Shown piece by piece: positions 1 to 64,000 of a stretch of 64,000 nucleotides of DNA (the stretch's first letter is position 1; each line of letters begins with the position of its first letter). This stretch comes from Nostoc sp. 'Lobaria pulmonaria (5183) cyanobiont' (GTDB lineage: Bacteria; Cyanobacteriota; Cyanobacteriia; Cyanobacteriales; Nostocaceae). Position numbers and translations under genes: made by a program. The notes under the pieces are model-generated. The model made no database searches. It saw only the letters and a list, made by a program, of their open reading frames with translations, and was not told the origin of the DNA. The stretch is from assembly GCF_002949795.1 (NCBI RefSeq), contig NZ_CP026692.1:6556545-6620544 (forward strand), read 5' to 3'.

Positions 1-351
1 CTACTCTACTTTGAACTCCCCGACTATCCAGCAATCCGCACAATCCTTCAGACTGTTTATATCGAAAATCAATCCCATTTCCAGCCCGAAATTCCTTTGT
101 TTACCAAATTTTTAGCCCCAGGGTTAGGTTTAGCCGAAGAACCAACCCAAAAATTTGCGGCACAAGAAAGTTTTGGGATGAACCGTTGCCAAATCGTCGC
201 TAATGCTTTGTTAGAAGCTTGGCAAAAAGGTAAAAACGCAATGGAGGAACGGATGAGGGTTATTGACCAACACTTTGCGCAACACCTAATAGATTTACAG
301 CGTCCTTATCTCAATCCTAGTTCTGAAGATATATATAAGCCGTTAAATTGA
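1..351 (+). CDS. HopA1-like (T3SS effector HopA1 family) protein, 3' part
   Basis: The frame is open from base 1, so this is the C-terminal part of a gene that begins left of the window. The 116 visible residues include GLAEEPTQKFAAQESFGMNR, followed by a helical stretch and an ending with YLNPSSEDIY. This pattern resembles the C-terminus of cyanobacterial HopA1-family proteins as I remember them. In bacteria other than plant pathogens such proteins often sit near ribosomal-peptide (lanthipeptide-type) genes, and their role there is not settled. No such neighbour is visible because the 5' side is missing. The TTG at position 97 is internal and not the start. The family call comes from recalled motifs and is moderate. 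Confidence 0.5.
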   Translation, partial: LLYFELPDYPAIRTILQTVYIENQSHFQPEIPLFTKFLAPGLGLAEEPTQKFAAQESFGMNRCQIVANALLEAWQKGKNAMEERMRVIDQHFAQHLIDLQRPYLNPSSEDIYKPLN

Positions 352-454
352 TTGATTAATTGGGCATGGGGCATGGGGCATGGAGATAAGAGATAAGGGA
401 CTATAGGAGAAGTTGCAGCAAGTTTTTCCCCAATGCCCAATCCCCAATCCCCAC

Positions 455-1237
455 TCAAAATTCCACAATAACTGGTACATGGTCGCTAGGTTGAGTTAAC
501 TTTCTGGGTGCAACATCAATGATGCAACTTGTCGCACGCTCATACAGGATGGGTGTCAGATAGTGATGGTCAATTCGCCAACCTAAGTTACGACGGAAGG
601 CGGCGGAACGATAATCCCACCAGCTATAATTTCCGCCTTCTGTGGTGAATTTGCGAAAAGCATCGGCAAATCCCAGTGTCAGAATATCCCGTAAGGCTTG
701 GCGCTCTGTTTCTGTAGCCATAATGTGATTTTCTGTACTCACTTGCTCGTGAATATCCTTATCTTCCAAGGCGATATTGAAGTCGCCGCACACACAAATT
801 GCGGCTTGTGACAGCACAAGCAATCGCAAATACTCGTGTAGCGCTGTCAACCAGCGCAGTTTGTATTCGTATTTCTCAGTTCCTACCGCTGCGCCATTAG
901 GAACATATAAGTTTATAATCCGAACACTATCAATTACACCTGTAATCACGCGCTTTTGCTCGTCCCATTCGTGATGTAAATCTGGCAAAATCGCCCTAAA
1001 CCCGCTACTAACATCTAGGAGTGGCTGGCGGCTAATCAGGGCTACGCCGTTATAAGATTTTTGTCCTGACATATAAAGGTTATAGCCTAACCGCTCAAAA
1101 GGCGATCGCGGAAATTCAGCATCCACAACTTTGGTTTCTTGCAAGCAGAGAACATCAACCGGATTCAGGGTTAACCAATCGATAACCTGTTCAAGGCGAG
1201 TGCGAATTGAGTTGACGTTCCAAGTAGCGATTTTCAT
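455..1237 (-). CDS. xth: Exodeoxyribonuclease III
   Basis: A 260-residue protein of the exonuclease III/AP endonuclease family, of usual length. It removes nucleotides 3' to 5' and cuts at abasic sites in base excision repair. Visible motifs: N-terminal ATWNVNS with the metal-binding Asn, LCLQETKV with the catalytic Glu at about residue 34, CGDFNIA with the Asp/Asn pair at mid-protein, and C-terminal SDHVPV with the catalytic His. It begins MKIATWNVNS at the expected family start. It stands alone, with a 459-base gap before the next gene on its 5' side. There are no signs of damage. Confidence 0.96.
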   Translation of the reverse strand: MKIATWNVNSIRTRLEQVIDWLTLNPVDVLCLQETKVVDAEFPRSPFERLGYNLYMSGQKSYNGVALISRQPLLDVSSGFRAILPDLHHEWDEQKRVITGVIDSVRIINLYVPNGAAVGTEKYEYKLRWLTALHEYLRLLVLSQAAICVCGDFNIALEDKDIHEQVSTENHIMATETERQALRDILTLGFADAFRKFTTEGGNYSWWDYRSAAFRRNLGWRIDHHYLTPILYERATSCIIDVAPRKLTQPSDHVPVIVEF

Positions 1238-1696
1238 TAGTTAATTATCAGAATTTTTGTAAATTACTAATTACAAATTATGTAATTATTGTACAATTAC
1301 TTAATATTTATATTTTCTGTTCTTTTTGCCAATTACCTTTAAATGAAGCTTTAATGACTTGATCCCATTGAATATTTTAGTATTGTCAGCTACCAAATAT
1401 TCAATTTTGTAAGTTCTGCTACAAAATATTCTACCTCTTTATGATCCCCAAGACAGATGCAACAAATAATAGATTAGCTATACGGTTAGAAGTGTAGCTC
1501 AGAGTTGACTTTCGCCGATAGTCAGTTAAATTTCTTGGTAGAAAATTTGCGGTGCGGTTAACCGTTATTGTGCTTTTGTTAGCCTGTTAGGTTAATTTAA
1601 ATGTCAAAAGAGTAAGTACAAATGCTCTTTACTCATAAAATAATGATGTCGCTCATTATATTGAGGACAATTTCATAGACTGAACCAGAAAAACTT
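1238..1696. other. Intergenic region between divergent genes
   Basis: AT-rich, with no convincing ORF or RNA gene. It must hold the promoters of xth (minus strand) and the glycosyltransferase gene (plus strand). I see no strong hairpin or repeat. Confidence 0.6.
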
Positions 1697-2767
1697 ATGA
1701 AAATCGCTCAAGTTGCCCCCTTATGGGAAAGGGTTCCACCTCCTAATTATGGAGGAATAGAACTGGTAGTGAGTCGCTTGACTGATGAACTTGTTCGTCG
1801 CGGTCATGAGGTAACTTTATTTGCCTCTGGCGATTCTCAAACTTTGGCTCATTTAGAAGCAGTTTATCCACGTGCATTACGCTTAGACCCAAATGTGAAA
1901 GAGTATGCAGTGTACGAAATGCTAGAACTAAGCCAAGTTTACCAACGTGCTACCCAATTCGATATTATCCATTCTCATATAGGGATTTCGGCATTACCTT
2001 TAGCGAGTTTAATAACAGCAACTTCTACAGTCCACACCCTGCACAATAATTTTACAACTGACAACCGTCACGCATTTAGCTACTACCAAAAGCAACCATA
2101 CATCAGCATTAGTAACTCGCAGCGTCAAATCGATCTTAATTATGTTAGTACGGTTTATAACGGAATTGAGCTAGGAGATTACCCATTCGTAGCCCAACCG
2201 TTAGAACATCCATATTTAGCATTTTTAGGTCGTTTTTCGCCAGATAAAGGCCCGCAACATGCGATCGCTATTGCTAAACAGAGTGGTTGGCGCTTGAAGA
2301 TGGCAGGAAAGGTTGATGCAGTCAACTCTGAGTTTTTTGAACAAGAGATTGCCCCGCACATAGATGGTCAGCAAATCGAATATCTCGGTGAAATTAACCA
2401 CACCGAAAAAACTGAACTTCTGGGCAATGCTGCGATAACTCTTTTCCCCATTAACTGGCAAGAACCTTTTGGGTTAGTAATGATTGAATCCATGGCAACT
2501 GGTACGCCAGTGATTGCCATAAATTTAGGTTCTGTACCTGAAGTTATTGCCCACGGTAAAACAGGTTTTATCTGCAATAGCTATGCAGAAATGGCGGCAA
2601 TGATTCCACCAGCTTTGGAACTCAATCGTCAAACCTGTCGAAAACACGTAGAAAACAACTTTAGTGTTAGCCAAATGGTTAACGGATATGAAGCTGTTTA
2701 CAGACAAATTATTAAAGACCGCATAGAATCGAATGGCCGCATTCATGCAGCTAACATCCAATTTTAA
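1697..2767 (+). CDS. Glycosyltransferase family 4 protein
   Basis: A 356-residue GT-B fold retaining glycosyltransferase that moves a sugar from a nucleotide donor to an unidentified acceptor. The N-terminal Rossmann half carries PPPNYGGIE near residue 15 (the usual GT4 acceptor-side glycine loop). The C-terminal half has FLGRFSPDKGP at about 178 and the donor-binding EPFGLVMIESMATGTPVIA at about 262, with the two conserved Glu of the EX7E motif. It has no signal peptide or membrane segment, so it is probably cytosolic. It is followed 55 bases later by a small zinc-ribbon gene on the same strand, which may share its transcript. The substrate cannot be told. Confidence 0.93.
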   Translation: MKIAQVAPLWERVPPPNYGGIELVVSRLTDELVRRGHEVTLFASGDSQTLAHLEAVYPRALRLDPNVKEYAVYEMLELSQVYQRATQFDIIHSHIGISALPLASLITATSTVHTLHNNFTTDNRHAFSYYQKQPYISISNSQRQIDLNYVSTVYNGIELGDYPFVAQPLEHPYLAFLGRFSPDKGPQHAIAIAKQSGWRLKMAGKVDAVNSEFFEQEIAPHIDGQQIEYLGEINHTEKTELLGNAAITLFPINWQEPFGLVMIESMATGTPVIAINLGSVPEVIAHGKTGFICNSYAEMAAMIPPALELNRQTCRKHVENNFSVSQMVNGYEAVYRQIIKDRIESNGRIHAANIQF

Positions 2768-2822
2768 TCAACTGCTTTTTTACTTAGTTTAAAACAACAA
2801 TTTTTTTAAGGAGAATATTGGT

Positions 2823-3008
2823 ATGAGTACGAGAGCCAACACTTGCCCATGCTGCGGTGGTTCCCTCCTGCGTCATGCCCGTCATGGTGAACTATATTGG
2901 TTTTGCCTGTCGTGCCGACAAGAAGTACCGCTATTAACTGCTACTCGCCTGCCTAATGTGGAAACCCGGAACACCGGAGTGGTTCCCCAGCCAGCGGTGA
3001 ATACCTAG
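2823..3008 (+). CDS. Small zinc-ribbon-like protein (61 aa)
   Basis: A 61-residue protein with two close Cys pairs, CPCCGG near the N-terminus and CLSCRQ about 20 residues later, the arrangement of a one-domain zinc ribbon. A clear ribosome site (AAGGAGAA) lies about 10 bases before the ATG, which supports real translation. The C-terminal third looks disordered. It lies between a glycosyltransferase and a zinc dehydrogenase, all on the plus strand. The function is unknown. Small zinc ribbons may bind nucleic acid or protein partners, but nothing here decides which. Confidence 0.75.
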   Translation: MSTRANTCPCCGGSLLRHARHGELYWFCLSCRQEVPLLTATRLPNVETRNTGVVPQPAVNT

Positions 3009-3111
3009 TTTTTCAATAAAATCTACTAAAAATCAATACTGATTTAGTTTAGACCTATCAATTAGCCCCAACTGGTAAAATTGGATCGAGCTAATTGATA
3101 GGTTTAAAGTT

Positions 3112-4134
3112 TTGTTAGCAGCGTTACTTTATGGTCAAGAAGATTTACGCCTAGAGCAAGTTCCTGACCCCACTCTGGCGGCTGGGGAAGTCGTGCTCGA
3201 AGTAGGGGCAGCAACAACTTGTGGTACAGATTTGAAAGTCTGGCGGCGTGGTGGTCATGCCAGGATGCTGATACCACCAACGCTGTTTGGTCACGAAGCG
3301 GCTGGGCGAATTGTTGCCTTGGGTGCAGGGGTGACAAATTGGCAAGTTGGCGATCGCGTCGTCGCTAATAATTCTGCACCCTGCATAAAATGTTTTTTTT
3401 GTCAACTTAAAGAATATTCCCTATGTCCAAATTTGACATGGAATAATGGGACTTTTGCCGAATACTTGAAAATTCCCGCACCGATCGTCGAGCATAATTT
3501 GTTGCAGATTCCCGATGAGTTGCCGTGGGAATTGGCAGCGATGACAGAACCTTTAGCTTGTGTGTTGCATGGCGTAGCGCGTTCAAATATTAAGTCTCAA
3601 GATAAAGTAGTCGTTTTAGGAGATGGGGCGATCGGGCTGATGTTTGTGGCAGCCTTGAGCGAGAAAGCTGAGGTTTTACTGTGGGGAGGTAATAACCATA
3701 GACTAGAAATTGGTCAGAAATTGGGTGCAACCCAGACCTTTAATTATCATCAAATTCCAGAGATTCCCAGTGTAGTGAAAGAACTTACCCAAGGATGGGG
3801 TGCAGATGTAGTAATTGAAGCCACTGGTGTCCCAAGTGTTTGGGAAACTGCGATCGCTTGCGCCCGTCCTGGTGCAACAGTCAACTTATTTGGTGGATGT
3901 CCGCGGGATACCAGCATTACTGTGAATACAGAACAGTTACACTATAACGAACTTACCATCAAAGGTGTTTTTCATAATACACCAGAGTATGTGCGATCGG
4001 CGCTTGCACTCATAGCTAGTCGCAAAATTCCCTTTGAGTTACTTATTAGCGAACAGCGACCATTAAAAGATTTAGAACAGGTGTTTTCTGATATGAAAGC
4101 ACGTAAAGTAATAAAGGTAGCGATGATTCCTTAA
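3112..4134 (+). CDS. Zinc-dependent alcohol dehydrogenase family (MDR) protein
   Basis: A 340-residue medium-chain dehydrogenase/reductase. The catalytic-zinc region shows TTCGTDLKVW (first Cys ligand) and FGHEAAG (His/Glu). A four-Cys structural-zinc lobe follows (CIKCFFCQLKEYSLC), then an NAD(P) Rossmann segment with VVLGDGAIGLM. The layout resembles threonine/sorbitol dehydrogenases, but the substrate is not readable. The start is uncertain: a stop lies at 3076 in frame, no ATG follows it before the domain, and a TTG at 3112 fits the conserved N-terminus. It follows the zinc-ribbon gene by about 100 bases on the same strand. Confidence 0.9.
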   Translation: MLAALLYGQEDLRLEQVPDPTLAAGEVVLEVGAATTCGTDLKVWRRGGHARMLIPPTLFGHEAAGRIVALGAGVTNWQVGDRVVANNSAPCIKCFFCQLKEYSLCPNLTWNNGTFAEYLKIPAPIVEHNLLQIPDELPWELAAMTEPLACVLHGVARSNIKSQDKVVVLGDGAIGLMFVAALSEKAEVLLWGGNNHRLEIGQKLGATQTFNYHQIPEIPSVVKELTQGWGADVVIEATGVPSVWETAIACARPGATVNLFGGCPRDTSITVNTEQLHYNELTIKGVFHNTPEYVRSALALIASRKIPFELLISEQRPLKDLEQVFSDMKARKVIKVAMIP

Positions 4135-4337
4135 TTTTTTGCAGGGTACAGCAGATGATTTAGGTCTAGCCAAACAATGTAAAAAATCTCGTCAATAAAG
4201 AACCCATGAACCCTACCATGTTCATTTGAGGAGATAGAAAACTGATATGGGATGTCAACTAATTGTTCTTCATTCGGCAAACCTGCTAACCAGATAAAGT
4301 AATTTGCTACGTTAAAACATGACAACACTACAACCAT
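4131..4337 (-). pseudogene. Remnant of a conserved cyanobacterial protein (C-terminal piece)
   Basis: A 68-residue minus-strand frame ending NEHGRVHGFFIDEIFYIVWL followed by DLNHLLYPAK. I recall this tail (RVHGFFI...FYIVWLDPNHxLYP) as the C-terminus of longer cyanobacterial hypothetical proteins of toxin-antitoxin-like character. No upstream part of such a protein is visible and no good ribosome site precedes the first ATG, so I read it as a truncated remnant. It is tail-to-tail with the dehydrogenase and overlaps its stop by a few bases. A genuine short gene is the alternative. Confidence 0.45.
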
Positions 4338-4495
4338 CCCCTTCAGTATGCTAGATAATAGTTAGCTTTTATTTGCTCTACTACATCACCTTATAGAGTT
4401 ATCACAGCAAGAGCTAGGAAGAATTTTTCTGCTTCTTATAGTTTAATTGAGCGATCGCTATAATTGCGTCTCTACTACCTAATAACTAAATCCTT

Positions 4496-5260
4496 ATGGC
4501 AAACGCTATTTCAATTACCGATTCTCTAGTTATTAATCCCGTCCCTAAATCAACAATTATTCGTTTGGAGAATATCTTTAAAGTATATGGCAGTGGCGAA
4601 ACTGAAGTTAAAGCACTTAACGATGTGAATTTGACTATCCACGAGGGCGAATATTGTTCAATTATGGGGCCATCTGGTTCAGGTAAATCCACAGCTATGA
4701 ATATTATCGGCTGTTTAGACCGACCCACAGGCGGACATTATTACTTAGATAATATTGATGTGGCGCAGATGGATGATAAATCTCTGGCACATATCCGTAA
4801 TAAAAAGCTGGGTTTTGTCTTCCAACAATTCCATTTATTACCCCAACTCACAGCATTAGAAAATGTGATGCTACCAATGGTTTATGCTAGTGTGAATCCG
4901 AAAGAAAGAAGCGATCGCGCAACAGAAGCCTTGACACGTGTAGGTTTAGCAAATCGCCTTAACAACAAACCAACTCAACTATCTGGTGGACAACAACAAA
5001 GAGTAGCGATCGCACGTGCGATCGTCAATCGTCCCGTAGTACTTCTCGCCGATGAACCCACAGGCGCACTTGATTCGCGTACAACCCAAGAAGTCTTAGA
5101 TATTTTTGGCGAACTCAATAGCAGTGGAATCACAGTTGTTATGGTGACACATGAACCAGAAGTCGCTCGTCAAACCCAGCGCATCGTTTGGTTCCGTGAT
5201 GGTCAAGTAATACACTCCAACCTCACCCCAGCCGACTTGAGTCAGTTAGCTGTCTCGTAG
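4496..5260 (+). CDS. ABC transporter ATP-binding protein, MacB/LolD type
   Basis: A 254-residue ABC ATPase. Walker A is GPSGSGKS at about residue 60, the Q-loop is [10 protein letters not shown], the signature is LSGGQQQR, Walker B is [13 protein letters not shown], and the H-loop is VMVTHE. The [12 protein letters not shown] opening and the [14 protein letters not shown] region are typical of the LolD/MacB group, which works with FtsX-like permeases on macrolides, lipoproteins or other envelope substrates. No permease gene is adjacent: the next gene is convergent. It must therefore pair with a subunit encoded elsewhere. A perfect hairpin follows the stop by 6 bases. Confidence 0.93.
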
Positions 5261-5266
5261 GTTATA

Positions 5267-5288
5267 AAAGTCCGCCTGTGCGGACTTT
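5267..5288 (+). terminator. Hairpin terminator after the MacB-type ATPase gene
   Basis: A perfect 9-bp inverted repeat, AAAGTCCGC and GCGGACTTT, with a 4-base loop CTGT, starts 6 bases after the ATPase stop. A second small hairpin (GCGACT/AGTCGC, 5302-5316) follows and may serve the convergent HCP gene. The U-tract is weak. Confidence 0.7.
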
Positions 5289-5325
5289 AGTTTGTGTAGG
5301 AGCGACTTCTAGTCGCCAAAGCTGA

Positions 5326-5856
5326 TTACAAACTTGAGGTTTTCCCAGTTTCTGCTTGCGTTGCAATCGGCTTGACATCGGTGTAACCCACTTCACCAGC
5401 TATTGTCCGAAACACTGACATTTGCTCTTCAAAATCTAGTCCTTCAATTTCAGAAAGCAGATCGTTAACTGTCTTACTTGGCTGGTAGCTAGCTGGTATT
5501 CCAACCACCGTGTCTCCCATAGCTACCGCCCAAGCATACCAAACTAACAGCTGGTTATTTTCTTTTATCGCTCCATAAGCACGAGAATATTCTGTGTCTT
5601 TGCGGTTAACAATATCCCGCATAATATCTAGTTGCTGCTCATCGGATAATTTAAAATAATCTCCTAGCAGAAGTGGTGCCAACTCTGGTTCGGCCGCAGC
5701 GGGAGCAGCTGGTGTGATCGAATCACCCATTTTTTTATAAACAAAATAGAACCAGGCTAATTTGGCATCGGTATCTAAGGCGTTAAACGCATCCACTAAT
5801 TTTTGAGTTTCATTGCTCTGAGCTTGAGAAATACTTTTATCGTAACTTGCAGTCAT
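5326..5856 (-). CDS. Helical carotenoid protein (OCP N-terminal domain homologue)
   Basis: A 176-residue protein matching the all-helical N-terminal domain of orange carotenoid protein. Family signs are an opening helix followed by LAWFYFVYKKMGDSITPAAP, the DIVNRKDTEYSRAYG helix (compare the OCP stretch around NRTDTPICRTY), and LVWYAWAVAMGD. Aromatic residues W35, Y37 and Y40 sit where OCP contacts its keto-carotenoid. HCPs bind carotenoid permanently and act as singlet-oxygen quenchers; some can quench phycobilisomes. A GGAGACAAATTATAATG context supports the start. A CTDH gene lies 2.6 kb away, so this may be the HCP4 paralogue, which is usually beside CTDH. That paralogue assignment is inference. 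Confidence 0.9.
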   Translation of the reverse strand: MTASYDKSISQAQSNETQKLVDAFNALDTDAKLAWFYFVYKKMGDSITPAAPAAAEPELAPLLLGDYFKLSDEQQLDIMRDIVNRKDTEYSRAYGAIKENNQLLVWYAWAVAMGDTVVGIPASYQPSKTVNDLLSEIEGLDFEEQMSVFRTIAGEVGYTDVKPIATQAETGKTSSL

Positions 5857-6074
5857 TATAATTTGTCTCCAAAATAATTTAATAGGCCAAACTAAGTGGT
5901 ACCAGAGTTTGATAATCAGATTCTACTACCCATAGAAATAGTTAAAATAATTGGAAATTATAGCTTTAATCTACCTTTTAATAGAGGTAAAAGTCTCCCC
6001 CAGGAAGCAAGAAAGCAGCACATTACTTCGCTATAATCGCCCTAGCAATAAAAAATTTACCTAAGGTTTTAATT

Positions 6075-6452
6075 ATGCCTGATGAAGAAGTAAAGCCCAA
6101 TTTAAATGAAGATTCAACCCAGGAAGCACAATTAGCTGCTGAAAGGATAGCTAGTGGTGAGGAAAAAGCGCCAACGGTGGATTTTGATGCTGATTATGCC
6201 GCTGCACAAAAATTCAGCGTTAGTGAAGTTGATCGCACAGGTAAAGGTGCAACAGCAGCTGAAGCAGCTACTGCACCTAAGCAGAAAACCTCTCAGCCAC
6301 AAGAGACAAAAACTCAAACTCAGTCAACAGGCAATCCTGATGATTTTCTAGAGTCAGCAAAAGAACTTGGAAATTCTCAGACTGGCGGTGCAACTAATGT
6401 CAGTGATGATTTAGTAAAAGAAGCTTTGGAAAAGGGCGAACGTAAAAATTAA
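6075..6452 (+). CDS. Small acidic, probably disordered protein
   Basis: A 125-residue protein rich in Glu, Ala, Gln, Thr and Lys, with few hydrophobic residues and no Cys. Only the middle (VDFDADYAAAQKFSVSEVDR) and the end (DDLVKEALEKGERKN) look able to form helix. It has no signal peptide or membrane segment. The composition suggests an intrinsically disordered cytosolic protein. It stands between the HCP gene and the HAD/queG pair. I do not recognise a domain and give no function. Confidence 0.7.
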   Translation: MPDEEVKPNLNEDSTQEAQLAAERIASGEEKAPTVDFDADYAAAQKFSVSEVDRTGKGATAAEAATAPKQKTSQPQETKTQTQSTGNPDDFLESAKELGNSQTGGATNVSDDLVKEALEKGERKN

Positions 6453-6600
6453 TTTTCCCTGATATTTTACTATTTTGGAAGATGGGCAATGTCACAAAAT
6501 AAGATAATTTAAATTATCGGCATTGGTAGACATCGCCCACTCTACTATTTTCATAGATTGTCAATTTTTGAAATTATAACTATCGACTTTTGACTGTTAG

Positions 6601-7236
6601 TTAACGACTATTCATCACTTCTAGTAGTTCGCTAGGTTGCTGAATTAAATAATCTGGATTTTGTTTGGCTAGTACTTCCGGTGAGTTAAAGCCCCAAGTG
6701 ACTGCAATAACTTGGATATTTGCTTTTTTTGATGCTTCTATATCTCTGGTTTCATCTCCAACATAAATAACTTCTTGAGGTTTGAGTTGCTTTTGCTTCA
6801 AGACATTATTTATAATAGTTGTCTTGCCAAAAATTGTAATTCCTGAGTAGATAAAATCAAATAGGTGATTTAAATCATTGATTGTAAGGAATTGTGTAAC
6901 ATTTTCTTTAGAATTAGAGGTGATAATACCCAGTTTATATCCTTGATTTTGGAGTTCTGTTAATGCTTCCTTAATTCCCGGAATTGGCTTTAATTCTGGG
7001 ATTTTGTTTTTTAATTCCCCTTTAACTTTTTTAACTAGAAAAGGTATCTTAAATAAAGAAACTCCTGAGTACTTAATGATTTCCCTAGATGTTAAGTTCT
7101 TGAGGAAGGCTAATTGTTCTGGGCTTATTTGTCTATAACCAAAGTCTCCAGCTAAACGATTAGCAATACTTACAAGGGCATCTACTGTATCAGCAATAGT
7201 GCCATCAAAATCAAAAATAATTACTTTCTGGGTCAT
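6601..7236 (-). CDS. HAD-superfamily hydrolase, phosphoglycolate-phosphatase-like
   Basis: About 211 residues with the HAD motifs in order: IIFDFDGTIADT (nucleophile and acid/base Asp), LGIITSNSKEN (motif II Ser/Thr), a later Lys, and IYVGDETRDIEASKKA (motif III/IV acidic pair). A helical cap lies between motifs I and II, as in Gph/PpaX-type phosphatases of subclass IA. The substrate is probably a small phosphorylated metabolite. I take the ATG at 7236 (MTQKVIIFDFDG) rather than an upstream one at 7257. Either way the 5' end overlaps queG, which suggests a two-gene operon with coupled translation. Confidence 0.88.
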   Translation of the reverse strand: MTQKVIIFDFDGTIADTVDALVSIANRLAGDFGYRQISPEQLAFLKNLTSREIIKYSGVSLFKIPFLVKKVKGELKNKIPELKPIPGIKEALTELQNQGYKLGIITSNSKENVTQFLTINDLNHLFDFIYSGITIFGKTTIINNVLKQKQLKPQEVIYVGDETRDIEASKKANIQVIAVTWGFNSPEVLAKQNPDYLIQQPSELLEVMNSR

Positions 7237-8185
7237 TCTTGTGCCTGGATGCGTCAAGATTAGCTAGGGCGTTGCGTCGTAACATTTCTGGCTTAATCCG
7301 CCGCAAGGCAGATGCTGGAAAACGTTTATCCCACTCCCGATCTGAGATTTGGGCTAATTCTAGCAGGTGGGGAGCAATATTCCCAGGATAAGGCTGAAAC
7401 TCTGCAATATCAGTTGTTTGGGCAAAACGCTGATTCCAAGGACAAACATCTTGGCAAATATCGCAACCAGCAACCCAGCCTTGCAAATTAGGTGCGATCG
7501 TCTCTGGCAATTCCTTGTCACGATTTTCTATTGTATGATAAGCAATGCAACGATTAGCATCGACAACAAAAGGCTGAGTAATTGCACCTGTGGGACAAGC
7601 CTGAAGACAACGAGTACAGCTACCACAGTGTTCTGTGTGTGGGCGATCGCTCTCTAATTCTAAATTGGTCAACACTTCTCCCAAAAATACCCAAGAGCCA
7701 TATTCCCGTGTAATTACATTACCATTCTTGGCAATCCAACCAATTCCAGCTTGTTGAGCCAACACTTTATCTTGCACCGGGCCAGTATCTGCATAATAAA
7801 GAGCTAATACGCCTGCATCAAGTGATTTTAGCCATATAGATAGCTGTTTGAGTTTTCTATGCATTACCTTGTGATAATCTCTTCCCCAACCATAACGGGA
7901 AATTTTGGCGTATTCCTCACTTTCAGGACGTTGATGTGGTGTGTAGTAATTCAGCGCTACACACACTAGCGATCGCACCTCTGGCATCACTAAGCGGATA
8001 TCCTGACGCTTTGGATTAGCCATCCATTTCATATCAGCGTGATAACCTAGTTCAATCCATGCTTGCAACCTCTGCGCTTCTGTGGCATTTACCCGATCTA
8101 CAGCAGTAATTCCAACTTTGTGAAAGCCCAACTCGCTGGCTTTTTCTTTCACCAGACTGCTGCTCGTTACAGAATACTGATTCAT
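7211..8185 (-). CDS. queG: Epoxyqueuosine reductase QueG
   Basis: A 324-residue cobalamin/iron-sulfur enzyme that reduces epoxyqueuosine to queuosine in tRNA, the last step of Q34 modification. Two ferredoxin-like clusters are visible: HCGSCTRCLQACPTGAI at about residues 188-204 and GCDICQDVCPWNQRF at about 240-254. The N-terminal half contains the catalytic-domain segments LVCVALNYYTP and RYGWGRDYHKVMHRKL. The length is normal for the short form without HEAT repeats. Its 3' end overlaps the HAD phosphatase start. No other queuosine gene is visible here. Confidence 0.95.
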   Translation of the reverse strand: MNQYSVTSSSLVKEKASELGFHKVGITAVDRVNATEAQRLQAWIELGYHADMKWMANPKRQDIRLVMPEVRSLVCVALNYYTPHQRPESEEYAKISRYGWGRDYHKVMHRKLKQLSIWLKSLDAGVLALYYADTGPVQDKVLAQQAGIGWIAKNGNVITREYGSWVFLGEVLTNLELESDRPHTEHCGSCTRCLQACPTGAITQPFVVDANRCIAYHTIENRDKELPETIAPNLQGWVAGCDICQDVCPWNQRFAQTTDIAEFQPYPGNIAPHLLELAQISDREWDKRFPASALRRIKPEMLRRNALANLDASRHKNDPESNYF

Positions 8186-8423
8186 TTTTTTATCTGGATT
8201 TTGCCCAAATAAAGGTCTAATGAGTATACATTATTTAAATAACATTTTTAATTAATATTTGTTACTTTATCGACATATAGCCTGTCCTAAGCTGCGTAGA
8301 AAATCAAGACTTCCATCGTCAGGAAGATTTATTAAGACGTAGCAATATATCTCAACAGCAGCTTTCTTTTTACCTATTTTTGTATTGAAATTAATATTCA
8401 GATAGCATCATACAGGTGATTTT

Positions 8424-8852
8424 ATGACCTCTGCTGAATTTATATCGCCAGCGCAGTTTGAAGAATTCCAGATTGAGGGAATTACAGAACCAAGCGTACT
8501 GCGTTATTTTGAAACCTTAAATGCAGGAGAATTTGAGGCAACTGCTGCCTTGTTTTCGGTAGATGGTGTGATGCGTCCGCCATTTGAATCTGATATTGTG
8601 GGGACAGATGCGATCGCAGCCTACTTAAAACAAGAAGGTCAAAACATTAAAGCTTACCCCAACACAGGAATAGCCGAGACTGTAGAAAATGGAGATATCC
8701 AAGTCCAGGTAACAGGTAAAGCACAAACTTCGTGGTGTAGTGTCAATGTATTGTGGCTATTTATACTCAACCAACAACAGCAAATTTCTTATACTAGAAT
8801 CAAGCTTTTAGCTTCCCCCAAAGAGTTACTTTCTTTACGTCGTGAAAAGTAA
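8424..8852 (+). CDS. OCP C-terminal domain homologue (CTDH), NTF2-like
   Basis: A 142-residue NTF2-fold protein matching the C-terminal domain of orange carotenoid protein: IEGITEPSVLRYFETLNAGE, DGVMRPPFESDIVG, VTGKAQTSW, and the ending LLASPKELLSL, which closely resembles the OCP end. CTDHs bind a keto-carotenoid as a homodimer and can pass it to apo-HCP. Cys105 in the SWC segment lies where the Anabaena CTDH has the redox-active Cys that controls dimer state. The partner HCP gene is 2.6 kb upstream on the opposite strand, separated by three genes. No ferredoxin-like or OCP gene is present. Confidence 0.9.
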   Translation: MTSAEFISPAQFEEFQIEGITEPSVLRYFETLNAGEFEATAALFSVDGVMRPPFESDIVGTDAIAAYLKQEGQNIKAYPNTGIAETVENGDIQVQVTGKAQTSWCSVNVLWLFILNQQQQISYTRIKLLASPKELLSLRREK

Positions 8853-8997
8853 GTAGCAAATAACTACAAAGGGCAAAGTTTTAAACCAATACTTCTCACC
8901 CAGTCACACAGGATTCATGGCTTTATTCTGGCTCCTGAGTTCTGAATTCGGAATTCTTCCTCATAAATAGCATGATTTGAAAAATAGTAACTTTTGT

Positions 8998-9423
8998 CTA
9001 TTGGACTAATTCGGGTAAAGTAGCTTCTAACTTCAGACAGTTGGCACCATTAACCTGCAACTTGTAATCTACTTTATCCATGAGACGATTCATAATCAGC
9101 CAACCATAACCACCTTCTTGCTTTTCCATCGGGTTTGGAGCGTAGTAGTTAGACATATCAAAGCCTTCGCCGTAATCCCAAATTTCTAGGGCAAAATCCC
9201 GGTCTTTCACTTCCAAGCGCAGTAAAATCGGTAAATTTGGTTGATCCTTATGGGCATGACGGACTGCATTAGAGTAGGCTTCCACTAAAGCCAGTCTCAA
9301 ACGACTTGATTGCCGCGACCAATCTACAGATTCCCCTAGCTGAATTTTCAAACATCCCAACAACCAGTTTTCAACAATATTCAGAAAATTCAAGTCGCTT
9401 GGTACATGAAGCTCACTTTTCAT
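8998..9423 (-). CDS. RsbW-like anti-sigma factor / serine kinase (HATPase_c)
   Basis: A 141-residue GHKL ATPase-fold protein. The N box is LALVEAYSNAVRHAHK, the G1 box is EIWDYGEGFDMSN, and the G2-like segment is GGYGWLIMNRLMD. This is the RsbW/SpoIIAB class, which either holds a sigma factor or phosphorylates an anti-anti-sigma protein. It lies 3 bases after the REC-GAF-SpoIIE phosphatase gene and is surely in one operon with it: kinase and phosphatase would act oppositely on a shared STAS-domain target. That STAS protein is not in the window. Confidence 0.92.
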   Translation of the reverse strand: MKSELHVPSDLNFLNIVENWLLGCLKIQLGESVDWSRQSSRLRLALVEAYSNAVRHAHKDQPNLPILLRLEVKDRDFALEIWDYGEGFDMSNYYAPNPMEKQEGGYGWLIMNRLMDKVDYKLQVNGANCLKLEATLPELVQ

Positions 9424-9426
9424 GAC

Positions 9427-11100
9427 TTACAAAATCTCCAGTGAAAGTATAGTTTGATCGTCTTCTTGAACGTGATTATCTGCCTGGATGCGAGCTAGTA
9501 AATGGTTCAGAGAAAGTGGTTGTTGCTCTTGTTGTAAGAGTTGCCAAAGACCATCTTGATTTAGCATCGAACGGTTCACTGGCTCAACCCCAGCCTCAGT
9601 TGTTCCTGTTGAATTATGATTATTTGATACCATTGCTTCCGTAATTCCATCGCTGGCTAGTAACAATGTGTCTCCAGCAGCGAGAACCAAGCGACCAGAC
9701 TGTGCCTGCCACTTAGGCAAAATCCCCAAAGGAACGCTGCGAACTTTCAGGTAATTGGGATTTTCAGCTAAAGTCGAGCAACGCGACCATAATATTGGAT
9801 AAATATGACCGGCATTAGTGTAGACCAGTTCCTTAGTGCTAGGGGTATAACAAGCTAACACAAGAGTGACAAAATAATTGTTGCTAATTAAATCTTCACT
9901 GAGAGCGTGGTTGAGGTTCTGCATGACCACATTCGGCTCTGCTGGTGTTTCTTGAGATAATTCTCGGCGCAAAACTGAAATAATACTAGCCATAAATAAA
10001 GCTGCTGGGACGCCCTTGCCAGAAACATCACCCACTGCCAACCACAAGTCACCTTTGGGATGGACAAAAACTTCAAAAAAATCGCCTCCGACTTCTCGCG
10101 CCGGATAGCAGCAAGCTTGTACCTTCACACCTTTGATGTCAGGTAAACTTTGGCGTAGCAGGTTGTATTGAATTTGGCGAGCCACCTCTAACTCAGTGTG
10201 AATCTGCTGTTGCTTTTCTTGGAGGCGTTGGTAGAGTTTTGCTTGGGAGAGGGCTAAGGCTGCTTGTTCAGCAACACCTGCAATTAGTTGGATGTCTTCG
10301 TCTTCCCAAGGGCGATCGCGTCCCCATTGGTGCAGGGTTAGCACAGCCAACAGATGCTGATGGTAGCTAAGTGGCACAACTAGGTGATGACCAGGATTAC
10401 CGTTATATATATCTTGAGCAAGTTGATAATGACGGGTTTCCAGCACCTTTTCTATTAAAACACTTGAGTCGAAGAAGCAATCTAATAGATCAGATTTCGG
10501 ATCGCGGTAGAAAAACTCGTCTTGTGTAAGGCGATCGCCCTCTACTGGTTTGAGCAAGCAACTCGTAGCTTCAAATGTTCCTCCAATAGTTGCGACAATT
10601 TTTTGCAGCATACTATCGTAGTCTAAAGATTCCCGAATTGCTGTTGTTACCGCATTAAACAAAGATTCTCGCCGTAGGGCCCGACGTAACTCTTGGGTGC
10701 GCTTCTTAACTAGGCGATATGTATCAGTAGCTTGCTCAACTAAGCTTCTCAGCCGTTCTGGATTCCAGGGTTTGGTAATGTACTTGAATACCTGACCGGA
10801 GTTAATCGCATCTACTAAATCTTCGACATCAGTAAAACCAGTTAACAAAATCCTAATCGTGTCTGGAAAGCGTTCTACGGTGCGACTAAAAAATTCAGTC
10901 CCATTCATTTCTGGCATTCTTTGGTCAGAAATAATTACCGCCATTTCGCCAAATTGATCCAATATCTCCAGAGCACCAAAGGCATGATTGGCTTTATATA
11001 CTTGAAAATCTCGCCTAAAAGTGCGGTAGAGTAAATCTAGGTTATCTGGCTCATCATCTACCACCATGAGTTTAAGTTTGTCCGTACCAATCTCAGCCAT
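9427..11100 (-). CDS. Response regulator with GAF and SpoIIE-type PP2C phosphatase domains
   Basis: A 557-residue protein. Residues 10-125 form a REC receiver with MVVDDEPDNLDLL, the phosphoacceptor Asp in IISDQRMPEMNG, and TKPWNPE as the Lys switch. A GAF domain spans about 155-295 and a coiled-coil linker about 295-325. The SpoIIE/RsbU phosphatase domain (325-557) shows EVGGDFFEVF and LAVGDVSGKGVPAALFMA (metal-binding Asp) and LLLASDGITEAM. It should dephosphorylate an anti-anti-sigma protein when phosphorylated by an unidentified histidine kinase. It is in an operon with the RsbW-like kinase downstream. Confidence 0.94.
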   Translation of the reverse strand: MAEIGTDKLKLMVVDDEPDNLDLLYRTFRRDFQVYKANHAFGALEILDQFGEMAVIISDQRMPEMNGTEFFSRTVERFPDTIRILLTGFTDVEDLVDAINSGQVFKYITKPWNPERLRSLVEQATDTYRLVKKRTQELRRALRRESLFNAVTTAIRESLDYDSMLQKIVATIGGTFEATSCLLKPVEGDRLTQDEFFYRDPKSDLLDCFFDSSVLIEKVLETRHYQLAQDIYNGNPGHHLVVPLSYHQHLLAVLTLHQWGRDRPWEDEDIQLIAGVAEQAALALSQAKLYQRLQEKQQQIHTELEVARQIQYNLLRQSLPDIKGVKVQACCYPAREVGGDFFEVFVHPKGDLWLAVGDVSGKGVPAALFMASIISVLRRELSQETPAEPNVVMQNLNHALSEDLISNNYFVTLVLACYTPSTKELVYTNAGHIYPILWSRCSTLAENPNYLKVRSVPLGILPKWQAQSGRLVLAAGDTLLLASDGITEAMVSNNHNSTGTTEAGVEPVNRSMLNQDGLWQLLQQEQQPLSLNHLLARIQADNHVQEDDQTILSLEIL

Positions 11101-11263
11101 ATTTGACTTGTGTTTTTATATATTTGAATGGCGAGATAATATGATGTTTATCCCACCTAATAAATAAGAGAAAATCAGAGAAGCCATTCACTTTGAAAAT
11201 ATAACTTTTCAAAGTTGTGAGTTTCCCTTGATTATCCTCAATCGATCCACACCAAAATTAAAT

Positions 11264-11989
11264 TTATCCAACTAACCCAGAACGCAAGGCGCGGACTGCT
11301 GCTTGGGTACGGTCATCGGCACATAGCTTATTCAAAATATTACGAACGTGAGTTTTAACAGTGCCAACTGTGATGTAAAGTCTTTCCGCAATTACTGCAT
11401 TACTACAACCTTCGACAATCAACTGTAACACTTCCAATTCCCTTTCTGTCAGGGTGTAAGGTGGAATTTCTTCCAAATTCTCAAAAGAATCTGGGTTAAG
11501 AGCAATAGTCTTAGAATCGACCAAAGCCGATTCCAACTTTTGAGGATTTTGTTGCGCTTGTTGTAATACAATCCGAGCGATCGCTGGATCGATCCAGGCG
11601 TTGCCATTGTAAGTTACTCGCACTGCTTCCAGCAAATTATCGAATTTGATATCTTTCATACAGTAAGAGTCTGCACCAGCAGCAAAAGCTGCCAATACCG
11701 CTTCTTTGTTATCCCGCAGCGTCAAAATTAACACTTTTGTGAGTAGCTGCTGTGCATTAGTAGTAGATTTTACCTCCCGTGTTAATTCAATGCCATCCTT
11801 ATCTGGTAAACCAATATCTACAATTGCAATATCTGGTTGTAGCATTTTTAACATTTTTAGACCCTCAGCAGCATTAGCAGCTTCACCTACAACTTCAATT
11901 TCATCCTTTTGCTGTAGTGCTGTGCGAATACCCACACGAGTTAGGTCATGATCTTCAATCAGAGCGATACGAATTTTACTCATAGCCAA
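11264..11989 (-). CDS. NarL/LuxR-family response regulator
   Basis: A 241-residue two-domain regulator. REC domain: RIALIEDHDLTRVGI with the acidic pair, IAIVDIGLPDKDG with the phosphorylated Asp at about residue 57, and the Thr and Lys switch positions in LILTLRDN and MKDIKF. The C-terminal LuxR-type helix-turn-helix is at about 175-235 (LTERELEVLQLIVEGCSNAVIAERLYI in two helices, then VGTVKTHVRNIL). It binds DNA on phosphorylation. No histidine kinase is adjacent. It precedes the REC-GAF-SpoIIE gene on the same strand with a 163-base gap and may have its own promoter. Confidence 0.94.
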   Translation of the reverse strand: MAMSKIRIALIEDHDLTRVGIRTALQQKDEIEVVGEAANAAEGLKMLKMLQPDIAIVDIGLPDKDGIELTREVKSTTNAQQLLTKVLILTLRDNKEAVLAAFAAGADSYCMKDIKFDNLLEAVRVTYNGNAWIDPAIARIVLQQAQQNPQKLESALVDSKTIALNPDSFENLEEIPPYTLTERELEVLQLIVEGCSNAVIAERLYITVGTVKTHVRNILNKLCADDRTQAAVRALRSGLVG

Positions 11990-12406
11990 CTTCAGCCCGT
12001 TACACTATAACCATAAAGTCGAGTTTCGTGACATATTCCCACACTAACTGCAAGCAGTATAGTGGGGGCTTCTATTCCCGGAACCAGAGTTGCGAGTTGA
12101 GCGTTTTATACTGAGTGAATATTACACTTTAACAAGAAAAGTTGGACTGGTTCAGTCCCAGTACAAGCGCCCAAGATTAATAGACAGATGAGTGAAATTA
12201 ATTATGTATTACCTAAAACCCTTGTATATACTTAGCAGTGCTACGTATATACATTCTTGTTCACTCTTATGTCTATTTAGTTTAATTATGCTTTCTCTCG
12301 TGGCAGGGCAAAGGGGAATCTCTTTTGCCTAAGTTCTAATATAAAAAAATTTGATAAACTTAACATTCATGCAAAATCTGGTGTGAGTATTACTTAAGAA
12401 TAGGCT
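11990..12406. other. Intergenic region between divergent genes
   Basis: No gene seen. It contains AT-rich promoter-like DNA and two short related runs, TTGTATATAC and CTACGTATATACATTC, around 12225-12257. It separates the NarL regulator (minus) from the WecG/TagA transferase (plus). Confidence 0.55.
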
Positions 12407-13162
12407 ATGTCTAACGGCAATCAAGCATTTTCAGTGTTGGGAATACCAGTTCATGTGATGGCTGACTATCCAGGCTGGTTGTTAGAATGCCTGCACACAG
12501 GCAAAGGAACCCATGTCGTAACGCTCAATGCAGAAATGACTATGCAAGCAGAGCGAAATCAATTATTAGCTCAGGTGATTAAAAATGCTGAACTAGTGAT
12601 TCCAGATGGAGCCGGGGTTGTTCTGTATTTACGATGGCTGTTATGGCAAAAAGTGCAGCGTTTTCCAGGGATTGAATTAGCAGAAAAACTTTTGCAAGCC
12701 CTTGGGCAACAAAAGACAGGGGCTAAGATATTTTTCTATGGAGGAGCGCCTGGAGTGGCTGCAAAAACGGCAGATTTTTGGCAGCAGCAAATTCCAGATT
12801 TGAGTATAGTAGGCACTCACTCAGGCTACCATTCCCCAGAAGAAGAAGCACAATTGCGGCAAACTCTGGCTCAATTGCAGCCACAAGTGATTTTTGTCGG
12901 TTTGGGGGTGCCGCGTCAAGAGTTATGGATTGCCGAAAACCGCCATTTGTGTCCTCAAGCAATTTGGATTGGCGTTGGTGGCAGTTTTGATATTTGGTCG
13001 GGAACTAAAACTCGCGCTCCCGCCTGGTTAGGAAATAATAATTTGGAATGGTTGTATCGCCTTTATCAAGAACCTTGGCGCTGGCGAAGGATGTTGGCTT
13101 TGCCAGCATTTGCGGTGAAAGCGTTTGTTTATCGATTGACAGCAAGGGGTGCAATTAGTTAA
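12407..13162 (+). CDS. WecG/TagA/CpsF family glycosyltransferase
   Basis: A 251-residue GT26-family enzyme, the type that adds N-acetylmannosamine or glucose-type residues to lipid-linked sugars for polysaccharide assembly. Visible signs are VTLNAEMTMQAERN near residue 38, the catalytic-loop Asp in LVIPDGAGVVL, IFFYGGAPGVA, VIFVGLGVPRQELWIAEN and WIGVGGSFDIWSG. The C-terminal tail, rich in Trp, Arg and aromatic residues, probably touches the membrane. No other polysaccharide gene is adjacent. The exact sugar cannot be told. Confidence 0.92.
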   Translation: MSNGNQAFSVLGIPVHVMADYPGWLLECLHTGKGTHVVTLNAEMTMQAERNQLLAQVIKNAELVIPDGAGVVLYLRWLLWQKVQRFPGIELAEKLLQALGQQKTGAKIFFYGGAPGVAAKTADFWQQQIPDLSIVGTHSGYHSPEEEAQLRQTLAQLQPQVIFVGLGVPRQELWIAENRHLCPQAIWIGVGGSFDIWSGTKTRAPAWLGNNNLEWLYRLYQEPWRWRRMLALPAFAVKAFVYRLTARGAIS

Positions 13163-13205
13163 GAGTGCTGAGTGCTGAGTTCTGAATTCTGAGTTCTGAG
13201 TTCCA
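13163..13205 (+). repeat. Octamer short tandem repeats (GAGTGCTGA/GAGTTCTGA)
   Basis: Directly after the WecG/TagA stop come six near-identical 8-9 base units of the type GAGTGCTGA or GAGTTCTGA. This is the STRR kind of repeat found in intergenic DNA of heterocystous cyanobacteria. A related array is at 16330-16364. Confidence 0.8.
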
Positions 13206-13270
13206 AGTGTTCTTACTTAGTTAGTATTAAAGTATTGAAAAAATTTTAAATTTTCTTTGTTGAATTTTAA

Positions 13271-13293
13271 ATTCCCAGGCAAAACCTGGGAAT
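13271..13293 (+). terminator. Hairpin between WecG/TagA gene and ftsE
   Basis: A perfect 9-bp inverted repeat ATTCCCAGG/CCTGGGAAT with loop CAAAA, followed by CCTTATTTTG. It may end the upstream transcript or structure the ftsE leader. Confidence 0.55.
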
Positions 13294-13364
13294 CCTTATT
13301 TTGGGGAGAATGTCACATCTAAGCAGGCAAAATGTTTAGTTGTGGTTATGAGGAAAATTTAACA

Positions 13365-14111
13365 ATGCCAGTATTAACAACTCAAGTTAAGAAAGACAAA
13401 TCCTTTCATGGAGAGGACAGTGAAACTCAACAGCACAGTAGCAATACTACTACAAAGGTACAATTGCAATCTGTAACCAAGACTTATACTAACGGCACTC
13501 ACGCCTTATTGAATGCAAATCTTGAGGTAAAAAAGGGAGAATTTCTGTTTATCACGGGGCCAAGTGGTTCTGGTAAATCAACGCTCTTGAAACTGCTGTA
13601 TGGCCAGGAATTACCTACACAGGGAGAAGTGATTGTTGATGAATGTAATGTAGCGGATTTGCGGGGCGATCGCTTGTCATTATTGCGGCGACGGATTGGG
13701 ATTGTGTTTCAAGACTATAAACTCATTACCCAACGAACAGTAGCGGAAAATGTCACTTTTGTGCTGCAAGCTCAAGGGTATACCCGTAAAGAAATTCAAC
13801 GACGTTTAGAACCAACCTTAAAGCTGGTAGGTTTACTGAGTAAAGCTGACTGCTTTCCAGATCAACTGTCTGGGGGAGAGCAGCAACGGGTAAGTATTGC
13901 CCGTGCGATCGTTGGTACACCACCCCTACTGTTGGCCGATGAGCCTACTGGAAATCTCGATGCAGATAATTCCTGGCAAGTAATCCAGATTCTCCAGAAG
14001 TTAAATTCCTTTGGGGCTACGGTAATTGTTACCACCCACGATGAGCAATTGGTACGGCGGTGCAATCATCCGGTAGTGCAAGTTCGTAATGGAAGGCTGT
14101 CTCGAAAATAG
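13365..14111 (+). CDS. ftsE: FtsE-like cell-division ABC ATPase
   Basis: A 248-residue ATPase: Walker [10 protein letters not shown]-loop [19 protein letters not shown], signature LSGGEQQR, Walker [14 protein letters not shown] and H-loop VIVTTHD. The sequence [14 protein letters not shown] is typical of FtsE. FtsE works with the membrane protein FtsX to control peptidoglycan hydrolases at division, but ftsX is not adjacent here. I chose the ATG at 13365 (MPVLTTQV) because GAGGAAAA lies about 10 bases before it. A longer frame begins at 13332. A 30-residue Ser/Thr/Gln-rich N-terminal extension precedes the ATPase core. Confidence 0.87.
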
Positions 14112-14117
14112 TTATTT

Positions 14118-14145
14118 GTCATTAGTCATTAGTCATTGGTCATTT
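14118..14145 (+). repeat. Heptamer short tandem repeats (TCATTAG)
   Basis: Successive TCATTAG and TCATTGG units lie just after the ftsE stop. They are the same repeat family as the arrays at the surE and pheS starts. Confidence 0.8.
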
Positions 14146-14168
14146 GCAATTGGACTTTGGACAAATAA

Positions 14169-14942
14169 CTAATAAACGTGGTGTTTGACTTTTGCTGATA
14201 CGGGTACGAAAGGTACTGCTGTTTTGGGGGGTAGCACTTGTAGGCGATCGCAGGCTTGTAAACTCTTAAAAGCTGCCTCTCGCACTACAACTTCTTCCTC
14301 TCGACTGAGTAGGAGTTGCAAGCATTGGACAACATCTTGCCGCACTGAAGAATCAACTCGCTTACGACTAATGAATTTAGTTAGTTGATTTAGGGCAATC
14401 AACCGTTTCAATGGATCTTTCTCTGTTAAATTGACCAATAACTGATCGAGATGGTCTTCTTCTCGATTTTCATAGAAGTTGACAATTTGCCATACCAATA
14501 AAATTAAAGTTAACAGGGTTCCCACACCTTGCACAATCGCACCAGCAGCAATCCAGTGACTGTGAGAGTCAACCCATATTGCCGCTGCCATGTAAGTGCT
14601 GACAGTAGCAATACCACCACTGATAACTGCTAAAGCTAACCGACGATTTGAACTGTTTAAGAAATTACGTATTTTTGACCAGCGCAATTGCCAGTCCCAC
14701 TCCTGCATTGAGTAAACCAATACCATTACTCCAATGCCGATTAAGAGAGCCAGTAGCAGTTTCCAGTTCCACAACAACATGGCAATGATAATTGTCAGGA
14801 ACCCAAGAAAGCCCCCAGGGCCAGAGAAACGTTTAAATGTTTGCTGCTTTATGGCTCCCTTTGTCTTGAATTTTGTCAGCGACCAGTTCCAGTTGGGGAT
14901 TTGGTTGATCAATTGCTGCCAAGAAGACGAAGCCTGTGCCAC
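14169..14942 (-). CDS. Membrane protein with C-terminal HEAT-like repeats
   Basis: A 257-residue protein. Four hydrophobic segments lie at about residues 45-65, 65-82, 103-123 and 131-150. The C-terminal 100 residues form an armadillo/HEAT-like helical part (DHLDQLLVNLTEKDPLKRLI, then VRQDVVQCLQLLLSREEEVV and VREAAFKSLQACDRLQVLPP). HEAT repeats usually mediate protein binding. The start is a GTG at 14942, preceded by AGTAGGTAAA at suitable spacing. It is convergent with ftsE. Similar proteins are, as I recall, conserved in cyanobacteria without known function. Confidence 0.85.
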   Translation of the reverse strand: MAQASSSWQQLINQIPNWNWSLTKFKTKGAIKQQTFKRFSGPGGFLGFLTIIIAMLLWNWKLLLALLIGIGVMVLVYSMQEWDWQLRWSKIRNFLNSSNRRLALAVISGGIATVSTYMAAAIWVDSHSHWIAAGAIVQGVGTLLTLILLVWQIVNFYENREEDHLDQLLVNLTEKDPLKRLIALNQLTKFISRKRVDSSVRQDVVQCLQLLLSREEEVVVREAAFKSLQACDRLQVLPPKTAVPFVPVSAKVKHHVY

Positions 14943-15117
14943 AGTGTTTACCTACTTGATTACGAAATTACCTATTGTATAAGTTTTACTATGGATGAAG
15001 AAAGGATGAAGGCTCAAATCACAAAATGCCCGGTTTTATAGACGGATAGTAGACTAATACAGCACAGCGCAAATAAGATACCATTTTCAATCGCTCAGAG
15101 CAAGGGCATCTTGTACT

Positions 15118-15330
15118 TAAAGAGGCAGGAGGGAGAAGGCAGGAGGCAGGAGGAATCCCCATTAATAAATTCAGGGGAATTTAGTAAGGACGCTGTAAAT
15201 ATGCGCTATACGTCTCGAAATACATATTTTTTTGTTTTTCATAAATAAATTTAGTTGCTCTCAGACCCTTTTGGAAAAGGGAAGAATTATTTTCTAAAAC
15301 CTTCTGCCTCCTGCCTCCTGCCCTCTGCCT
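15118..15330. repeat. Element bounded by inverted purine/pyrimidine repeats
   Basis: On the left (about 15118-15153) lies a run of AGGCAGGAGG-type units. On the right (about 15301-15330) lies the complementary CTGCCTCCTGCCTCCTGCC run. The two arms are imperfect inverted copies of about 30 bases around a 150-base AT-rich middle with no ORF. Other single AGGCAGGAGGCAG copies occur in the window (for example near 19460), so the arms are a dispersed repeat. Confidence 0.5.
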
Positions 15331-15348
15331 TTCTTCGGTAAGTCTTAG

Positions 15349-15951
15349 TTAAAGACAAAAACGAAAGTTATCAAGGGTGAATTGACCATCAAAAGTACAA
15401 AAAGTAACGCTGTAAATGTTATTCACATTTATAGATAATAAGGTATTGGGGGAAATTGGCGAGTCGGAATTGGCAAGATTAGAGCCTGGTAGTGCAGTTT
15501 GAGCGAGTAGTTGCCGATCGCGATCGTAGGCGGAAAGCACTAGCCGTTGCGAACTAGTGACAAAGGCGCTAACTGAGTTAACTGGACGCAAGAAACTAGC
15601 TTCTAAAAATCCGCTTTTGGGCGCTCCCATTAAGACTATTAGCCCTGAATAGGTTGGAAATGCTGGATTTGATGGCTGTATTGCTAGAGAATTGTGAAAA
15701 ATGACTCCCCAACGTTCATATTGGCGCTCTACTGCTTCAAAACACTTCAAGTCTTCTAAGTCTAAACAAATACAAGTAGGTACAGTAAATCTGCTAGCAT
15801 CAAGAACTGGCTCGACCTGACCCCGCCTAGCTGAAGCTTTTATTTCGTTTTGTATATTAAAGTTGTCAAGCGCAAATTTAGGGTCTTCAATCGTTGGTAG
15901 TTTATTTGATTGAAGAGTAGCCTGCTCTACCATGACATCCCGCCTTACCAT
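15349..15951 (-). CDS. Hypothetical protein, beta-rich (200 aa)
   Basis: A 200-residue protein, starting either here or at an internal ATG at 15933 (MVEQATLQ). The body is beta-strand-like: YSGLIVLMGAPKSGFLEASF, VSAFVTSSQRLVLSAYDRD, and it ends with FCTFDGQFTLDNFRF. That closing strand (TLDNFRF) resembles the last strand of jelly-roll, PEP-CTERM-associated domains, but no signal peptide or sorting tail is present. It is probably cytosolic. The function is unknown. A gap of more than 600 bases follows on its 5' side. Confidence 0.7.
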   Translation of the reverse strand: MVRRDVMVEQATLQSNKLPTIEDPKFALDNFNIQNEIKASARRGQVEPVLDASRFTVPTCICLDLEDLKCFEAVERQYERWGVIFHNSLAIQPSNPAFPTYSGLIVLMGAPKSGFLEASFLRPVNSVSAFVTSSQRLVLSAYDRDRQLLAQTALPGSNLANSDSPISPNTLLSINVNNIYSVTFCTFDGQFTLDNFRFCL

Positions 15952-16630
15952 TACTTAGATAATAATCAGATTAGTTATACATTAGAAGCTATCATTTCTA
16001 CATATATTAAGTAGAATTAACAGCTTATTAAAATAAGCGTTTTAACTATTGTTAACGTGTTGACGCTCAAAATTATTTATGGGTTTTTTGATAGACTACC
16101 ATAAAAACTTATGTTGGATTCACCCTGGAACGAGCCTCGCTACCATCAAAAACCCTTATAAAACAGTAATTTCAACGTTCAGTTACTTTATTTTTATGAA
16201 AAAAAGCACCAAATCTTTACAAGTAATCCAGTAATTTTATATCTACTTAATCTGACGCTAGCGAGAAGTCTTAGAATGATTGGTTCGCTGATAATAACAA
16301 TGAGTGAGGAGTTTGAACTAGACACATGAAGAGTGCTGAGTGAAGAGTGCTGAGTGCTGAGTTGAAAAACTACCCGCAAGGGGTGGGGTATCAACCTTCT
16401 CCAGATTATAAGATTCCGCCCACTTGAAGAGCGGGGCATTTACCATAGCACTAAAATACTTAAGTAGTAAAATATACTTAATATTCAGTATTCAGCACTG
16501 AGTCGGTAAACATCTAGGGTGATTAAAGGGGAGGCGGATAAATTATTAAATCTTCTCTTCCTGTGTTTGTGTTCCAGATATCGTGTCTTACTTGTGCCAA
16601 CAAATCACTACAGTCAACAAAAAAATACTT
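15952..16630. other. Intergenic region, AT-rich with octamer repeats
   Basis: No supported gene. It contains the repeat array at 16330-16364 and promoter-like AT-rich DNA on both sides. A minus-strand frame at 16194-16439 overlaps this array and has no good start, so I do not count it as a gene. Confidence 0.55.
16330..16364 (+). repeat. Octamer short tandem repeats (GAGTGCTGA)
   Basis: Four units of GAGTGCTGAGT or GAAGAGTGCTGA, the same family as the array at 13163-13205. Confidence 0.75.
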
Positions 16631-17527
16631 ATGTTTCAACCACTAGGATTTGAACAACGTTCTATAGATACCTCACTAGGTAGAATGGTATATTACACTG
16701 CTACTGGAGCACCTTGGCAGGATGATGGAACTGCCAAAGACGATCGGGAAACTTTGGTATTCCTGCACGGCTTTGGTGGTGGGTCTTCTGCTTATGAGTG
16801 GTCGAAAGTTTATCCGGCTTTTGCGGCTGAATATCGAGTCATTGCGCCAGATTTACTCGGTTGGGGTAGGTCTGAACATCCAGCACGGAGTTATAAGATT
16901 GAGGATTATTTGACCACGATTCGGGAGTTTTTCGAGCAGACTTGTACTGGGCCAGTAACAGCGATCGCTTCTTCTTTGACCGCAGCATTTACAATTCGGG
17001 TAGCGGCAGATCGTCCTGATTTATTCAAGTCTTTAATTCTTACCACCCCCGCCGGACTTTCCGACTTTGGCGAAGACTACTCTCGTAGTTTTTTTGCCCA
17101 GTTAGTTAGCGTTCCCATTGTCGATCGTTTACTTTATAGCACTGGAGTTGCTACTAGTGGTGGTATTCGCGGCTTCTTACAACAACGGCAATTTGCTCAA
17201 TCCAATCGAGTCTACCAGGAAATTGTAGATGCTTATCTACAATCTGCCCAACAGCCTAATGCTGAGTATGCAGCACTGTCCTTTGTACGTGGCGATTTGT
17301 GCTTTGATTTATCTTTTTACATTCAACAATTAACCACTCCCACCGCCATTATTTGGGGACAAAAGTCAGAATTTACAGGGCCCTCAATTGGTCGCCGCCT
17401 TGCCGAAATCAATCCCCAAGCAATCCGATTTTTTCAACAGTTGGAAGATGTCGGATTAACACCACAGTTGGAATTGCCAGCAGTGACAATCGGGTTAATT
17501 CGCAAATTTTTGCCTTTGCTTAATTAA
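16631..17527 (+). CDS. Alpha/beta hydrolase
   Basis: About 298 residues with the alpha/beta hydrolase fold. LVFLHGFGGGSSAYEW carries the oxyanion HG motif, VIAPDLLGWGRSEHP follows, and a nucleophile-elbow position reads AIASSLTAAFTI, where Ser takes the place in the usual GxSxG. The first Gly is replaced by Ala and the last by Leu, so the elbow is unusual. The expected catalytic His near the C-terminus is also unclear (the region reads QLEDVGLTPQLELP). It may be a catalytically altered member. The start at 16631 (MFQPLGFEQ) is preferred to a GTG at 16583. Confidence 0.85.
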   Translation: MFQPLGFEQRSIDTSLGRMVYYTATGAPWQDDGTAKDDRETLVFLHGFGGGSSAYEWSKVYPAFAAEYRVIAPDLLGWGRSEHPARSYKIEDYLTTIREFFEQTCTGPVTAIASSLTAAFTIRVAADRPDLFKSLILTTPAGLSDFGEDYSRSFFAQLVSVPIVDRLLYSTGVATSGGIRGFLQQRQFAQSNRVYQEIVDAYLQSAQQPNAEYAALSFVRGDLCFDLSFYIQQLTTPTAIIWGQKSEFTGPSIGRRLAEINPQAIRFFQQLEDVGLTPQLELPAVTIGLIRKFLPLLN

Positions 17528-17535
17528 CAAGAGTC

Positions 17536-17589
17536 GTAGAGACGCGAAATTGAACTGGGCTTAGTCCTGCTACGCTAACACGTCTCTAC
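17536..17589. repeat. Small inverted-repeat element (GTAGAGACG arms)
   Basis: A 54-base element with 9-bp perfect arms GTAGAGACG and CGTCTCTAC, placed 8 bases after the hydrolase stop. A related hairpin (AGAGACGGCGATTCATCGCG, then TCTCT) occurs at 40311-40336. It is probably a dispersed cyanobacterial repeat that can also act as a terminator. Confidence 0.65.
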
Positions 17590-17653
17590 ATTCTTTTTCA
17601 CCTGATGTTTAATAAGATTGTTAGAAAAAATATTATCAACAAAAGTGACAATA

Positions 17654-18187
17654 TTATTTATCTTTCAATCTGATATCAATGACAGTTGCATTGAAGTTGT
17701 AGTCAAAGCCTTCTAACTCAAATGGCATCCCAATTTTCACTTTACTGTTACCCAAAACTGGCCCACTTTCAGTAACTTGGGCTTTGCCATCTAAAGTCAA
17801 AAGAAAATCTGCACTATAATTGTTTCTTTTTGGATCTGGCAGTTCTTTAACAGTACCATCTGGTTGGAAGACATTGATTGTTCTAGGTAGCTGTTGAATA
17901 GATTTAATTTCAATCTGTCCGTATGGTTGATTGCGGATAATTACATTAGTTTTTTCACCCTTTTTTAAACCATTGTCGATTAATTTTTCCGGGTCACGTA
18001 CATTCAAACCACGAACTACTAAGTCTACTTCTATAGGTACTGTTTTCGCACCGACTTGGGCAACGGAACCAGAAGTGCCAGGAAAAACAAAGATGCCAAA
18101 GATAACTAGCAAAATTACCAGCGCCGCACCTAAATCTAGAAGATTGATTTTGCCAAACAAGCGACCTTTTGAATCTAAAATAGCCAT
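17654..18187 (-). CDS. DUF4330 domain-containing protein
   Basis: A 177-residue cyanobacterial protein. After SKGRLFGKINLLDLG it has one transmembrane helix (about residues 17-35, ALVILLVIFGIFVF). The rest is a beta-rich soluble domain: TVPIEVDLVVRGLNVRDPEKLI, VIIRNQPYGQIEIKSI, then YSADFLLTLDGKA. This is the DUF4330 pattern. It is probably anchored with its body outside the cytoplasm. The role is unknown. It lies convergent to the alpha/beta hydrolase. Confidence 0.88.
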   Translation of the reverse strand: MAILDSKGRLFGKINLLDLGAALVILLVIFGIFVFPGTSGSVAQVGAKTVPIEVDLVVRGLNVRDPEKLIDNGLKKGEKTNVIIRNQPYGQIEIKSIQQLPRTINVFQPDGTVKELPDPKRNNYSADFLLTLDGKAQVTESGPVLGNSKVKIGMPFELEGFDYNFNATVIDIRLKDK

Positions 18188-18579
18188 AAAAAGTTTTCCA
18201 AGGTAATAGCGAAGTAATGGATTGTAGCAAGAGATTTTTCGATGGGAACGGCAATTTTCCCTATTTGGTAATAACTCAAAGTATTCGGGGTTGCAGTTAT
18301 GCGACAGTTTATCACGAGTTCGTAATTTCCGAAAAACGGCAGCTAACCCTCAAAATTTTACCTGTTAATACTGACGCACCTGGAAAGTAAAATCTAGTGT
18401 TTAAGCCTATCTTTGGAGAGAATGCCTAGCCTCCCGCAATTCGGTAGATTTGCGTCAAGATTATCTGTATGACAACTCCTTTGGTCTTGAGTTAAGAATG
18501 CAACTTAGAATACTCTAAATCCGTCTCATAATTTGTCCCCTTATTTTATGTTCTCCCGAAATAATCTTCAAAACGTATT
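18188..18579. other. Intergenic region between divergent genes
   Basis: 392 bases with no ORF or RNA gene that I can support. It presumably holds the divergent promoters of the DUF4330 gene and the M48 peptidase gene. Confidence 0.55.
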
Positions 18580-19443
18580 ATGTTCAATTGGAAAGGTTTT
18601 GCTGCAAATTACCGTGTATGGCGGCGTCGCTGGTTTTATCCCCTAATTTCAGTGGTAGTCGCCCTGAGTCTGTGCCTGAGTACACCCTTGCCTGGAAGAA
18701 CTTTAGATTTCTTGCCTCTTCTACTCCAAGGAGTTCAAGCATTTCAGCTTTCTAATATATCCCCTAATCAAGAAGTTGATCTTGGTAAGCAGATTAATCA
18801 GGAATTGGTCGGCAGTCAAGTCCGACTTTATCGCAATCCCGAAGTGAATCGTTATGTAGAACAAGTTGGTCGGCGTTTAGCAGCGAATAGCGATCGCCCC
18901 GATCTCCCCTATAATTTCCAGATAGTTGAGGATGACTCTATTAACGCTTTTGCGACCTTGGGCGGCTATGTATATGTCCACACAGGTTTGCTGAAAACCG
19001 CAGACAATGAAGCGGAACTGGCAAGTGTACTCGCCCATGAAATTGGTCACATTGGCGGGAAACACGTAGTCAAGCAGATGCAGCAAAAAGCCCTCGAAAG
19101 TGGTCTATTAACAGCGGCTGGCTTAGATCGAAATTCCGCAGTGCAAATTGGTGTACAGTTAGCGCGAGACTTACCACGCAGTCGTAAAAACGAATTTGAG
19201 GCCGATCAAAGAGGATTACGAACTTTGACACGTACTGGTTATGCCCAGTCAGCAATGGTCTCTTTTATGCAAAAGCTGCTGAAAAAGAGTGGTTCTACTC
19301 CAACATTTTTGAGTACACACCCCGGAACCAGCGATCGCATTGATGCCCTCAGACATGCAATTAACTCTCAACCTAGTAATGGAAAATATGGCTTGGATAA
19401 AGCTAGTTATAAAGCTAATATTCGACCATTAGCGAGGTCTTGA
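18580..19443 (+). CDS. M48 family metallopeptidase
   Basis: A 287-residue zinc peptidase of the BepA/Oma1-like group. An N-terminal signal anchor lies at residues 20-38. The zinc motif HEIGH is at 153-157 and the third ligand region NEFEADQRG at about 204-212. The usual VNAFA-type segment reads SINAFATLGGYVYVHTGLL. Such enzymes work on the periplasmic side in outer-membrane protein quality control. The length fits the single-domain form without TPR repeats. It has its own promoter region and is convergent with the phosphatase downstream. Confidence 0.93.
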   Translation: MFNWKGFAANYRVWRRRWFYPLISVVVALSLCLSTPLPGRTLDFLPLLLQGVQAFQLSNISPNQEVDLGKQINQELVGSQVRLYRNPEVNRYVEQVGRRLAANSDRPDLPYNFQIVEDDSINAFATLGGYVYVHTGLLKTADNEAELASVLAHEIGHIGGKHVVKQMQQKALESGLLTAAGLDRNSAVQIGVQLARDLPRSRKNEFEADQRGLRTLTRTGYAQSAMVSFMQKLLKKSGSTPTFLSTHPGTSDRIDALRHAINSQPSNGKYGLDKASYKANIRPLARS

Positions 19444-19535
19444 GAGAATTGGGAAAAAGGAGGCAGGAGGCAGAAGTTCTTTAATTTTAAATTTTAAATT
19501 GATTTCTCCCTACTCCCCCTCATTTCAAATATTGC

Positions 19536-20291
19536 TCAATTCTTATTGCGGCGAGCGACTTTAATTTTGGCTGGATCAACCGTACTTACAACCTCTTCTA
19601 AAGGCAGCATACGGGTATAATTTTTAAAAATATTAACTTGATAAACCAACTGATTTGTGACATCTAGTCCAGTCAACCAGCCACTCCGGGGATGATAAGC
19701 GCCAGTATCTATGTCTAGCCATCCCTTTCCTTGTGCCAGTTTACCAGGAGAAACACCCGGCAGGGTAAAGGTAATGGTGTGACCGATGATAATTTGTTTA
19801 TCTGGAAAGTAGGGTTTTTCAATGCTGTGAAATTCCTCTCGTATCCAGCACAGTTCATCGGCAGTTTGTTCTGTCACCGACTTGCAAGGGTCAACACCAG
19901 CATGAGTTAACCAAATATCCCCCAAGTCAAGGTATGTAGGCAAAGCTTTTAACCAATCCAGATGGTCATCAGGAATTGGAGCCTCTTGGTAACTGTCCAC
20001 GGTAGCTTGCCCTCCACCAAATAGCCATGCTTGCATCGTCGAGGAGGAAGTCCTTTCATTGGTCAGAATGCTTAGTAACATCTGCTCATGATTTCCCAAC
20101 AAACATGAGTAGTTATTTTCCTTGACAAAATTAACTACTTGTGCACTATGAGGGCCGCGATCGATTAAGTCTCCCAGAAAATAGACTCGATCTTCTGACG
20201 TGGGGGCGATCGCCTCCAATAATGTCATTAAACCTTCATAGTGTCCATGCACATCCCCAATTACAATTCGTCTGGGGCTAGTTTCGCTCAT
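19536..20291 (-). CDS. PP1/PP2A-type serine/threonine phosphatase (metallophosphoesterase)
   Basis: A 251-residue calcineurin-like phosphoesterase with the PPP signatures in order: GDVHGHYEG at about residue 12, GDLIDRGPHS at about 41, GNHEQM at about 66, then metal-ligand His residues in WLTHAGVD and IIGHTITF. It is most like bacterial PrpA/ApaH-related protein phosphatases. It is cytosolic. Whether it acts on phosphoproteins or on dinucleoside polyphosphates cannot be told. It reads towards the M48 peptidase gene, with about 90 bases between them. Confidence 0.92.
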   Translation of the reverse strand: MSETSPRRIVIGDVHGHYEGLMTLLEAIAPTSEDRVYFLGDLIDRGPHSAQVVNFVKENNYSCLLGNHEQMLLSILTNERTSSSTMQAWLFGGGQATVDSYQEAPIPDDHLDWLKALPTYLDLGDIWLTHAGVDPCKSVTEQTADELCWIREEFHSIEKPYFPDKQIIIGHTITFTLPGVSPGKLAQGKGWLDIDTGAYHPRSGWLTGLDVTNQLVYQVNIFKNYTRMLPLEEVVSTVDPAKIKVARRNKN

Positions 20292-20561
20292 TGTCTCTTA
20301 GCTACAATAGTTTTGGCTAATACTTCTGCTACAGTTTACGCTGTCTGCTTTCCGTAATGAAAGGTAAAAATACTGGATAATGTTTATTTTAATTTAATTA
20401 TTGTACGAGTAATAACCTTAACTTATAAAATATATACAACGACAATTGTTTTTCAGATATAACTTATAATAACAATGCATAAGACTAGCTTTTTCTGCTA
20501 ATTTGAATTAATATAGCCGAAAATTTAGGCTCTTGCCATATTCATCATTTTCAACTTCACA

Positions 20562-20846
20562 ATGTCTAATGGTTTCTCTGCTGAAATTAGTTCGCGCATC
20601 TGCAAGCACATGAATGACGATCATGCTGATGCTGTAGTTGTTTATGCTAAGGCTTTTGGTGGTGTAACAGATGCGATCGCAGCCGAAATGCTGTCAATTG
20701 ATGCACAGGGTATGGATTTAACAGCGCAAGTAAATGGGGAAGCTGTACCAGTTCGCATTCAATTCGATCATGTTTTAGTAGATGCGGAAGATGCCCATCA
20801 AACTTTGATTACAATGGTGAAGCAGGCGCGGGTAAAGTTTAAATAG
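20562..20846 (+). CDS. DUF2470 domain-containing protein
   Basis: A 94-residue protein made of one DUF2470 domain: SSRICKHMNDDHADAVVVYA, then a mixed alpha/beta body ending HQTLITMVKQARVKF. In larger proteins this domain is the C-terminal part of HugZ-like haem-binding oxidoreductases, where the HMNDDH segment takes part in haem contact. Stand-alone forms are common in phototrophs. The function is unproven. No partner gene is adjacent. Confidence 0.9.
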   Translation: MSNGFSAEISSRICKHMNDDHADAVVVYAKAFGGVTDAIAAEMLSIDAQGMDLTAQVNGEAVPVRIQFDHVLVDAEDAHQTLITMVKQARVKFK

Positions 20847-21066
20847 GAAATGACAAAGTAATTGACACTAAATCTGCGATACATTTAATCACATATTTTT
20901 GTACATATAGCAATACTAAGGAATAAGAATTAAATAACACACAATTTATGTCCCTGACTTACCTCACCCTCAATCCCTCTCCGATATATTGGAGAGGGAA
21001 GCAAGATAGAGGATGAAGTTTTGCATTTTATTTAATCCACGTTCCTAAATCATTTGTGAAAAACAA

Positions 21067-21098
21067 GATCCCCGACTTTGTATAAGTTGTCGGGGATC
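21067..21098. terminator. Perfect 10-bp hairpin
   Basis: GATCCCCGAC and GTCGGGGATC flank a 12-base AT-rich loop. It is a stable stem that could terminate either converging transcript, though no strong U-run follows. Confidence 0.5.
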
Positions 21099-21178
21099 TG
21101 CGGTTTGGTTAAGCTTAGAGTCAAAGCTGTGTTATGTCGTAATATCATGTTTACTCGATTACTTATTAAACCCGCAGA

Positions 21179-21248
21179 ACCCCACCCCTTAATCCCCTCC
21201 CCTTAGCAAGGGGAGGGGAGACAAAGCACAGCTTTGGCGGGGTGGGGT
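21179..21248. repeat. GC-rich nested inverted-repeat element (MITE-like)
   Basis: The outer arms ACCCCACCCC and GGGGTGGGGT are perfectly complementary. Inside lies a second hairpin, CCCCTCCCC-TTAGCAA-GGGGAGGGG (21194-21218). The region AGACAAAGCACAGCTTTG after it forms a third small stem. Such compact elements are dispersed in cyanobacterial genomes. Confidence 0.65.
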
Positions 21249-21306
21249 GCAACGACTGTAGGAATCATAACTGATTATCCGAACTTGATATAATTGCTGT
21301 AAATAC

Positions 21307-23685
21307 TCACCCCGGCAGCCGATACATAATCACTTTTCCTTTCCAATTTTCTTCTACAAATACCAGATGTTCACCATTGGAACGCCGAAAAGCGCGAATA
21401 CCGTAGGGTATATCAATCCAGCCACTTTCGCCGCCAACTTCTGGGCCTGGTTTTAACTTTTGTACTTGCGCTCCCGTCTTGGCATTGTAAACATATACCT
21501 CTGCGGTTTTGACTGTTACTGCAAATACATAGTCTCCCGCCACACTGATTGCTGCTGTAGACACTTCACGCTTACCAGTGCTGTCGTAGGGAATTACAAT
21601 CCGCCATTTGGGAGTACGATTTCCTTTACTCCAATTGTCAAAACAGGCAATCTCAGATCCAGCAACTCCAGCATCGTCACTAAATGCAGGGCGATCTACC
21701 GTAAAACCTGACAAATACATACTATCTGTTTCAGGGAAATATTCGATCCGCCGCAAGTCGTTAAATATTTTGGGAGTAGTTTGCTTTTCCATCGAACTAT
21801 AGCTGTAGATGGGGTTGCCTTTAGGATCTATTCCCTGTAAAGGATAATGTCGAATGCCATCTTCTGTTCGCAAAGCTTTCCAAACATCTCCTTTGCTGTC
21901 TACCCACCAACCGCCGAGATAAGGATAATCTTTGCTGCGATCGTATTCGTTCTTTTCAAATTTGCCATTACCGTTGCGATCGCGCCAGATCCATTCCCCT
22001 TGTTCTGGTTGATGCGGTGGCCAATTTCCGGTGATAAATGGTTTATCTGCGCTATTAGTACCGACAAACATTCCGGCGGGTATGGCGACTTTACCATCTG
22101 TAGCGGAATTAAAACGATATATTTGCAGAAAGCTGTTATACATATCTGTGAGGAACAAAAACGGCTTCCCTTGGATGCGGCGAACAAAGGTTCCATCTGG
22201 GGATGTATGCAGACGTGGATCTTGAGGATATTTGAAAGCATTTAAGGTGTAGGCTTTGTAAGTCCATTGCTTACCAGCAGCCTTACTGTAATCCATCAAA
22301 TAGTGTTCTTGTTTGGTGAATAAATCGACACCATCAGTTTTTGGATCGGCATCTGCATTATCGACAAATATCAATCCCAGCGATCGCCACATTAGTTTTC
22401 CCAATGGCGAAAATTTCCGCAAATCTGTTCCTGATTTGTTGAAACCATTACTATTTATATAGATATTACCTGAAGCATCTGTACCAACTCCGGTAAGTCC
22501 GTAAAGTTTCAAATCTCGAACTTCACCAGGAACTCCCGCATAGATACCGCCTTTAGAACCAAAACTACCCACCTGTATCGGTTTATCTTTGATGTCATAA
22601 ATCAATATTTGCTGACGCGGGCCATTTTCTGCTACTAACAGCTTACCTTGATGATTAATAGCGATCGCTGTTGGTTCGACGATATCTGCAATCTGTTGAG
22701 GCAATTGTTTTCCACTTTGGGAATAATGTAAAATTTTTGCAGGCTTACTACCATTTTTACTTTGAATAATCCACAGATTTTTTTGTGGATCGATAGTTAT
22801 TGCTCCCGGATTAGCAAAGGTAAAGCTGCGGAGTTCCTTCATCGTATCAGTATCATAAACACGAATCTGGTTAGCAGCAAAATCACTCACATACAACTCG
22901 CTTCCTACAGTTGCTAATCCAGTGACTTCACTTTTAGTACTGGTAATCAACATACTTTTATCCCAGCCACGCCCATTCGGAAATGGTGCAGGTTTTCCTG
23001 ACAAATCATAGCGTCTAACACTATACCAAGTTGTTCCTTCTGGTGGGTAATCTTCTTTTATATTGCCCCTCGAACCTTGAGTCATGGCAATATAAACATA
23101 TTTACTATTTGCTGTTACAGCTTTACCACCGCCACGACTCCAGCCGTGAGTATCCCCAAGGGCAGCAATAACCTTACCATCTTTATATATTCCTGCCTCC
23201 ATTGCTGCTTCATCCCAATGGCTGTTGGTATAAACTGTGCCATCAGGGGCAACATACATGGCCTCAATATTGTTTTGTACCCGCAGATTTCCACTGCCAA
23301 TAGTATTACCTATCCACGATGTTTTATAGTCAGGCGTGGGTGTTTCAGTATTGTTTTCTACTAGCAGATTTTTACTGTCAATAGTATTATTTACCGATGA
23401 TGCTTTGTAGTTAAGCGTGGGTGTTTCAGTATTGTTTTGTACCCGCAAATTTGCATTGTCAATAGTATTACTTATCGGCGATGCTTTGTAGTTAAGCGTG
23501 GGTGTTTCTGTTGTTGCCCAGTCTGTTGTAATTCCAATGCTAGTAACAATGACTGCAACAGTCATACTGAGCAAAAAATTTAAAGTTTTACTTCTTTGTA
23601 AATATCTAGTCTTAGATAATTTTTTTACCTGCTGATTGAGTTCATGACGAAGTTTTACTAACTTCGCCAGTAATTTATTTATCAT
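21307..23685 (-). CDS. Membrane-anchored beta-propeller (NHL/SMP-30-like) protein with N-terminal repeats
   Basis: A 792-residue protein. An N-terminal transmembrane anchor lies at about residues 36-55. Three tandem 27-residue copies of a TETPTLNYKAS...-type unit follow (59-139). Then comes a long propeller-like region with NHL/SMP-30-type strands (MYVAPDGTVYTNSHWDE, LYVSDFAANQIRVYD, ITIDPQKNLWIIQS, LVAENGPRQQILIYD). A late FEKNEYDRSKDYPYLGGWWV stretch with DRNGNGKFEKNE resembles an EF-hand-like calcium loop. It is probably an outward-facing sugar- or protein-binding or hydrolytic propeller. It lies beside two glycosyltransferase genes, which suggests an envelope role. Confidence 0.82.
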   Translation of the reverse strand: MINKLLAKLVKLRHELNQQVKKLSKTRYLQRSKTLNFLLSMTVAVIVTSIGITTDWATTETPTLNYKASPISNTIDNANLRVQNNTETPTLNYKASSVNNTIDSKNLLVENNTETPTPDYKTSWIGNTIGSGNLRVQNNIEAMYVAPDGTVYTNSHWDEAAMEAGIYKDGKVIAALGDTHGWSRGGGKAVTANSKYVYIAMTQGSRGNIKEDYPPEGTTWYSVRRYDLSGKPAPFPNGRGWDKSMLITSTKSEVTGLATVGSELYVSDFAANQIRVYDTDTMKELRSFTFANPGAITIDPQKNLWIIQSKNGSKPAKILHYSQSGKQLPQQIADIVEPTAIAINHQGKLLVAENGPRQQILIYDIKDKPIQVGSFGSKGGIYAGVPGEVRDLKLYGLTGVGTDASGNIYINSNGFNKSGTDLRKFSPLGKLMWRSLGLIFVDNADADPKTDGVDLFTKQEHYLMDYSKAAGKQWTYKAYTLNAFKYPQDPRLHTSPDGTFVRRIQGKPFLFLTDMYNSFLQIYRFNSATDGKVAIPAGMFVGTNSADKPFITGNWPPHQPEQGEWIWRDRNGNGKFEKNEYDRSKDYPYLGGWWVDSKGDVWKALRTEDGIRHYPLQGIDPKGNPIYSYSSMEKQTTPKIFNDLRRIEYFPETDSMYLSGFTVDRPAFSDDAGVAGSEIACFDNWSKGNRTPKWRIVIPYDSTGKREVSTAAISVAGDYVFAVTVKTAEVYVYNAKTGAQVQKLKPGPEVGGESGWIDIPYGIRAFRRSNGEHLVFVEENWKGKVIMYRLPG
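23269..23511 (-). repeat. Three tandem 81-bp coding repeats
   Basis: Three in-frame 81-bp units encode residues 59-139 of the propeller protein. Units 1 and 2 are nearly identical and unit 3 has diverged (TETPTPDYKTSWIGNTIGSG). This is a Thr/Asn/Ser-rich stalk between the membrane anchor and the propeller. Confidence 0.85.
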
Positions 23686-24221
23686 ATATTTTTCAGCTTT
23701 TAATTATTTATATACAATTACCTTTTATGAAATCCGCACAATATATGACTGCTTTTTAATTAACTAATATACAATTTTTTCGGAGCGAGACATCTGATGA
23801 CAGATAAATAAAAATCTATCAGGATTAAAAATGTACTATTCACATAAACTTTATCAAACCCACATTATTATTTAAAATCTCAAGTAATACTTTAAAAATA
23901 TTAGTATTTGCTTTATTTGTTGTAACCCTTAATACAGTATTGATTGTTAGTCAGTAGTTTGTTGTTGGTATATCTAGCATACAGCTTGGTTAATTTTAAG
24001 TACAATATCTATCGTAGTCCGTGTTATTTAGTTAATAAAAATACAGGTTTTAATTCATTATTGACGTTGGCATAAAAATAGTTTATAAATTAGTGTTCCA
24101 TAAAAAAACTCTTATTAGTAATGTGTATTCCGAAATTATAGTGATTTGGGTTTGCATACAACACGCAGTGGGGGCGCACATCTGTGTACCACTACTGTTT
24201 TAATACATTTATAGGAGACCG
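23686..24221. other. Intergenic region between divergent genes
   Basis: AT-rich and without a supported ORF. A segment around 24150-24190 (GCATACAACACGCAGTGGGG and following) resembles one near 35424-35456 (GATGCAACACGCGGTATAGG), so it may be a dispersed repeat. It holds the promoters of the propeller gene and the glycosyltransferase pair. Confidence 0.5.
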
Positions 24222-25394
24222 ATGGAAGCTAATAAAAAAAGAAGTTTGAATTCAGCATCTGCATCTATTCTCACCCTTGGATTAGGTTGGTTTCCCAAAA
24301 GTCCCGGAGGACTAGAAAGGTATATTTATGAACTAACTCATAAATTAGCCGCAAATCAAGATCGGATTGAATTATGCGGAGTCGGTTTACCAGACGCTGA
24401 ACTAAATTCACCAATTAAGCTGACTAACTTGGCGAGTCCCGATAGTGCTATTTGGCAAAGATTATGGTCGATTCGTAATAATTTTCAGAAAACAAGAACG
24501 AGCAAACCAGATGCTATTAATTTGCACTTTGCATTATACAGCTTTCCTATTTTAGATATTTTGCCAAAGGGAGTACCAGTTACTTTTAACTTTCATGGTC
24601 CTTGGGCTTCTGAAAGTCAGCAAGAGGTAGTTAATAAAAACCTCAGTCTTTTAATTAAGCATTGGCTAATAGAACAAAACACTTATAATCGCTGCGATCG
24701 CTTCATTGTTTTGAGCAAAGCTTTTGGAAAAATTTTGCACGATCAATATCAAGTACCGTGGAGCAAAATTAATGTTATTCCCGGTGGGGTTGATATTAAT
24801 TGGTTTCAACCAAATTTATCACCCCAGGAGGCTTGTGCAAAGTTAGGCTGGCCTAGTAATCGCCGGATTATATTTACATCACGCCGCTTAGTACATCGAA
24901 CGGGAGTTGACAAATTATTGCAAGCTCTAGCTATAATTAAGTCCAGAATACCAGATGTTTGGCTAGCGATCGCAGGTCGTGGTCACATCCAAGCTGCACT
25001 ACAACAACAGGCTACAGAATTAGGACTAGAAGACAACGTTAAATTTTTAGGTTTTCTCCCTGATGAGCAATTGCCCATAGCTTACCAAGCTGCTGAATTG
25101 ACTATTATGCCTAGTCAATCTTTTGAAGGATTTGGATTAGTAATAATCGAGTCTTTAGCCTGTGGTACTCCTGTTTTATGTACCCCAGTTGGGGGTATGC
25201 CAGAAATTTTATCAGAATTTGCACCCGATTTAATTACTACTACAACAGAAGCCTCAGCGATTGCTGAAAAATTAGAACAAGTGCTTTTGGGAAATATCCC
25301 CATACCTTCACGATCGGCCTGTCGCCAGTACGCCACCACACACTACGATTGGAATCAAATTGCCCAACAAGTACGCAATATTTTATTAGCTTAA
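24222..25394 (+). CDS. Glycosyltransferase family 4 protein
   Basis: A 390-residue GT-B glycosyltransferase. GLGWFPKSPGGLERYIYEL near residue 20 gives the N-terminal glycine loop. The C-domain begins IIFTSRRLVHRTGVDKLLQA and includes the donor-site SFEGFGLVIIESLACGTPVL with the EX7E Glu pair. AGGAGACC precedes the ATG by a few bases. A second GT4 gene follows 62 bases later on the same strand, so the two probably act in sequence on one glycan, such as an exopolysaccharide or glycolipid. No polymerase or flippase is nearby. Confidence 0.94.
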   Translation: MEANKKRSLNSASASILTLGLGWFPKSPGGLERYIYELTHKLAANQDRIELCGVGLPDAELNSPIKLTNLASPDSAIWQRLWSIRNNFQKTRTSKPDAINLHFALYSFPILDILPKGVPVTFNFHGPWASESQQEVVNKNLSLLIKHWLIEQNTYNRCDRFIVLSKAFGKILHDQYQVPWSKINVIPGGVDINWFQPNLSPQEACAKLGWPSNRRIIFTSRRLVHRTGVDKLLQALAIIKSRIPDVWLAIAGRGHIQAALQQQATELGLEDNVKFLGFLPDEQLPIAYQAAELTIMPSQSFEGFGLVIIESLACGTPVLCTPVGGMPEILSEFAPDLITTTTEASAIAEKLEQVLLGNIPIPSRSACRQYATTHYDWNQIAQQVRNILLA

Positions 25395-25456
25395 ACAAGT
25401 AAGTTTAATAAATGCTAGGGGCATTACATGGGTCAAATTAGATAAAAATAAGTTTA

Positions 25457-26596
25457 ATGAGAATTCTTTTCTTAGATCAAAGCGGTAAACCGGGCGGTGC
25501 AGAATTATGTTTAATAGATATTGCTAAACCTTATGGCGATCGCGCTTTAGTAGGTTTATTTGCAGATGGGCCATTTAAACATTTATTACAGCAAAATCAT
25601 ATCCCAGTAGAAGTTTTCACAACTCAAGCCATCCAAGTTCGCAAAGAAAGCAGTTTGCTACAAGGATTCAAGAGTTTCGGACAACTTGTACCTTTGATTA
25701 GTAAGGTAGTTAAAAAAGCACGTGAATACGATTTAATCTATGCCAATACTCAAAAAGCCTTAGTTGTCGGAGCATTGGCAAGTTTTTTCAGTCGTCGCCC
25801 TTTAGTTTATCATTTGCATGATATTCTTTCCAAAGAACATTTTAGCCAAACTAATCTTCGCATTGCTATTAACTTGGCTAATCGTTTTGCATCATTAGTA
25901 ATTGCGAATTCTCAAGCTAGCCAGACAGCCTTTGTGCAAGCAGGAGGACGCTCAGATATCATCGAAGTTGTTTATAACGGCTTTAATCCAAAAATTTATC
26001 AAACTGATGAATCTGACATTAATAAACTACAACAACAGTTAGGATTGCAAGGAAAATTTGTTGTCGGACACTTTAGCCGTCTTGCACCTTGGAAAGGGCA
26101 GCATATTTTAATTGATGCCCTTGCTAAGTGTCCGCCAGAGGTGATAGCAATTTTAGTGGGTGATGCACTATTTGGCGAACAAGATTATGTCCAAAAGTTA
26201 CACCAACAAGTTAGTGAACTGGGGCTAGAAAACCGTGTCAAATTTTTAGGATTTCGTTCTGATATTCCCCAGTTAATGGCAGCTTGTGACTTGGTGGCAC
26301 ATACCTCTACTTCACCAGAACCCTTTGGTAGAGTGATTGTAGAGGCGATGCTATGTGAAAAACCTGTAGTTGCAGCAAAAGCTGGGGGTGTAATGGAATT
26401 AGTAGAACATGGACTTAATGGTTTTCTAGTCACACCAGGAGAACCCCAGGAACTTGCAGAAGTAATTAGCACTTGTTTACAGGAGACGGAAATAACTGCA
26501 ACTATAGCCAATAATGCCAGGACTACTGCTAGTGGGCGTTTTGATGTTGCAATTATTAACCAGCAAATTGCCCAACTGCTGTCCCACAGATTATAA
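25457..26596 (+). CDS. Glycosyltransferase family 4 protein
   Basis: A 379-residue GT-B glycosyltransferase: MRILFLDQSGKPGGAELCL (glycine loop), VVGHFSRLAPWKGQHILIDA at about residue 200, and PEPFGRVIVEAMLCEKPVVA (EX7E) at about 290. It has no membrane segment. It forms an apparent operon with the GT4 gene upstream and is followed by a clear hairpin terminator. Donor and acceptor are unknown. Confidence 0.94.
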   Translation: MRILFLDQSGKPGGAELCLIDIAKPYGDRALVGLFADGPFKHLLQQNHIPVEVFTTQAIQVRKESSLLQGFKSFGQLVPLISKVVKKAREYDLIYANTQKALVVGALASFFSRRPLVYHLHDILSKEHFSQTNLRIAINLANRFASLVIANSQASQTAFVQAGGRSDIIEVVYNGFNPKIYQTDESDINKLQQQLGLQGKFVVGHFSRLAPWKGQHILIDALAKCPPEVIAILVGDALFGEQDYVQKLHQQVSELGLENRVKFLGFRSDIPQLMAACDLVAHTSTSPEPFGRVIVEAMLCEKPVVAAKAGGVMELVEHGLNGFLVTPGEPQELAEVISTCLQETEITATIANNARTTASGRFDVAIINQQIAQLLSHRL

Positions 26597-26634
26597 TTAC
26601 TTGCTTAATCTACAATCACCGATTTTGTTTGGAT

Positions 26635-26658
26635 AACCCCAGATTCAAGTCTGGGGTT
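26635..26658 (+). terminator. Hairpin terminator after the GT4 pair
   Basis: A perfect 9-bp stem AACCCCAGA/TCTGGGGTT with loop TTCAAG, followed by TATGGG. It lies between converging genes and could serve either strand. Confidence 0.75.
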
Positions 26659-26669
26659 TATGGGTGTAA

Positions 26670-27041
26670 TTACAAACCAACTAATTCACGAGATTCAAAA
26701 TCAGAGAGTTGTTGAGCGATCGCTAATCTTGCTTCCAACTTAGCTACACTAAACTGATTACGCAGATATTCCAAATGAGCGATGGCATTTGCTTTATCGA
26801 CAGTTAATCGAATTTGAGTGTCTATTGCTTTTTGATATTCCTGATTCACAAGCAACACCTCAAAGCGACGAGCCTTGCGTTGAGCATCATTTTTCAAATC
26901 CATCTCAAAGGCGGCGGTGCGGTCTGCATTGCCTTCAAATCGGTTAACTTGGTGCTGCACTGCCATCAACTGAGAGTCTATTTCATTAGCCCGTTGAGCA
27001 GCTTGTGCGATCGCAGCTGGATAATGACTCAGTTGCATCAT
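26670..27041 (-). CDS. Hypothetical helical protein (123 aa)
   Basis: A 123-residue, almost wholly helical, charged protein (MQLSHYPAAIAQAAQRANEI, then DSQLMAVQHQVNRFEGNADR and a Glu/Lys/Arg-rich remainder ending SDFESRELVGL). It looks like a long coiled coil of the kind that assembles with itself or another small protein. GAGG lies about 11 bases before the ATG. The upstream DNA carries a 67-bp block also found before the next gene (27508-27574), so the two are probably controlled alike. No known domain was recognised. Confidence 0.72.
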   Translation of the reverse strand: MMQLSHYPAAIAQAAQRANEIDSQLMAVQHQVNRFEGNADRTAAFEMDLKNDAQRKARRFEVLLVNQEYQKAIDTQIRLTVDKANAIAHLEYLRNQFSVAKLEARLAIAQQLSDFESRELVGL

Positions 27042-27090
27042 TTAATAATTTTCCTCTAAGGTCAATAATGTAGTGTTTAAGTATAAGACC

Positions 27091-27157
27091 AACCCTTGAA
27101 TTCATTTACCAAAAGGCTGTCACAGAGCATTTTTACACTTAACTCAGCTTGGTGGAT
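27091..27157. repeat. 67-bp leader block, copy B
   Basis: An ungapped match of about three quarters identity to 27508-27574, both in the same orientation and each in front of a small minus-strand gene. Shared core: AACCCTTGAATNCATNTNCC and TCACAGAGC. Confidence 0.75.
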
Positions 27158-27182
27158 ATTGAAGTATGCGGCTAACAAAGTA

Positions 27183-27200
27183 AGCCTGCTTATGCAGGCT
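27183..27200 (-). terminator. Hairpin terminator after the small gene at 27232-27501
   Basis: AGCCTGC and GCAGGCT form a perfect 7-bp stem with loop TTAT. On the minus strand it lies about 30 bases after the stop of the small gene. Confidence 0.6.
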
Positions 27201-27231
27201 AATTATTTTCTGCTAAATTCTGTACTTTAGC

Positions 27232-27501
27232 TCAAGCTGCTTCCCGCAGTTGTGGTTGTGAGGGCACACTCACTTCTGGAAATGAAAGCGAGAGTTGTTC
27301 GGCTTGAGGTACTGCGGCTTGCTCCAGAACTTGAACTTCGATATTCACGCTCACCAAATAACTACCTGTATCAGCACCAACTGCTTCGGCAATTAGTTTA
27401 GCAATGTCTGGGCGTTTGGCAGTCAGCGGGTCACGTAAAATACACCGATCCCATTCATGCTTGGCAGTCGGATTGAGGTTGAGAATATAATGCTTCATCA
27501 T
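27232..27501 (-). CDS. Hypothetical small protein (about 90 aa)
   Basis: I place the start at 27501 (MMKHYILNLNP) because AAGGG lies about 8 bases upstream. The longer frame from 27585 runs through the duplicated leader block and is less likely to be translated. The N-terminal 60 residues (HYILNLNPTAKHEWDRCILR and PLTAKRPDIAKLIAEAVGAD) look folded, and the C-terminal 25 are Pro/Gln/Glu-rich and flexible. No domain was recognised. A TATAAT box and a LexA-like palindrome lie about 85-100 bases upstream, which suggests regulated expression. Confidence 0.65.
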   Translation of the reverse strand: MMKHYILNLNPTAKHEWDRCILRDPLTAKRPDIAKLIAEAVGADTGSYLVSVNIEVQVLEQAAVPQAEQLSLSFPEVSVPSQPQLREAA

Positions 27502-27507
27502 CGAACT

Positions 27508-27574
27508 AACCCTTGAATCCATCTTCCAGAAGGTTTTCACAGAGCCATTATGCATTTGGCTAGGCTTTGTGGAC
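27508..27574. repeat. 67-bp leader block, copy A
   Basis: The partner of copy B at 27091-27157, same length and orientation. It begins 7 bases upstream of the small gene's start codon and would lie in its 5' leader. Confidence 0.75.
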
Positions 27575-27583
27575 GCTATACTC

Positions 27584-27602
27584 ATTATAGTATATTTGTA
27601 CT
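27584..27602 (-). promoter_or_regulatory. Probable promoter -10 (TATAAT) with overlapping LexA-like palindrome
   Basis: On the minus strand TATAAT lies at 27584-27589. It is overlapped by the 14-base near-palindrome AGTATATTTGTACT (27589-27602). That differs at one position from the cyanobacterial LexA-type pattern AGTAC-N4-GTACT as I recall it. Placement over a core promoter fits an operator. The -35 region is weak. Confidence 0.4.
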
Positions 27603-28106
27603 AAACTTGGCGATATCTGAGTCAGAAAGTAGGAAATATATCATGTCCGGCTAATTAGCTATATTCCCGAATCTATGCAGAAAGCCCAAAATCCCTCCTC
27701 TTTGCGGTATTAATCATAAGTCTTTAATCGGACACGATTAAGCTGTTCCACATTTAATTTGCATAATTAGCGTAGGCTTTTCGGACTATGCCACAAGAAT
27801 TATATAAATTTTGGATATGCAAACTAGATGTCGTTTAGCTTATAAACCATTCGTAAAAGCGTATTAGGTGTGTCTTAGCGATATTCCTGTGCTACATCCG
27901 ATTAGTTAAAAGACTTCTAACAAATAATCAAAGCACAATTTCTACGATGGGCAAAGCCAACGCCAAATTTATTTATTCCTTTCTTCTCCAATTTGGTGGT
28001 GCCTCTGAATTCTAATCCCAGAAAATCTGCCTATAGGTAAATTCTAATACGAAGATATTGGAACTAAGCTTACAAAGCAATACCTTATATTTATGTAAAC
28101 CGCTAT
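27603..28106. other. Intergenic region between divergent genes
   Basis: About 500 AT-rich bases without a supported ORF or RNA gene. It contains no clear hairpin. Confidence 0.5.
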
Positions 28107-29405
28107 ATGGTAGATATCTATATTATTGACCTATTTGTGATTGGTCTACTTTTGCTGATGGTAACGTTAGGGTCAGGTTGGATTACTCGCTTACCCCTTT
28201 CTTTTGCCATCATCTACCTAGTAGTTGGTATTTTTCTAGGCCCTTCTGCCTTAGGGCTGATTCAGTTACGTCGAGATAACGTTTTTAACACCGAACTGCT
28301 GGAGAAAATAACAGAACTTGTAGTAATTATTTCTGTGTTTAGCTGCGGCTTAAGAATTGTTCGTCCTCTAAAGTTGGGTGTTTGGGATATTACGGTGCGA
28401 TTGATTGTATTTCTGATGCCAATTTCAATTTTTGCTCTGGCTGTGGTGGGTAAATTGTTTTTAGGGATGAATTGGGGAGAAGCAATTTTATTAGGAGCAA
28501 TTCTCGCACCTACCGATCCAGTATTAGCATCAGAAGTACAACTCACAAGTACAAATGATCAAGATGAGTTGAGATTTGGTTTAACTTCTGAAGGTGGGTT
28601 AAATGATGCTTTAGCTTTCCCCTTCGTTTATTTTGGCATTCATGCCTTAGAAAATGATAACTGGAGCGACTGGTTTAAACAGTGGATTGCGGTTGATTTA
28701 ATATGGGCGATCGCAGCTGGTATTGTTATGGGAATTGTTGTTGCAAAATCTATAGTTTGGATTGAAAAAAAAATTCAGAAACGCCGTGCTACCGATAAGT
28801 TAATGGAAGACTTTATTGCTATCAGCACAATTCTTTTAACTTATTCTTTAACAGAAATGGTGAATGGCTATGGATTTCTGGCGGTATTTGTTGCCGGGTT
28901 AGTTGTGCAACGCAGTTACAGAAATCCTGAAAAACCGCTAGCACAATTGGAATTTGTTGAGCAAATTGAAAAGCTGCTGGAAGTTGGGACAATTTTACTA
29001 TTAGGTTCAATATTATTATTGAAACCAATGCTTAATTATGCTATGCAATCTTTGATAGTGATAATTTTGTTATTCTTGATAATCAGACCTGTAGGAGTTT
29101 GGATTAGCACAATAGGTAAACGTCCTCTAGAATCACACCGCCGAACCTTACACCCAGGAACTCGGTTATTATTTGGATGGTTTGGTATTCGCGGTGTCGG
29201 TTCTTTATATTATCTTGCCTATGCATTTGGTCATGGCTTGAAAGGTGAAGCAGCCGAACAAATTGCTTGGATAACTTACACTACTATTGTAGTTTCGGTG
29301 ATTGTGCATGGAATTAGTACAACTCCATTAATGAAGTGGTATGAACGCAATTTTGCTCATGAGAGAAAAACTACTCCTCCCACCACAATAGACGAATTTG
29401 AGTAA
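28107..29405 (+). CDS. Cation:proton antiporter (NhaP/CPA1-type)
   Basis: A 432-residue membrane protein with about 12 hydrophobic helices. Its core motif AILAPTDPVLASE (about residues 130-142) carries the ion-binding TD/P pair of CPA1 sodium/proton antiporters. SEGGLNDALAFPFVYFGI is the next conserved segment (normally GESxxNDA), and GWFGIRGVGSLYYLAYAFG lies near the end. It exchanges Na+ or K+ for H+ across the plasma or thylakoid membrane. The C-terminal tail is short and lacks regulatory domains. It stands alone and is followed by an inverted-repeat element. Confidence 0.93.
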   Translation: MVDIYIIDLFVIGLLLLMVTLGSGWITRLPLSFAIIYLVVGIFLGPSALGLIQLRRDNVFNTELLEKITELVVIISVFSCGLRIVRPLKLGVWDITVRLIVFLMPISIFALAVVGKLFLGMNWGEAILLGAILAPTDPVLASEVQLTSTNDQDELRFGLTSEGGLNDALAFPFVYFGIHALENDNWSDWFKQWIAVDLIWAIAAGIVMGIVVAKSIVWIEKKIQKRRATDKLMEDFIAISTILLTYSLTEMVNGYGFLAVFVAGLVVQRSYRNPEKPLAQLEFVEQIEKLLEVGTILLLGSILLLKPMLNYAMQSLIVIILLFLIIRPVGVWISTIGKRPLESHRRTLHPGTRLLFGWFGIRGVGSLYYLAYAFGHGLKGEAAEQIAWITYTTIVVSVIVHGISTTPLMKWYERNFAHERKTTPPTTIDEFE

Positions 29406-29418
29406 AGGCAATTTTTCT

Positions 29419-29491
29419 AGGGTGTGTTATCGCCGAGAGTAAGACACCATCAATAATTTAAGGTGCGTTAGCCTTTGGCATAACACACCCT
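29419..29491. repeat. 73-bp inverted-repeat element (AGGGTGTGTTAT arms)
   Basis: Perfect 12-bp terminal arms, AGGGTGTGTTAT and ATAACACACCCT, surround a 49-base core containing a second copy of GGTGCGTTAG. It is MITE-like and non-coding, just after the antiporter gene. A related single arm occurs at 49142-49165 (TAGGGTGTGTTACGGC). Confidence 0.75.
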
Positions 29492-29591
29492 ACAATTTAA
29501 TTTTCTAAACCTGACTTCAAACCGAAGAGAGGCTTTGTATCTTACTTTGCATCCCTTGTCAAGAAGGAGTTAGGGGTTAGGTTTACATTTA

Positions 29592-29981
29592 CTATTTACC
29601 TGTCACCTTTTCAATAACTTCTTTCGCTTTTTCACCAAAACTTTCTTGGGGCTTTCCTTCTTGTTCAGCCTTTAAATTCCTTTCGTAAGCCTCCTCCATA
29701 GTACTAAGGCTTCCTGCATCTTTTACTGCTTCCTCATAAGCTTCTTCTCGTTCTTCTTCTTCAACACCAACACCTGGGTCATATTCGTTAGCGCGATTAA
29801 TTTTTTCTTGAGAATTTGGTTTATATTCTGGCGGTACTAGCTTTAATTCTTCAAGAGTAGTTGCATAACTAGCTTGCTGAATGAAAAGAAAGGAAGCTGA
29901 CAAGCTGATGAAAATTATTAAGCCAACAACCAAAAAACTTGAACGTAACGCTTGCTTTAAAGTTAATAAAATTTTTTGCAC
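29592..29981 (-). CDS. Secreted or membrane-anchored acidic protein
   Basis: About 129 residues. I choose the GTG at 29981 (VQKILLTLKQALRSSFLVV) because AGAGGAG lies 8 bases before it. The longer frame from 30056 has no comparable site. A signal peptide or anchor spans residues 10-38, with a possible cut after SYA. The mature part is Glu/Lys-rich (PEYKPNSQEKINRANEYDPG, then a Glu-rich run, then ...GEKAKEVIEKVTGK). It is likely periplasmic or lumenal and partly disordered. The function is not known. Confidence 0.75.
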   Translation of the reverse strand: MQKILLTLKQALRSSFLVVGLIIFISLSASFLFIQQASYATTLEELKLVPPEYKPNSQEKINRANEYDPGVGVEEEEREEAYEEAVKDAGSLSTMEEAYERNLKAEQEGKPQESFGEKAKEVIEKVTGK

Positions 29982-30120
29982 GAAAAAATCTCCTCTTTTT
30001 ATTTTATGAGCCTTGGTCATGTATAAATATATTCTATATTTAAGGCTCACAGGCATCCTAAGTGTTTACGTACAGTTCTTCCTTCTATCGCAAGGTATAT
30101 TAATTTTTACCTATAGTAAA

Positions 30121-30138
30121 GGCGTACATTTGTACGCC
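30121..30138. terminator. Short perfect hairpin
   Basis: GGCGTACA and TGTACGCC form an 8-bp stem with a 2-base centre between the downstream end of the saccharopine-dehydrogenase-like gene (minus strand) and the next gene. It could terminate that transcript. Confidence 0.45.
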
Positions 30139-30213
30139 CCCATCTATGTATCTGAATATTTCGTGAAATCAGATGAAATTTTTACTTAGTGTGCTTAACC
30201 CAAGCGTATTAAG

Positions 30214-31320
30214 CTATAACCAACTGTGATTAATTTTAATTCCTCGGCTTTGCATTACCTCTTCAAATAAATTTGTTGGTAGTGCTTCTTCCACAGCAAA
30301 AACACCTGGTTTCTTGAGTTTACCTTCTAGCAATAATTGGGCAATACTACCTGTGCCGCAACCAGAAGCCACAGCTGTATTCTCATGCACTACAGTTGAA
30401 CAATAAAGGGCTGTTTCACCATTTTTTTGCCCTGTAACTTCTGAACGAACTGCTACCCCAATTCCACTAAAATTATTTGTAACATCTGTCATCGAATGGC
30501 TGACATGAGACAGAAATTCAATCATGTAACGACGCTGCATTAACCACTTGGGAAAAACGTGTGCCGCAATCCAAGTTAGGTGATTGTAAAAATCGGGAAC
30601 AGAGCCAAACTTAGTAATTACAGTTTTTACTGATGGGAAGGCTTTGGGCAGTGTAAAGGTTTCTGGCATATCAAACCAGTAAACTCCGGTGCGTCTATAT
30701 GGAGGTGGAAACTCAACTAGTTCTCTTTCACTATAAGGCTTGACTACCTGCCATTTTCCATCTATCCAAGTCTCAAAAGGATACTGCAACCCAAGAAAAG
30801 TTGTCCGCATCACTGTAATGCCAGCACCACCAGAACCCGAAACTAAATAACTTAAATGGATTTTTTCTGGTTGATCAAATTGTTCAACTCCCTGACGTAC
30901 CATGCTGTTAGAAATACCAGGAAAAATGCCAGTATTAATAATTGCCGTCACGCCAGCCGCAGCAGCTTGTTCATTATACTTGAGAGCTTTGCTGGTGTAG
31001 GAACGATGGTCGCTGACATCTACATAGTTAACGCCTTGAGCAATACAGGTTTCGAGAACATTAGTATCTCGATAGTGAAATGGGCCAGCACAGTGGATGA
31101 CTAAGTTAGAGTTTGCGATCGCATCTCGCAGCTTGTCAAGTTCTGCCAAGTCCAACACCAAAAACTGCACTTGTCCTCCCGAAGACAAGCTAACAGCCTC
31201 CCCAAACTCCGCAGAACGTCCAGTAATCGTAATTTGTGCCTGCGTATGGGTAGCTAGATCCTGAGCAACAGTGCTACCAATCCGCCCCCGTCCACCAATA
31301 ATTAAAACGCTGTCTGTCAT
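30214..31320 (-). CDS. Saccharopine dehydrogenase-like NAD(P)-binding protein
   Basis: A 368-residue protein with an N-terminal Rossmann fold (VLIIGGRGRIGSTVAQDLA) and a following segment NLVIHCAGPFHYRDTNVLE, the pattern of saccharopine dehydrogenase/homospermidine synthase relatives. The middle and C-terminal parts (FPGISNSMVRQGVEQF, TGVYWFDMPETFTLPKAFPS) fit the same family. It lies just downstream of crtD on the same strand with a 115-base gap. I recall similar pairings in cyanobacteria, so a role in carotenoid or lipid metabolism is possible but unproven. Confidence 0.87.
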   Translation of the reverse strand: MTDSVLIIGGRGRIGSTVAQDLATHTQAQITITGRSAEFGEAVSLSSGGQVQFLVLDLAELDKLRDAIANSNLVIHCAGPFHYRDTNVLETCIAQGVNYVDVSDHRSYTSKALKYNEQAAAAGVTAIINTGIFPGISNSMVRQGVEQFDQPEKIHLSYLVSGSGGAGITVMRTTFLGLQYPFETWIDGKWQVVKPYSERELVEFPPPYRRTGVYWFDMPETFTLPKAFPSVKTVITKFGSVPDFYNHLTWIAAHVFPKWLMQRRYMIEFLSHVSHSMTDVTNNFSGIGVAVRSEVTGQKNGETALYCSTVVHENTAVASGCGTGSIAQLLLEGKLKKPGVFAVEEALPTNLFEEVMQSRGIKINHSWL

Positions 31321-31435
31321 TACTCCAGATTAGCAATACTAATCTTATTTCAGCAGTTTTCTGTCCCCTTTGTCATCGGTTACAAGTATGACTTGCCTGC
31401 CAACGAAGGAGGACTTTTCAATTAGTGTTAGTTGA

Positions 31436-32950
31436 TCAGTTTTGCGCTTCAATTTGCCTAACTACCGTTAGCGCCGAATAACTCACTCCAGCAGTACCTT
31501 CGCCTGGATGGGTGGAGTCACCAACTAACCACAGATGCTGGATTGGTGTACGATTGGCGAACCCAAAGGGGCCAAAGGTAGGAATTCTTTGACCAATACC
31601 GCCAACTATACCGCGATCGCGGGCTGTGAAATGAGCAAAGGTGCGCGGTGTTGCGGCTTCTTGATGAATAATCGTTTCTGGTTTGAGATAGAAGTATTGG
31701 GCAAGACGAGCGATCGCTTCTTGGGTAAACTTTTCTTTAAGTCCTTCATAATCATCAGTCTGCCACCACTGTGCAGGATCGACAAATGAAGAAGCGATAA
31801 TTGTCGCTTTCCCTTCTGGTGCGCGGCCATCTCCAGGATGACTGACGGAAACAAATAGGGAATTATTCTCGCCAATGGGCCCATTCACATCATACAAAAA
31901 TTGCAGGTGGGGAGGGCATCCAGGCGGAATCGCGCTGGCATCTACACCCAAATAAATCACAAACGCACTCGATGCTTGGGGTAGTTTTTCCACGCGGTTT
32001 TTATATGCAGATGGCGCTTGTTCTCCCAATAACTGCACCAAGTTTTGCACGGTGACATTAGTAACTATATGGTCGGCTGCTTCTGTCCAGACTTCGCCAG
32101 TTTTCTGATTTCTAATGACTACAGCACTGGCTTTACCGTTTTCTACTTTGATTTGTTCTACAGTGTGGCGCATCAACAATTTGCCGCCATCTCTTTCTAA
32201 AGATTGTACCAGGCGATCGCTTAGTACTTGCATACTTCCCTGGAGGTGAAACAATCCTTGGGGCAGTTGGGATACACTCAACGCTGTTGCGGCATAAAGT
32301 AATGCTGTCTTCTCTGCATCCACCTGGGAATACAACTTCAGTTGCAAATCTAAAAAAGTCCTCAGTCGTTGGTTATTTCCCAGTCCACATAACCGTAAAG
32401 CATCTCCTACCGTAAACAAAGTGAAGGGTACAGTAATTAATGTACTGGGACGCACTGCTTGCGCTAGCTGCCACAAATCCCATAAATTACGTGGTGGTAG
32501 CACCGGATCGCGTCCTTGAAATTCCCAACTGGCATTAAATAAAGTTGCCATCAACTGCCAAAACGGTTCGCTACCAGGAAACTGTTTTTGTCGTTCCTCT
32601 TGCCATTTCTCTTGGTCGCGCCAGACATTAATTGGTGTGCTTTCCCCAGGTAAATAGACTGCACAAGCAGGATCACAAGGCGTTGCTGGCGGTAAATCTA
32701 TTGACAATTCTGAGAAAATGCGGTGGTGAATTCCCCCTGGTTCCAACCCCGCCACCTGAGTTGCTCCCACATCAAAGGTAAATCCCTGCCGTTTAAACGT
32801 CGAAGCACAGCCTCCGGGTACGAGGGCCTGATCCAAAATTAAGACGCTGTAACCTCTATGAGCTAATAATGCTCCAGCAGTCAGTCCACCTATTCCGGCA
32901 CCGATAACGGCGACATGAGAGTTACTTTTGTCAAGAGAAATGCTGGACAT
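31436..32950 (-). CDS. crtD: Carotenoid C-3',4' desaturase CrtD
   Basis: A 504-residue FAD-dependent phytoene-dehydrogenase-family enzyme. The N-terminal dinucleotide-binding loop is VIGAGIGGLTAGALLAHRGY, then LVPGGCASTFKRQGFTFDVG. The C-terminal FAD segment is LWLVGDSTHPGEGTAGVSYS. Within the CrtI/CrtH/CrtD family the features ATQVAGLEPGG and GSMQVLSDRLVQSLERDGG fit the cyanobacterial CrtD that desaturates the end group on the way to myxoxanthophyll-type glycosides. CrtH (isomerase) is the nearest alternative. It is followed by the saccharopine-dehydrogenase-like gene. Confidence 0.85.
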   Translation of the reverse strand: MSSISLDKSNSHVAVIGAGIGGLTAGALLAHRGYSVLILDQALVPGGCASTFKRQGFTFDVGATQVAGLEPGGIHHRIFSELSIDLPPATPCDPACAVYLPGESTPINVWRDQEKWQEERQKQFPGSEPFWQLMATLFNASWEFQGRDPVLPPRNLWDLWQLAQAVRPSTLITVPFTLFTVGDALRLCGLGNNQRLRTFLDLQLKLYSQVDAEKTALLYAATALSVSQLPQGLFHLQGSMQVLSDRLVQSLERDGGKLLMRHTVEQIKVENGKASAVVIRNQKTGEVWTEAADHIVTNVTVQNLVQLLGEQAPSAYKNRVEKLPQASSAFVIYLGVDASAIPPGCPPHLQFLYDVNGPIGENNSLFVSVSHPGDGRAPEGKATIIASSFVDPAQWWQTDDYEGLKEKFTQEAIARLAQYFYLKPETIIHQEAATPRTFAHFTARDRGIVGGIGQRIPTFGPFGFANRTPIQHLWLVGDSTHPGEGTAGVSYSALTVVRQIEAQN

Positions 32951-33035
32951 TGATTAGTTTATTTAAAATTCTTAATACTTTTACTTATAATTTTACCTTC
33001 TCTGCGCCATCTGTGCCCAGCGTACTGCAAAGAAA

Positions 33036-33121
33036 CCTAACCCCCAACCCCTTCCCTATAAGGGAAGGGGAGTAAGATTCAAAGCCTCTCTCCTCTTAGG
33101 AGAGAGGTTTGGAGAGAGGTA
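33036..33121. repeat. Pyrimidine/purine hairpin repeats
   Basis: Two consecutive stems: CCCCTTCCC-TATAA-GGGAAGGGG (about 33048-33072) and CCTCTCTCCTC-TTAG-GAGAGAGG (about 33085-33108). A further purine run GGAGAGAGGT follows. It is a dispersed Nostoc-type repeat between crtD and the pentapeptide-repeat gene (downstream of the latter). Confidence 0.6.
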
Positions 33122-33140
33122 AAAGTGAATCACCAACTGA

Positions 33141-35255
33141 TCACCCTAAACCCAAAAAATTTGAAATCAACGGCAATAGATTGCTGCACTGTTCAACCAA
33201 CTTTGTGGCACTGGGTAAACTAGAAATTGTCCCTTTTAAAATCTTTATAGCCGTTTTCGCCGCCTTTTGCATCGCCCCCTCTTGAGGACTTTTCCCCGCT
33301 TCTGCTAAGGCTTTCACTTGTTCTAATGCCTCAGCTTTATCTTCTTGAGGTAAGTTTGTATCAGCCTCAATCGCTGCTTGCAATTGCGTCAACAATTCCT
33401 TAATTCCCGGTTTCTCTGGTTCGGGAGACGCTGGTAACTGGTTGATAGTATTTGTTACCGTACCGCTAATATCACCCAAATTTAAAGCTTGTCCACTGGC
33501 ATTAAAATCTCTGCCAACGCTGCCAATTTCAATTTTGCGGCTGGCATCATTACTGTTAGTCATATTTTTATTCTCAACTTTATTGTCAACTTGAACATTA
33601 ATCGGTTTATTAGCTAATAATTTTACAATCTCTGCCATCTCTCCACTTTGTTGGCGATAAACGACTATTTGCTCATCTTTAGCTTGTAATTGTGCTTTAT
33701 ATTTTTCTTCTACAGCTTGCAATGTCAGCTGATAACTTTGTGCAAAATCACTATGAATCTTTTCTTTATCAGCACCATCAGGTACACCAACCTTAACGAC
33801 TACTACACCATCACCTTTATTTTCAATACTCTGTAGGGCTAATTCTGTGTCTTCATTTTGATTTTGTACTGTTTGGAAGGCGTTAACAAAAGCTTTCCAG
33901 TTGATACCATCGCGGAAAATTAAATCAACAGTATTTAAAACTTCTTCAAATAGCTTGGTAAATTCTCCTGGTTGAAATTCGCCACTACTAGGACGGCGTT
34001 CGCGGTCTTCTGTTTCAGGCTTGGGATGTTCGAGAAGATAAATAAAGCGACAATCTATATTATCTAATTTGCTTGTACTTTCAATATTCCACGCTTCTAC
34101 ACAAGCACCTGTCATTTGGGCGCTGGTGAAGTTAGTACCTACAGCTTGAGCTAAAGTTAGGTTTGCCCGCTCTAAACAAGCGCCTTGGAAGGTGGCTTCT
34201 GTAATATCAACATCTTTTAAATTCGCTTCTTTTAAATCTGCACCTATCAGGTTAGCGCCTTTCAGGTTTGCACGAGCATAAGATTTTCCTCGACCATTAC
34301 CAGTGACGAGTAATTTTATAACAGCTAATTTAGTTAATATGGTGTCGTCAACTCTGGCAAAGTCAAGTTTTTTTGCTTCATAAAAACGGGTGCGTGTTAG
34401 GTTTGCTTTTCTAAAATCTGTGTTTTTCAGGGTTGCACCAGTAAAATCAGCATCGGTTAAATTGGCATTGTGGAAGCTGGTTCCACCTGTCGCAGCAAAG
34501 GCGAGAGCAAATGAGCGAATCCAAGCATCTTTTTCATCTCCCATTAAACTACGCCAGCCAATGTAAGCGCTAAATAATGTAAAGGCTCCGGCGAAGGCTC
34601 CGGCAAAGGCTCCGGCGAAGGCTCCGGCAAAGGCTCCGGCGAAGGCTCCGGCGACGGCGACGGCTACGGCTGCGGCTCCGGCTACGGCTGCGGCGACGGC
34701 TACGGCTGCGGCTGCGGCGACGGCTCCGACTCCGGCTGCGGCTCCGGCTACGGCTGCGGCTGCGGCTCCGGCGAAGGCTCCGGCTGCGGCTGCGGCTCCG
34801 GCTGCGACTCCGGCGACGGCTTCGGCGAAGCCTCCGGCGAAGGCTCCGGCGAAGCCTCCGGCGAAGGCGAAGGCGAAGGCTCCGGCGAAGGCTCCTAAAC
34901 CTGCTGTTAAACCCTTACGAATAGTAATAATACAAAAAACCAGTATCCAAATTAGGGAAACTATCCCGATGATGACGTTTTGAGTGCTTTTGATATCTAA
35001 AATATATGCGACCAATACACCAACTAAGATTGAGAAAAACCCTGATATTCCCGATAGCAGCCACGAGGCTATAAGCAACCCAATAGTCCAACGTCGCTGT
35101 AGTCCAGCCTTACCACCTGTGAAGTCAGCATCTTTAAGAATCGCCTTGGTAAAGTTTGCCCCTCTAATATCTGCCTTGCTAAAGTTGGCTCCAGTCAAGT
35201 TTTGACCTTTAAAAGAGCGACCTCGGAGATTTTGACCGGAGTAGTCTGGCGGCAT
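33141..35255 (-). CDS. Pentapeptide-repeat membrane protein with Ala/Gly/Phe tract
   Basis: A 704-residue protein. Residues 8-48 are pentapeptide repeats of the A(N/D)LxG kind (NLTGANFSKADIRGANFTKA). Two membrane helices lie at about 57-85 and 94-112. Residues 119-226 are a low-complexity run of Ala, Gly, Phe and Val (repeated GAFA and GAAA). A second pentapeptide block spans about 260-395 (FHNANLTDADFTGATLKNTD). The rest is helical, with a middle coiled part (SYQLTLQAVEEKYKAQLQAK) and a tail containing IEIGSVGRDFNASGQALNLG and a hydrophobic C-terminus. The tract could form glycine-zipper helices in a membrane. The function is unknown. Confidence 0.85.
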   Translation of the reverse strand: MPPDYSGQNLRGRSFKGQNLTGANFSKADIRGANFTKAILKDADFTGGKAGLQRRWTIGLLIASWLLSGISGFFSILVGVLVAYILDIKSTQNVIIGIVSLIWILVFCIITIRKGLTAGLGAFAGAFAFAFAGGFAGAFAGGFAEAVAGVAAGAAAAAGAFAGAAAAAVAGAAAGVGAVAAAAAVAVAAAVAGAAAVAVAVAGAFAGAFAGAFAGAFAGAFAGAFTLFSAYIGWRSLMGDEKDAWIRSFALAFAATGGTSFHNANLTDADFTGATLKNTDFRKANLTRTRFYEAKKLDFARVDDTILTKLAVIKLLVTGNGRGKSYARANLKGANLIGADLKEANLKDVDITEATFQGACLERANLTLAQAVGTNFTSAQMTGACVEAWNIESTSKLDNIDCRFIYLLEHPKPETEDRERRPSSGEFQPGEFTKLFEEVLNTVDLIFRDGINWKAFVNAFQTVQNQNEDTELALQSIENKGDGVVVVKVGVPDGADKEKIHSDFAQSYQLTLQAVEEKYKAQLQAKDEQIVVYRQQSGEMAEIVKLLANKPINVQVDNKVENKNMTNSNDASRKIEIGSVGRDFNASGQALNLGDISGTVTNTINQLPASPEPEKPGIKELLTQLQAAIEADTNLPQEDKAEALEQVKALAEAGKSPQEGAMQKAAKTAIKILKGTISSLPSATKLVEQCSNLLPLISNFLGLG
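34578..34901 (-). repeat. GC-rich 12-bp-type tandem repeats coding the Ala/Gly/Phe tract
   Basis: On the plus strand the run consists of variants of GGCTCCGGCGAAG, GGCTCCGGCAAAG and GGCTGCGGCTACG, about 320 bases in all. GC content is far above the neighbouring DNA. The short period predicts length variation by slippage while keeping frame, since units are multiples of 3. Confidence 0.85.
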
Positions 35256-35555
35256 AATGGCGTACTAATTTGTAATTCGTAATTAAGAAAGTCAGATTAA
35301 ATCTGGGTTTGGGGGTTTGAATTTGGTGACGGATTTTAGAGAATTGGTATCACTGAGATTTTATACAAGTTTGCTATGCAATATTTCGGATTTTGGCAAA
35401 ATAAGGAAAATACAAAAATTTTGGATGCAACACGCGGTATAGGCGCATGACTGCGTACCCTTACCTTTGAATGCTTAAGGTATCATCAGCAATATTGAAG
35501 TTGGTGTCACCATACTTAGCCTGTAGTTATCAATATTGCAACTGTAGCAGTCTCA

Positions 35556-35765
35556 CAACTTACGGGAGCGGCTCCCGAACTTATGGGAGCAGTTCCCGAA
35601 CTTATGGGAGCGGTTCCTGAACTTATGGGAGTGGCTCTTGAACTTATGGAAGCAGCTCCCGAACTTATGGAAGCAGCTCCCGAACTTATGGAAGCAGCTC
35701 CCGAACTTATGGGAGTAGCTCCCGAACTTATGGGAGTAGCTCCCGAACTTATGGGAGCGGTCTAC
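35556..35765 (+). repeat. Ten tandem 21-bp repeats, each with a palindromic core
   Basis: The unit consensus is GAACTTATGGGAGCGGCTCC, then C. There are ten back-to-back copies of exactly 21 bases; the first and last are diverged at their outer ends. The core GGGAGC-G-GCTCCC is a 13-base inverted repeat. Substitutions often keep or nearly keep the pairing (GGGAGT/AGCTCCC, GGAAGC/AGCTCCC). The array lies in a non-coding region upstream of the pentapeptide-repeat gene (minus strand). Confidence 0.92.
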
Positions 35766-35966
35766 TTTGCAACATTACTCACTAATTGCGGTGTTTCAAG
35801 TTCTGCTAATTATTCGGTCATAATACAGGAGCGTAGGCGCAGCCCGTCGTAAACATCCCTTTACCAATACCTTTGAGAAATTGTTGAACGAACTTTCGCT
35901 TAGTAGAATCAATATCGTTGCTTAAGAGGATGTTTGAAAAGTCGTATTGTCGGTATAAAAAGTTCT

Positions 35967-36044
35967 AGATCCCCCTAAATCCCCCTTAGAAAGGGGGACT
36001 TTGATTCCGGTTCCCACCTTTTTAAGGGGGGTTAGGGGGGATCT
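35967..36044. repeat. 78-bp MITE-like inverted-repeat element
   Basis: Left arm AGATCCCCCTAAATCCCCCT, right arm its near complement (AGGGGGGTTAGGGGGGATCT). The inner sequence GAAAGGGGGACTTTGATTCC continues the purine/pyrimidine pattern. It has no ORF. It belongs to a type I recall as abundant in Nostoc genomes. Confidence 0.8.
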
Positions 36045-36145
36045 AAAAGTGCCTAAAATCACAGTGAAATACTTTTCAAACAACCTCTAAGTAAGGATGA
36101 TGAGCTTTTACCAGAATTGCCAGAAAACACCCTAAATACAAAAAA

Positions 36146-36163
36146 AACCCGCCGTAGCGGGTT
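36146..36163 (-). terminator. Rho-independent terminator of the PirA-like gene
   Basis: On the minus strand AACCCGC-TACG-GCGGGTT is followed directly by a run of T. It lies about 34 bases after the stop of the 51-residue gene at 36197-36352. Confidence 0.88.
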
Positions 36164-36196
36164 GCACAACAAAACTATGAACAATGAAAACTTGAT

Positions 36197-36352
36197 TTAG
36201 CTGGAATACCTCATTTCAGCTTCCAGTTGACGAATTAGCTGTTCGTCGCCTTTTGCTCTGGCTATTTCCAAGCGATGCTCTAGGCTTCTTTGAATATTGG
36301 CTCTGTGAGCTTCTCGTGATTTGCTTATGCTTTGTAGTCTATTTTGATTCAT
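36197..36352 (-). CDS. Small 51-residue protein, PirA-like (PII-interacting regulator of arginine synthesis)
   Basis: I found this short gene by translating the minus strand: MNQNRLQSISKSREAHRANI, then a basic/acidic helix ending EAEMRYSS, 51 residues. An AGG ribosome site precedes the ATG by about 8 bases, and a strong terminator follows. Length and pattern (MNxxRLxx...KSREAHR, LEHRLEIARAKGDEQLIRQL) fit, from memory, the cyanobacterial PirA family (Synechocystis Ssr0692). PirA binds the PII signal protein, relieves its activation of acetylglutamate kinase, and so limits arginine synthesis. An NtcA-type site lies 62 bases upstream. The identity rests on recall, not on a search. Confidence 0.6.
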   Translation of the reverse strand: MNQNRLQSISKSREAHRANIQRSLEHRLEIARAKGDEQLIRQLEAEMRYSS

Positions 36353-36396
36353 AATGATTACCTGGTTTAATTTTTCAATTTATGTCTTGTATTCTT

Positions 36397-36427
36397 AACA
36401 TAGCACATATTTTGTAGCTGTTGCTAC
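36397..36427 (-). promoter_or_regulatory. NtcA-type site (GTA-N8-TAC) over the PirA-like promoter
   Basis: GTAGCTGTTGCTAC at 36414-36427 is an exact GTA-N8-TAC palindrome. On the minus strand a TATGTT -10-like box lies 11 bases further on (36397-36402), so the site would cover the -35 zone. That arrangement suits repression by NtcA more than activation, which normally has about 22 bases to the -10. The site also lies 35 bases before the divergent SAM hydroxide adenosyltransferase start. Confidence 0.6.
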
Positions 36428-36461
36428 AGAAAATATATTTTTTATATAATTTTACCAAAAT

Positions 36462-37265
36462 ATGTCTAATAACCAGATAGATCAACAACCACTCGTGACT
36501 TTACTGAGCGATTTCGGCGATCGCGATGTTTATGTAGGCATAATCAAGGGAGTCATAGCCCAAATCAACCCCAGATTGACGTTGGTAGACTTAACGCACC
36601 AAATTCCGCCGCAAGACATCGCCGCAGCCAGGTTTAGCCTGATGAATGCTTATGCTCATTTCCCAATGGGGACAGTACATCTGGCAGTAGTAGATCCAGG
36701 TGTGGGAAGCAAGCGACGAGCGATCGCAGTAGAATTTACTCAAGGGTTTTTGGTCGGGCCAGATAATGGTATATTCAGCGGCGTACTTAGTCAAAGTCTG
36801 GCGATCGCAGCCGTCGAACTTACAAATCTTAATTATTGGCGAACTTCTCAACCAAGCAAGACTTTTCACGGTAGGGATATCTTTGCACCAGTGGCGGCTA
36901 ATCTTGCTAGTGGTGTGCCCCTTAAACAGCTAGGACAAGAAATTGATCCAGTAAGTTTGGTAAACCTGGATATAGGCAACTGCAAGCAGACAACAACTGG
37001 TGTAGTGGGTTGCATTCAATATATTGACCACTTTGGCAACCTAGTGAGTAACATTCCAGCGAGTTACGTGCAAGGCAAAAATTGGTATGTGCAAGTTGCT
37101 GGATTGAGTGTACCAGGCTGTGAAACTTACAGTGACGTCAAAGTGGGAGAGATAATAGCTTTAGTTGGCAGTCACGGCTGGGTAGAAATTGCTATTAATT
37201 GCGGAAATGCTCACTCACAATTACAGATTAATTTACAAGATGCACTAGAAGTCTTGTTTTTTTAA
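36462..37265 (+). CDS. SAM hydroxide adenosyltransferase (DUF62 family)
   Basis: A 267-residue protein of the fluorinase/chlorinase/duf62 superfamily that hydrolyses S-adenosylmethionine to adenosine and methionine. Signs: VTLLSDFGDRDVYVGIIKG at the N-terminus with the conserved Asp, LVDLTHQIPPQDIAAARFSL, HLAVVDPGVGSKRRAIAVE, GPDNGIFS, TFHGRDIFAPVAA, and the C-terminal domain after IDHFGNLVSNIP. The Asp/Arg/His triad of the hydroxide-type enzymes appears present (D in SDFGD, R in GRD, H in FHGRD region). It is divergent from the PirA-like gene. Confidence 0.93.
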   Translation: MSNNQIDQQPLVTLLSDFGDRDVYVGIIKGVIAQINPRLTLVDLTHQIPPQDIAAARFSLMNAYAHFPMGTVHLAVVDPGVGSKRRAIAVEFTQGFLVGPDNGIFSGVLSQSLAIAAVELTNLNYWRTSQPSKTFHGRDIFAPVAANLASGVPLKQLGQEIDPVSLVNLDIGNCKQTTTGVVGCIQYIDHFGNLVSNIPASYVQGKNWYVQVAGLSVPGCETYSDVKVGEIIALVGSHGWVEIAINCGNAHSQLQINLQDALEVLFF

Positions 37266-37596
37266 GAAAATCAGACAAGTGAATATTGCTAAAGTTAAGA
37301 CAGTGAAAAAATACCAGGCTGCAAAGTGCCTGTTACTGATGTGTGGCAAAGGCAAACAAAGGGGAAAATTCTAGATATAAAACGGAGGTTGGGCAACTGC
37401 ACACCACTTAAAAAGAAGCATTTTCATTCATCGTAGGCAGTGCGAATCTGACAAAAATTTCCAGAAAGCAACTGCTGAAAGACGTAAGTTTAGGAATGGT
37501 GACATGAAGTTCACCTTATTGCTCATAATAATAAAAGTAACCCTTGAGCAATTTCCTGTTGTACTCTACTAGAGACTCATAATTATATTCTTAACT
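37266..37596. other. Intergenic region
   Basis: 331 bases with no supported gene, hairpin or repeat. It presumably contains the promoter of the DUF2301/YdcF pair. Confidence 0.55.
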
Positions 37597-38253
37597 ATGA
37601 CTACACAAACACTCTCTGCACCAGAAGTTTATCAAGGTCAGTTTGGGGAATTTACAATTACTCAGAGCGATCGCACTGGTGTAATTATCTATCGCGCTGG
37701 CTTAATGGTAGCAGCACTAAGCTTTGCGATCGGCAGCGCCTTGATTTTACTCAACAATAACCCAACTGTTGTAACTGCACTTACACCTCTATATGCTTGT
37801 TTCAGTCTCGCTCTTGGTGTAAGTTTATTTACCATCCATATCTACATGGCATCACTGCACCGAGCATTGCAAGTTTTTTGGGCGATTGGTAGTATCACAT
37901 CAGTGATTCTGGCAATCACTAGTAGTGAACCTTTAGCTCTTGCTGTTTACAATCAGCCAATTACCTTATTTGGGGTTGGTTTTATTTTCGTAGCTTTGAC
38001 AGGTATTTATTTTAAAGAGGCTTTTTGCTTCAATCGGCTGGAAACCAAAGTATTAACCCCAATTGTACCGCTACTGTTGTTAGGACATTTGGTGGGAATT
38101 TTACCAACTCAGGGAGAAGGCATTTTATTAGGAACTTGGGCAATATTATTTTTAGTATTTGCCCTCCGAAAGACAGTACAAGCAATTCCTGCTGATATTG
38201 GAGATAAGTCTGTGTTTAACTACTTGAAAGAACAACGTTTAGCTAAGGTTTAA
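37597..38253 (+). CDS. DUF2301 domain-containing integral membrane protein
   Basis: A 218-residue protein with six to seven hydrophobic helices from residue 28 on (RAGLMVAALSFAIGSALILL, LYACFSLALGVSLFTIHIYM, VFWAIGSITSVILAI, ITLFGVGFIFVALTGIYF, and others). It includes the cyanobacterial DUF2301 segment ALTGIYFKEAFCFNRLETK. The function is not known. Its stop overlaps the next start by one base (TAATG), so it is translationally coupled to the YdcF-like gene. Confidence 0.88.
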   Translation: MTTQTLSAPEVYQGQFGEFTITQSDRTGVIIYRAGLMVAALSFAIGSALILLNNNPTVVTALTPLYACFSLALGVSLFTIHIYMASLHRALQVFWAIGSITSVILAITSSEPLALAVYNQPITLFGVGFIFVALTGIYFKEAFCFNRLETKVLTPIVPLLLLGHLVGILPTQGEGILLGTWAILFLVFALRKTVQAIPADIGDKSVFNYLKEQRLAKV

Positions 38254-38942
38254 TGCGGAGAAAAAATCGTCGGTGTCAAAAATTTCCCAAAATCAAACTA
38301 ACCAAACGCCAAGAAATGTGGACACTTACGGCTCAAGGGTGGGCGATTGCGATCGCTTTGATTGTTTACTTAATATTTTTCACTATTACTCATGTACACT
38401 CATTTCTCGCCGTAACTTCCCCGATACAATCAGCAGAAGTATTAGTTGTTGAAGGATGGCTACCAGATTACGCTATAGAAAAAGCTTTGACTGAATTTAA
38501 AAACGGTTCTTATCATCAAATAATTACTACTGGAGGTACATTAGGAAGAGGAAGTTATCTTACCGGATACAAGAACTTTGCAGACGTGTCGGCTGACACT
38601 TTCATAAAACTCGGTTTAGAAGCAGAAAAAGTAGTAGCTGTTCCGACACCTTTTGTGGTTAAGGATCGTAGTTATGCATCTGCTGCTGAATTTGAGCGTT
38701 GGCTATCCAATTCAAATTTAAAGATAGAATCGATTAATCTTTTTTCCTTGGACGTTCATGCCCGTAGGAGTTGGTTTCTTTTTAAAAAAATACTTACCCC
38801 TCAAATTAATGTTGGTGTGATTGCTGCCACAACGCAAGATTATAATCCAAACAAATGGTGGGGTTCTAGCGAAGGTGTGCGGACAGTTCTTGATGAAGGT
38901 ATAGCTTATCTTTATGCACGGTTTTTGAATTGGAAAGCCTAA
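38253..38942 (+). CDS. YdcF/ElyC/SanA-type (DUF218) membrane protein
   Basis: A 229-residue protein with an N-terminal basic stretch and one membrane helix (about 30-50, AQGWAIAIALIVYLIFF). A DUF218 domain follows: AEVLVVEGWLPDYAIEKALTE, IITTGGTLGRGSY, and EAEKVVAVPTPFVVKDRSYA. Members act on envelope integrity and carrier-lipid metabolism in other bacteria. It overlaps the DUF2301 gene by one base. The two may form a small envelope-related operon. Confidence 0.88.
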   Translation: MRRKNRRCQKFPKIKLTKRQEMWTLTAQGWAIAIALIVYLIFFTITHVHSFLAVTSPIQSAEVLVVEGWLPDYAIEKALTEFKNGSYHQIITTGGTLGRGSYLTGYKNFADVSADTFIKLGLEAEKVVAVPTPFVVKDRSYASAAEFERWLSNSNLKIESINLFSLDVHARRSWFLFKKILTPQINVGVIAATTQDYNPNKWWGSSEGVRTVLDEGIAYLYARFLNWKA

Positions 38943-39041
38943 CAGTGATACAGCATAAATATCGGTTTCGGCAGCCATTTAATTTTGAATTTTAGATTTT
39001 AGATTTTTCAGTCAATCCAAAATCCAAAATTCAAAATAATA

Positions 39042-40181
39042 TTACTTACCGAGGATTTGTAATAATGCTTGCCGATAAATTTTCAGACCCTCTGCATTCA
39101 GATGGTCGCCATCACTGGTCAAATTTTCTTTAAGAACATTATTTTCATATAATGGTGCTAGTCCGGCTGCGGCAACTGGTACTTTTTCTGTTTCAGCAAC
39201 TTGATTAATCAAAACATTAATTTGTTCAACTCTAGCAAGTGGGGCTGCTACAGTTGGATCTGAGCTTGCTGCAACTGTCGAATAAAAAGCCGGAATCAGA
39301 AAAATCTCTTTAGTTCCCATTGTGCGAAGAAGTGCGATCGCCTCTTGGAGATTTTTGCTAAATAACTCATCACTAATTTTATACAAAGCATCATTTCCAC
39401 CTATGGCAATAATGGCTTTTTCGCATTTAACCTTGGTAGGAATTAAACTTTTGAGTTGTTCTAGTAACGAGATTGTACTCAGACCATTTAATCCAAAATT
39501 AAAAGTACCACTCCCAAGGGTATTGCCAAGTCCAGCCGAAATAGAATCGCCAAATAAGCAACCTGAGAACTGTTTATCCTGGGCGGCGAGTGTCTGATAT
39601 TGCAGTGCAATTTTCCCTAAAGGTGAAGAACTTACGTCATCTTTCGGCGGCGCATCAGCAGAACTAGAAGAGAAATTTGCCATACCCGCTAGCTTCTGAA
39701 TTTTTGACACATCAACAACTAATTGATTACTGGGATAGGCTTGTAGAAAGCTGGTTATTCCTAGACCTTCTGGCGATCTTGCTCCGATGATAATGGCCGA
39801 TCGTAGTGCTTGTATACTAGCTCGATCGCGACGAGCGATCGCACCAGAAGCAAAAGATAAAATTTGCTTGCCCATTCCTGTATTTATCAGCTTATCTAAA
39901 GCCACAATATCAAGCGACATTTTCACCTGAAGGGCTTCTTGGAACTTCTGTTTGTCCTTAGGGCTGAGGTAATGTAGAAAAGATTGCAGATCGGCAGAAA
40001 CCTTTTGTGTCTCGCCATAGTTGCGTATATCTGCCACCGGGATCGATTGCTCAAACAATCCGTACCTGACAGTAACTTTTTCAGCGGCCAAACTAGGTAA
40101 CAAACCAAGTCCACTATGCACCAGTAAAAATATTAAGCACCCAGATAGGCTTATTAGAAGACGATAGAAATATTTCATCAC
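39042..40181 (-). CDS. Secreted DUF1400-SGNH hydrolase fusion
   Basis: A 379-residue protein with an N-terminal signal peptide (residues 1-33, ending SLAAE). A DUF1400 segment follows (about 35-170: VTVRYGLFEQSIPVADIRNY ... LVVDVSKIQKL), which in cyanobacteria usually precedes an alpha/beta hydrolase. Here it is joined to an SGNH/GDSL hydrolase (about 205-379): FGDSISAGLG (nucleophile Ser), AIIAIGGNDAL (Gly/Asn block III) and DGDHLNAEG (Asp/His pair). It is probably a periplasmic esterase or lipase. The combination with an SGNH domain is worth noting. Confidence 0.85.
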   Translation of the reverse strand: MMKYFYRLLISLSGCLIFLLVHSGLGLLPSLAAEKVTVRYGLFEQSIPVADIRNYGETQKVSADLQSFLHYLSPKDKQKFQEALQVKMSLDIVALDKLINTGMGKQILSFASGAIARRDRASIQALRSAIIIGARSPEGLGITSFLQAYPSNQLVVDVSKIQKLAGMANFSSSSADAPPKDDVSSSPLGKIALQYQTLAAQDKQFSGCLFGDSISAGLGNTLGSGTFNFGLNGLSTISLLEQLKSLIPTKVKCEKAIIAIGGNDALYKISDELFSKNLQEAIALLRTMGTKEIFLIPAFYSTVAASSDPTVAAPLARVEQINVLINQVAETEKVPVAAAGLAPLYENNVLKENLTSDGDHLNAEGLKIYRQALLQILGK

Positions 40182-40199
40182 ACAAGATAAGAAGATAGA

Positions 40200-40247
40200 T
40201 AGTCAATAGTTAATAGTCAAGAGTCAAGAGTCAAAAGTCAAGAGGAA
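40200..40247 (+). repeat. Heptamer short tandem repeats (AGTCAAG/AGTCAAT)
   Basis: A run of AGTCAATAGTTAATAGTCAA and AGAGTCAAGAGTC-type heptamers lies between the start of the DUF1400-SGNH gene (minus) and dprA. It belongs to the STRR class. Confidence 0.7.
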
Positions 40248-40421
40248 TTGGGAAAGAGGAGGCAGATCGCCCAGCGTGTCGTAGCGTAGATAAGGCAGAA
40301 GTTCTTTGTAGAGACGGCGATTCATCGCGTCTCTTGCTTTAACCGAACAGTATTGCCCCCACTCCATCAACAGCCAACCTCAATTTGGGAATACTCAATC
40401 CAACAGTGTGAGGATAGAACG

Positions 40422-41537
40422 GTGGTAGAAGAAAGCGCATATTGGTTAGCTTGGGCGCAAATTTCGGGAATTGGGCCGGTATTACTGCGACGGCTACAAC
40501 AGCATTTTGGCACGCTGGCAACAGCTTGGAACGCTACTAAGGTGCAGTTGGGAGAGGTGGAAGGTTTGGGTTTCCAAACACTAGAAAAAGTAGTACAACA
40601 GCGATCGCGTTTGCATCCAGAACAACTATTCACTAAGCACCAACAGGAAAACTCCCATTTCTGGACACCAGCAGATGCAGATTATCCTCGTTTACTGTTG
40701 GAAACTCCCAGTCCACCGCCGATTTTGTACTATCGCGGTGAAGTCGAACTCCAAGAAAATCTCGGACAAAAACCGATGGTTGGGATTGTCGGCACACGCC
40801 AACCCTCAGAATATGGTATCCGTTGGACTCGCCAAATTAGTACAGCTTTGGCTAAAAATGGCTTTACAGTTGTTTCTGGGATGGCAGAGGGAATTGACAC
40901 AGAAAGCCACATCGCCGCCATGAAAGCAGGTGGACGCACGATCGCAGTTTTGGGGACTGGTGTTGATGTCATTTATCCGCATAAAAATCGGGATTTGTAC
41001 AAGCAAATTTTGACGGCTGGGTTAGTAGTGAGTGAGTACCCTACAAAAACCCCACCCGATCGCACGCACTTTCCGCGTCGCAACCGGATTATTGCAGGTT
41101 TAAGCCGCGCCATCCTGGTAATGGAAGCGCCTTTAAAATCTGGTGCTTTAATTACTGCTACCTACGCAAATGAATTTGGTAGAGATGTCTATGCACTGCC
41201 AGGGAGAGTGGACGATCATCCATCCCAAGGGTGCTTAAAGTTACTGAGTCAAGGAGCTTCTTTCATCCTCAAGGAACTAGACGAACTGTTAACAATGTTA
41301 GGAGCAATACCACAAATTGATGGAGTCGAGGCTTCTACAGCACCAGAACAGTTAATGCCAACTTTATCACCAGAATTGCAAATGGTGATGGATGCACTAA
41401 CAAGTGAAGCTTTACCCTTCGATTTTATTGTCCAACAAACTGGCATGGCTGCTGGTTCAGTTTCCAGTGCGTTGTTACAGTTGGAACTTATGGGTTTAGT
41501 TTCGCAACTGCCCGGAATGCGGTATCACAAAAGTTAA
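40422..41537 (+). CDS. dprA: DNA-processing protein DprA
   Basis: About 371 residues. DprA loads RecA on incoming single-stranded DNA in natural transformation. An N-terminal SAM-like part (SAYWLAWAQISGIGPVLLRR) is followed by the Rossmann-like core: VGIVGTRQPSEYGIRWTRQI, VSGMAEGIDTESHIAAM, TIAVLGTGVDVIYPHKNRDL, and FPRRNRIIAGLSRAILVMEA. A C-terminal winged helix follows (DFIVQQTGMAAGSVSSALLQ). I prefer the GTG at 40422 because GAGGA lies 8 bases before it and the family normally begins at this point. A longer ATG frame starts at 40353. Confidence 0.9.
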   Translation: MVEESAYWLAWAQISGIGPVLLRRLQQHFGTLATAWNATKVQLGEVEGLGFQTLEKVVQQRSRLHPEQLFTKHQQENSHFWTPADADYPRLLLETPSPPPILYYRGEVELQENLGQKPMVGIVGTRQPSEYGIRWTRQISTALAKNGFTVVSGMAEGIDTESHIAAMKAGGRTIAVLGTGVDVIYPHKNRDLYKQILTAGLVVSEYPTKTPPDRTHFPRRNRIIAGLSRAILVMEAPLKSGALITATYANEFGRDVYALPGRVDDHPSQGCLKLLSQGASFILKELDELLTMLGAIPQIDGVEASTAPEQLMPTLSPELQMVMDALTSEALPFDFIVQQTGMAAGSVSSALLQLELMGLVSQLPGMRYHKS

Positions 41538-41563
41538 GAGGCAAAACCATCTTTAATTATGAA

Positions 41564-43180
41564 TTATCTTGGGGGATAATACTGAGGATTCATTCCTGGC
41601 GATTGATAACCGTTTGTCGGTACAGTACTTCCCATGCCGTTGGGTACAGGAGTGACAATAGGAGGCTGATAAATGCTCATGGGCGCAGTGCCTGTTGTAC
41701 TGTTGGGTAGAGCCGGATTCACAACCTGGGGCTGATAACCATTTGCGGGTACAGTGTTTGTAGTAGTGTTGGGTGTGACAGAATTTTGGCTAAACTCTTG
41801 GTAGGCAGCACGAGAAATTGAACTAATCAATTTTTCGGCACGAGGATCGTTTTCTGGGCGTTGTACCATAACAGAAGCTATGTAGCGCTTACCAGTTGGA
41901 ACAACAATTAAACCTGTGTCTGCTAACATCATGCCGATATCACCCGTTTTGTGGAATGCTCTTGCACCTGTTCCCAAACCTGATGGCAGCAGAGTGTCTT
42001 TCTGGGTGCGACGCAAGATATCGAGCATGAGATCGCGTGATGGCATACTGACTAAATTTCCCTGACTGACAATCGCCATCAAATTCCCTAATTCTTTAGG
42101 ACTTGTAGTATTTGTCCCTTCCAAATCTGGAAGTTGATTCCGAATTGTGGTGGTTGTCAATCCCCAAGTGCGGAAACGCTGGTTTAAAGCCTCCATCCCT
42201 CCCAGTTTGGCAATCAGCATATTTGTCGCCGTGTTGTCGCTAATTGTAATCATTTTAGTCACGACTTCCAGAGCGGCGTACTGGGTTCCGGCGGGTTTGT
42301 ATTGCAGATTTCCCGAACCGCCAGCTACCATATCCTGTTGCATAGTTAGCATTTCATCCAGGCGAATTTTACCTGCGTCCACATCCTGGAAAAAGGCAAT
42401 CAGAATCGGTACTTTAATCGTGCTAGCTGCTGGAAAACTGGTAGAGCCGTTGACATCTACATAATTACCAGTATCCAAATCTACTAAGAAAACTCCTGGT
42501 GTGAGACTTGGGTTGGTAGCCGCCAAATTTTGCACGGCATTTTTCAAAGAGGTAATTTCCTGGGATAGGTATAGGCTTGAAGATGCAGTTTGGGGAGTTT
42601 GGGCAGGTTGTGGTTGCGATCGCGCCACATTACTATTAGATTGGGGCGCAGAAGTTGTGCTGATGCGATTAGCCGGGTCTAATACTGACAACACCGTGCC
42701 CACAATTGCACCCATCCCAACACCCACAATCAACAAGCGCACAACATACAACATGGTTTTGGCCATTGGCTTTAACCGCGTCTTGCGCGATGAACGCTGG
42801 CCTCTTTTTGGCTTTTCCATCCGCACTGTTTTCACCATCACAGCACCTGGTCGAAAGGGAGGAATTTTCCCCTTCACACTAGGTATTGGTTTTACTGCCG
42901 TTGGCATGACTAACCCCGACTTTACCCTACGTGTAGCACCAGGGATTGGGGGAGGACTAATCGGATTTTTTGGGCGTGTTAGCGTCCCTTCTCGTCCATT
43001 CGCAGCTTGCTGCTGGCTGTTAGCTTTAACTTTCTTCTTTACCACTTTTTGAACTTTTTGTGGCGGCTGGCGGCGATTTAAGGGTTGTCGCCGCGAGAAA
43101 GCTGTTAGTTCGTCACTTGACTCTGACACAGTTACTCCTTGTGACCCACTTGACTGTTTTCTTGCAGACTCCTGACCCAA
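41564..43180 (-). CDS. Membrane-anchored class A beta-lactamase-like serine hydrolase
   Basis: A 538-residue protein. The first 140 residues are basic, Pro/Lys/Arg-rich and cytosolic. One membrane helix lies at about 147-167 (LYVVRLLIVGVGMGAIVGTV), then a linker. The class A domain (about 215-450) has PAASTIKVPIL (SxxK nucleophile), ISDNTATNM (SDN loop) and FHKTGDIG (KTG). An omega-loop Glu may be in LEGTNTTSPKEL, but its spacing is unusual. The tail is Pro/Asn-rich with repeated NGYQP motifs. It is probably a periplasmic beta-lactamase or peptidoglycan-related hydrolase. Confidence 0.88.
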   Translation of the reverse strand: MGQESARKQSSGSQGVTVSESSDELTAFSRRQPLNRRQPPQKVQKVVKKKVKANSQQQAANGREGTLTRPKNPISPPPIPGATRRVKSGLVMPTAVKPIPSVKGKIPPFRPGAVMVKTVRMEKPKRGQRSSRKTRLKPMAKTMLYVVRLLIVGVGMGAIVGTVLSVLDPANRISTTSAPQSNSNVARSQPQPAQTPQTASSSLYLSQEITSLKNAVQNLAATNPSLTPGVFLVDLDTGNYVDVNGSTSFPAASTIKVPILIAFFQDVDAGKIRLDEMLTMQQDMVAGGSGNLQYKPAGTQYAALEVVTKMITISDNTATNMLIAKLGGMEALNQRFRTWGLTTTTIRNQLPDLEGTNTTSPKELGNLMAIVSQGNLVSMPSRDLMLDILRRTQKDTLLPSGLGTGARAFHKTGDIGMMLADTGLIVVPTGKRYIASVMVQRPENDPRAEKLISSISRAAYQEFSQNSVTPNTTTNTVPANGYQPQVVNPALPNSTTGTAPMSIYQPPIVTPVPNGMGSTVPTNGYQSPGMNPQYYPPR

Positions 43181-43303
43181 AACTTAATCTTTAAGCAATA
43201 TTAATACTCAAATTCCACTTTGCCACTAAGTAGCATTTTTGTGTTTAGTTTAAGCCATATTAAATATTTTGGGGGGATGATTGCGTATATATTAAACAAA
43301 TAA

Positions 43304-44044
43304 TTACAAGTTTTCACCATCCCTCTGGTTTTTCAGGGCCCATTCTACCTGCTGCAAAATCCCTCGCAGCATGGCTACTTCCCCAGTTTTCAGGTGAGCG
43401 CGATTATATAGTTGGCGAAATTTTCCCATGCGACTAGCTGCCGTATGGGGATAAACATAACCAATTTTCAGTAATAGTGATTCTAATTGCTGGTAGTATC
43501 CTTCCACAACTTCTATTGGGGCGATTTCAGTTTGGGTTATGGTCTGAGTATTAGGTTGCTGGGCGCATTGTGACAATTCATAACAGCAGATTGCTACGGC
43601 GGTGGCCAAATTCAGGGCTACATAATCTTGACTTGTGGGAATACCAACAAACCTCTGTGCATAATTTAATTCTTCATTGCTTAATCCCCGGTCTTCCCTG
43701 CCAAAAATCAGGGCTGCGGGTTTTTCTGGTTCCTCTAGTAACCAGGGTAGTGCAGTACGAGGATTTTCTAAAGGTGTTTCTAAACTGCGAACACGACCAG
43801 TGGTAGCGATCGCCCGTACACATCCATGCAACGCTTCTGGTAAGGTTTCCACCAATACCGCAGATTCTATAATTTCTTGAGCATGAACAGCCATCATCAA
43901 AGCTTCCGTCGATAGCGGATCGCATTGGGGGTTCACTAATACTAAATGATATAGCCCGAAATTTTTCATTACCCTGGCGATCGCGCCGATATTTATCGGC
44001 CCAGCTGGTTCTACTAACACAATTCTTAATCCAGCCAAGCCCAT
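43304..44044 (-). CDS. tRNA/rRNA 2'-O-methyltransferase, TrmJ/SpoU family
   Basis: A 246-residue SPOUT enzyme. Motif 1 is GPINIGAIARVMKNFG near residue 15, motif 2 is ALIFGREDRGLSNEEL at about 113, and motif 3 is IPTSQDYVALNLATAVAICC at about 135 (trefoil knot and SAM site). The C-terminal helical extension (VEGYYQQLESLLLKIGYVYP) is characteristic of TrmJ, which methylates tRNA position 32. A decayed copy of its N-terminal part lies about 160 bases upstream (44203-44275). Confidence 0.9.
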   Translation of the reverse strand: MGLAGLRIVLVEPAGPINIGAIARVMKNFGLYHLVLVNPQCDPLSTEALMMAVHAQEIIESAVLVETLPEALHGCVRAIATTGRVRSLETPLENPRTALPWLLEEPEKPAALIFGREDRGLSNEELNYAQRFVGIPTSQDYVALNLATAVAICCYELSQCAQQPNTQTITQTEIAPIEVVEGYYQQLESLLLKIGYVYPHTAASRMGKFRQLYNRAHLKTGEVAMLRGILQQVEWALKNQRDGENL

Positions 44045-44202
44045 TTTTTGCCTCCTGCGATCGCACCAAATGATATTTTTAGGCTAATTCTCAACATTAT
44101 GGTTCTGCTGAAGAGTTTCCTTGAAATCATTCTAGCTGTGTCAGGTCTGAACAGTTCAGCGTAATCTTTGCCGAACGGCAAGTCGTTCGTCGTTATTTAT
44201 TT

Positions 44203-44275
44203 GTAGCAATCTAAATGATATATCGCAAAATTTTTCATTCCCCTGGCGATCGCATCGACATTGCTCGGTATGGGT
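44203..44275 (-). pseudogene. Decayed fragment duplicated from the trmJ N-terminal region
   Basis: The minus strand reads PIPSNVDAIARGMKNFAIYH, then LDCYK and a stop. This aligns to PAGPINIGAIARVMKNFGLY of the intact gene. At DNA level TTTTTCATTNCCCTGGCGAT is shared with 43964-43983. It has no start and is not translated as such. It is evidence of a local partial duplication. Confidence 0.75.
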
Positions 44276-44393
44276 AAGCGCATCTCAAATGCTATTGAAA
44301 AGAGGGTTTAAAGACATCATCTGTCAGAAGCAAGCAGCAAGAATAGTCAGCATATAGTTATCTATCTATAAATAACTATATGCATAGATCGCT

Positions 44394-44459
44394 CTAATAT
44401 AAGTTTCTTCTGCGCTGAAGGGCTTGCATCTTCACATCTTTGGGTGTTATTTTGCTCAT
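44394..44459 (-). pseudogene. Start fragment of a lost gene, or very short ORF (21 codons)
   Basis: It reads MSKITPKDVKMQALQRRRNL, then Y and stop. GGAG lies 8 bases before the ATG, overlapping the stop of the VOC gene, so it is well placed for coupled translation. The length is too short for a typical protein and the frame ends at an amber codon. I read it as the leftover 5' end of a second operon gene. It may instead be a real micro-protein. Confidence 0.3.
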
Positions 44460-44463
44460 CAAC

Positions 44464-45351
44464 TTACTCCATTAATTCCTTGGGTGGCAATCCGCCCCAG
44501 TGAGCCACGGCTTGCGGAGTATCCTTCCATACTTTTGGTCTTTGAGGAAAATCTTCGTGCCAGGGTCGCGGTTCAAAATATCCGACTTCGTTGAGCATGA
44601 TATCTATTTCGGTAAATAGTTCGACTATGTTTTTGTCGGGATCTTTATGATACGTAGCGATGTTATGTCCTATCCCGTGGCGTACCGGCCCCCAAAGCGG
44701 CGTAATGTTGTGCCTTACCAAAAAATCACAAGCGGTTTGTATATGTGCCCAGTCTCGTAATTGAAAGGCAATATGGAACATTTTTTGCTGTTTAGACTGC
44801 AAAAAATTCATAGTATGGTGATCCTGATTGCATCGCATGAAGACAAAGCTATCTTCGAGCCAGTCAGACACGCGAAAGCCTAACATATTTTGATAAAAAT
44901 CAACACATTTATGGACATCATGCACATACATGGCGACGTGCCCTAATTTTTCAGGGACGATGGCTGTTTCTCGAAACCCATGACTGACTTGTTGAATGGT
45001 TGAATATAGCTGGAGAGTATGTCCTTCAGGATCGCAAAACTCAAGCAGTTCCGGTATCCCTGGTTGGGCATCTGTTTTTTGCTCTACCTGGATGCCTGCG
45101 TCACGCAGTTGTTTCGCTGCCTGTTTCAGTGTCTGACTACTATCAATTTGAAAAGCAAAGTGATTATGACCGCTTTCTGTCGAGGGATAGAGAATGATTG
45201 TATGATGATCTACTGCACAGCTTAAATAGACAGCTCCATCAGAGCCTCGTTCGGTCAGAGTAAACCCCAGAATTTCTGTATAGTATGCCAGCATAGCTTC
45301 TACGTCTGGCGTTTTAAATCCAGCATGACCTATCTTTGCTACTTGTACCAT
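44464..45351 (-). CDS. VOC-family extradiol dioxygenase-like protein
   Basis: A 295-residue protein of two paired beta-alpha-beta-beta-beta domains: KIGHAGFKTPDVEAMLAYYT at the N-terminus and LGHVAMYVHDVHKCVDFYQN at mid-protein. Metal ligands fit the type I extradiol pattern: His in GHVAMY, His in MFHIAFQL and Glu in NIVELFTE. It may open a catechol ring or act on a related substrate. It lies divergent from the truncated ABC ATPase gene. No aromatic degradation genes are adjacent, and the region around it is eroded. Confidence 0.87.
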   Translation of the reverse strand: MVQVAKIGHAGFKTPDVEAMLAYYTEILGFTLTERGSDGAVYLSCAVDHHTIILYPSTESGHNHFAFQIDSSQTLKQAAKQLRDAGIQVEQKTDAQPGIPELLEFCDPEGHTLQLYSTIQQVSHGFRETAIVPEKLGHVAMYVHDVHKCVDFYQNMLGFRVSDWLEDSFVFMRCNQDHHTMNFLQSKQQKMFHIAFQLRDWAHIQTACDFLVRHNITPLWGPVRHGIGHNIATYHKDPDKNIVELFTEIDIMLNEVGYFEPRPWHEDFPQRPKVWKDTPQAVAHWGGLPPKELME

Positions 45352-45488
45352 TTATTTTCTCCTTTGCGTTTACCTGACCGACAACCTAAAAATAGCTTTA
45401 TTCATTTGCAGTCAGAGTATTGAAAACTGGTTAGTAGATGTATTCTAGGTAAAAAACACTTCTGCAAGCGATAACAGACTAACAAAAT

Positions 45489-46397
45489 ATGTCTCACATT
45501 CTTCTCGAAAATCTCAGAAAGACTTTCTTTGTATCTGAACGTTCTTCTGGGCTTTTCGGTTCAATCCGAGGGCTTGTGCAACGAAAAACAAGAGTTGTTT
45601 ATGCCCTTAAAGGAGTTTCGTTTTCCTTGGAGCGGGGAGAACTTGTAGGATACATTGGCTCAAATGGAGCTGGGAAATCGACTACGATTAAAATTTTAAG
45701 CGGTATTCTCGTACCTTCCAGTGGAAAATGCATAATTGGCGGACGAACTCCTTGGAAAGATAGAATCGCGCACGCTAATCGTATTGGTGTAGTGTTTGGT
45801 CAAAGAACGCAACTTTGGTGGGATTTGCCAGTGATTGAGTCTTTCGATTTACTGCGGGATATTTATCGCGTTCCCCAATTAGAGTATCGCCAGACACGCG
45901 AAGAAATGATTGATTTGCTTGGTCTTGCCAGCTTTCTCTCGACTCCGGTGAGGCAGTTAAGCCTTGGTCAAAGGATGCGATGTGATTTTGCCGCCGCAAT
46001 GCTTCACAGACCGGAAATTCTTTTTCTTGATGAACCCACCATCGGGCTTGATGCAGTTTCAAAGCTGGCAGTCAGAAAATTTATCAAAGCGCTGAATAAA
46101 ACTCATCAAGTAACTACCATCCTGACTACCCATGATATGGATGATATTGAGGCATTGTGCGATCGCATAATTATTATTGGTGGAGGTGAGATCCTTTGTG
46201 ATGGATCTTTAGCAGCATTACGTTCTCAAGTTTCCTCGCGTCGCTACTTAAGAATTGACCTAGCAAACGATGATTTCTTCTTTGAGGAAGAAGGAGTCAG
46301 TATTATCTCTAAAGAAGGTCGCACCGTAACTCTTGCCTTCGATCCTTTGCTCAAGAAAGTGGCACAATTCAACTACCTCAACTCAAAGCTGAAGTAA
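45489..46397 (+). CDS. ABC-2 type exporter ATPase, C-terminally truncated
   Basis: A 302-residue ATPase of the COG4586 kind: Walker A YIGSNGAGKSTTIK, Q-loop VVFGQRTQLWWDLPVIESF, signature LSLGQRMR, Walker B PEILFLDEPTIGLD, H-loop ILTTHD. GQRTQLWWDLP is a hallmark of the group, which normally has two ABC-2 permease genes just downstream. Here the homology stops near TLAFDP (about 46345). The last 17 codons run through the start of a penicillin acylase fragment in another frame, and no permease follows. The ATPase core is intact, but the exporter is probably not functional. Confidence 0.85.
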   Translation: MSHILLENLRKTFFVSERSSGLFGSIRGLVQRKTRVVYALKGVSFSLERGELVGYIGSNGAGKSTTIKILSGILVPSSGKCIIGGRTPWKDRIAHANRIGVVFGQRTQLWWDLPVIESFDLLRDIYRVPQLEYRQTREEMIDLLGLASFLSTPVRQLSLGQRMRCDFAAAMLHRPEILFLDEPTIGLDAVSKLAVRKFIKALNKTHQVTTILTTHDMDDIEALCDRIIIIGGGEILCDGSLAALRSQVSSRRYLRIDLANDDFFFEEEGVSIISKEGRTVTLAFDPLLKKVAQFNYLNSKLK

Positions 46398-46579
46398 CCA
46401 TCCAGCGAGATAAATGGGGAATTCCCCATTTATATGCTGCCAACTCCCACGATTTATTTATGGCACAAGGTTATATCCACGCCCAAGACCGTTTTTGGCA
46501 AATGGATTTTTGGCGACACATCGGTTCTGGGCGACTCTCAGAAATGTTTGGTTCCTCTCAGGTTGAGACTGATAGATAG
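46340..46579 (+). pseudogene. Penicillin acylase family, N-terminal fragment
   Basis: In a frame different from the ATPase the DNA reads [60 protein letters not shown], and [13 protein letters not shown] before a stop. This is the start of a cyanobacterial penicillin acylase (S45, Ntn-hydrolase) precursor. Everything after about 80 residues is gone, including the catalytic Ser of the beta chain. It overlaps the 3' end of the ATPase gene and is joined to an ilvD fragment. Confidence 0.85.
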
Positions 46580-46599
46580 TTCCAAAATTGCGAGAGTAG

Positions 46600-46898
46600 A
46601 TGCTGTGGGATTAATTACCGACAGGCGCTTTTCTGGCAGTATTTATGGCATGGTGGTTGGTCACGACCAGAAGCAGCAGTCGGGGGTGCGATCGCTCTTA
46701 TACAAGAAGGTGATAGCATCACAATTGATGCCCAAGATCGCTTATTGCAGTTGCTATATCTGCGATGAAGAATTAGCTCGTCGTCGTGCGAATTGGCAAC
46801 CTGCTGCACCACGTTACACTAAAGGCGTGTTGGCGAAATATGCCAAGTTGGTATCTTCTAGTAGCTTTGGCGCTGTAACGGATTTGGACTTGTTCTAA
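46600..46898 (+). pseudogene. Dihydroxy-acid dehydratase (ilvD), C-terminal fragment with two frameshifts
   Basis: It reads [20 protein letters not shown], then shifts frame to [20 protein letters not shown] and DAQDRLLQL, then shifts back to [20 protein letters not shown] and [20 protein letters not shown]. These are consecutive parts of the IlvD C-terminus (normally LTDGRFSGGTYG...). One conserved Gly of DGRFSG is Arg. The 5' four fifths of the gene is absent. It is non-functional; an intact ilvD must be elsewhere. Confidence 0.88.
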
Positions 46899-47026
46899 AA
46901 AAAAAGTTCTTGATTGTATGCAATAGCCTCTGGCTTGGAAAGTTAGAAGCTAGAAACAAGAATATACTGATTTCTGGCTTCTGACTCATTTGAGAGCGCT
47001 ATATTGATTACTGAGGACTAAATACT

Positions 47027-48706
47027 TTACTTTTCGGTGTAGTCGTCAGAAAAGCGTTCGTCTCTTGGAATCCTGGGATGATAGCGATTTAGTTGATTGG
47101 TATTAATTGGTTTTTTCTGTTGAGCAGGGATATTTCGCCAACCTAAATCTTTGAGGATTCTCCGAGCTGCAACTTCACCTGTTCTACAACCGCCTTCCAT
47201 ATATCCTTGGTAGGAGGGAGAGCAGTGTTCACCAGCAAAAAATAGATTACCTACACGTTCTTGTTCAGCTCCACTTATCCCTGTCCATTGTCCGACTAAA
47301 TAGCAAGCATAGGAGGCTCTTGTGTACTGCTCTCCAGGCCAATAGGCGCGAATGGCTTCACCTTGACGCAGGTTTTTGATTCCGGGGAAAATCTGATTTA
47401 ATTGTGGTAAAAGTATTTGGGCTTGAGATTCTGCTGAACCTTTGTCTAAAGATAAACCATGTTTACCACCTGTAAAGTTAGTAATCAGACCTTTGGGGCC
47501 TTTTTGGTAGCGACTGGGTTCCCAGGTGTTTTGAAATCCTGTATCAGTAAATGTTGCTGCTGTTGAGTTATATTTAGTACGCCACAATTTTTGTTGATAG
47601 GCTGTAATTAATTTTGCATTTGTACCATATCCTAGTTGTGCGATCGCTTTCTTTTTAAATGCTGGTAAATTCACATCCAGCTTCACTAAACGCAAAGTGG
47701 TAAATGGCAATGCCAGCAAGATTCTTTCATAAGTGCGATCAAAAGTTTTATAACCAGACCGTAAACTAACTCGATAGCGACCATCGGGACGGATGCAGAT
47801 AGCTTCCAATTCTGTTTCAGTTTGGATAGCATAAGCTAAAGAATTTGCTAGCAAACGGGGTACTTGGTCGTTACCACCACGAATGGTGTAACGTTCATCG
47901 CTTTCACCGTAGAGTGAGAATTTATCAGTGTTAGTACCAATCAAAAACAGTAGATTCAAACAGGATTGTTCTGCTGCTTCTCGGCCATATTCGGTAGTAT
48001 AAGACACCTTCAGCATTTCTTGCAGAATCGGATTAATTTTTGCTTGCTCTAAATATTCTGCAATGGAAGTATTATCTAAAGCGAAAGCTGCCTGATTGTA
48101 AGAGCGATAAGTTACATCTCCATCCCCAATAGCAACTAAATCCTTCTCAATTTTATCTGCTAAAGGAATGAAGTAATTAATAATTTCTATTTCGGGAATT
48201 TTGCGTCCTTGAAAGTACCATGTTTCTGGCACTAATCCCTTATCAGTAGCGAGGACATCGACTATTGTTAAACCAAGTTCTTGAGCAAGCGATCGCAATT
48301 TCGTATGATCTGTATCAATAAATTCTCCACCTAGTTCCACAGTCACGCCAGTACCTGCTGCGTTGGCTAAACTACGCATCCGACCACCAACGCGATTCCT
48401 CGCCTCAATGATGTCTACAGGAACCCCAGCTTGACGTAAGCGGTAGGCAGCAGTTAAGCCAGAAATTCCTGCACCCACTACCAGCACCTTGGGAATCGTG
48501 GCAAAAGCCGTAGAATCACGTCCATTATGCCAAGTAGCTGTAGCTAATGCACTTGCTAATCCCAAACCCCCATACAGTAAGCGGCGACGACTGGTTCTTT
48601 GTTTTAAAATATCAACTATTTCATCTGTGGGAATGCCAGTTTTGATCGATGCCCTCGCAATTTTATAAGCGCGTTGCAAAGATCCCATTAGTGCAGACTT
48701 AGCCAT
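47027..48706 (-). CDS. Tat-exported flavin monoamine oxidase
   Basis: About 559 residues. The start at 48706 (MAKSALMGS) has AAGG upstream; a GTG frame begins 9 bases earlier. A twin-arginine signal (TSRRRLLYGGLGLASALATA) lies at about residues 38-57. The FAD-binding loop VLVVGAGISGLTAAYRLRQA and GRMRSLANAAGTGV follow, then the amine-oxidase domain and the C-terminal FAD segment NLFFAGEHCSPSYQGYMEGG. It probably oxidises amines or L-amino acids outside the cytoplasm, releasing ammonia and peroxide. The substrate is unknown. It stands alone. Confidence 0.9.
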   Translation of the reverse strand: MAKSALMGSLQRAYKIARASIKTGIPTDEIVDILKQRTSRRRLLYGGLGLASALATATWHNGRDSTAFATIPKVLVVGAGISGLTAAYRLRQAGVPVDIIEARNRVGGRMRSLANAAGTGVTVELGGEFIDTDHTKLRSLAQELGLTIVDVLATDKGLVPETWYFQGRKIPEIEIINYFIPLADKIEKDLVAIGDGDVTYRSYNQAAFALDNTSIAEYLEQAKINPILQEMLKVSYTTEYGREAAEQSCLNLLFLIGTNTDKFSLYGESDERYTIRGGNDQVPRLLANSLAYAIQTETELEAICIRPDGRYRVSLRSGYKTFDRTYERILLALPFTTLRLVKLDVNLPAFKKKAIAQLGYGTNAKLITAYQQKLWRTKYNSTAATFTDTGFQNTWEPSRYQKGPKGLITNFTGGKHGLSLDKGSAESQAQILLPQLNQIFPGIKNLRQGEAIRAYWPGEQYTRASYACYLVGQWTGISGAEQERVGNLFFAGEHCSPSYQGYMEGGCRTGEVAARRILKDLGWRNIPAQQKKPINTNQLNRYHPRIPRDERFSDDYTEK

Positions 48707-49231
48707 CAAGTACACCTTTATTTATGCTAATTTTCAAATAGTATTAATAATTGCAGGTTTAGATAACTTTTTTGATGAACTAATTAAATTAAAATATAAA
48801 ACTTAATTAAATTCCTCCTGGAAGGTTTGGTTTAGCAAAGTAAGTGGTTGTAAATAATTAAAAGTTTTTAATAAGTGGATACAGGCATTACTACAAGCCA
48901 ATTTAATTAACTTAAAATTGCGTAATATAGTTTGATTTATTCTTGCCCAATTACTGATATTAGGTGAAACACTTTCCTTTATTTTTGACCTATCGCCTGT
49001 ATGGATCAGGGAGATTTTAATCACAAGTGATTAGCCAGACTTGATATAACGTAGTGGCGTGGCAAGCCTAAAGGCTTGTAGTAGCGCTTTAGCCCCAAAA
49101 AACCATAAATCTAATGCACAAATTTAGCCTTGCCACGCTAGTAGGGTGTGTTACGGCTTTCGCAGGGCATCATTTCAGGTTTTCGGTGCGTTACAAAAAC
49201 ATCTTCTAATTATTTGTGCCTACTTACTTAG
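48707..49231. other. Intergenic region, AT-rich, with a MITE-like element
   Basis: A minus-strand 73-residue frame (48803-49024) has no clear ribosome site or recognisable sequence, so I do not call it a gene. The inverted-repeat element at 49053-49142 lies here, followed by TAGGGTGTGTTACGGC, which is related to the arms of the element at 29419. Confidence 0.55.
49053..49142. repeat. 90-bp MITE-like inverted-repeat element
   Basis: The terminal arms AGTGGCGTGGCAAGCCTAAA and the complement of TTTAGCCTTGCCACGCTAGT match at 17 of 20 positions. The inner DNA (AAAGGCTTGTAGTAGCGCTT and following) is non-coding. Confidence 0.7.
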
Positions 49232-49915
49232 TTAAATAGTCGGTCGAGAACCACCAAAAACAGCAAAGCTAAAATTTTTGTACCAGCAATCCACATTTTG
49301 AAACCCAGCCGCTTCTAGCCAGTGAAGTTGAATATCAAGGGTTGCCATGCGATCGTATTCCATGCGTTTTTGTGCAGCTTTGAGATCCTCTTCTGAGATA
49401 TTCTTAGCGCGGACAGAATTTAGCCAGTGTTGACGGTAAAGTTGTTCTAAATCAGGGGTTTTGCCGAGAACTTGATCGGCGTTGATAAATATCCCTCCAG
49501 GATTGAGAACATCATAAATCCGTTGATAAAGAAGTTCTTTGTCAACATTTGACAGATGATGAATCGATAAGGCAGAGATTATCAGGTTATAAGAACCACC
49601 TAAATCAGTCTCAATGTAGTCACCAATTAAGATTTTGGGAGATTTACCCATTTGGCTAAATCTCAACTTAGCTTTTTCTAACATCTCAGGGGCTAAGTCC
49701 AGCAAAGTGAACTCTGCATTAGGGAAGACGGACTGAACCATACCTGAGTAAAGTCCAGTACCAGCACCCAAATCTAGAACCTTTATCGGTGCAGTGCAAT
49801 CGCCTGGGATGATTTCAACGGCTGTTTTGTAAAAGTCATCAAAACAGGGAATTAGAATACGACGTAAGTTATCGTAATCTCCTGCGGCAGAATTAAAAGC
49901 TTCCTGAATATTCAT
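49232..49915 (-). CDS. Class I SAM-dependent methyltransferase
   Basis: A 227-residue methyltransferase. Motif I is VLDLGAGTGLYSGMV at about residue 47, motif II is EFTLLDLAPEMLEKAKLRF, motif IV is YNLIISALSIHHLSN, and motif VI is NPGGIFINADQVLG. The N-terminal EAFNSAAGDYDNLRRILIPC resembles the methyltransferases of the CmoA/UbiE-like group. The substrate is not readable. It has its own promoter region and no neighbour in tandem. Confidence 0.9.
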   Translation of the reverse strand: MNIQEAFNSAAGDYDNLRRILIPCFDDFYKTAVEIIPGDCTAPIKVLDLGAGTGLYSGMVQSVFPNAEFTLLDLAPEMLEKAKLRFSQMGKSPKILIGDYIETDLGGSYNLIISALSIHHLSNVDKELLYQRIYDVLNPGGIFINADQVLGKTPDLEQLYRQHWLNSVRAKNISEEDLKAAQKRMEYDRMATLDIQLHWLEAAGFQNVDCWYKNFSFAVFGGSRPTI

Positions 49916-50297
49916 TTTTTAATTTTTAATAAAGTTAGAACTTTCTTTTTTAAGAATTTAATTAAAGTTGGTTCCATATACTCATATTCATTTGGTATAT
50001 CTAAACAGATAATTCTTTTATCTTTAAGCAAGGTCTGAAAATTTTTCGATATAGGCTAGCTTGTCTCTGGTTGCCTAGTTATTAAAGTAAAATAGCTTAT
50101 TCTGCGATCGCCTCACAAACAACTCCCAAACTACGCCAAGTATAAGCCAATACAGTTTAGTTAAGCATTTCTTTCTTCTCTTTGTGTCATTCTCTACAAG
50201 ACGCTATGCAAATGCGTCCTTTGCAGTTCGTTCAAAAAATTGACATTTAGAAAGAGTTTGAGTCTTAACTGAACCGTATTGAACTATAAGCGATCGC
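49916..50297. other. Intergenic region
   Basis: 382 bases with no ORF, clear hairpin or repeat. A GCGATCGC site lies near 50105. Confidence 0.5.
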
Positions 50298-50756
50298 TTA
50301 CAATACACTCAGATAAGTTTGCTCAGAATTCATCGGCAAAATCCGCAACTTCCGATTTTTAAGGTCTGGTTCTAACCCTAAAAATTCCATTGGTGTTACA
50401 CCCAAAAGGGCATAAGGTACTTCTGTGAGTTCCAGACAATCAAAGGTTCCTTGACGCTCTGCAATACTAAGCTCAACATCTCGAAAAATTCGCCCCTGCT
50501 TCACTTCAGCAGCAGTCTCTACCTGGGCTGCTCCACCTTGGACTAAACCTAGTTGACTAATAATGCTAGCAGGTAAACACAGCAAAGTTGCGCCCGTATC
50601 AACTAAAAGATCATCCAGAGTATAAGAGCGAACTTCCCCCGAAGAAATAAAGCCTCGTTGAGCCAAAACTTGATCAATTCGATTGGTAACAGTCAGGGTA
50701 ACTATTATTTGCCCCATTTGCTTACCCTGAAGATTTGGTAGTACCAGCTTACCCAT
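50298..50756 (-). CDS. Retropepsin-like aspartic protease (clan AA)
   Basis: About 152 residues. LLVDTGATLLCLPASIISQL carries the catalytic DTGA of single-domain pepsin-like proteases, and YALLGVTPMEFLGLEPDLKN the downstream ALLG loop. These work as homodimers. I take the ATG at 50756 (MGKLVLPNLQG), preceded by AGGAG 9 bases upstream; the longer frame from 50846 reads through a dispersed TCTGCG-type repeat and is unlikely. It lies about 100 bases downstream of secA on the same strand. Targets are unknown. Confidence 0.85.
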   Translation of the reverse strand: MGKLVLPNLQGKQMGQIIVTLTVTNRIDQVLAQRGFISSGEVRSYTLDDLLVDTGATLLCLPASIISQLGLVQGGAAQVETAAEVKQGRIFRDVELSIAERQGTFDCLELTEVPYALLGVTPMEFLGLEPDLKNRKLRILPMNSEQTYLSVL

Positions 50757-50860
50757 TTCAGCGAACTCCTGAAAACAAAATACTTTTGAGAGGTACTTTA
50801 AAACACAAAGACGCAAAAACGCCTCTGCGCCTCTGCGTCTCTGCATGGGATATTCTTTAC

Positions 50861-53653
50861 CTACACCATCTCTGATTCTGCCTGCATCATCTGCTGAGGC
50901 TGCGGCTGGAACATGAACAACGAATACACCACATCTCGACGGATGTTGACCATCATATCCAAGAAGAGTTCGTAACCCTCGCTCTTATACTCAATCAGTG
51001 GATCTTTTTGACCGTAACCACGTAATCCCACTGATTCGCGCAAGGCATCCATTTGTTGCAGGTGTTCCCGCCACAGGGTATCAATGCGTTGCAAAATAAA
51101 GAAACGTTCAGCTTGGCGCATCAGTCCGGGTTGAACTTGGTCAATCTGCGCTTCTTTGAGGTCGTAAGCAATTCGCACCTGTTCATGAAGGAAGGCTTTA
51201 ATCTCAGCGACTGTCATATCTTCTAATTGATTTGGCTGCAAATCTGCTAGCAGATAGACGAATTCTTTGACTTTCTCAACCAACTTTTCTAACTCCCACT
51301 CTTCGGAGGGCAAATCTACGTTGATGTAGAAGTCAACGATGTCATCCATCGTTTTTTCAGCATACTTAATCACCTGTTCTTTCAAGTCTTGACCTTCTAG
51401 CACTCGGCGGCGTTCAGCATAAATAGCACGACGTTGATTATTCATCACCTCATCATACTCAAACACCTGCTTCCGAATGTCGTAATAGTAGGTTTCAACT
51501 TTTTTCTGTGCGCCTTCCAAACTGCGGGTAAGCATCCCAGATTCGATGGGCATATCTTCTTCTACTTGGAAGGCATTCATTAACCCAGCAACGCGATCGC
51601 CACCAAAAATCCGCAGTAGGTTATCCTCTAAACTGAGAAAGAATCTTGTGGTTCCAGGGTCGCCTTGTCTTCCTGCACGTCCGCGCAACTGGTTATCAAT
51701 TCGCCGCGATTCGTGGCGTTCTGTACCAATGACGTGCAAACCGCCAATTTCTACTACCTCATTGTGTTCGCGGGTAGTAAATTGTTCATACTCTTGCTTA
51801 ACACGGTTGTATGCTTCCCGCAATTTCTGAATCACAGGGTCATCGATGGGAGCTTTTTCTGCTGCCACAGCTACCTTGTCTTCAGCTTCCAGTTCCGGTA
51901 AACTGCGATCGCCATACTCACGCACTGCAATTTCTACTGCATCTTTGAGTAGTTTTTCGGTTTCTTTTGTCAACTGGGTCGGGAAAATTTCTGGCGAAGC
52001 CCGCCAAGTTTTGACTTTCTTACCAGGGACAAAGCCTTGACCACCACCATGTCCTGTAGGTAATCCGGCTGGTCTTTGCACGCCAAACGCATCTTCATCT
52101 TCTGGCATGACGATCCGGGGCATAAAGTATTCCCGCAGTTTCAGACGTGCCATATATTCGGAGTTACCACCCAGAATGATGTCTGTACCTCTACCAGCCA
52201 TGTTAGTAGCAATCGTTACAGCACCTTTGCGTCCGGCTTGGGCGACAATTTCCGCCTCACGTTCGACGTTTTCCGGTCGGGCGTTGAGTAATTCGTGGGG
52301 AATCTCCAACTGCTTCAGTAGCCGACTGAGAAGTTCAGATTTTTCTACACTAGTGGTTCCCACTAATACAGGTCTGCCAAGTTCGTGCATTTCGGCACAT
52401 TCTTTAGCGATCGCACCCCACTTGCCTGGTTCTGTCTTGAACACCATATCAGACAAATCTTCGCGTCTGCGATCGCGGTTGGTGGGAATTACCGCAACTT
52501 CCAATTTGTAAATTTTTTCAAATTCAGGTTCTTCCGTTTTTGCCGTTCCGGTCATTCCACCCAGTTTTGGATACAGCAAAAATAGATTTTGATAAGTAAT
52601 TGTCGCTAGAGTTTGAGTTTCTGGCTGAATATCTACGTGTTCTTTGGCTTCAATCGCCTGGTGAAGTCCATCGCTCCAACGCCGTCCGGGTAGTACCCGT
52701 CCAGTAAATTCATCCACAATTACCACTTCCCCATTGCGGACGATGTAATTTACATCTTTGAGGAAAAGTTCTTTGGCTTTAATTGCATTGAAAATGAAGT
52801 GCGCCCAAGGATCTTCTGGATCAAATAAATCTGTGACTCCCAAAAGATTTTCTGATTCCGCAAACCCTTCATCTGTCAAAAGCACGTTACGAGCTTTTTC
52901 ATCCACATCGTAATGCTCGTCTTTTTTGAGTGTGAATGCTATTTCAGCGGCTTGCAGATATTTTTCTGTCGGTCTTTCCACCTGCCCGGAAATAATTAGC
53001 GGTGTCCGCGCCTCATCAATTAAAATCGAGTCTACCTCGTCAATCACGCAATAATTGAACGGGCGTTGCACCACATCTGCCATTGATGTCGCCATGTTAT
53101 CCCGCAAGTAGTCAAACCCTACTTCGCTGTTGGTGACATAAGTAATATCGCACTCGTAATTTTTCTGGCGTTCGCTAGGAGTCATGCTTGACTGAATTAG
53201 CCCCACACTCAACCCCAAGAACCGATGCACCTGTCCCATCCATTCCGCATCCCGACGAGCTAGGTAATCGTTGACGGTAACGACGTGTACACCTTTACCA
53301 GTAAGGGCATTTAAGTAACTCGGCAAGGTAGCAACTAGTGTTTTACCTTCGCCGGTTTTCATTTCGGCAATTTGTCCTACATGTAAAATGATACCGCCAA
53401 GGAGTTGGACATCAAAGTGCCGCAAGCCTAAGACTCGCCGTCCTGCTTCCCGAATAACGGCGTAAGCTTCTGGCAATATGTCATTTAGGGTTTCGCCTTT
53501 AGCGATCCGTTGTTTAAATTCGACGGTTTTACCTTTTAACTCATCATCGGAAAGAACCTTAATTTCTTCCTCTAAAAGGTTAATTTCAGTAACAGAAGGT
53601 TGGTATTTTTTAAGCTTACGAGCGTTGGGGTCGCCCAACAAAAGTTTTAGCAT
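50861..53653 (-). CDS. secA: Protein translocase subunit SecA
   Basis: A 930-residue motor ATPase that drives proteins through SecYEG in plasma and thylakoid membranes. Walker A is [11 protein letters not shown], the DEAD box reads [18 protein letters not shown], the preprotein cross-linking domain lies at about 230-370, and the second helicase half has [28 protein letters not shown] and [12 protein letters not shown]. The helical scaffold ends at EMV without the Cys-rich zinc tail that many bacterial SecAs carry. The length is usual for cyanobacteria. Confidence 0.98.
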
Positions 53654-53936
53654 GGCAGGTTATAGAACTGAATCAAAGGGGATGGAAATTAAAGGGTAGG
53701 CATTGATTATAAACATTTAACCCAGCCCAAACGTCTTGGTTGTGGATGGGTGTGAAATGAGAATTACCTCAAAAGCAGGATAAAAACTAGCCAATCATTT
53801 AATAAACTGATTGGTTTTAACTCTTATCTTATATTTACTCTTTCTTCATAGTATCATTTTGCCCCCAGATGGGGCCAGGATGCAGGAGGAGGGGAGCAGA
53901 GGGGAACTTTCTCACAGGATCTTTCCCCTCTGCTCT

Positions 53937-54539
53937 CTATCTCCTCTGCCCCTCTGCCTCTGGTGATGTCAGGCGGCGGAAATTGTAATCATTAGCACTG
54001 GAATGACAGCTGACACAGCTGCCAACTTGTACGGGACGTGGTAACTCAACTCCTGGATGCAAAGCTTTGAAATAACGCGAGTTATTGACGCGATATGGTG
54101 TTTCTTCGTCATCTAGCTGCACACGGGAGAAAGTCGAAAGATATTTCCACACCAAGATGCGTGGCGGATCGATTAAAGGCTGGAGTTGTGTGCCGTAGTG
54201 CTGCGAGTCTTGCAGGATATTTTTCCAAGTTTGGGTAGGTAAAACGGCTGGTGGTATGGCAATGTGACATCTGGAGCAGTTTTCTAAATAGAGTTCTTGC
54301 CCCAGTTGGTATTGTGCGGGTACTACGTCAACAGTGCCAATTTCAGCGGGAGGAGTCGCACTTTGGGCGTTAGTTGCCAAGGCTAGAAGCCAGCCCATAG
54401 CTAAACTCCACGTTACAATTACCAGAAGTAAACCGAAAAATTGGCGTTTGAATTCACGTTCGGCGCTTGGCTGTAGTGCTTGGCGTTGGCGTAGCCCGCC
54501 ATAGGCATCGCGGATTTTGCGCTTAACAAAAATTGACAT
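53937..54539 (-). CDS. Membrane-anchored diheme cytochrome c
   Basis: A 200-residue protein with one N-terminal membrane helix (about 33-57, FFGLLLVIVTWSLAMGWLLA) and two haem c attachment motifs, CSRCH at about 90-94 and CVSCH at about 177-181. It fits the diheme cytochrome (DHC) family. The haem domain would face the periplasm or thylakoid lumen and pass electrons to an unidentified partner. The last visible codons run close to a polypyrimidine repeat. No oxidase or photosystem gene is adjacent. Confidence 0.9.
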   Translation of the reverse strand: MSIFVKRKIRDAYGGLRQRQALQPSAEREFKRQFFGLLLVIVTWSLAMGWLLALATNAQSATPPAEIGTVDVVPAQYQLGQELYLENCSRCHIAIPPAVLPTQTWKNILQDSQHYGTQLQPLIDPPRILVWKYLSTFSRVQLDDEETPYRVNNSRYFKALHPGVELPRPVQVGSCVSCHSSANDYNFRRLTSPEAEGQRR

Positions 54540-55067
54540 TCCTCACATTCCCAGATATTTCAAAGTGGCGCTTGTGCTAATCATAAGACTTACGCAGTAT
54601 TGGCAGTGTTTTATAATTTTGCGTAAGTAGTTTTGGCAAGCAACACATCTTTCATATCCACAACAGTAATATAAATATTTATTCAGCGCACCACTGACTC
54701 TATAAGGAAAAATGTTCTAGTAGTTTTAACCTGACTCACTATAAAAATCAGCCACAATATATCGGATTTCATTTACACCAATATCTTCTCGGTCAGATTT
54801 GGAAGAAATCGTTAGTAGCAAAATACTTGTAAGTGACTCAACTTGATAAATCAATCGGTATCCAGCACTCTTACTTTTTTGGATAATACTGTTACTTTCA
54901 GCTGGTAAATAATATACGCTTCACCAATGACCGCGTACGAGTCAAGTCTGACTCTACTGACGCAGAATAAACCGGAGGAAAAGCGCAAAAAAATATTTTC
55001 CCCAGCAAGAAATGCAGTTACCGCCACCTCGGATAGCTGTTTTTTAGATCATTGAAGTCACTTTGTA
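54540..55067. other. Intergenic region with a toxin-gene remnant
   Basis: Apart from the RelE-like fragment (54726-54923) nothing codes here. It includes a run of charged, stop-rich DNA around 54920-55060. Confidence 0.5.
54726..54923 (-). pseudogene. RelE/ParE-type toxin, C-terminal fragment
   Basis: The minus strand reads LPAESNSIIQKSKSAGYRLI, YQVESLTSILLLTISSKSDR and EDIGVNEIRYIVADFYSESG before a stop. The GYRLIYQV...LLLTIxSKSDREDI...EI pattern is the C-terminal half of RelE-like toxins of type II systems. The frame is closed upstream by a stop, and neither the toxin N-terminus nor an antitoxin gene is visible. It is a decayed remnant. Confidence 0.7.
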
Positions 55068-55976
55068 TTAAGGAATAGAAACCGATCGCAATAATCGCTC
55101 AACAACAGTCCTTGAATTGCGTCCTCCTCTAGGAATAAGGCGATGGCAAAGAACATGAGGGACAAGAAATTTCACATCATCGGGAATAGCATAATCACGC
55201 CCTAATAAAAAAGCTAGCGCTTGGGCAGCCCGTTGTAATGCTAATGTGCCACGCGGACTGACACCAAGAGCGATTTCCTCATCTTGGCGTGTTGCCCGCA
55301 CCAATTCCAGGATGTACTGTTGCAAGGAGGTTGCCACTTTTACTTGAGAGCAGAGGTAACGCAATTCCTGTACTTCTGCCAAGGTAATACAAGGCTGCAA
55401 ATTAGCAACTTTTACACCATTTTGGAGATTTTGCAGCATCAAGAGTTCTTCTGCCTCAGAAGGATAGCCCAAACTTAGCGATAACATAAACCGATCCATT
55501 TGCGCTTCTGGTAGGGGAAAAGTACCTTGATACTCGATAGGGTTTTGAGTGGCAATGACAAAAAAGGGCTGAGGAACTGCACGAGAGACACCATCGACTG
55601 TTACCTGATGTTCCTCCATAACTTCCAGTAAAGCTGACTGAGTGCGGGGTGTAGCGCGGTTGATTTCGTCAGCCAATAGCACATTGGTAAAGACTGGCCC
55701 AGGCAGAAAAGTAAATTCGCCGCTTTTTGGATTCCAAATGTTAGTACCAGTAATGTCAGTTGGCAGTAAATCGGGAGTGCATTGTAGCCGTTGAAACTTG
55801 CCATCCAGTGAACGAGCTAAGGATTTAGCGAGCAGAGTTTTACCAACACCAGGAACATCTTCTAAAAGAGCATGACCACCACCTAACAAGGCGACTAGCA
55901 CTAAGCGTATTGCTTCAGCTTTGCCAACGATGGTAAGAGCCAGATTTTGTGTTAAAGCGTCGATTTTTTCTCTCAT
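55068..55976 (-). CDS. MoxR family AAA+ ATPase
   Basis: A 302-residue AAA+ ATPase. Walker A is EDVPGVGKTLLA at about residue 40, Walker B is VLLADEINRATP, sensor 1 is FVIATQNPIEYQGTFPLPEA, and sensor 2/lid is GVSPRGTLALQRAAQ. MoxR proteins act as chaperones that load metals or remodel partner proteins, often with a VWA-domain protein encoded alongside. No such neighbour is here; ribF lies upstream on the same strand with a 120-base repeat-containing gap. Confidence 0.93.
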   Translation of the reverse strand: MREKIDALTQNLALTIVGKAEAIRLVLVALLGGGHALLEDVPGVGKTLLAKSLARSLDGKFQRLQCTPDLLPTDITGTNIWNPKSGEFTFLPGPVFTNVLLADEINRATPRTQSALLEVMEEHQVTVDGVSRAVPQPFFVIATQNPIEYQGTFPLPEAQMDRFMLSLSLGYPSEAEELLMLQNLQNGVKVANLQPCITLAEVQELRYLCSQVKVATSLQQYILELVRATRQDEEIALGVSPRGTLALQRAAQALAFLLGRDYAIPDDVKFLVPHVLCHRLIPRGGRNSRTVVERLLRSVSIP

Positions 55977-56099
55977 GCGTTGTGGGGAGTGGGGAGTGGG
56001 GAAGCAGGGGAGCAGGGGAGCAAAGGAGAAGTTGCAGTAAGTTTATCCCCTTTGCACCTCTGCCTCTTCCCATGCCCAATGCCCTATCTATTGTTCCCA

Positions 56100-57164
56100 C
56101 TAAGCACTCAAAACTTCTCTAGCAACAACGCAGTCAAGTTGAATTTGTGTTTTCAGGGCTTCGATAGAAGGAAATTTTTGTTCGGAGCGCAAAAATTTAA
56201 CTAGCTGCACAACCAGTTTTTTGCCATACAAATCACCTGACCAATTGAATAAATGTACTTCCGCAGATGAATAAGTGCCGTTTACAGTTGGACGATTACC
56301 GATATTCATGACGCCCAAGTTCTCACTAGGAGCGGTATCTGATATTTCATCGAGAGTGAAAACGCGGACAGCGTAAACTCCTTGGCGGGGCACAAACTTT
56401 TCTTTTGGTAGTTGGAGGTTAGCAGTGGGAAAGCCAATTGTTCTGCCCAATTGTTGACCTTGAACGACATCACCAAGGAGGGTGTAGGGGCGTCCTAATA
56501 ATAGATTTGCGTTTTCGATGTCTCCCTGCTCAAGGGTTTGGCGGATCAATGAAGTGCTAATGCGGGCATCTTGAGTCGGAGTAGTACTGACACAATTGGT
56601 TTGGGTGGACGAATCACCTGTATAAGTTTGTAAGGGAACGATGGTAACGGGAATATTGTGCTTGGCGGCGAGTAATTGCAAATCTTGAGCAGTACCACTG
56701 CGCTTTTCGCCAAAACAAAAATCCTGCCCGATGCTAATTCGTTGGCATCGCAGTTGTTGCACGAGAATTTTTTCGACAAATTCTTCGGGGGTCAACGCAG
56801 ACAATTCTTTGTCAAAGGGTAGTAGTACCAATTGCTCTACCCCAAGCGATCGCAATTGTTGGACTTTTTCATCCAGTGGCGTTAACAAAGTCCGGGGTTG
56901 CCCCGTAAAGAACTCCTGTGGATGGGGGTCAAAGGTGACAACTGTTGAGTAGGTATATTCTGGATTTGTCAGTTGATTTTCCTTTGACTGCGGACTACTA
57001 GCTACTGACAAATGACCACCAGCGTGCAAGACTGGTTGAATTACCCTTTGATGCCCAAGATGAACACCATCAAACTTACCAAGGGCAACAGCAGTCGGCG
57101 TTAGTAGCCCTTCGCTTGAAAAAGCAACCCGCACAGAACACCCATTTTTAGACAAATTTAGCAC
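56100..57164 (-). CDS. ribF: Bifunctional riboflavin kinase/FAD synthetase RibF
   Basis: A 354-residue enzyme that phosphorylates riboflavin to FMN and adenylates FMN to FAD. The N-terminal FMN adenylyltransferase half shows VALGKFDGVHLGHQRVI, VVTFDPHPQEFF and ISIGQDFCFGEKRSGTAQDL. The C-terminal kinase half shows LLGRPYTLLGDVVQGQQLGR, TIGFPTANLQLPKEK and GVMNIGNRPTV. A Thr/Gln-rich insert (SVASSPQSKENQLTNPEYTY) follows the first motif. The total length is a little above the usual 310. It is followed by the moxR-like gene on the same strand. Confidence 0.95.
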   Translation of the reverse strand: MLNLSKNGCSVRVAFSSEGLLTPTAVALGKFDGVHLGHQRVIQPVLHAGGHLSVASSPQSKENQLTNPEYTYSTVVTFDPHPQEFFTGQPRTLLTPLDEKVQQLRSLGVEQLVLLPFDKELSALTPEEFVEKILVQQLRCQRISIGQDFCFGEKRSGTAQDLQLLAAKHNIPVTIVPLQTYTGDSSTQTNCVSTTPTQDARISTSLIRQTLEQGDIENANLLLGRPYTLLGDVVQGQQLGRTIGFPTANLQLPKEKFVPRQGVYAVRVFTLDEISDTAPSENLGVMNIGNRPTVNGTYSSAEVHLFNWSGDLYGKKLVVQLVKFLRSEQKFPSIEALKTQIQLDCVVAREVLSA

Positions 57165-57677
57165 GTGGATTCTGAGATTTTAGGTTTATTTTAGCTATCA
57201 GCAGGAAGTTACCCTATGGTAAACCGCCTTAAGCAGGACATTCACCAACTGCCCATGAGGTCTTGTGCTATCAGCCAGGGTGTTGGGTGTTGATGCCACC
57301 CCTTTTAGCTATCAGCCAAAAGCCTAACCCAAGGGAAGTCGCCCAAGATGGTTTCTTGTGCCATCAGCTTGAGAGCTAATTGCTAAGTCCAGATAACCCC
57401 AAATACCAGAGCTAAAAAGGCTCTAGTTCTTTGTTGAGACTTCAACGAGGTTTTAGTGCGATCGTCAGCCGCAATCTTAGGGTGTCAGTGGGTGTCTGGG
57501 CTGTGTTGGTGAATCTATAAAGTTTGTCCTTCTTGTTGTCGCCTCAATGCTGTGGTCGGCGCTTTGACAACTCTGGGCAGCGCTGTCTCACCGTACAACC
57601 TAACAGGGACGCTCTGGTGCTGAAAGCCTCTGATCACCAATCTAATCTAAAATCTCCAATTCCTCCGATCGCAATCT
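57165..57677. other. Non-coding region with two imperfect repeats of about 100 bp
   Basis: A GC-balanced stretch without an ORF. The motif GCTATCAGC (or GCCATCAGC) occurs four times near 57193, 57270, 57308 and 57351, alternating between a TTTTAGCTATCAGC and a CTTGTGCYATCAGC context. The area thus looks like a duplicated unit with several short stems. It could encode a structured RNA; no known RNA family was recognised. Confidence 0.55.
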
Positions 57678-58574
57678 TTAGGTAGAAAACTTGCTAACAG
57701 GAAAAGATTCTGATAAGACAGCTGAGGTCGGAACCTGAAGTACCAATCCTTCCCGTGCCATAATAGCACCAGGAAATTTTTCAGCGGCTTCTTTACCTAC
57801 ACGATCCAAAAAGTCGTCATCGTGCGCCGGATCGTGGTGGTAAATCACCAGAGTTTTGACGTTAGCAGCTTGTGCTACTTTTACCGCTTCTTGCCAGGTA
57901 GAATGCCCCCAGCCAATTTTCGGGGATTTTGGCGAGTGGTATTCCTCGTCTGTGTAGGTAGAATCGTAAACCAGAATGTCAGCATTACGAGCTAGCCATA
58001 ACACATTGTCATCGAGTCGATCGGGAAAATGTTCGGTATCAGTGATGTAAGTAGCAGCACCACCACGCCAGTTGACGCGGTATCCTATAGCTTCACCTGG
58101 ATGGTTTAAAGGTGCTGTTTCTACAGTAACTTCATCAATGTGGATTGGTTGCCCCGATCGAATATCGTAGAAATTTAAATTGGCTTGCATAATTTGCAAG
58201 GGTACGGGAAAGTTCGGGTGCAACATTTGATCGTTGAGGCGCTGTTCTATGGTAGAACCATCAGGTGCGATCGCGCCGTAAATATGAAAGTTATTCCCCT
58301 TTACAAACCCTGGTGTAAAGAAGGGAAAACCTTGCATGTGATCCCAGTGAGAGTGAGTAAAAAATATATGAGCTTCTAATGGCATTTGGCGCAACAAAGA
58401 TTGCCCCAAAACATGTAGTCCCGTGCCAGCATCGAAAACTAAGCGTTTATCGCCCGCTTGCATTGATATGCAAGGGGTATTACCGCCGTAACGAACAGTG
58501 TGTGGCCCTGGGCTGGGGATGCTGCCACGAACGCCCCAAAATTGTACGGTAAATTGATTCTCTATCCTAGACAT
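57678..58574 (-). CDS. MBL-fold metallo-hydrolase
   Basis: A 298-residue metallo-beta-lactamase-fold protein. The metal motif is FFTHSHWDHMQGFPF (HxHxDH) at about residue 72. Further His/Asp ligands lie in APLNHPGEAIGY, ATYITDTEHFP and VIYHHDPAHDD. The opening VQFWGVRGSIPSPGPHTVRY resembles the cyclic-nucleotide phosphodiesterase/RNase Z-like subgroup. It probably hydrolyses a phosphodiester or a small ester; no exosite for tRNA is evident. It stands between ribF and surE on the same strand. Confidence 0.9.
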   Translation of the reverse strand: MSRIENQFTVQFWGVRGSIPSPGPHTVRYGGNTPCISMQAGDKRLVFDAGTGLHVLGQSLLRQMPLEAHIFFTHSHWDHMQGFPFFTPGFVKGNNFHIYGAIAPDGSTIEQRLNDQMLHPNFPVPLQIMQANLNFYDIRSGQPIHIDEVTVETAPLNHPGEAIGYRVNWRGGAATYITDTEHFPDRLDDNVLWLARNADILVYDSTYTDEEYHSPKSPKIGWGHSTWQEAVKVAQAANVKTLVIYHHDPAHDDDFLDRVGKEAAEKFPGAIMAREGLVLQVPTSAVLSESFPVSKFST

Positions 58575-58850
58575 GGGTGTTGCTTGCTGGACTGAGCGGG
58601 CGATAAATGAAAGAATTGTTACTTCTTTTGTCGAAGTTTATGCTGTCTCACCGATTTTGCTAGAGGGAAGATTTCTTGGTAAAACAGCATATCCTGTTTC
58701 TGGCTGATTGTGTAAATGTGAATGAAATAGTCAGTTAGAATTTCCCAGGTTTTAGAGTGAATGTGTATCGGTTATTTCAAGATTGCCCCTACGTTATAGC
58801 CTACATTTTTCCGTGATGCATTTGAATAACCCCATTTTTGTCCTGATAAA

Positions 58851-59657
58851 CTAAATGATTCCAGGAAAATTGAATTCCCACTCCGATAATTTTTCTAATC
58901 CAGTTGCGTAAGTAAGATTGTATTGTAACGGAGTAATACTGATGTAGTTTTTACGTACAACTTCCACATCTGTAGGTACATTTTGAGGCAGATTTAATCC
59001 GCTTGGGGGTTCCACATCCTCAATTACCTCTCCGGTTAACCAGTAGTACGTTTTTCCACGAGGATCGACTCGTTTATTAAACACATCAATGTAATGCCGC
59101 GTTCCTTGACGAGTGAGAGTAACTCCGGCAATTTCTTCCCATTTGACCGCAGGAATGTTGACGTTGAGCAACATTAAATCTGGCAGAGGTTTTTGGGCTA
59201 ACTGGTCTACGAGAACTGTGGCAAACTTAGCAGCAGGTTGAAAGTCTTTAGATGTGTGACTCATAAGACTCAGTGCTATGCTGGGAATGCCTTCAATTAG
59301 ACCTTCCATTGCCGCAGAAACAGTGCCAGAATACAGAATTTCAGTTCCCAAATTTGCACCTTGATTAATACCAGAGAGAACTAAATCTGGGGGAGTTTCC
59401 AATAAAGCCCACAGCGCCAATTTGACGCAATCTGAAGGCGTACCATCACAAGCCCAAGCTTTGACAGCAGGATGAAAAATCTCTTCGACAATCTCGGCGC
59501 GAATCGGTTGGTGTAAAGTTAACCCGTGTCCAGTTGCCGATCGCTCTCGATCTGGGCAAACTACACTCACATCATGACCAGCCTCTGCCAAATAGTTGGC
59601 TAGGGTACGAATCCCCAAAGCAGAAATGCCATCATCGTTGCTAATTAGTAATTTCAT
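58851..59657 (-). CDS. surE: 5'/3'-nucleotidase SurE
   Basis: About 268 residues. The metal-binding N-terminus is [16 protein letters not shown] with the Asp pair, followed by [18 protein letters not shown] and [20 protein letters not shown] with the conserved Ser/Asn. The family dephosphorylates nucleoside monophosphates and some polyphosphates. I take the inner ATG (59657); another lies 6 bases upstream. The start region lies inside a heptamer repeat array and has no classical ribosome site. Confidence 0.95.
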
Positions 59658-59710
59658 AGTCATTAGTCATTGGTCATTAGTTATTAGTTATTTGTTATTA
59701 GCCATTTGTC
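59658..59710 (-). repeat. Heptamer repeat array at the surE start
   Basis: Runs of CATTAGT and TTATTAG units. On the minus strand it reads ...CTAATGACCAATGACTAATG ending at the surE start codon. Positions 59662-59680 form a perfect 19-base inverted repeat with 59977-59995 at the pheS start. Confidence 0.85.
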
Positions 59711-59964
59711 AATGTCTGAGGTCACAAGCAGCAAAAAAACATTTATACTCACTAGACAGTGTGGCGGAATTTTGCTTACCTTTAAGACAAGCTGCTCAAT
59801 CCCCAAGTCTGGTGAAGTGAGATGTTAGCTGGATTTACGCGCCCGCTCTACTAGCCCAATCATCTCTAACTGATAAACAGAGGTTTGGTTTCAACCCTCA
59901 CCTTTAGCTGATGTTAATGGTATGACTGTAAGTTTATTTATCAACCAGTTCACAGCTTTTGACT
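59711..59964. other. Divergent surE-pheS intergenic core
   Basis: No gene seen. It lies between two inverted heptamer arrays and must hold both promoters. Confidence 0.5.
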
Positions 59965-60006
59965 ATAGACTAATGACTAATGACCAATGACTAATAACTA
60001 ATGACT
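59965..60006 (+). repeat. Heptamer repeat array running into the pheS start codon
   Basis: TAATGACTAATGACCAATGA and following units; the final ATGACTA contains the pheS ATG itself. It mirrors the array at surE. Confidence 0.85.
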
Positions 60007-60993
60007 AGCAATTTAGAAGCTCAACTTTTAGCACTGCGGCAGTCAGGAGAAAAAGCGATCGCAGCCGCCAACACCTTAGAACGTCTGGAGGAACTCAGAG
60101 TTAACTATCTGGGTAAAAAAGGGGAACTGGGGGCGCTGTTGCGAAGTATGGGGCAGATGAGTGCAGAGGAACGACCGAAAATTGGAGCGATCGCCAATAC
60201 AGTCAAAGAATCCCTGCAAACTAGTCTAGACCAGCAACGTGCTGCCTTAGAATCCGCGCAAATTCAAGCTTTGCTAGAGGCTGAAACTCTGGATGTAACT
60301 ATGCCGGGAATTTACAGCCCTCAAGGTCGCATTCATCCCCTCAATGGCATTATTGACCGGGCATTGGATATCTTTGTTGGTATGGGCTACACCGTGGCTG
60401 AAGGGCCAGAGATGGAAACAGATTACTATAATTTCGAGGCTCTCAATACCCCGCCTGACCACCCCGCCCGTGATATGCAGGATACCTTCTATCTGCCAGA
60501 TGGGAATCTTTTACGGACTCATACTTCGTCAGTACAAATTCGTTACATGGAAAGAGAAGAACCACCGATTCGAGTTGTGGCTCCAGGGCGAGTTTATCGA
60601 CGAGATAATGTAGACGCGACTCACTCAGCAGTTTTCCATCAAATAGAACTTTTAGCCATTGACGAGGGACTAACTTTTACAGACCTCAAGGGCACTATTA
60701 AAGTATTTTTACAAGCAATATTTGGCGATTTACCAATTCGCTTCCGCGCCAGTTATTTCCCCTTTACCGAACCCTCGGCTGAGGTAGATTTGCAGTGGAA
60801 TGGTCGCTGGCTGGAGGTGATGGGCTGCGGTATGGTCGATCCAAATGTACTTAAGTCTGTGGGTTATGACCCAGAAGTTTATACAGGGTTTGCTGCCGGT
60901 TTTGGTGTAGAACGCTTTGCAATGGTGTTACACCAAATCGATGATATTCGCCGCTTGTATGCTAGCGATTTGCGGTTTTTGCAGCAATTTTAG
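60001..60993 (+). CDS. pheS: Phenylalanine--tRNA ligase alpha subunit
   Basis: A 330-residue class II synthetase subunit of normal length. An N-terminal coiled coil ([20 protein letters not shown]) binds tRNA. The catalytic part has motif 2 around [20 protein letters not shown] with HQIE and the Phe/ATP pocket [17 protein letters not shown]. Motif 3 is [20 protein letters not shown]. It charges tRNA-Phe with the PheT beta subunit, whose gene is not adjacent (as is common in cyanobacteria). A perfect 12-bp terminator follows. Confidence 0.97.
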
Positions 60994-61062
60994 GGAAGCG
61001 ATCGCTATTCATGAATCAGGCGTTTACTAAATCTATTGCAAAAGTCAATTGGATGAAAATAT

Positions 61063-61097
61063 AACCACAGATAAATATCCATGAATTATCTGTGGTT
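61063..61097 (+). terminator. Terminator after pheS
   Basis: A perfect 12-bp stem AACCACAGATAA/TTATCTGTGGTT with an 11-base loop, followed by TT. It starts 70 bases after the pheS stop. Confidence 0.85.
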
Positions 61098-61162
61098 TTA
61101 AATAATAGACTAAGATTGATGAATTTGGTAAACTATCATTACGTAACTTTTGTTGACGTGAT

Positions 61163-61738
61163 ATGACTGCAATCACTGGCAAACATCTAAGGCTTGAGGA
61201 ATATTTGAAGTATGACGATGGCACGGATAGCCAGTATGAACTGGTGGCAGGTGAGTTAGTTGCCATGCCACCCGAAAGCCCAAAAAATGTTCAGATATCT
61301 CTTTTTTTGCTGGTAAATTTCCTCAAGTTCGTCCCGTTCAATCGGTTGAGTAACAAAGCTGAAATTGTTGTTGCTGGTTCTCGTGCGACAACTCGCATTC
61401 CTGACTTAGTTGTGCTGACGGATGACCTTGCAACAGCCTTAGAAGGTGCAACGCGATCCACAATCACTGTGGATATGCCACCTCCAGCATTAGTTGTCGA
61501 AGTTGTTTCTCCTGGCAAAGCTAACGAAGATCGGGACTATCGCTACAAACGTTCCGAGTATGCCGCTAGGGGAATTGCTGAATATTGGATTGTTGATCCA
61601 CAAATGAACAGAGTCACCGTACTGATATTAGTTGACGGGTTTTATGAAGAAACCAGATTTGCAGGAAATACTGCGATCGCATCTACTATTTTCCCAGAGT
61701 TACAGCTAACAGCAGAGCAAGTACTAAATGCTGGATAA
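61163..61738 (+). CDS. Uma2 family endonuclease-like protein (DUF820)
   Basis: A 191-residue PD-(D/E)XK-fold protein of the Uma2/DUF820 family, expanded in cyanobacteria. Signs: YELVAGELVAMPPESPKNVQ, the catalytic region RIPDLVVLTDDLA (Asp), PALVVEVVSPGKANEDRDYR (ExVSP with Glu and downstream Lys/Arg), and GIAEYWIVDPQMNRVTVLI. A nuclease role is assumed from the fold, and the biological function is unknown. It begins an accessory patch with the reverse transcriptase. Confidence 0.9.
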   Translation: MTAITGKHLRLEEYLKYDDGTDSQYELVAGELVAMPPESPKNVQISLFLLVNFLKFVPFNRLSNKAEIVVAGSRATTRIPDLVVLTDDLATALEGATRSTITVDMPPPALVVEVVSPGKANEDRDYRYKRSEYAARGIAEYWIVDPQMNRVTVLILVDGFYEETRFAGNTAIASTIFPELQLTAEQVLNAG

Positions 61739-61952
61739 AGCAATGCGGTTAAAAGGCAGACAGACGAAATGATTTTAGAGGTGCGATCGCTCAGTTTTCT
61801 TGCGTAGTTGCAGCTGAAAGAGCTTCTTTAACGTACAAAAGCCTTTCTTGAGTATAGTTACTCCATTCTATTAACTGCAATTACGATTGCTTTCGTCTCG
61901 ATTTCAGGGCAACATATCTTATAGTAAATCCTGTAATCCTAAGATACTAAAG

Positions 61953-63506
61953 ATGAATAGAAGAGATTTAATAGCTAGAGGATATCTCCCAAAAGAACTA
62001 CCTCCTCCTTTTAATACAATTTCCCTTGCTGACTTTGCTACTTGTAGTAAAATATCGTTTCCACGTTACCCTAAGAAAACTGCAAAAATTTATAGTCATA
62101 ATCATATTAGATATAACTCATTAAGAAGAAATTTAGGTATTCCAAATCCAGTATTTTTCTTAGAAATTTCTGATTTGTTAGATAGTAATTGGTCTACAAT
62201 TAATCAAATAACAAAACGTTCCAATTTTTCCAAAAGTAAGCCTACTTATACCCCCCTTCCACAGCGGGAACGTTCTATTTCACCTGTACTTGATTTCTAC
62301 TTAATTCCTGTTGAAAGAGCTAAAAATAGAATAGCAGGAAGATATATATTACATACAGACATTTCTCGATTTTATCAATCTATTTACACTCATAGTATTC
62401 CTTGGGCAATACATGGGAAATCATTGGCTAAACAACAGAGAAATGACATGACTCTTCTGGGAAATAATCTTGATAAAATTTTGAGAAATAGTCAAGATGG
62501 TCAAACGCTAGGTATTCCTATTGGGCCAGATACTTCATTAGTCATTGCCGAACTGATACTTTGTACAACAGATATAGAACTAGAAAAGCGATTAAAAAGC
62601 ACTTGTAGTTATCCATTTAAAGGCTTCCGTTATAGTGATGATTATGAGTTTGTATTTCAAAATATTTCAGATGCTGAATCAGCTTTAAGCCAAATTCAAC
62701 AGGTACTTTCCGAGTTTGAATTGACTATCAACTCTGAGAAAACCAAAATTATTGAGTTACCGTGTTCTTTGGATTCAATATGGGTTTTAGAACTATCTGA
62801 CTATAAATTTAGCGAAAGTAGGCTTACACAAATGCAAGATATTATTCGTTATTTTGATAAAGCATTTCAACTTATAAATGAATTTCCTGGGGAACCAGTA
62901 CTTAAATATGCAGTTGCACGAATTAGTAATATTAACAATCTTGACATAGAGAATTGGCCTCTTCTTGAAAGCCTTCTCTTACAGTCAATTACTATTGAAC
63001 CTAGTACTTTACGTGATTCTCTTTCAATAATTCAAGAAAAGAAGGTAAACAAATATAACATTAACTTATCCTTGCTTGAAGAAGTTATTAACTTTCAAAT
63101 CTACAGAAATGCAATACTTGGACATAGCAGTGAAGTAGCTTGGGCTATTTGGTCAGCAATGGTATTTGACTTATCAATTAACAAGCTAGCTACAGAGTCT
63201 ATTTCTAAAATGGAAGATTCTATAGTAGCAATTTTAGCTTTAAATGCACGTAAGCAAGGACAGATTAAAGAAAGTTTAGATACAAGTACATGGGAACAAT
63301 TTTTAAATGAAGATGAACTTTATGGTGAGCAATGGCTCCTTTGTTATGAAGCTAATCTACAAGGGCATTTATCTAAAGGAGTCGATTATGTATCTAAAGA
63401 TCCTTGGTTTTCTCTGCTAAAGGATAATGGCATTACTTTTTATGGAAGTAAGACTCCTTTAGTTATTCCGCCAAGCTCTACTAGTGGTCCCTCTGGTAGA
63501 TTCTGA
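61953..63506 (+). CDS. Stand-alone reverse transcriptase, UG/Abi (DRT-like) type
   Basis: 517 residues from the ATG at 61953 (MNRRDLIARGYLPKELPPPF). The RT core shows LHTDISRFYQSIYTHSIPWA (catalytic Asp at about 136), LGIPIGPDTSLVIAELIL, and FRYSDDYEFVF (catalytic YSDD at about 227-230), then LTINSEKTKIIELP (the INxxKT segment). There are no maturase, HNH or integrase parts, so it is not a group II intron protein. No retron msr/msd or CRISPR genes are adjacent. From about residue 275 on the protein is helical, like the alpha-repeat half of abortive-infection RTs. YTHSIPWA...GK fits the UG/Abi class as I recall it. Subtype not assigned. It is AT-rich without HIP1, suggesting transfer. Confidence 0.88.
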   Translation: MNRRDLIARGYLPKELPPPFNTISLADFATCSKISFPRYPKKTAKIYSHNHIRYNSLRRNLGIPNPVFFLEISDLLDSNWSTINQITKRSNFSKSKPTYTPLPQRERSISPVLDFYLIPVERAKNRIAGRYILHTDISRFYQSIYTHSIPWAIHGKSLAKQQRNDMTLLGNNLDKILRNSQDGQTLGIPIGPDTSLVIAELILCTTDIELEKRLKSTCSYPFKGFRYSDDYEFVFQNISDAESALSQIQQVLSEFELTINSEKTKIIELPCSLDSIWVLELSDYKFSESRLTQMQDIIRYFDKAFQLINEFPGEPVLKYAVARISNINNLDIENWPLLESLLLQSITIEPSTLRDSLSIIQEKKVNKYNINLSLLEEVINFQIYRNAILGHSSEVAWAIWSAMVFDLSINKLATESISKMEDSIVAILALNARKQGQIKESLDTSTWEQFLNEDELYGEQWLLCYEANLQGHLSKGVDYVSKDPWFSLLKDNGITFYGSKTPLVIPPSSTSGPSGRF

Positions 63507-63671
63507 CTTTGACAATTTGATTTAACCTCTTAACACTAGTATTTGGCGAGAAACTCTTCTGCGATCGCATCCCTTGATCAAGCGATTTTCTAGTCTGGCA
63601 AACCAGCCTGCTGCTGACCATAACTATTGGTAAACTAAAGGCAACGCCAGTTCTGCTGAGTGATTTATTCT

Positions 63672-63965
63672 ATGTTCGCTGAAACCTCCTCGCGCTACGT
63701 TACCCGTAACCCTGAAATTTTGAGTGGAGAGCCAATTATTATAGGTACTCGGACATCTGTTCGTGCCATTGTCGGTTTGTGGCGGTTGGGGATTATGCCA
63801 GAAGAAATCCTGAACCATTTGCCACATTTGACGCTGGCACAAGTGTTTGATGCCTTGAGTTTTTATCTCGATCATCAAACCGAAATTAATGAATACATTG
63901 AGCGAAACCGAGTACCCGATGAATTAATACACCCATCTGTAAAAGCTATATTGGGGACATCGTGA
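63672..63965 (+). CDS. DUF433 domain-containing antitoxin-like protein
   Basis: About 97 residues, starting at the ATG at 63672 (MFAETSSRYVTRNPEILSGE), though a GTG lies 12 bases earlier. The DUF433 core is EPIIIGTRTSVRAIVGLWRL and PEEILNHLPHLTLAQVFDAL, a winged-helix-like domain found in VapB45-type antitoxins. Its stop overlaps the next start (TCGTGA), the usual layout with a DUF5615 PIN-like toxin. It lies 165 bases after the reverse transcriptase on the same strand. Confidence 0.88.
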   Translation: MFAETSSRYVTRNPEILSGEPIIIGTRTSVRAIVGLWRLGIMPEEILNHLPHLTLAQVFDALSFYLDHQTEINEYIERNRVPDELIHPSVKAILGTS

Positions 63966-64000
63966 CGGTTTTTGCTGCACTTTACAATGATGAGGATATG
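63962..64000 (+). CDS. DUF5615 PIN-like toxin, 5' fragment at window edge
   Basis: GTG start at 63962 overlapping the DUF433 stop. It reads MTVFAALYNDEDM and then leaves the window. The Asp/Glu in YNDEDM match the opening of DUF5615 PIN-like proteins (typically FAALYxDEDV). It is probably an RNase-type toxin partner of the DUF433 protein. The rest cannot be seen. Confidence 0.7.
   Translation, partial: MTVFAALYNDEDM

Follow-up and report, generated by a model that had tools for sequence, protein, structure and literature searches.

A DRT6 (UG12) reverse transcriptase, probably a single-gene antiphage system, in a gene-exchange hotspot of a Nostoc genome

Near the end of a 64,000-nucleotide stretch of the genome of Nostoc sp. 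'Lobaria pulmonaria (5183) cyanobiont', which as a whole we call the window, there is a gene for a reverse transcriptase (RT). Its immediate neighbours are a Uma2 gene on one side and a DUF433/DUF5615 pair on the other; pheS bounds this group upstream, and a gene for an S9 peptidase bounds it downstream. A preliminary description took it for a lone RT of the UG/Abi type from a defence family, possibly of an unassigned subgroup. What kind of enzyme does the gene encode, does it act with an RNA or a partner protein, and how did it come to this place?

An intact gene with a complete active site

The gene is a single ATG-to-stop frame for a protein of 517 residues, P0001 (Table 1). A longer reading from a TTG at 61887 appears in the list of open reading frames; 16 of the 19 alignment rows from the cyanobacterial branch described below, P0001 included, start at the methionine of 61953, with two longer and one shorter. 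The RT strings reported earlier (TDISRFYQSIYTHS, YSDD and INSEKTK) are all found in the translation, and Pfam recognizes RVT_1 at 36 bits. Across 197 aligned rows, in which some proteins appear twice because they came from two sources, D136 and D229 are 100% conserved, as are H147, K160, Q184, R226, K263 and W461, and D230 is kept in 97%. The catalytic triad of P0001 (D136, D229 and D230) is intact, with no loss of catalytic residues. The structure model, built on an alignment of 92 of 121 proteins, is confident and places helices from about residue 276 to 491, bearing out the helical C-terminal part described from the sequence; the gene is also AT-rich as described, with a G+C fraction of 0.328 against 0.418 for the window.

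Comparison of P0001 (genome G000) with a 94%-identical protein from another genome of the genus, G020, gives a dN/dS of 0.16, and the remaining valid pairs give 0.46, 0.15, 0.08 and 0.18, making five valid comparisons; G050, whose branch gene has a nucleotide identity of 94.8%, was excluded. These ratios indicate that purifying selection acts on the RT gene. A scan for promoters and terminators around the gene returned signals no commoner than in shuffled sequences.

Table 1. Features of the reverse transcriptase locus, in positions of the window
Feature	Position	Strand	Remarks
Uma2-family putative nuclease (PADLOC candidate family PDC-S03)	61163..61738	+	Upstream neighbour; Pfam, PADLOC
Uma2 3′ end from HIP1 octamer (61673)	61671..61738	+	Copies of this segment recur in the hotspot of related genomes
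DRT6/UG12 reverse transcriptase, 517 aa (P0001)	61953..63506	+	Fingers/palm about 1–275, helical about 276–491, tail 500–517
Catalytic Asp136 codon (TDIS motif)	62358..62360	+	From translation; 100% kept in 197 rows
Catalytic Asp229-Asp230 codons (YSDD motif)	62637..62642	+	100% and 97% kept, 197 rows
C-terminal tail, aa 500–517, GPSG motif	63450..63503	+	Branch-only among the rows compared
Copy of part of the S9 peptidase gene 3′ end, diverged (84.6%)	63538..63602		Repeat just after the RT gene; HIP1 at 63561
DUF433 protein, next hotspot cargo	63660..63965	+	Pfam; DUF5615 gene next, past the window end

Distribution

The host genome holds a single match to P0001 at E 0.001 or better. At the same threshold, and with weak RT matches included, 10 of 53 genomes of the genus match; four of these genomes have a member of the P0001 branch, always at the same pheS–peptidase place; the gene is intact in G000, G020 and G050 and broken in G043, where residues 1–218 and 429–517 only are left. 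Among 386 genomes spread across the phylum, a match at E 1e-40 was found in 4, of which 2 carry branch members. In Kastovskya and Phormidesmis, the neighbours of the DRT6 gene are either a permease gene and a cytochrome gene or mfd and phoH. The homologue set comprised 120 of 2471 homologues, and the locus set 80 of 106 confirmed loci.

The broken sister copy and the rarity of the gene in the phylum could suggest that the RT is a relic, inactive or domesticated, that persists in some other role. We consider this very unlikely: the frame is full length, all catalytic residues are intact, and dN/dS lies between 0.08 and 0.18 in four of the five valid comparisons, with 0.46 in the fifth. Carriage by a plasmid or phage was likewise rejected, as plasmids held no near match to the gene and none of the protein relatives on plasmids or phages (211 plasmid and 9 phage records) reaches 60% identity; three further relatives on IMG/VR contigs are 33–41% identical.

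A second DRT6-like lineage occurs in the same genus (G020, G022 and G052). It is of DRT6 type by PADLOC, for which the G022 and G020 copies were scanned, and differs from P0001 in being about 39–43% identical to it, in standing elsewhere in the tree and in having no GPSG tail. G020 carries two DRT6-family genes (L002 and L011), 94% and 39–43% identical to P0001. In a literature search on DRT6/UG12, DRT4/UG15, Abi enzymes and cyanobacterial DRTs, no study of a cyanobacterial DRT6 was among the matches listed.

Assignment to the DRT6 family

Several lines of evidence assign P0001 to a family. First, in PADLOC, Drt6, which we take to be UG12, ranks at the top of 68 families with 579 bits. The next ranks are PDLC02177 (568 bits) and PDLC02179 (528 bits), both labelled Drt4, and further scores are 282 for PDLC03752, 262 for PDLC02178, 240 for UG30, 239 for PDLC02180, 183 for UG14 and 167 for AbiK. 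The apparent conflict of the Drt4 labels with DRT6 was resolved by controls with the aligned chain parts of solved proteins. The solved DRT6 chain, 9wy8, itself matches PDLC02179 best (722 bits), followed by Drt6 (600) and PDLC03752 (253), so that PDLC02177 and PDLC02179 are DRT6-like models; a UG15 chain, 21ou, scores 618 with PDLC02180, 512 with PDLC03752 and 260 with Drt6. The pattern of P0001 is on the side of 9wy8, opposite to 21ou, and the top match of all 20 relatives scanned is Drt6, PDLC02177 or PDLC02179. As a separate observation, these two models give DRT6-family proteins, the solved DRT6 among them, higher scores than the UG15 model does, and PADLOC calls of Drt4 may therefore be DRT6. 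The Drt4 equivalog of NCBIfam gives P0001 271.9 bits, under its cut-off of 450; no DRT6 model was among the NCBIfam matches.

Second, structure comparison shows that P0001 shares the full-length fold of the solved DRT6/UG12 enzyme (PDB 9wy8, hexameric; PADLOC PDLC03748), from which it differs in identity, at only 33–34%, and in its place in a separate cyanobacterial branch. To DRT4/UG15 (PDB 9vdo, 9l9s and 21ou), the sequence match is weaker, at 105 bits versus 273 for 9wy8, and the profile PDLC03752 reaches 282 bits versus 579 for Drt6. The full-length fold of DRT2 and DRT9, which are DRTs with non-coding RNAs, is not matched by P0001. AbiK, Abi-P2 and, further off, AbiA resemble P0001 in joining an RT to a helical domain. 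In a 30-row tree, the ingroup of 29 includes 9wy8; the sole outgroup, UG15, sits on a very long branch (4.14), and the root is uninformative.

Third, P0001 has the RT palm in common with the enzymes of group II introns, retrons and DGRs, and it does match the profiles of group II RTs (48 bits) and of retron St85 (40 bits). These scores are far under the respective cut-offs of 300 and 235, and no DGR model was among the Pfam or NCBIfam matches. By query length, the TM of group II, retron and DGR structures is at most 0.35 (50 rows listed), with at most 308 residues aligned in a further structure comparison. We regard the chance that P0001 is the RT of a group II intron, retron or DGR, a reading already set aside in the preliminary description, as negligible.

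The earlier view of a lone UG/Abi-type RT from a defence family agrees with PADLOC, the NCBIfam scores and structure comparison. The suggestion of an unassigned UG subgroup is overturned by the Drt6 score, the full-length fold and the 9wy8 and 21ou controls, which make P0001 a full-length member of DRT6/UG12. Its family membership is ordinary: it is a real, intact DRT6, a known kind of enzyme.

Flanking sequences and partners

The gene is flanked by intergenic stretches of 214 bases (61739–61952) and about 150 bases, which could hold the unrecognised non-coding RNA of an RNA-dependent DRT, like DRT2 or DRT9. The adjacent RNA that had been suggested finds no support in 61739–61952 or 63507–63671. 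The window flanks have no DNA-level match to those of five other branch members, in a comparison run without a known non-coding RNA as positive control; the one Rfam match, at 21.3 bits, is under the cut-off of 33; and the folding z-scores of the two flanks, −0.23 and −0.75, again without a positive control, are nothing unusual. When 700-base flanks of six branch members were compared, a match occurred only in the close Calothrix/Rivularia pair, together with a downstream coding gene also present in Scytonema. We judge an RNA-dependent enzyme of this kind highly improbable.

No partner gene is common to the six branch loci. An operon with Uma2 or DUF433 was ruled out because the cargo at that place differs among relatives, which carry other neighbours. 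The Calothrix, Scytonema and Rivularia loci (L068, L069 and L070, about 7650 to 12800) have four genes downstream of DRT6 in common, the first of them without a Pfam match; this set is absent from the window and from the Kastovskya and Phormidesmis loci. Because those three of the six branch loci share the four genes, they may have a local partner.

A hotspot between pheS and the peptidase gene

To the window we added the peptidase 3′ flank from 20 of the 53 genus genomes, selected from those with strong peptidase matches, giving 21 loci (window 60994–64000; L047–L066). Both flanking genes are present in 21 of 21 and the cargo between them varies: when frames of at least 80 aa were clustered and each cluster was named from one scanned member, Uma2 was found in 11 loci, DUF433, a YafQ-like protein and a chromate transporter, one of the common clusters, in 7 each, DUF4926 in 5 and DRT6 in 4 (one broken), along with many singletons. 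Thirteen hotspot proteins were scanned. Pfam (10 proteins) recognized YafQ, BrnT, HEPN, GmrSD and others; PADLOC (8 proteins) matched an NsnA-like protein and Uma2 strongly and a HEPN protein weakly, and had no match for the other 5. The interval, whose cargo includes toxin–antitoxin genes, is a gene-exchange hotspot for accessory, toxin and defence genes. Pfam confirms the accessory neighbours that had been named beside the RT gene (Uma2, DUF433 and DUF5615); they reflect this hotspot, not a shared operon.

In the hotspot of G005 (L060, 4132–5960), a GmrSD_N/NsnA-like gene is followed directly by a HEPN_MAE_28990 gene, possibly a two-gene defence system. At another locus (L016, 11083–11475), a 130-aa frame of repeated EYKRL(I/V) units overlaps the 3′ end of a recQ-like gene.

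The absence of HIP1 octamers from the RT gene, noted previously, holds within the gene: the nearest lie at 61783 and 63561. It carries little weight as evidence because successive HIP1 sites of the window are 1770 bases or more apart in 13 of 63 cases; with HIP1-free gaps so common, it is a weak sign of foreign origin. Additional copies of the peptidase 3′ end are present in 12 of the 21 loci (for example, in the window just after the RT gene, in L062 at 8307–8415, and in L064, L065 and L066). In 7 of the 21, counted by eye, such a copy is joined to one of the Uma2 3′ end; at 4 of these 7 junctions, also by eye, the change-over falls in an intact HIP1 octamer, GCGATCGC. In its passages on HIP1, PMC4390886 cites two reports that link the octamer to site-specific or illegitimate recombination, and states that there is no evidence of a link to homologous recombination. 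With 8–10 bases shared, the junctions are explained just as well by plain microhomology. Near 5188 in L061 and 4625 in L059, the place of HIP1 is interrupted by a short repeat (..GTAGGCGTAGCCCGTCGTAGACATCGC), which perhaps resembles the SDR5 insertion into HIP1 mentioned in those passages.

A cyanobacterial branch with its own C-terminal tail

In a quick tree of 94 rows, P0001 belongs to a branch inside a broad family, and the named members of this branch are all cyanobacteria (Nostoc, Scytonema, Calothrix, Rivularia, Kastovskya and Phormidesmis). The more careful 30-row tree gives the branch, six rows from P0015 to P0001, a support of 100/99. The GPSG tail is present in 26 of 26 branch rows and in 0 of the 171 others (197 in total), the nearest sister rows, P0022 and P0024, being among those without it. 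Two fragments stand outside the 197 rows: P0021 has GPSG, and the shorter P0019 ends before that place. The 171 rows without GPSG include the aligned part of 9wy8, which stops before any tail. The last 7 residues of P0001 have a pLDDT below 50.

Rather speculatively, and at odds that we put well short of even, the branch could be a functional variant in which the conserved, partly disordered SGPSG tail docks a cyanobacterial or cyanophage DNA-binding activator like ORF55 and so switches the enzyme on, and whose gene moves between genomes when HIP1 octamers within duplicated gene ends of the defence hotspot recombine. A private tail (26 of 197 rows) and a supported cyanobacterial clade would also suit a DRT6-fold enzyme with a protein-patterned, non-random DNA product, whose pattern might be set by residues particular to the branch or by the C-terminal tail; Drt3b, a related Class 1 enzyme, makes a patterned product of alternating repeats without a nucleic-acid template, according to the portion of PMC13174585 that deals with it. 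Such a product is improbable here, as the DNA made by DRT4 and AbiK, the closest relatives that have been studied, is random and none of our observations points to a sequence bias.

Proposed mechanism

The best explanation of the locus, to which we assign a probability of roughly 0.8, is a single-gene DRT6 (UG12) antiphage system, predicted to be a hexameric, template-free maker of protein-linked single-stranded DNA (ssDNA) and carried as AT-rich cargo at the pheS–peptidase hotspot. The sequence, the predicted fold, the intact active site, the lack of a branch-wide partner and the sporadic distribution are the parts of this explanation that were observed. In its sections on these systems, a 2026 review (PMC13213688) groups DRT4 and DRT6 as single-gene systems, describes DRT4 as making random ssDNA without a template, with its 3′ end protected by the phage protein ORF55, reports that ORF55 activates DRT6 too, and regards the chemistry of the DRT6 product as less resolved than for DRT4. 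The corresponding part of a second review (PMC13314766) says much the same. In AbiK, as given in the relevant part of PMC9508834, Tyr44 carries the attached DNA, and the place of the template is taken by the helical domain. The template-free, protein-primed synthesis of AbiK, Abi-P2 and AbiA is the model mechanism for P0001, which has the parts needed for synthesis as in AbiK or DRT4.

On this model, the RT would form a hexamer like the solved DRT6 and, without a nucleic-acid template, would add nucleotides onto a residue of its own; the helical domain would replace the template strand and hold the hexamer together, as in AbiK. The product would be protein-linked ssDNA of mostly random sequence, which host exonucleases would normally remove. 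A phage DNA-binding protein of the ORF55 kind would shield this ssDNA, leading to its build-up, to arrest of the cell and to abortion of the infection, so that infected cells are probably killed by way of useless ssDNA. The gene itself would have entered the host genome as AT-rich cargo at the hotspot.

No clear priming tyrosine stood out on conservation. The AbiK-like N-terminal stretch has no conserved tyrosine in 197 rows (Tyr39, Tyr47 and Tyr54 at 15% or less), and a tyrosine anywhere at positions 20–58 is seen in 120 of the 196 rows that could be scored. Tyr11 is tyrosine in 86% of rows but phenylalanine in 9wy8. Tyr145, Tyr465 and Tyr497, conserved at 94–98% and also present in 9wy8, are only candidates for the priming residue.

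These results place a DRT6 antiphage enzyme, with an intact active site and a confident structure, in filamentous cyanobacteria. The pheS–peptidase hotspot is a place to seek more cyanobacterial defence genes, and gives testable cases for the old question of HIP1 octamers in recombination. The branch-specific tail offers a concrete handle on how single-gene systems such as DRT6 are triggered.
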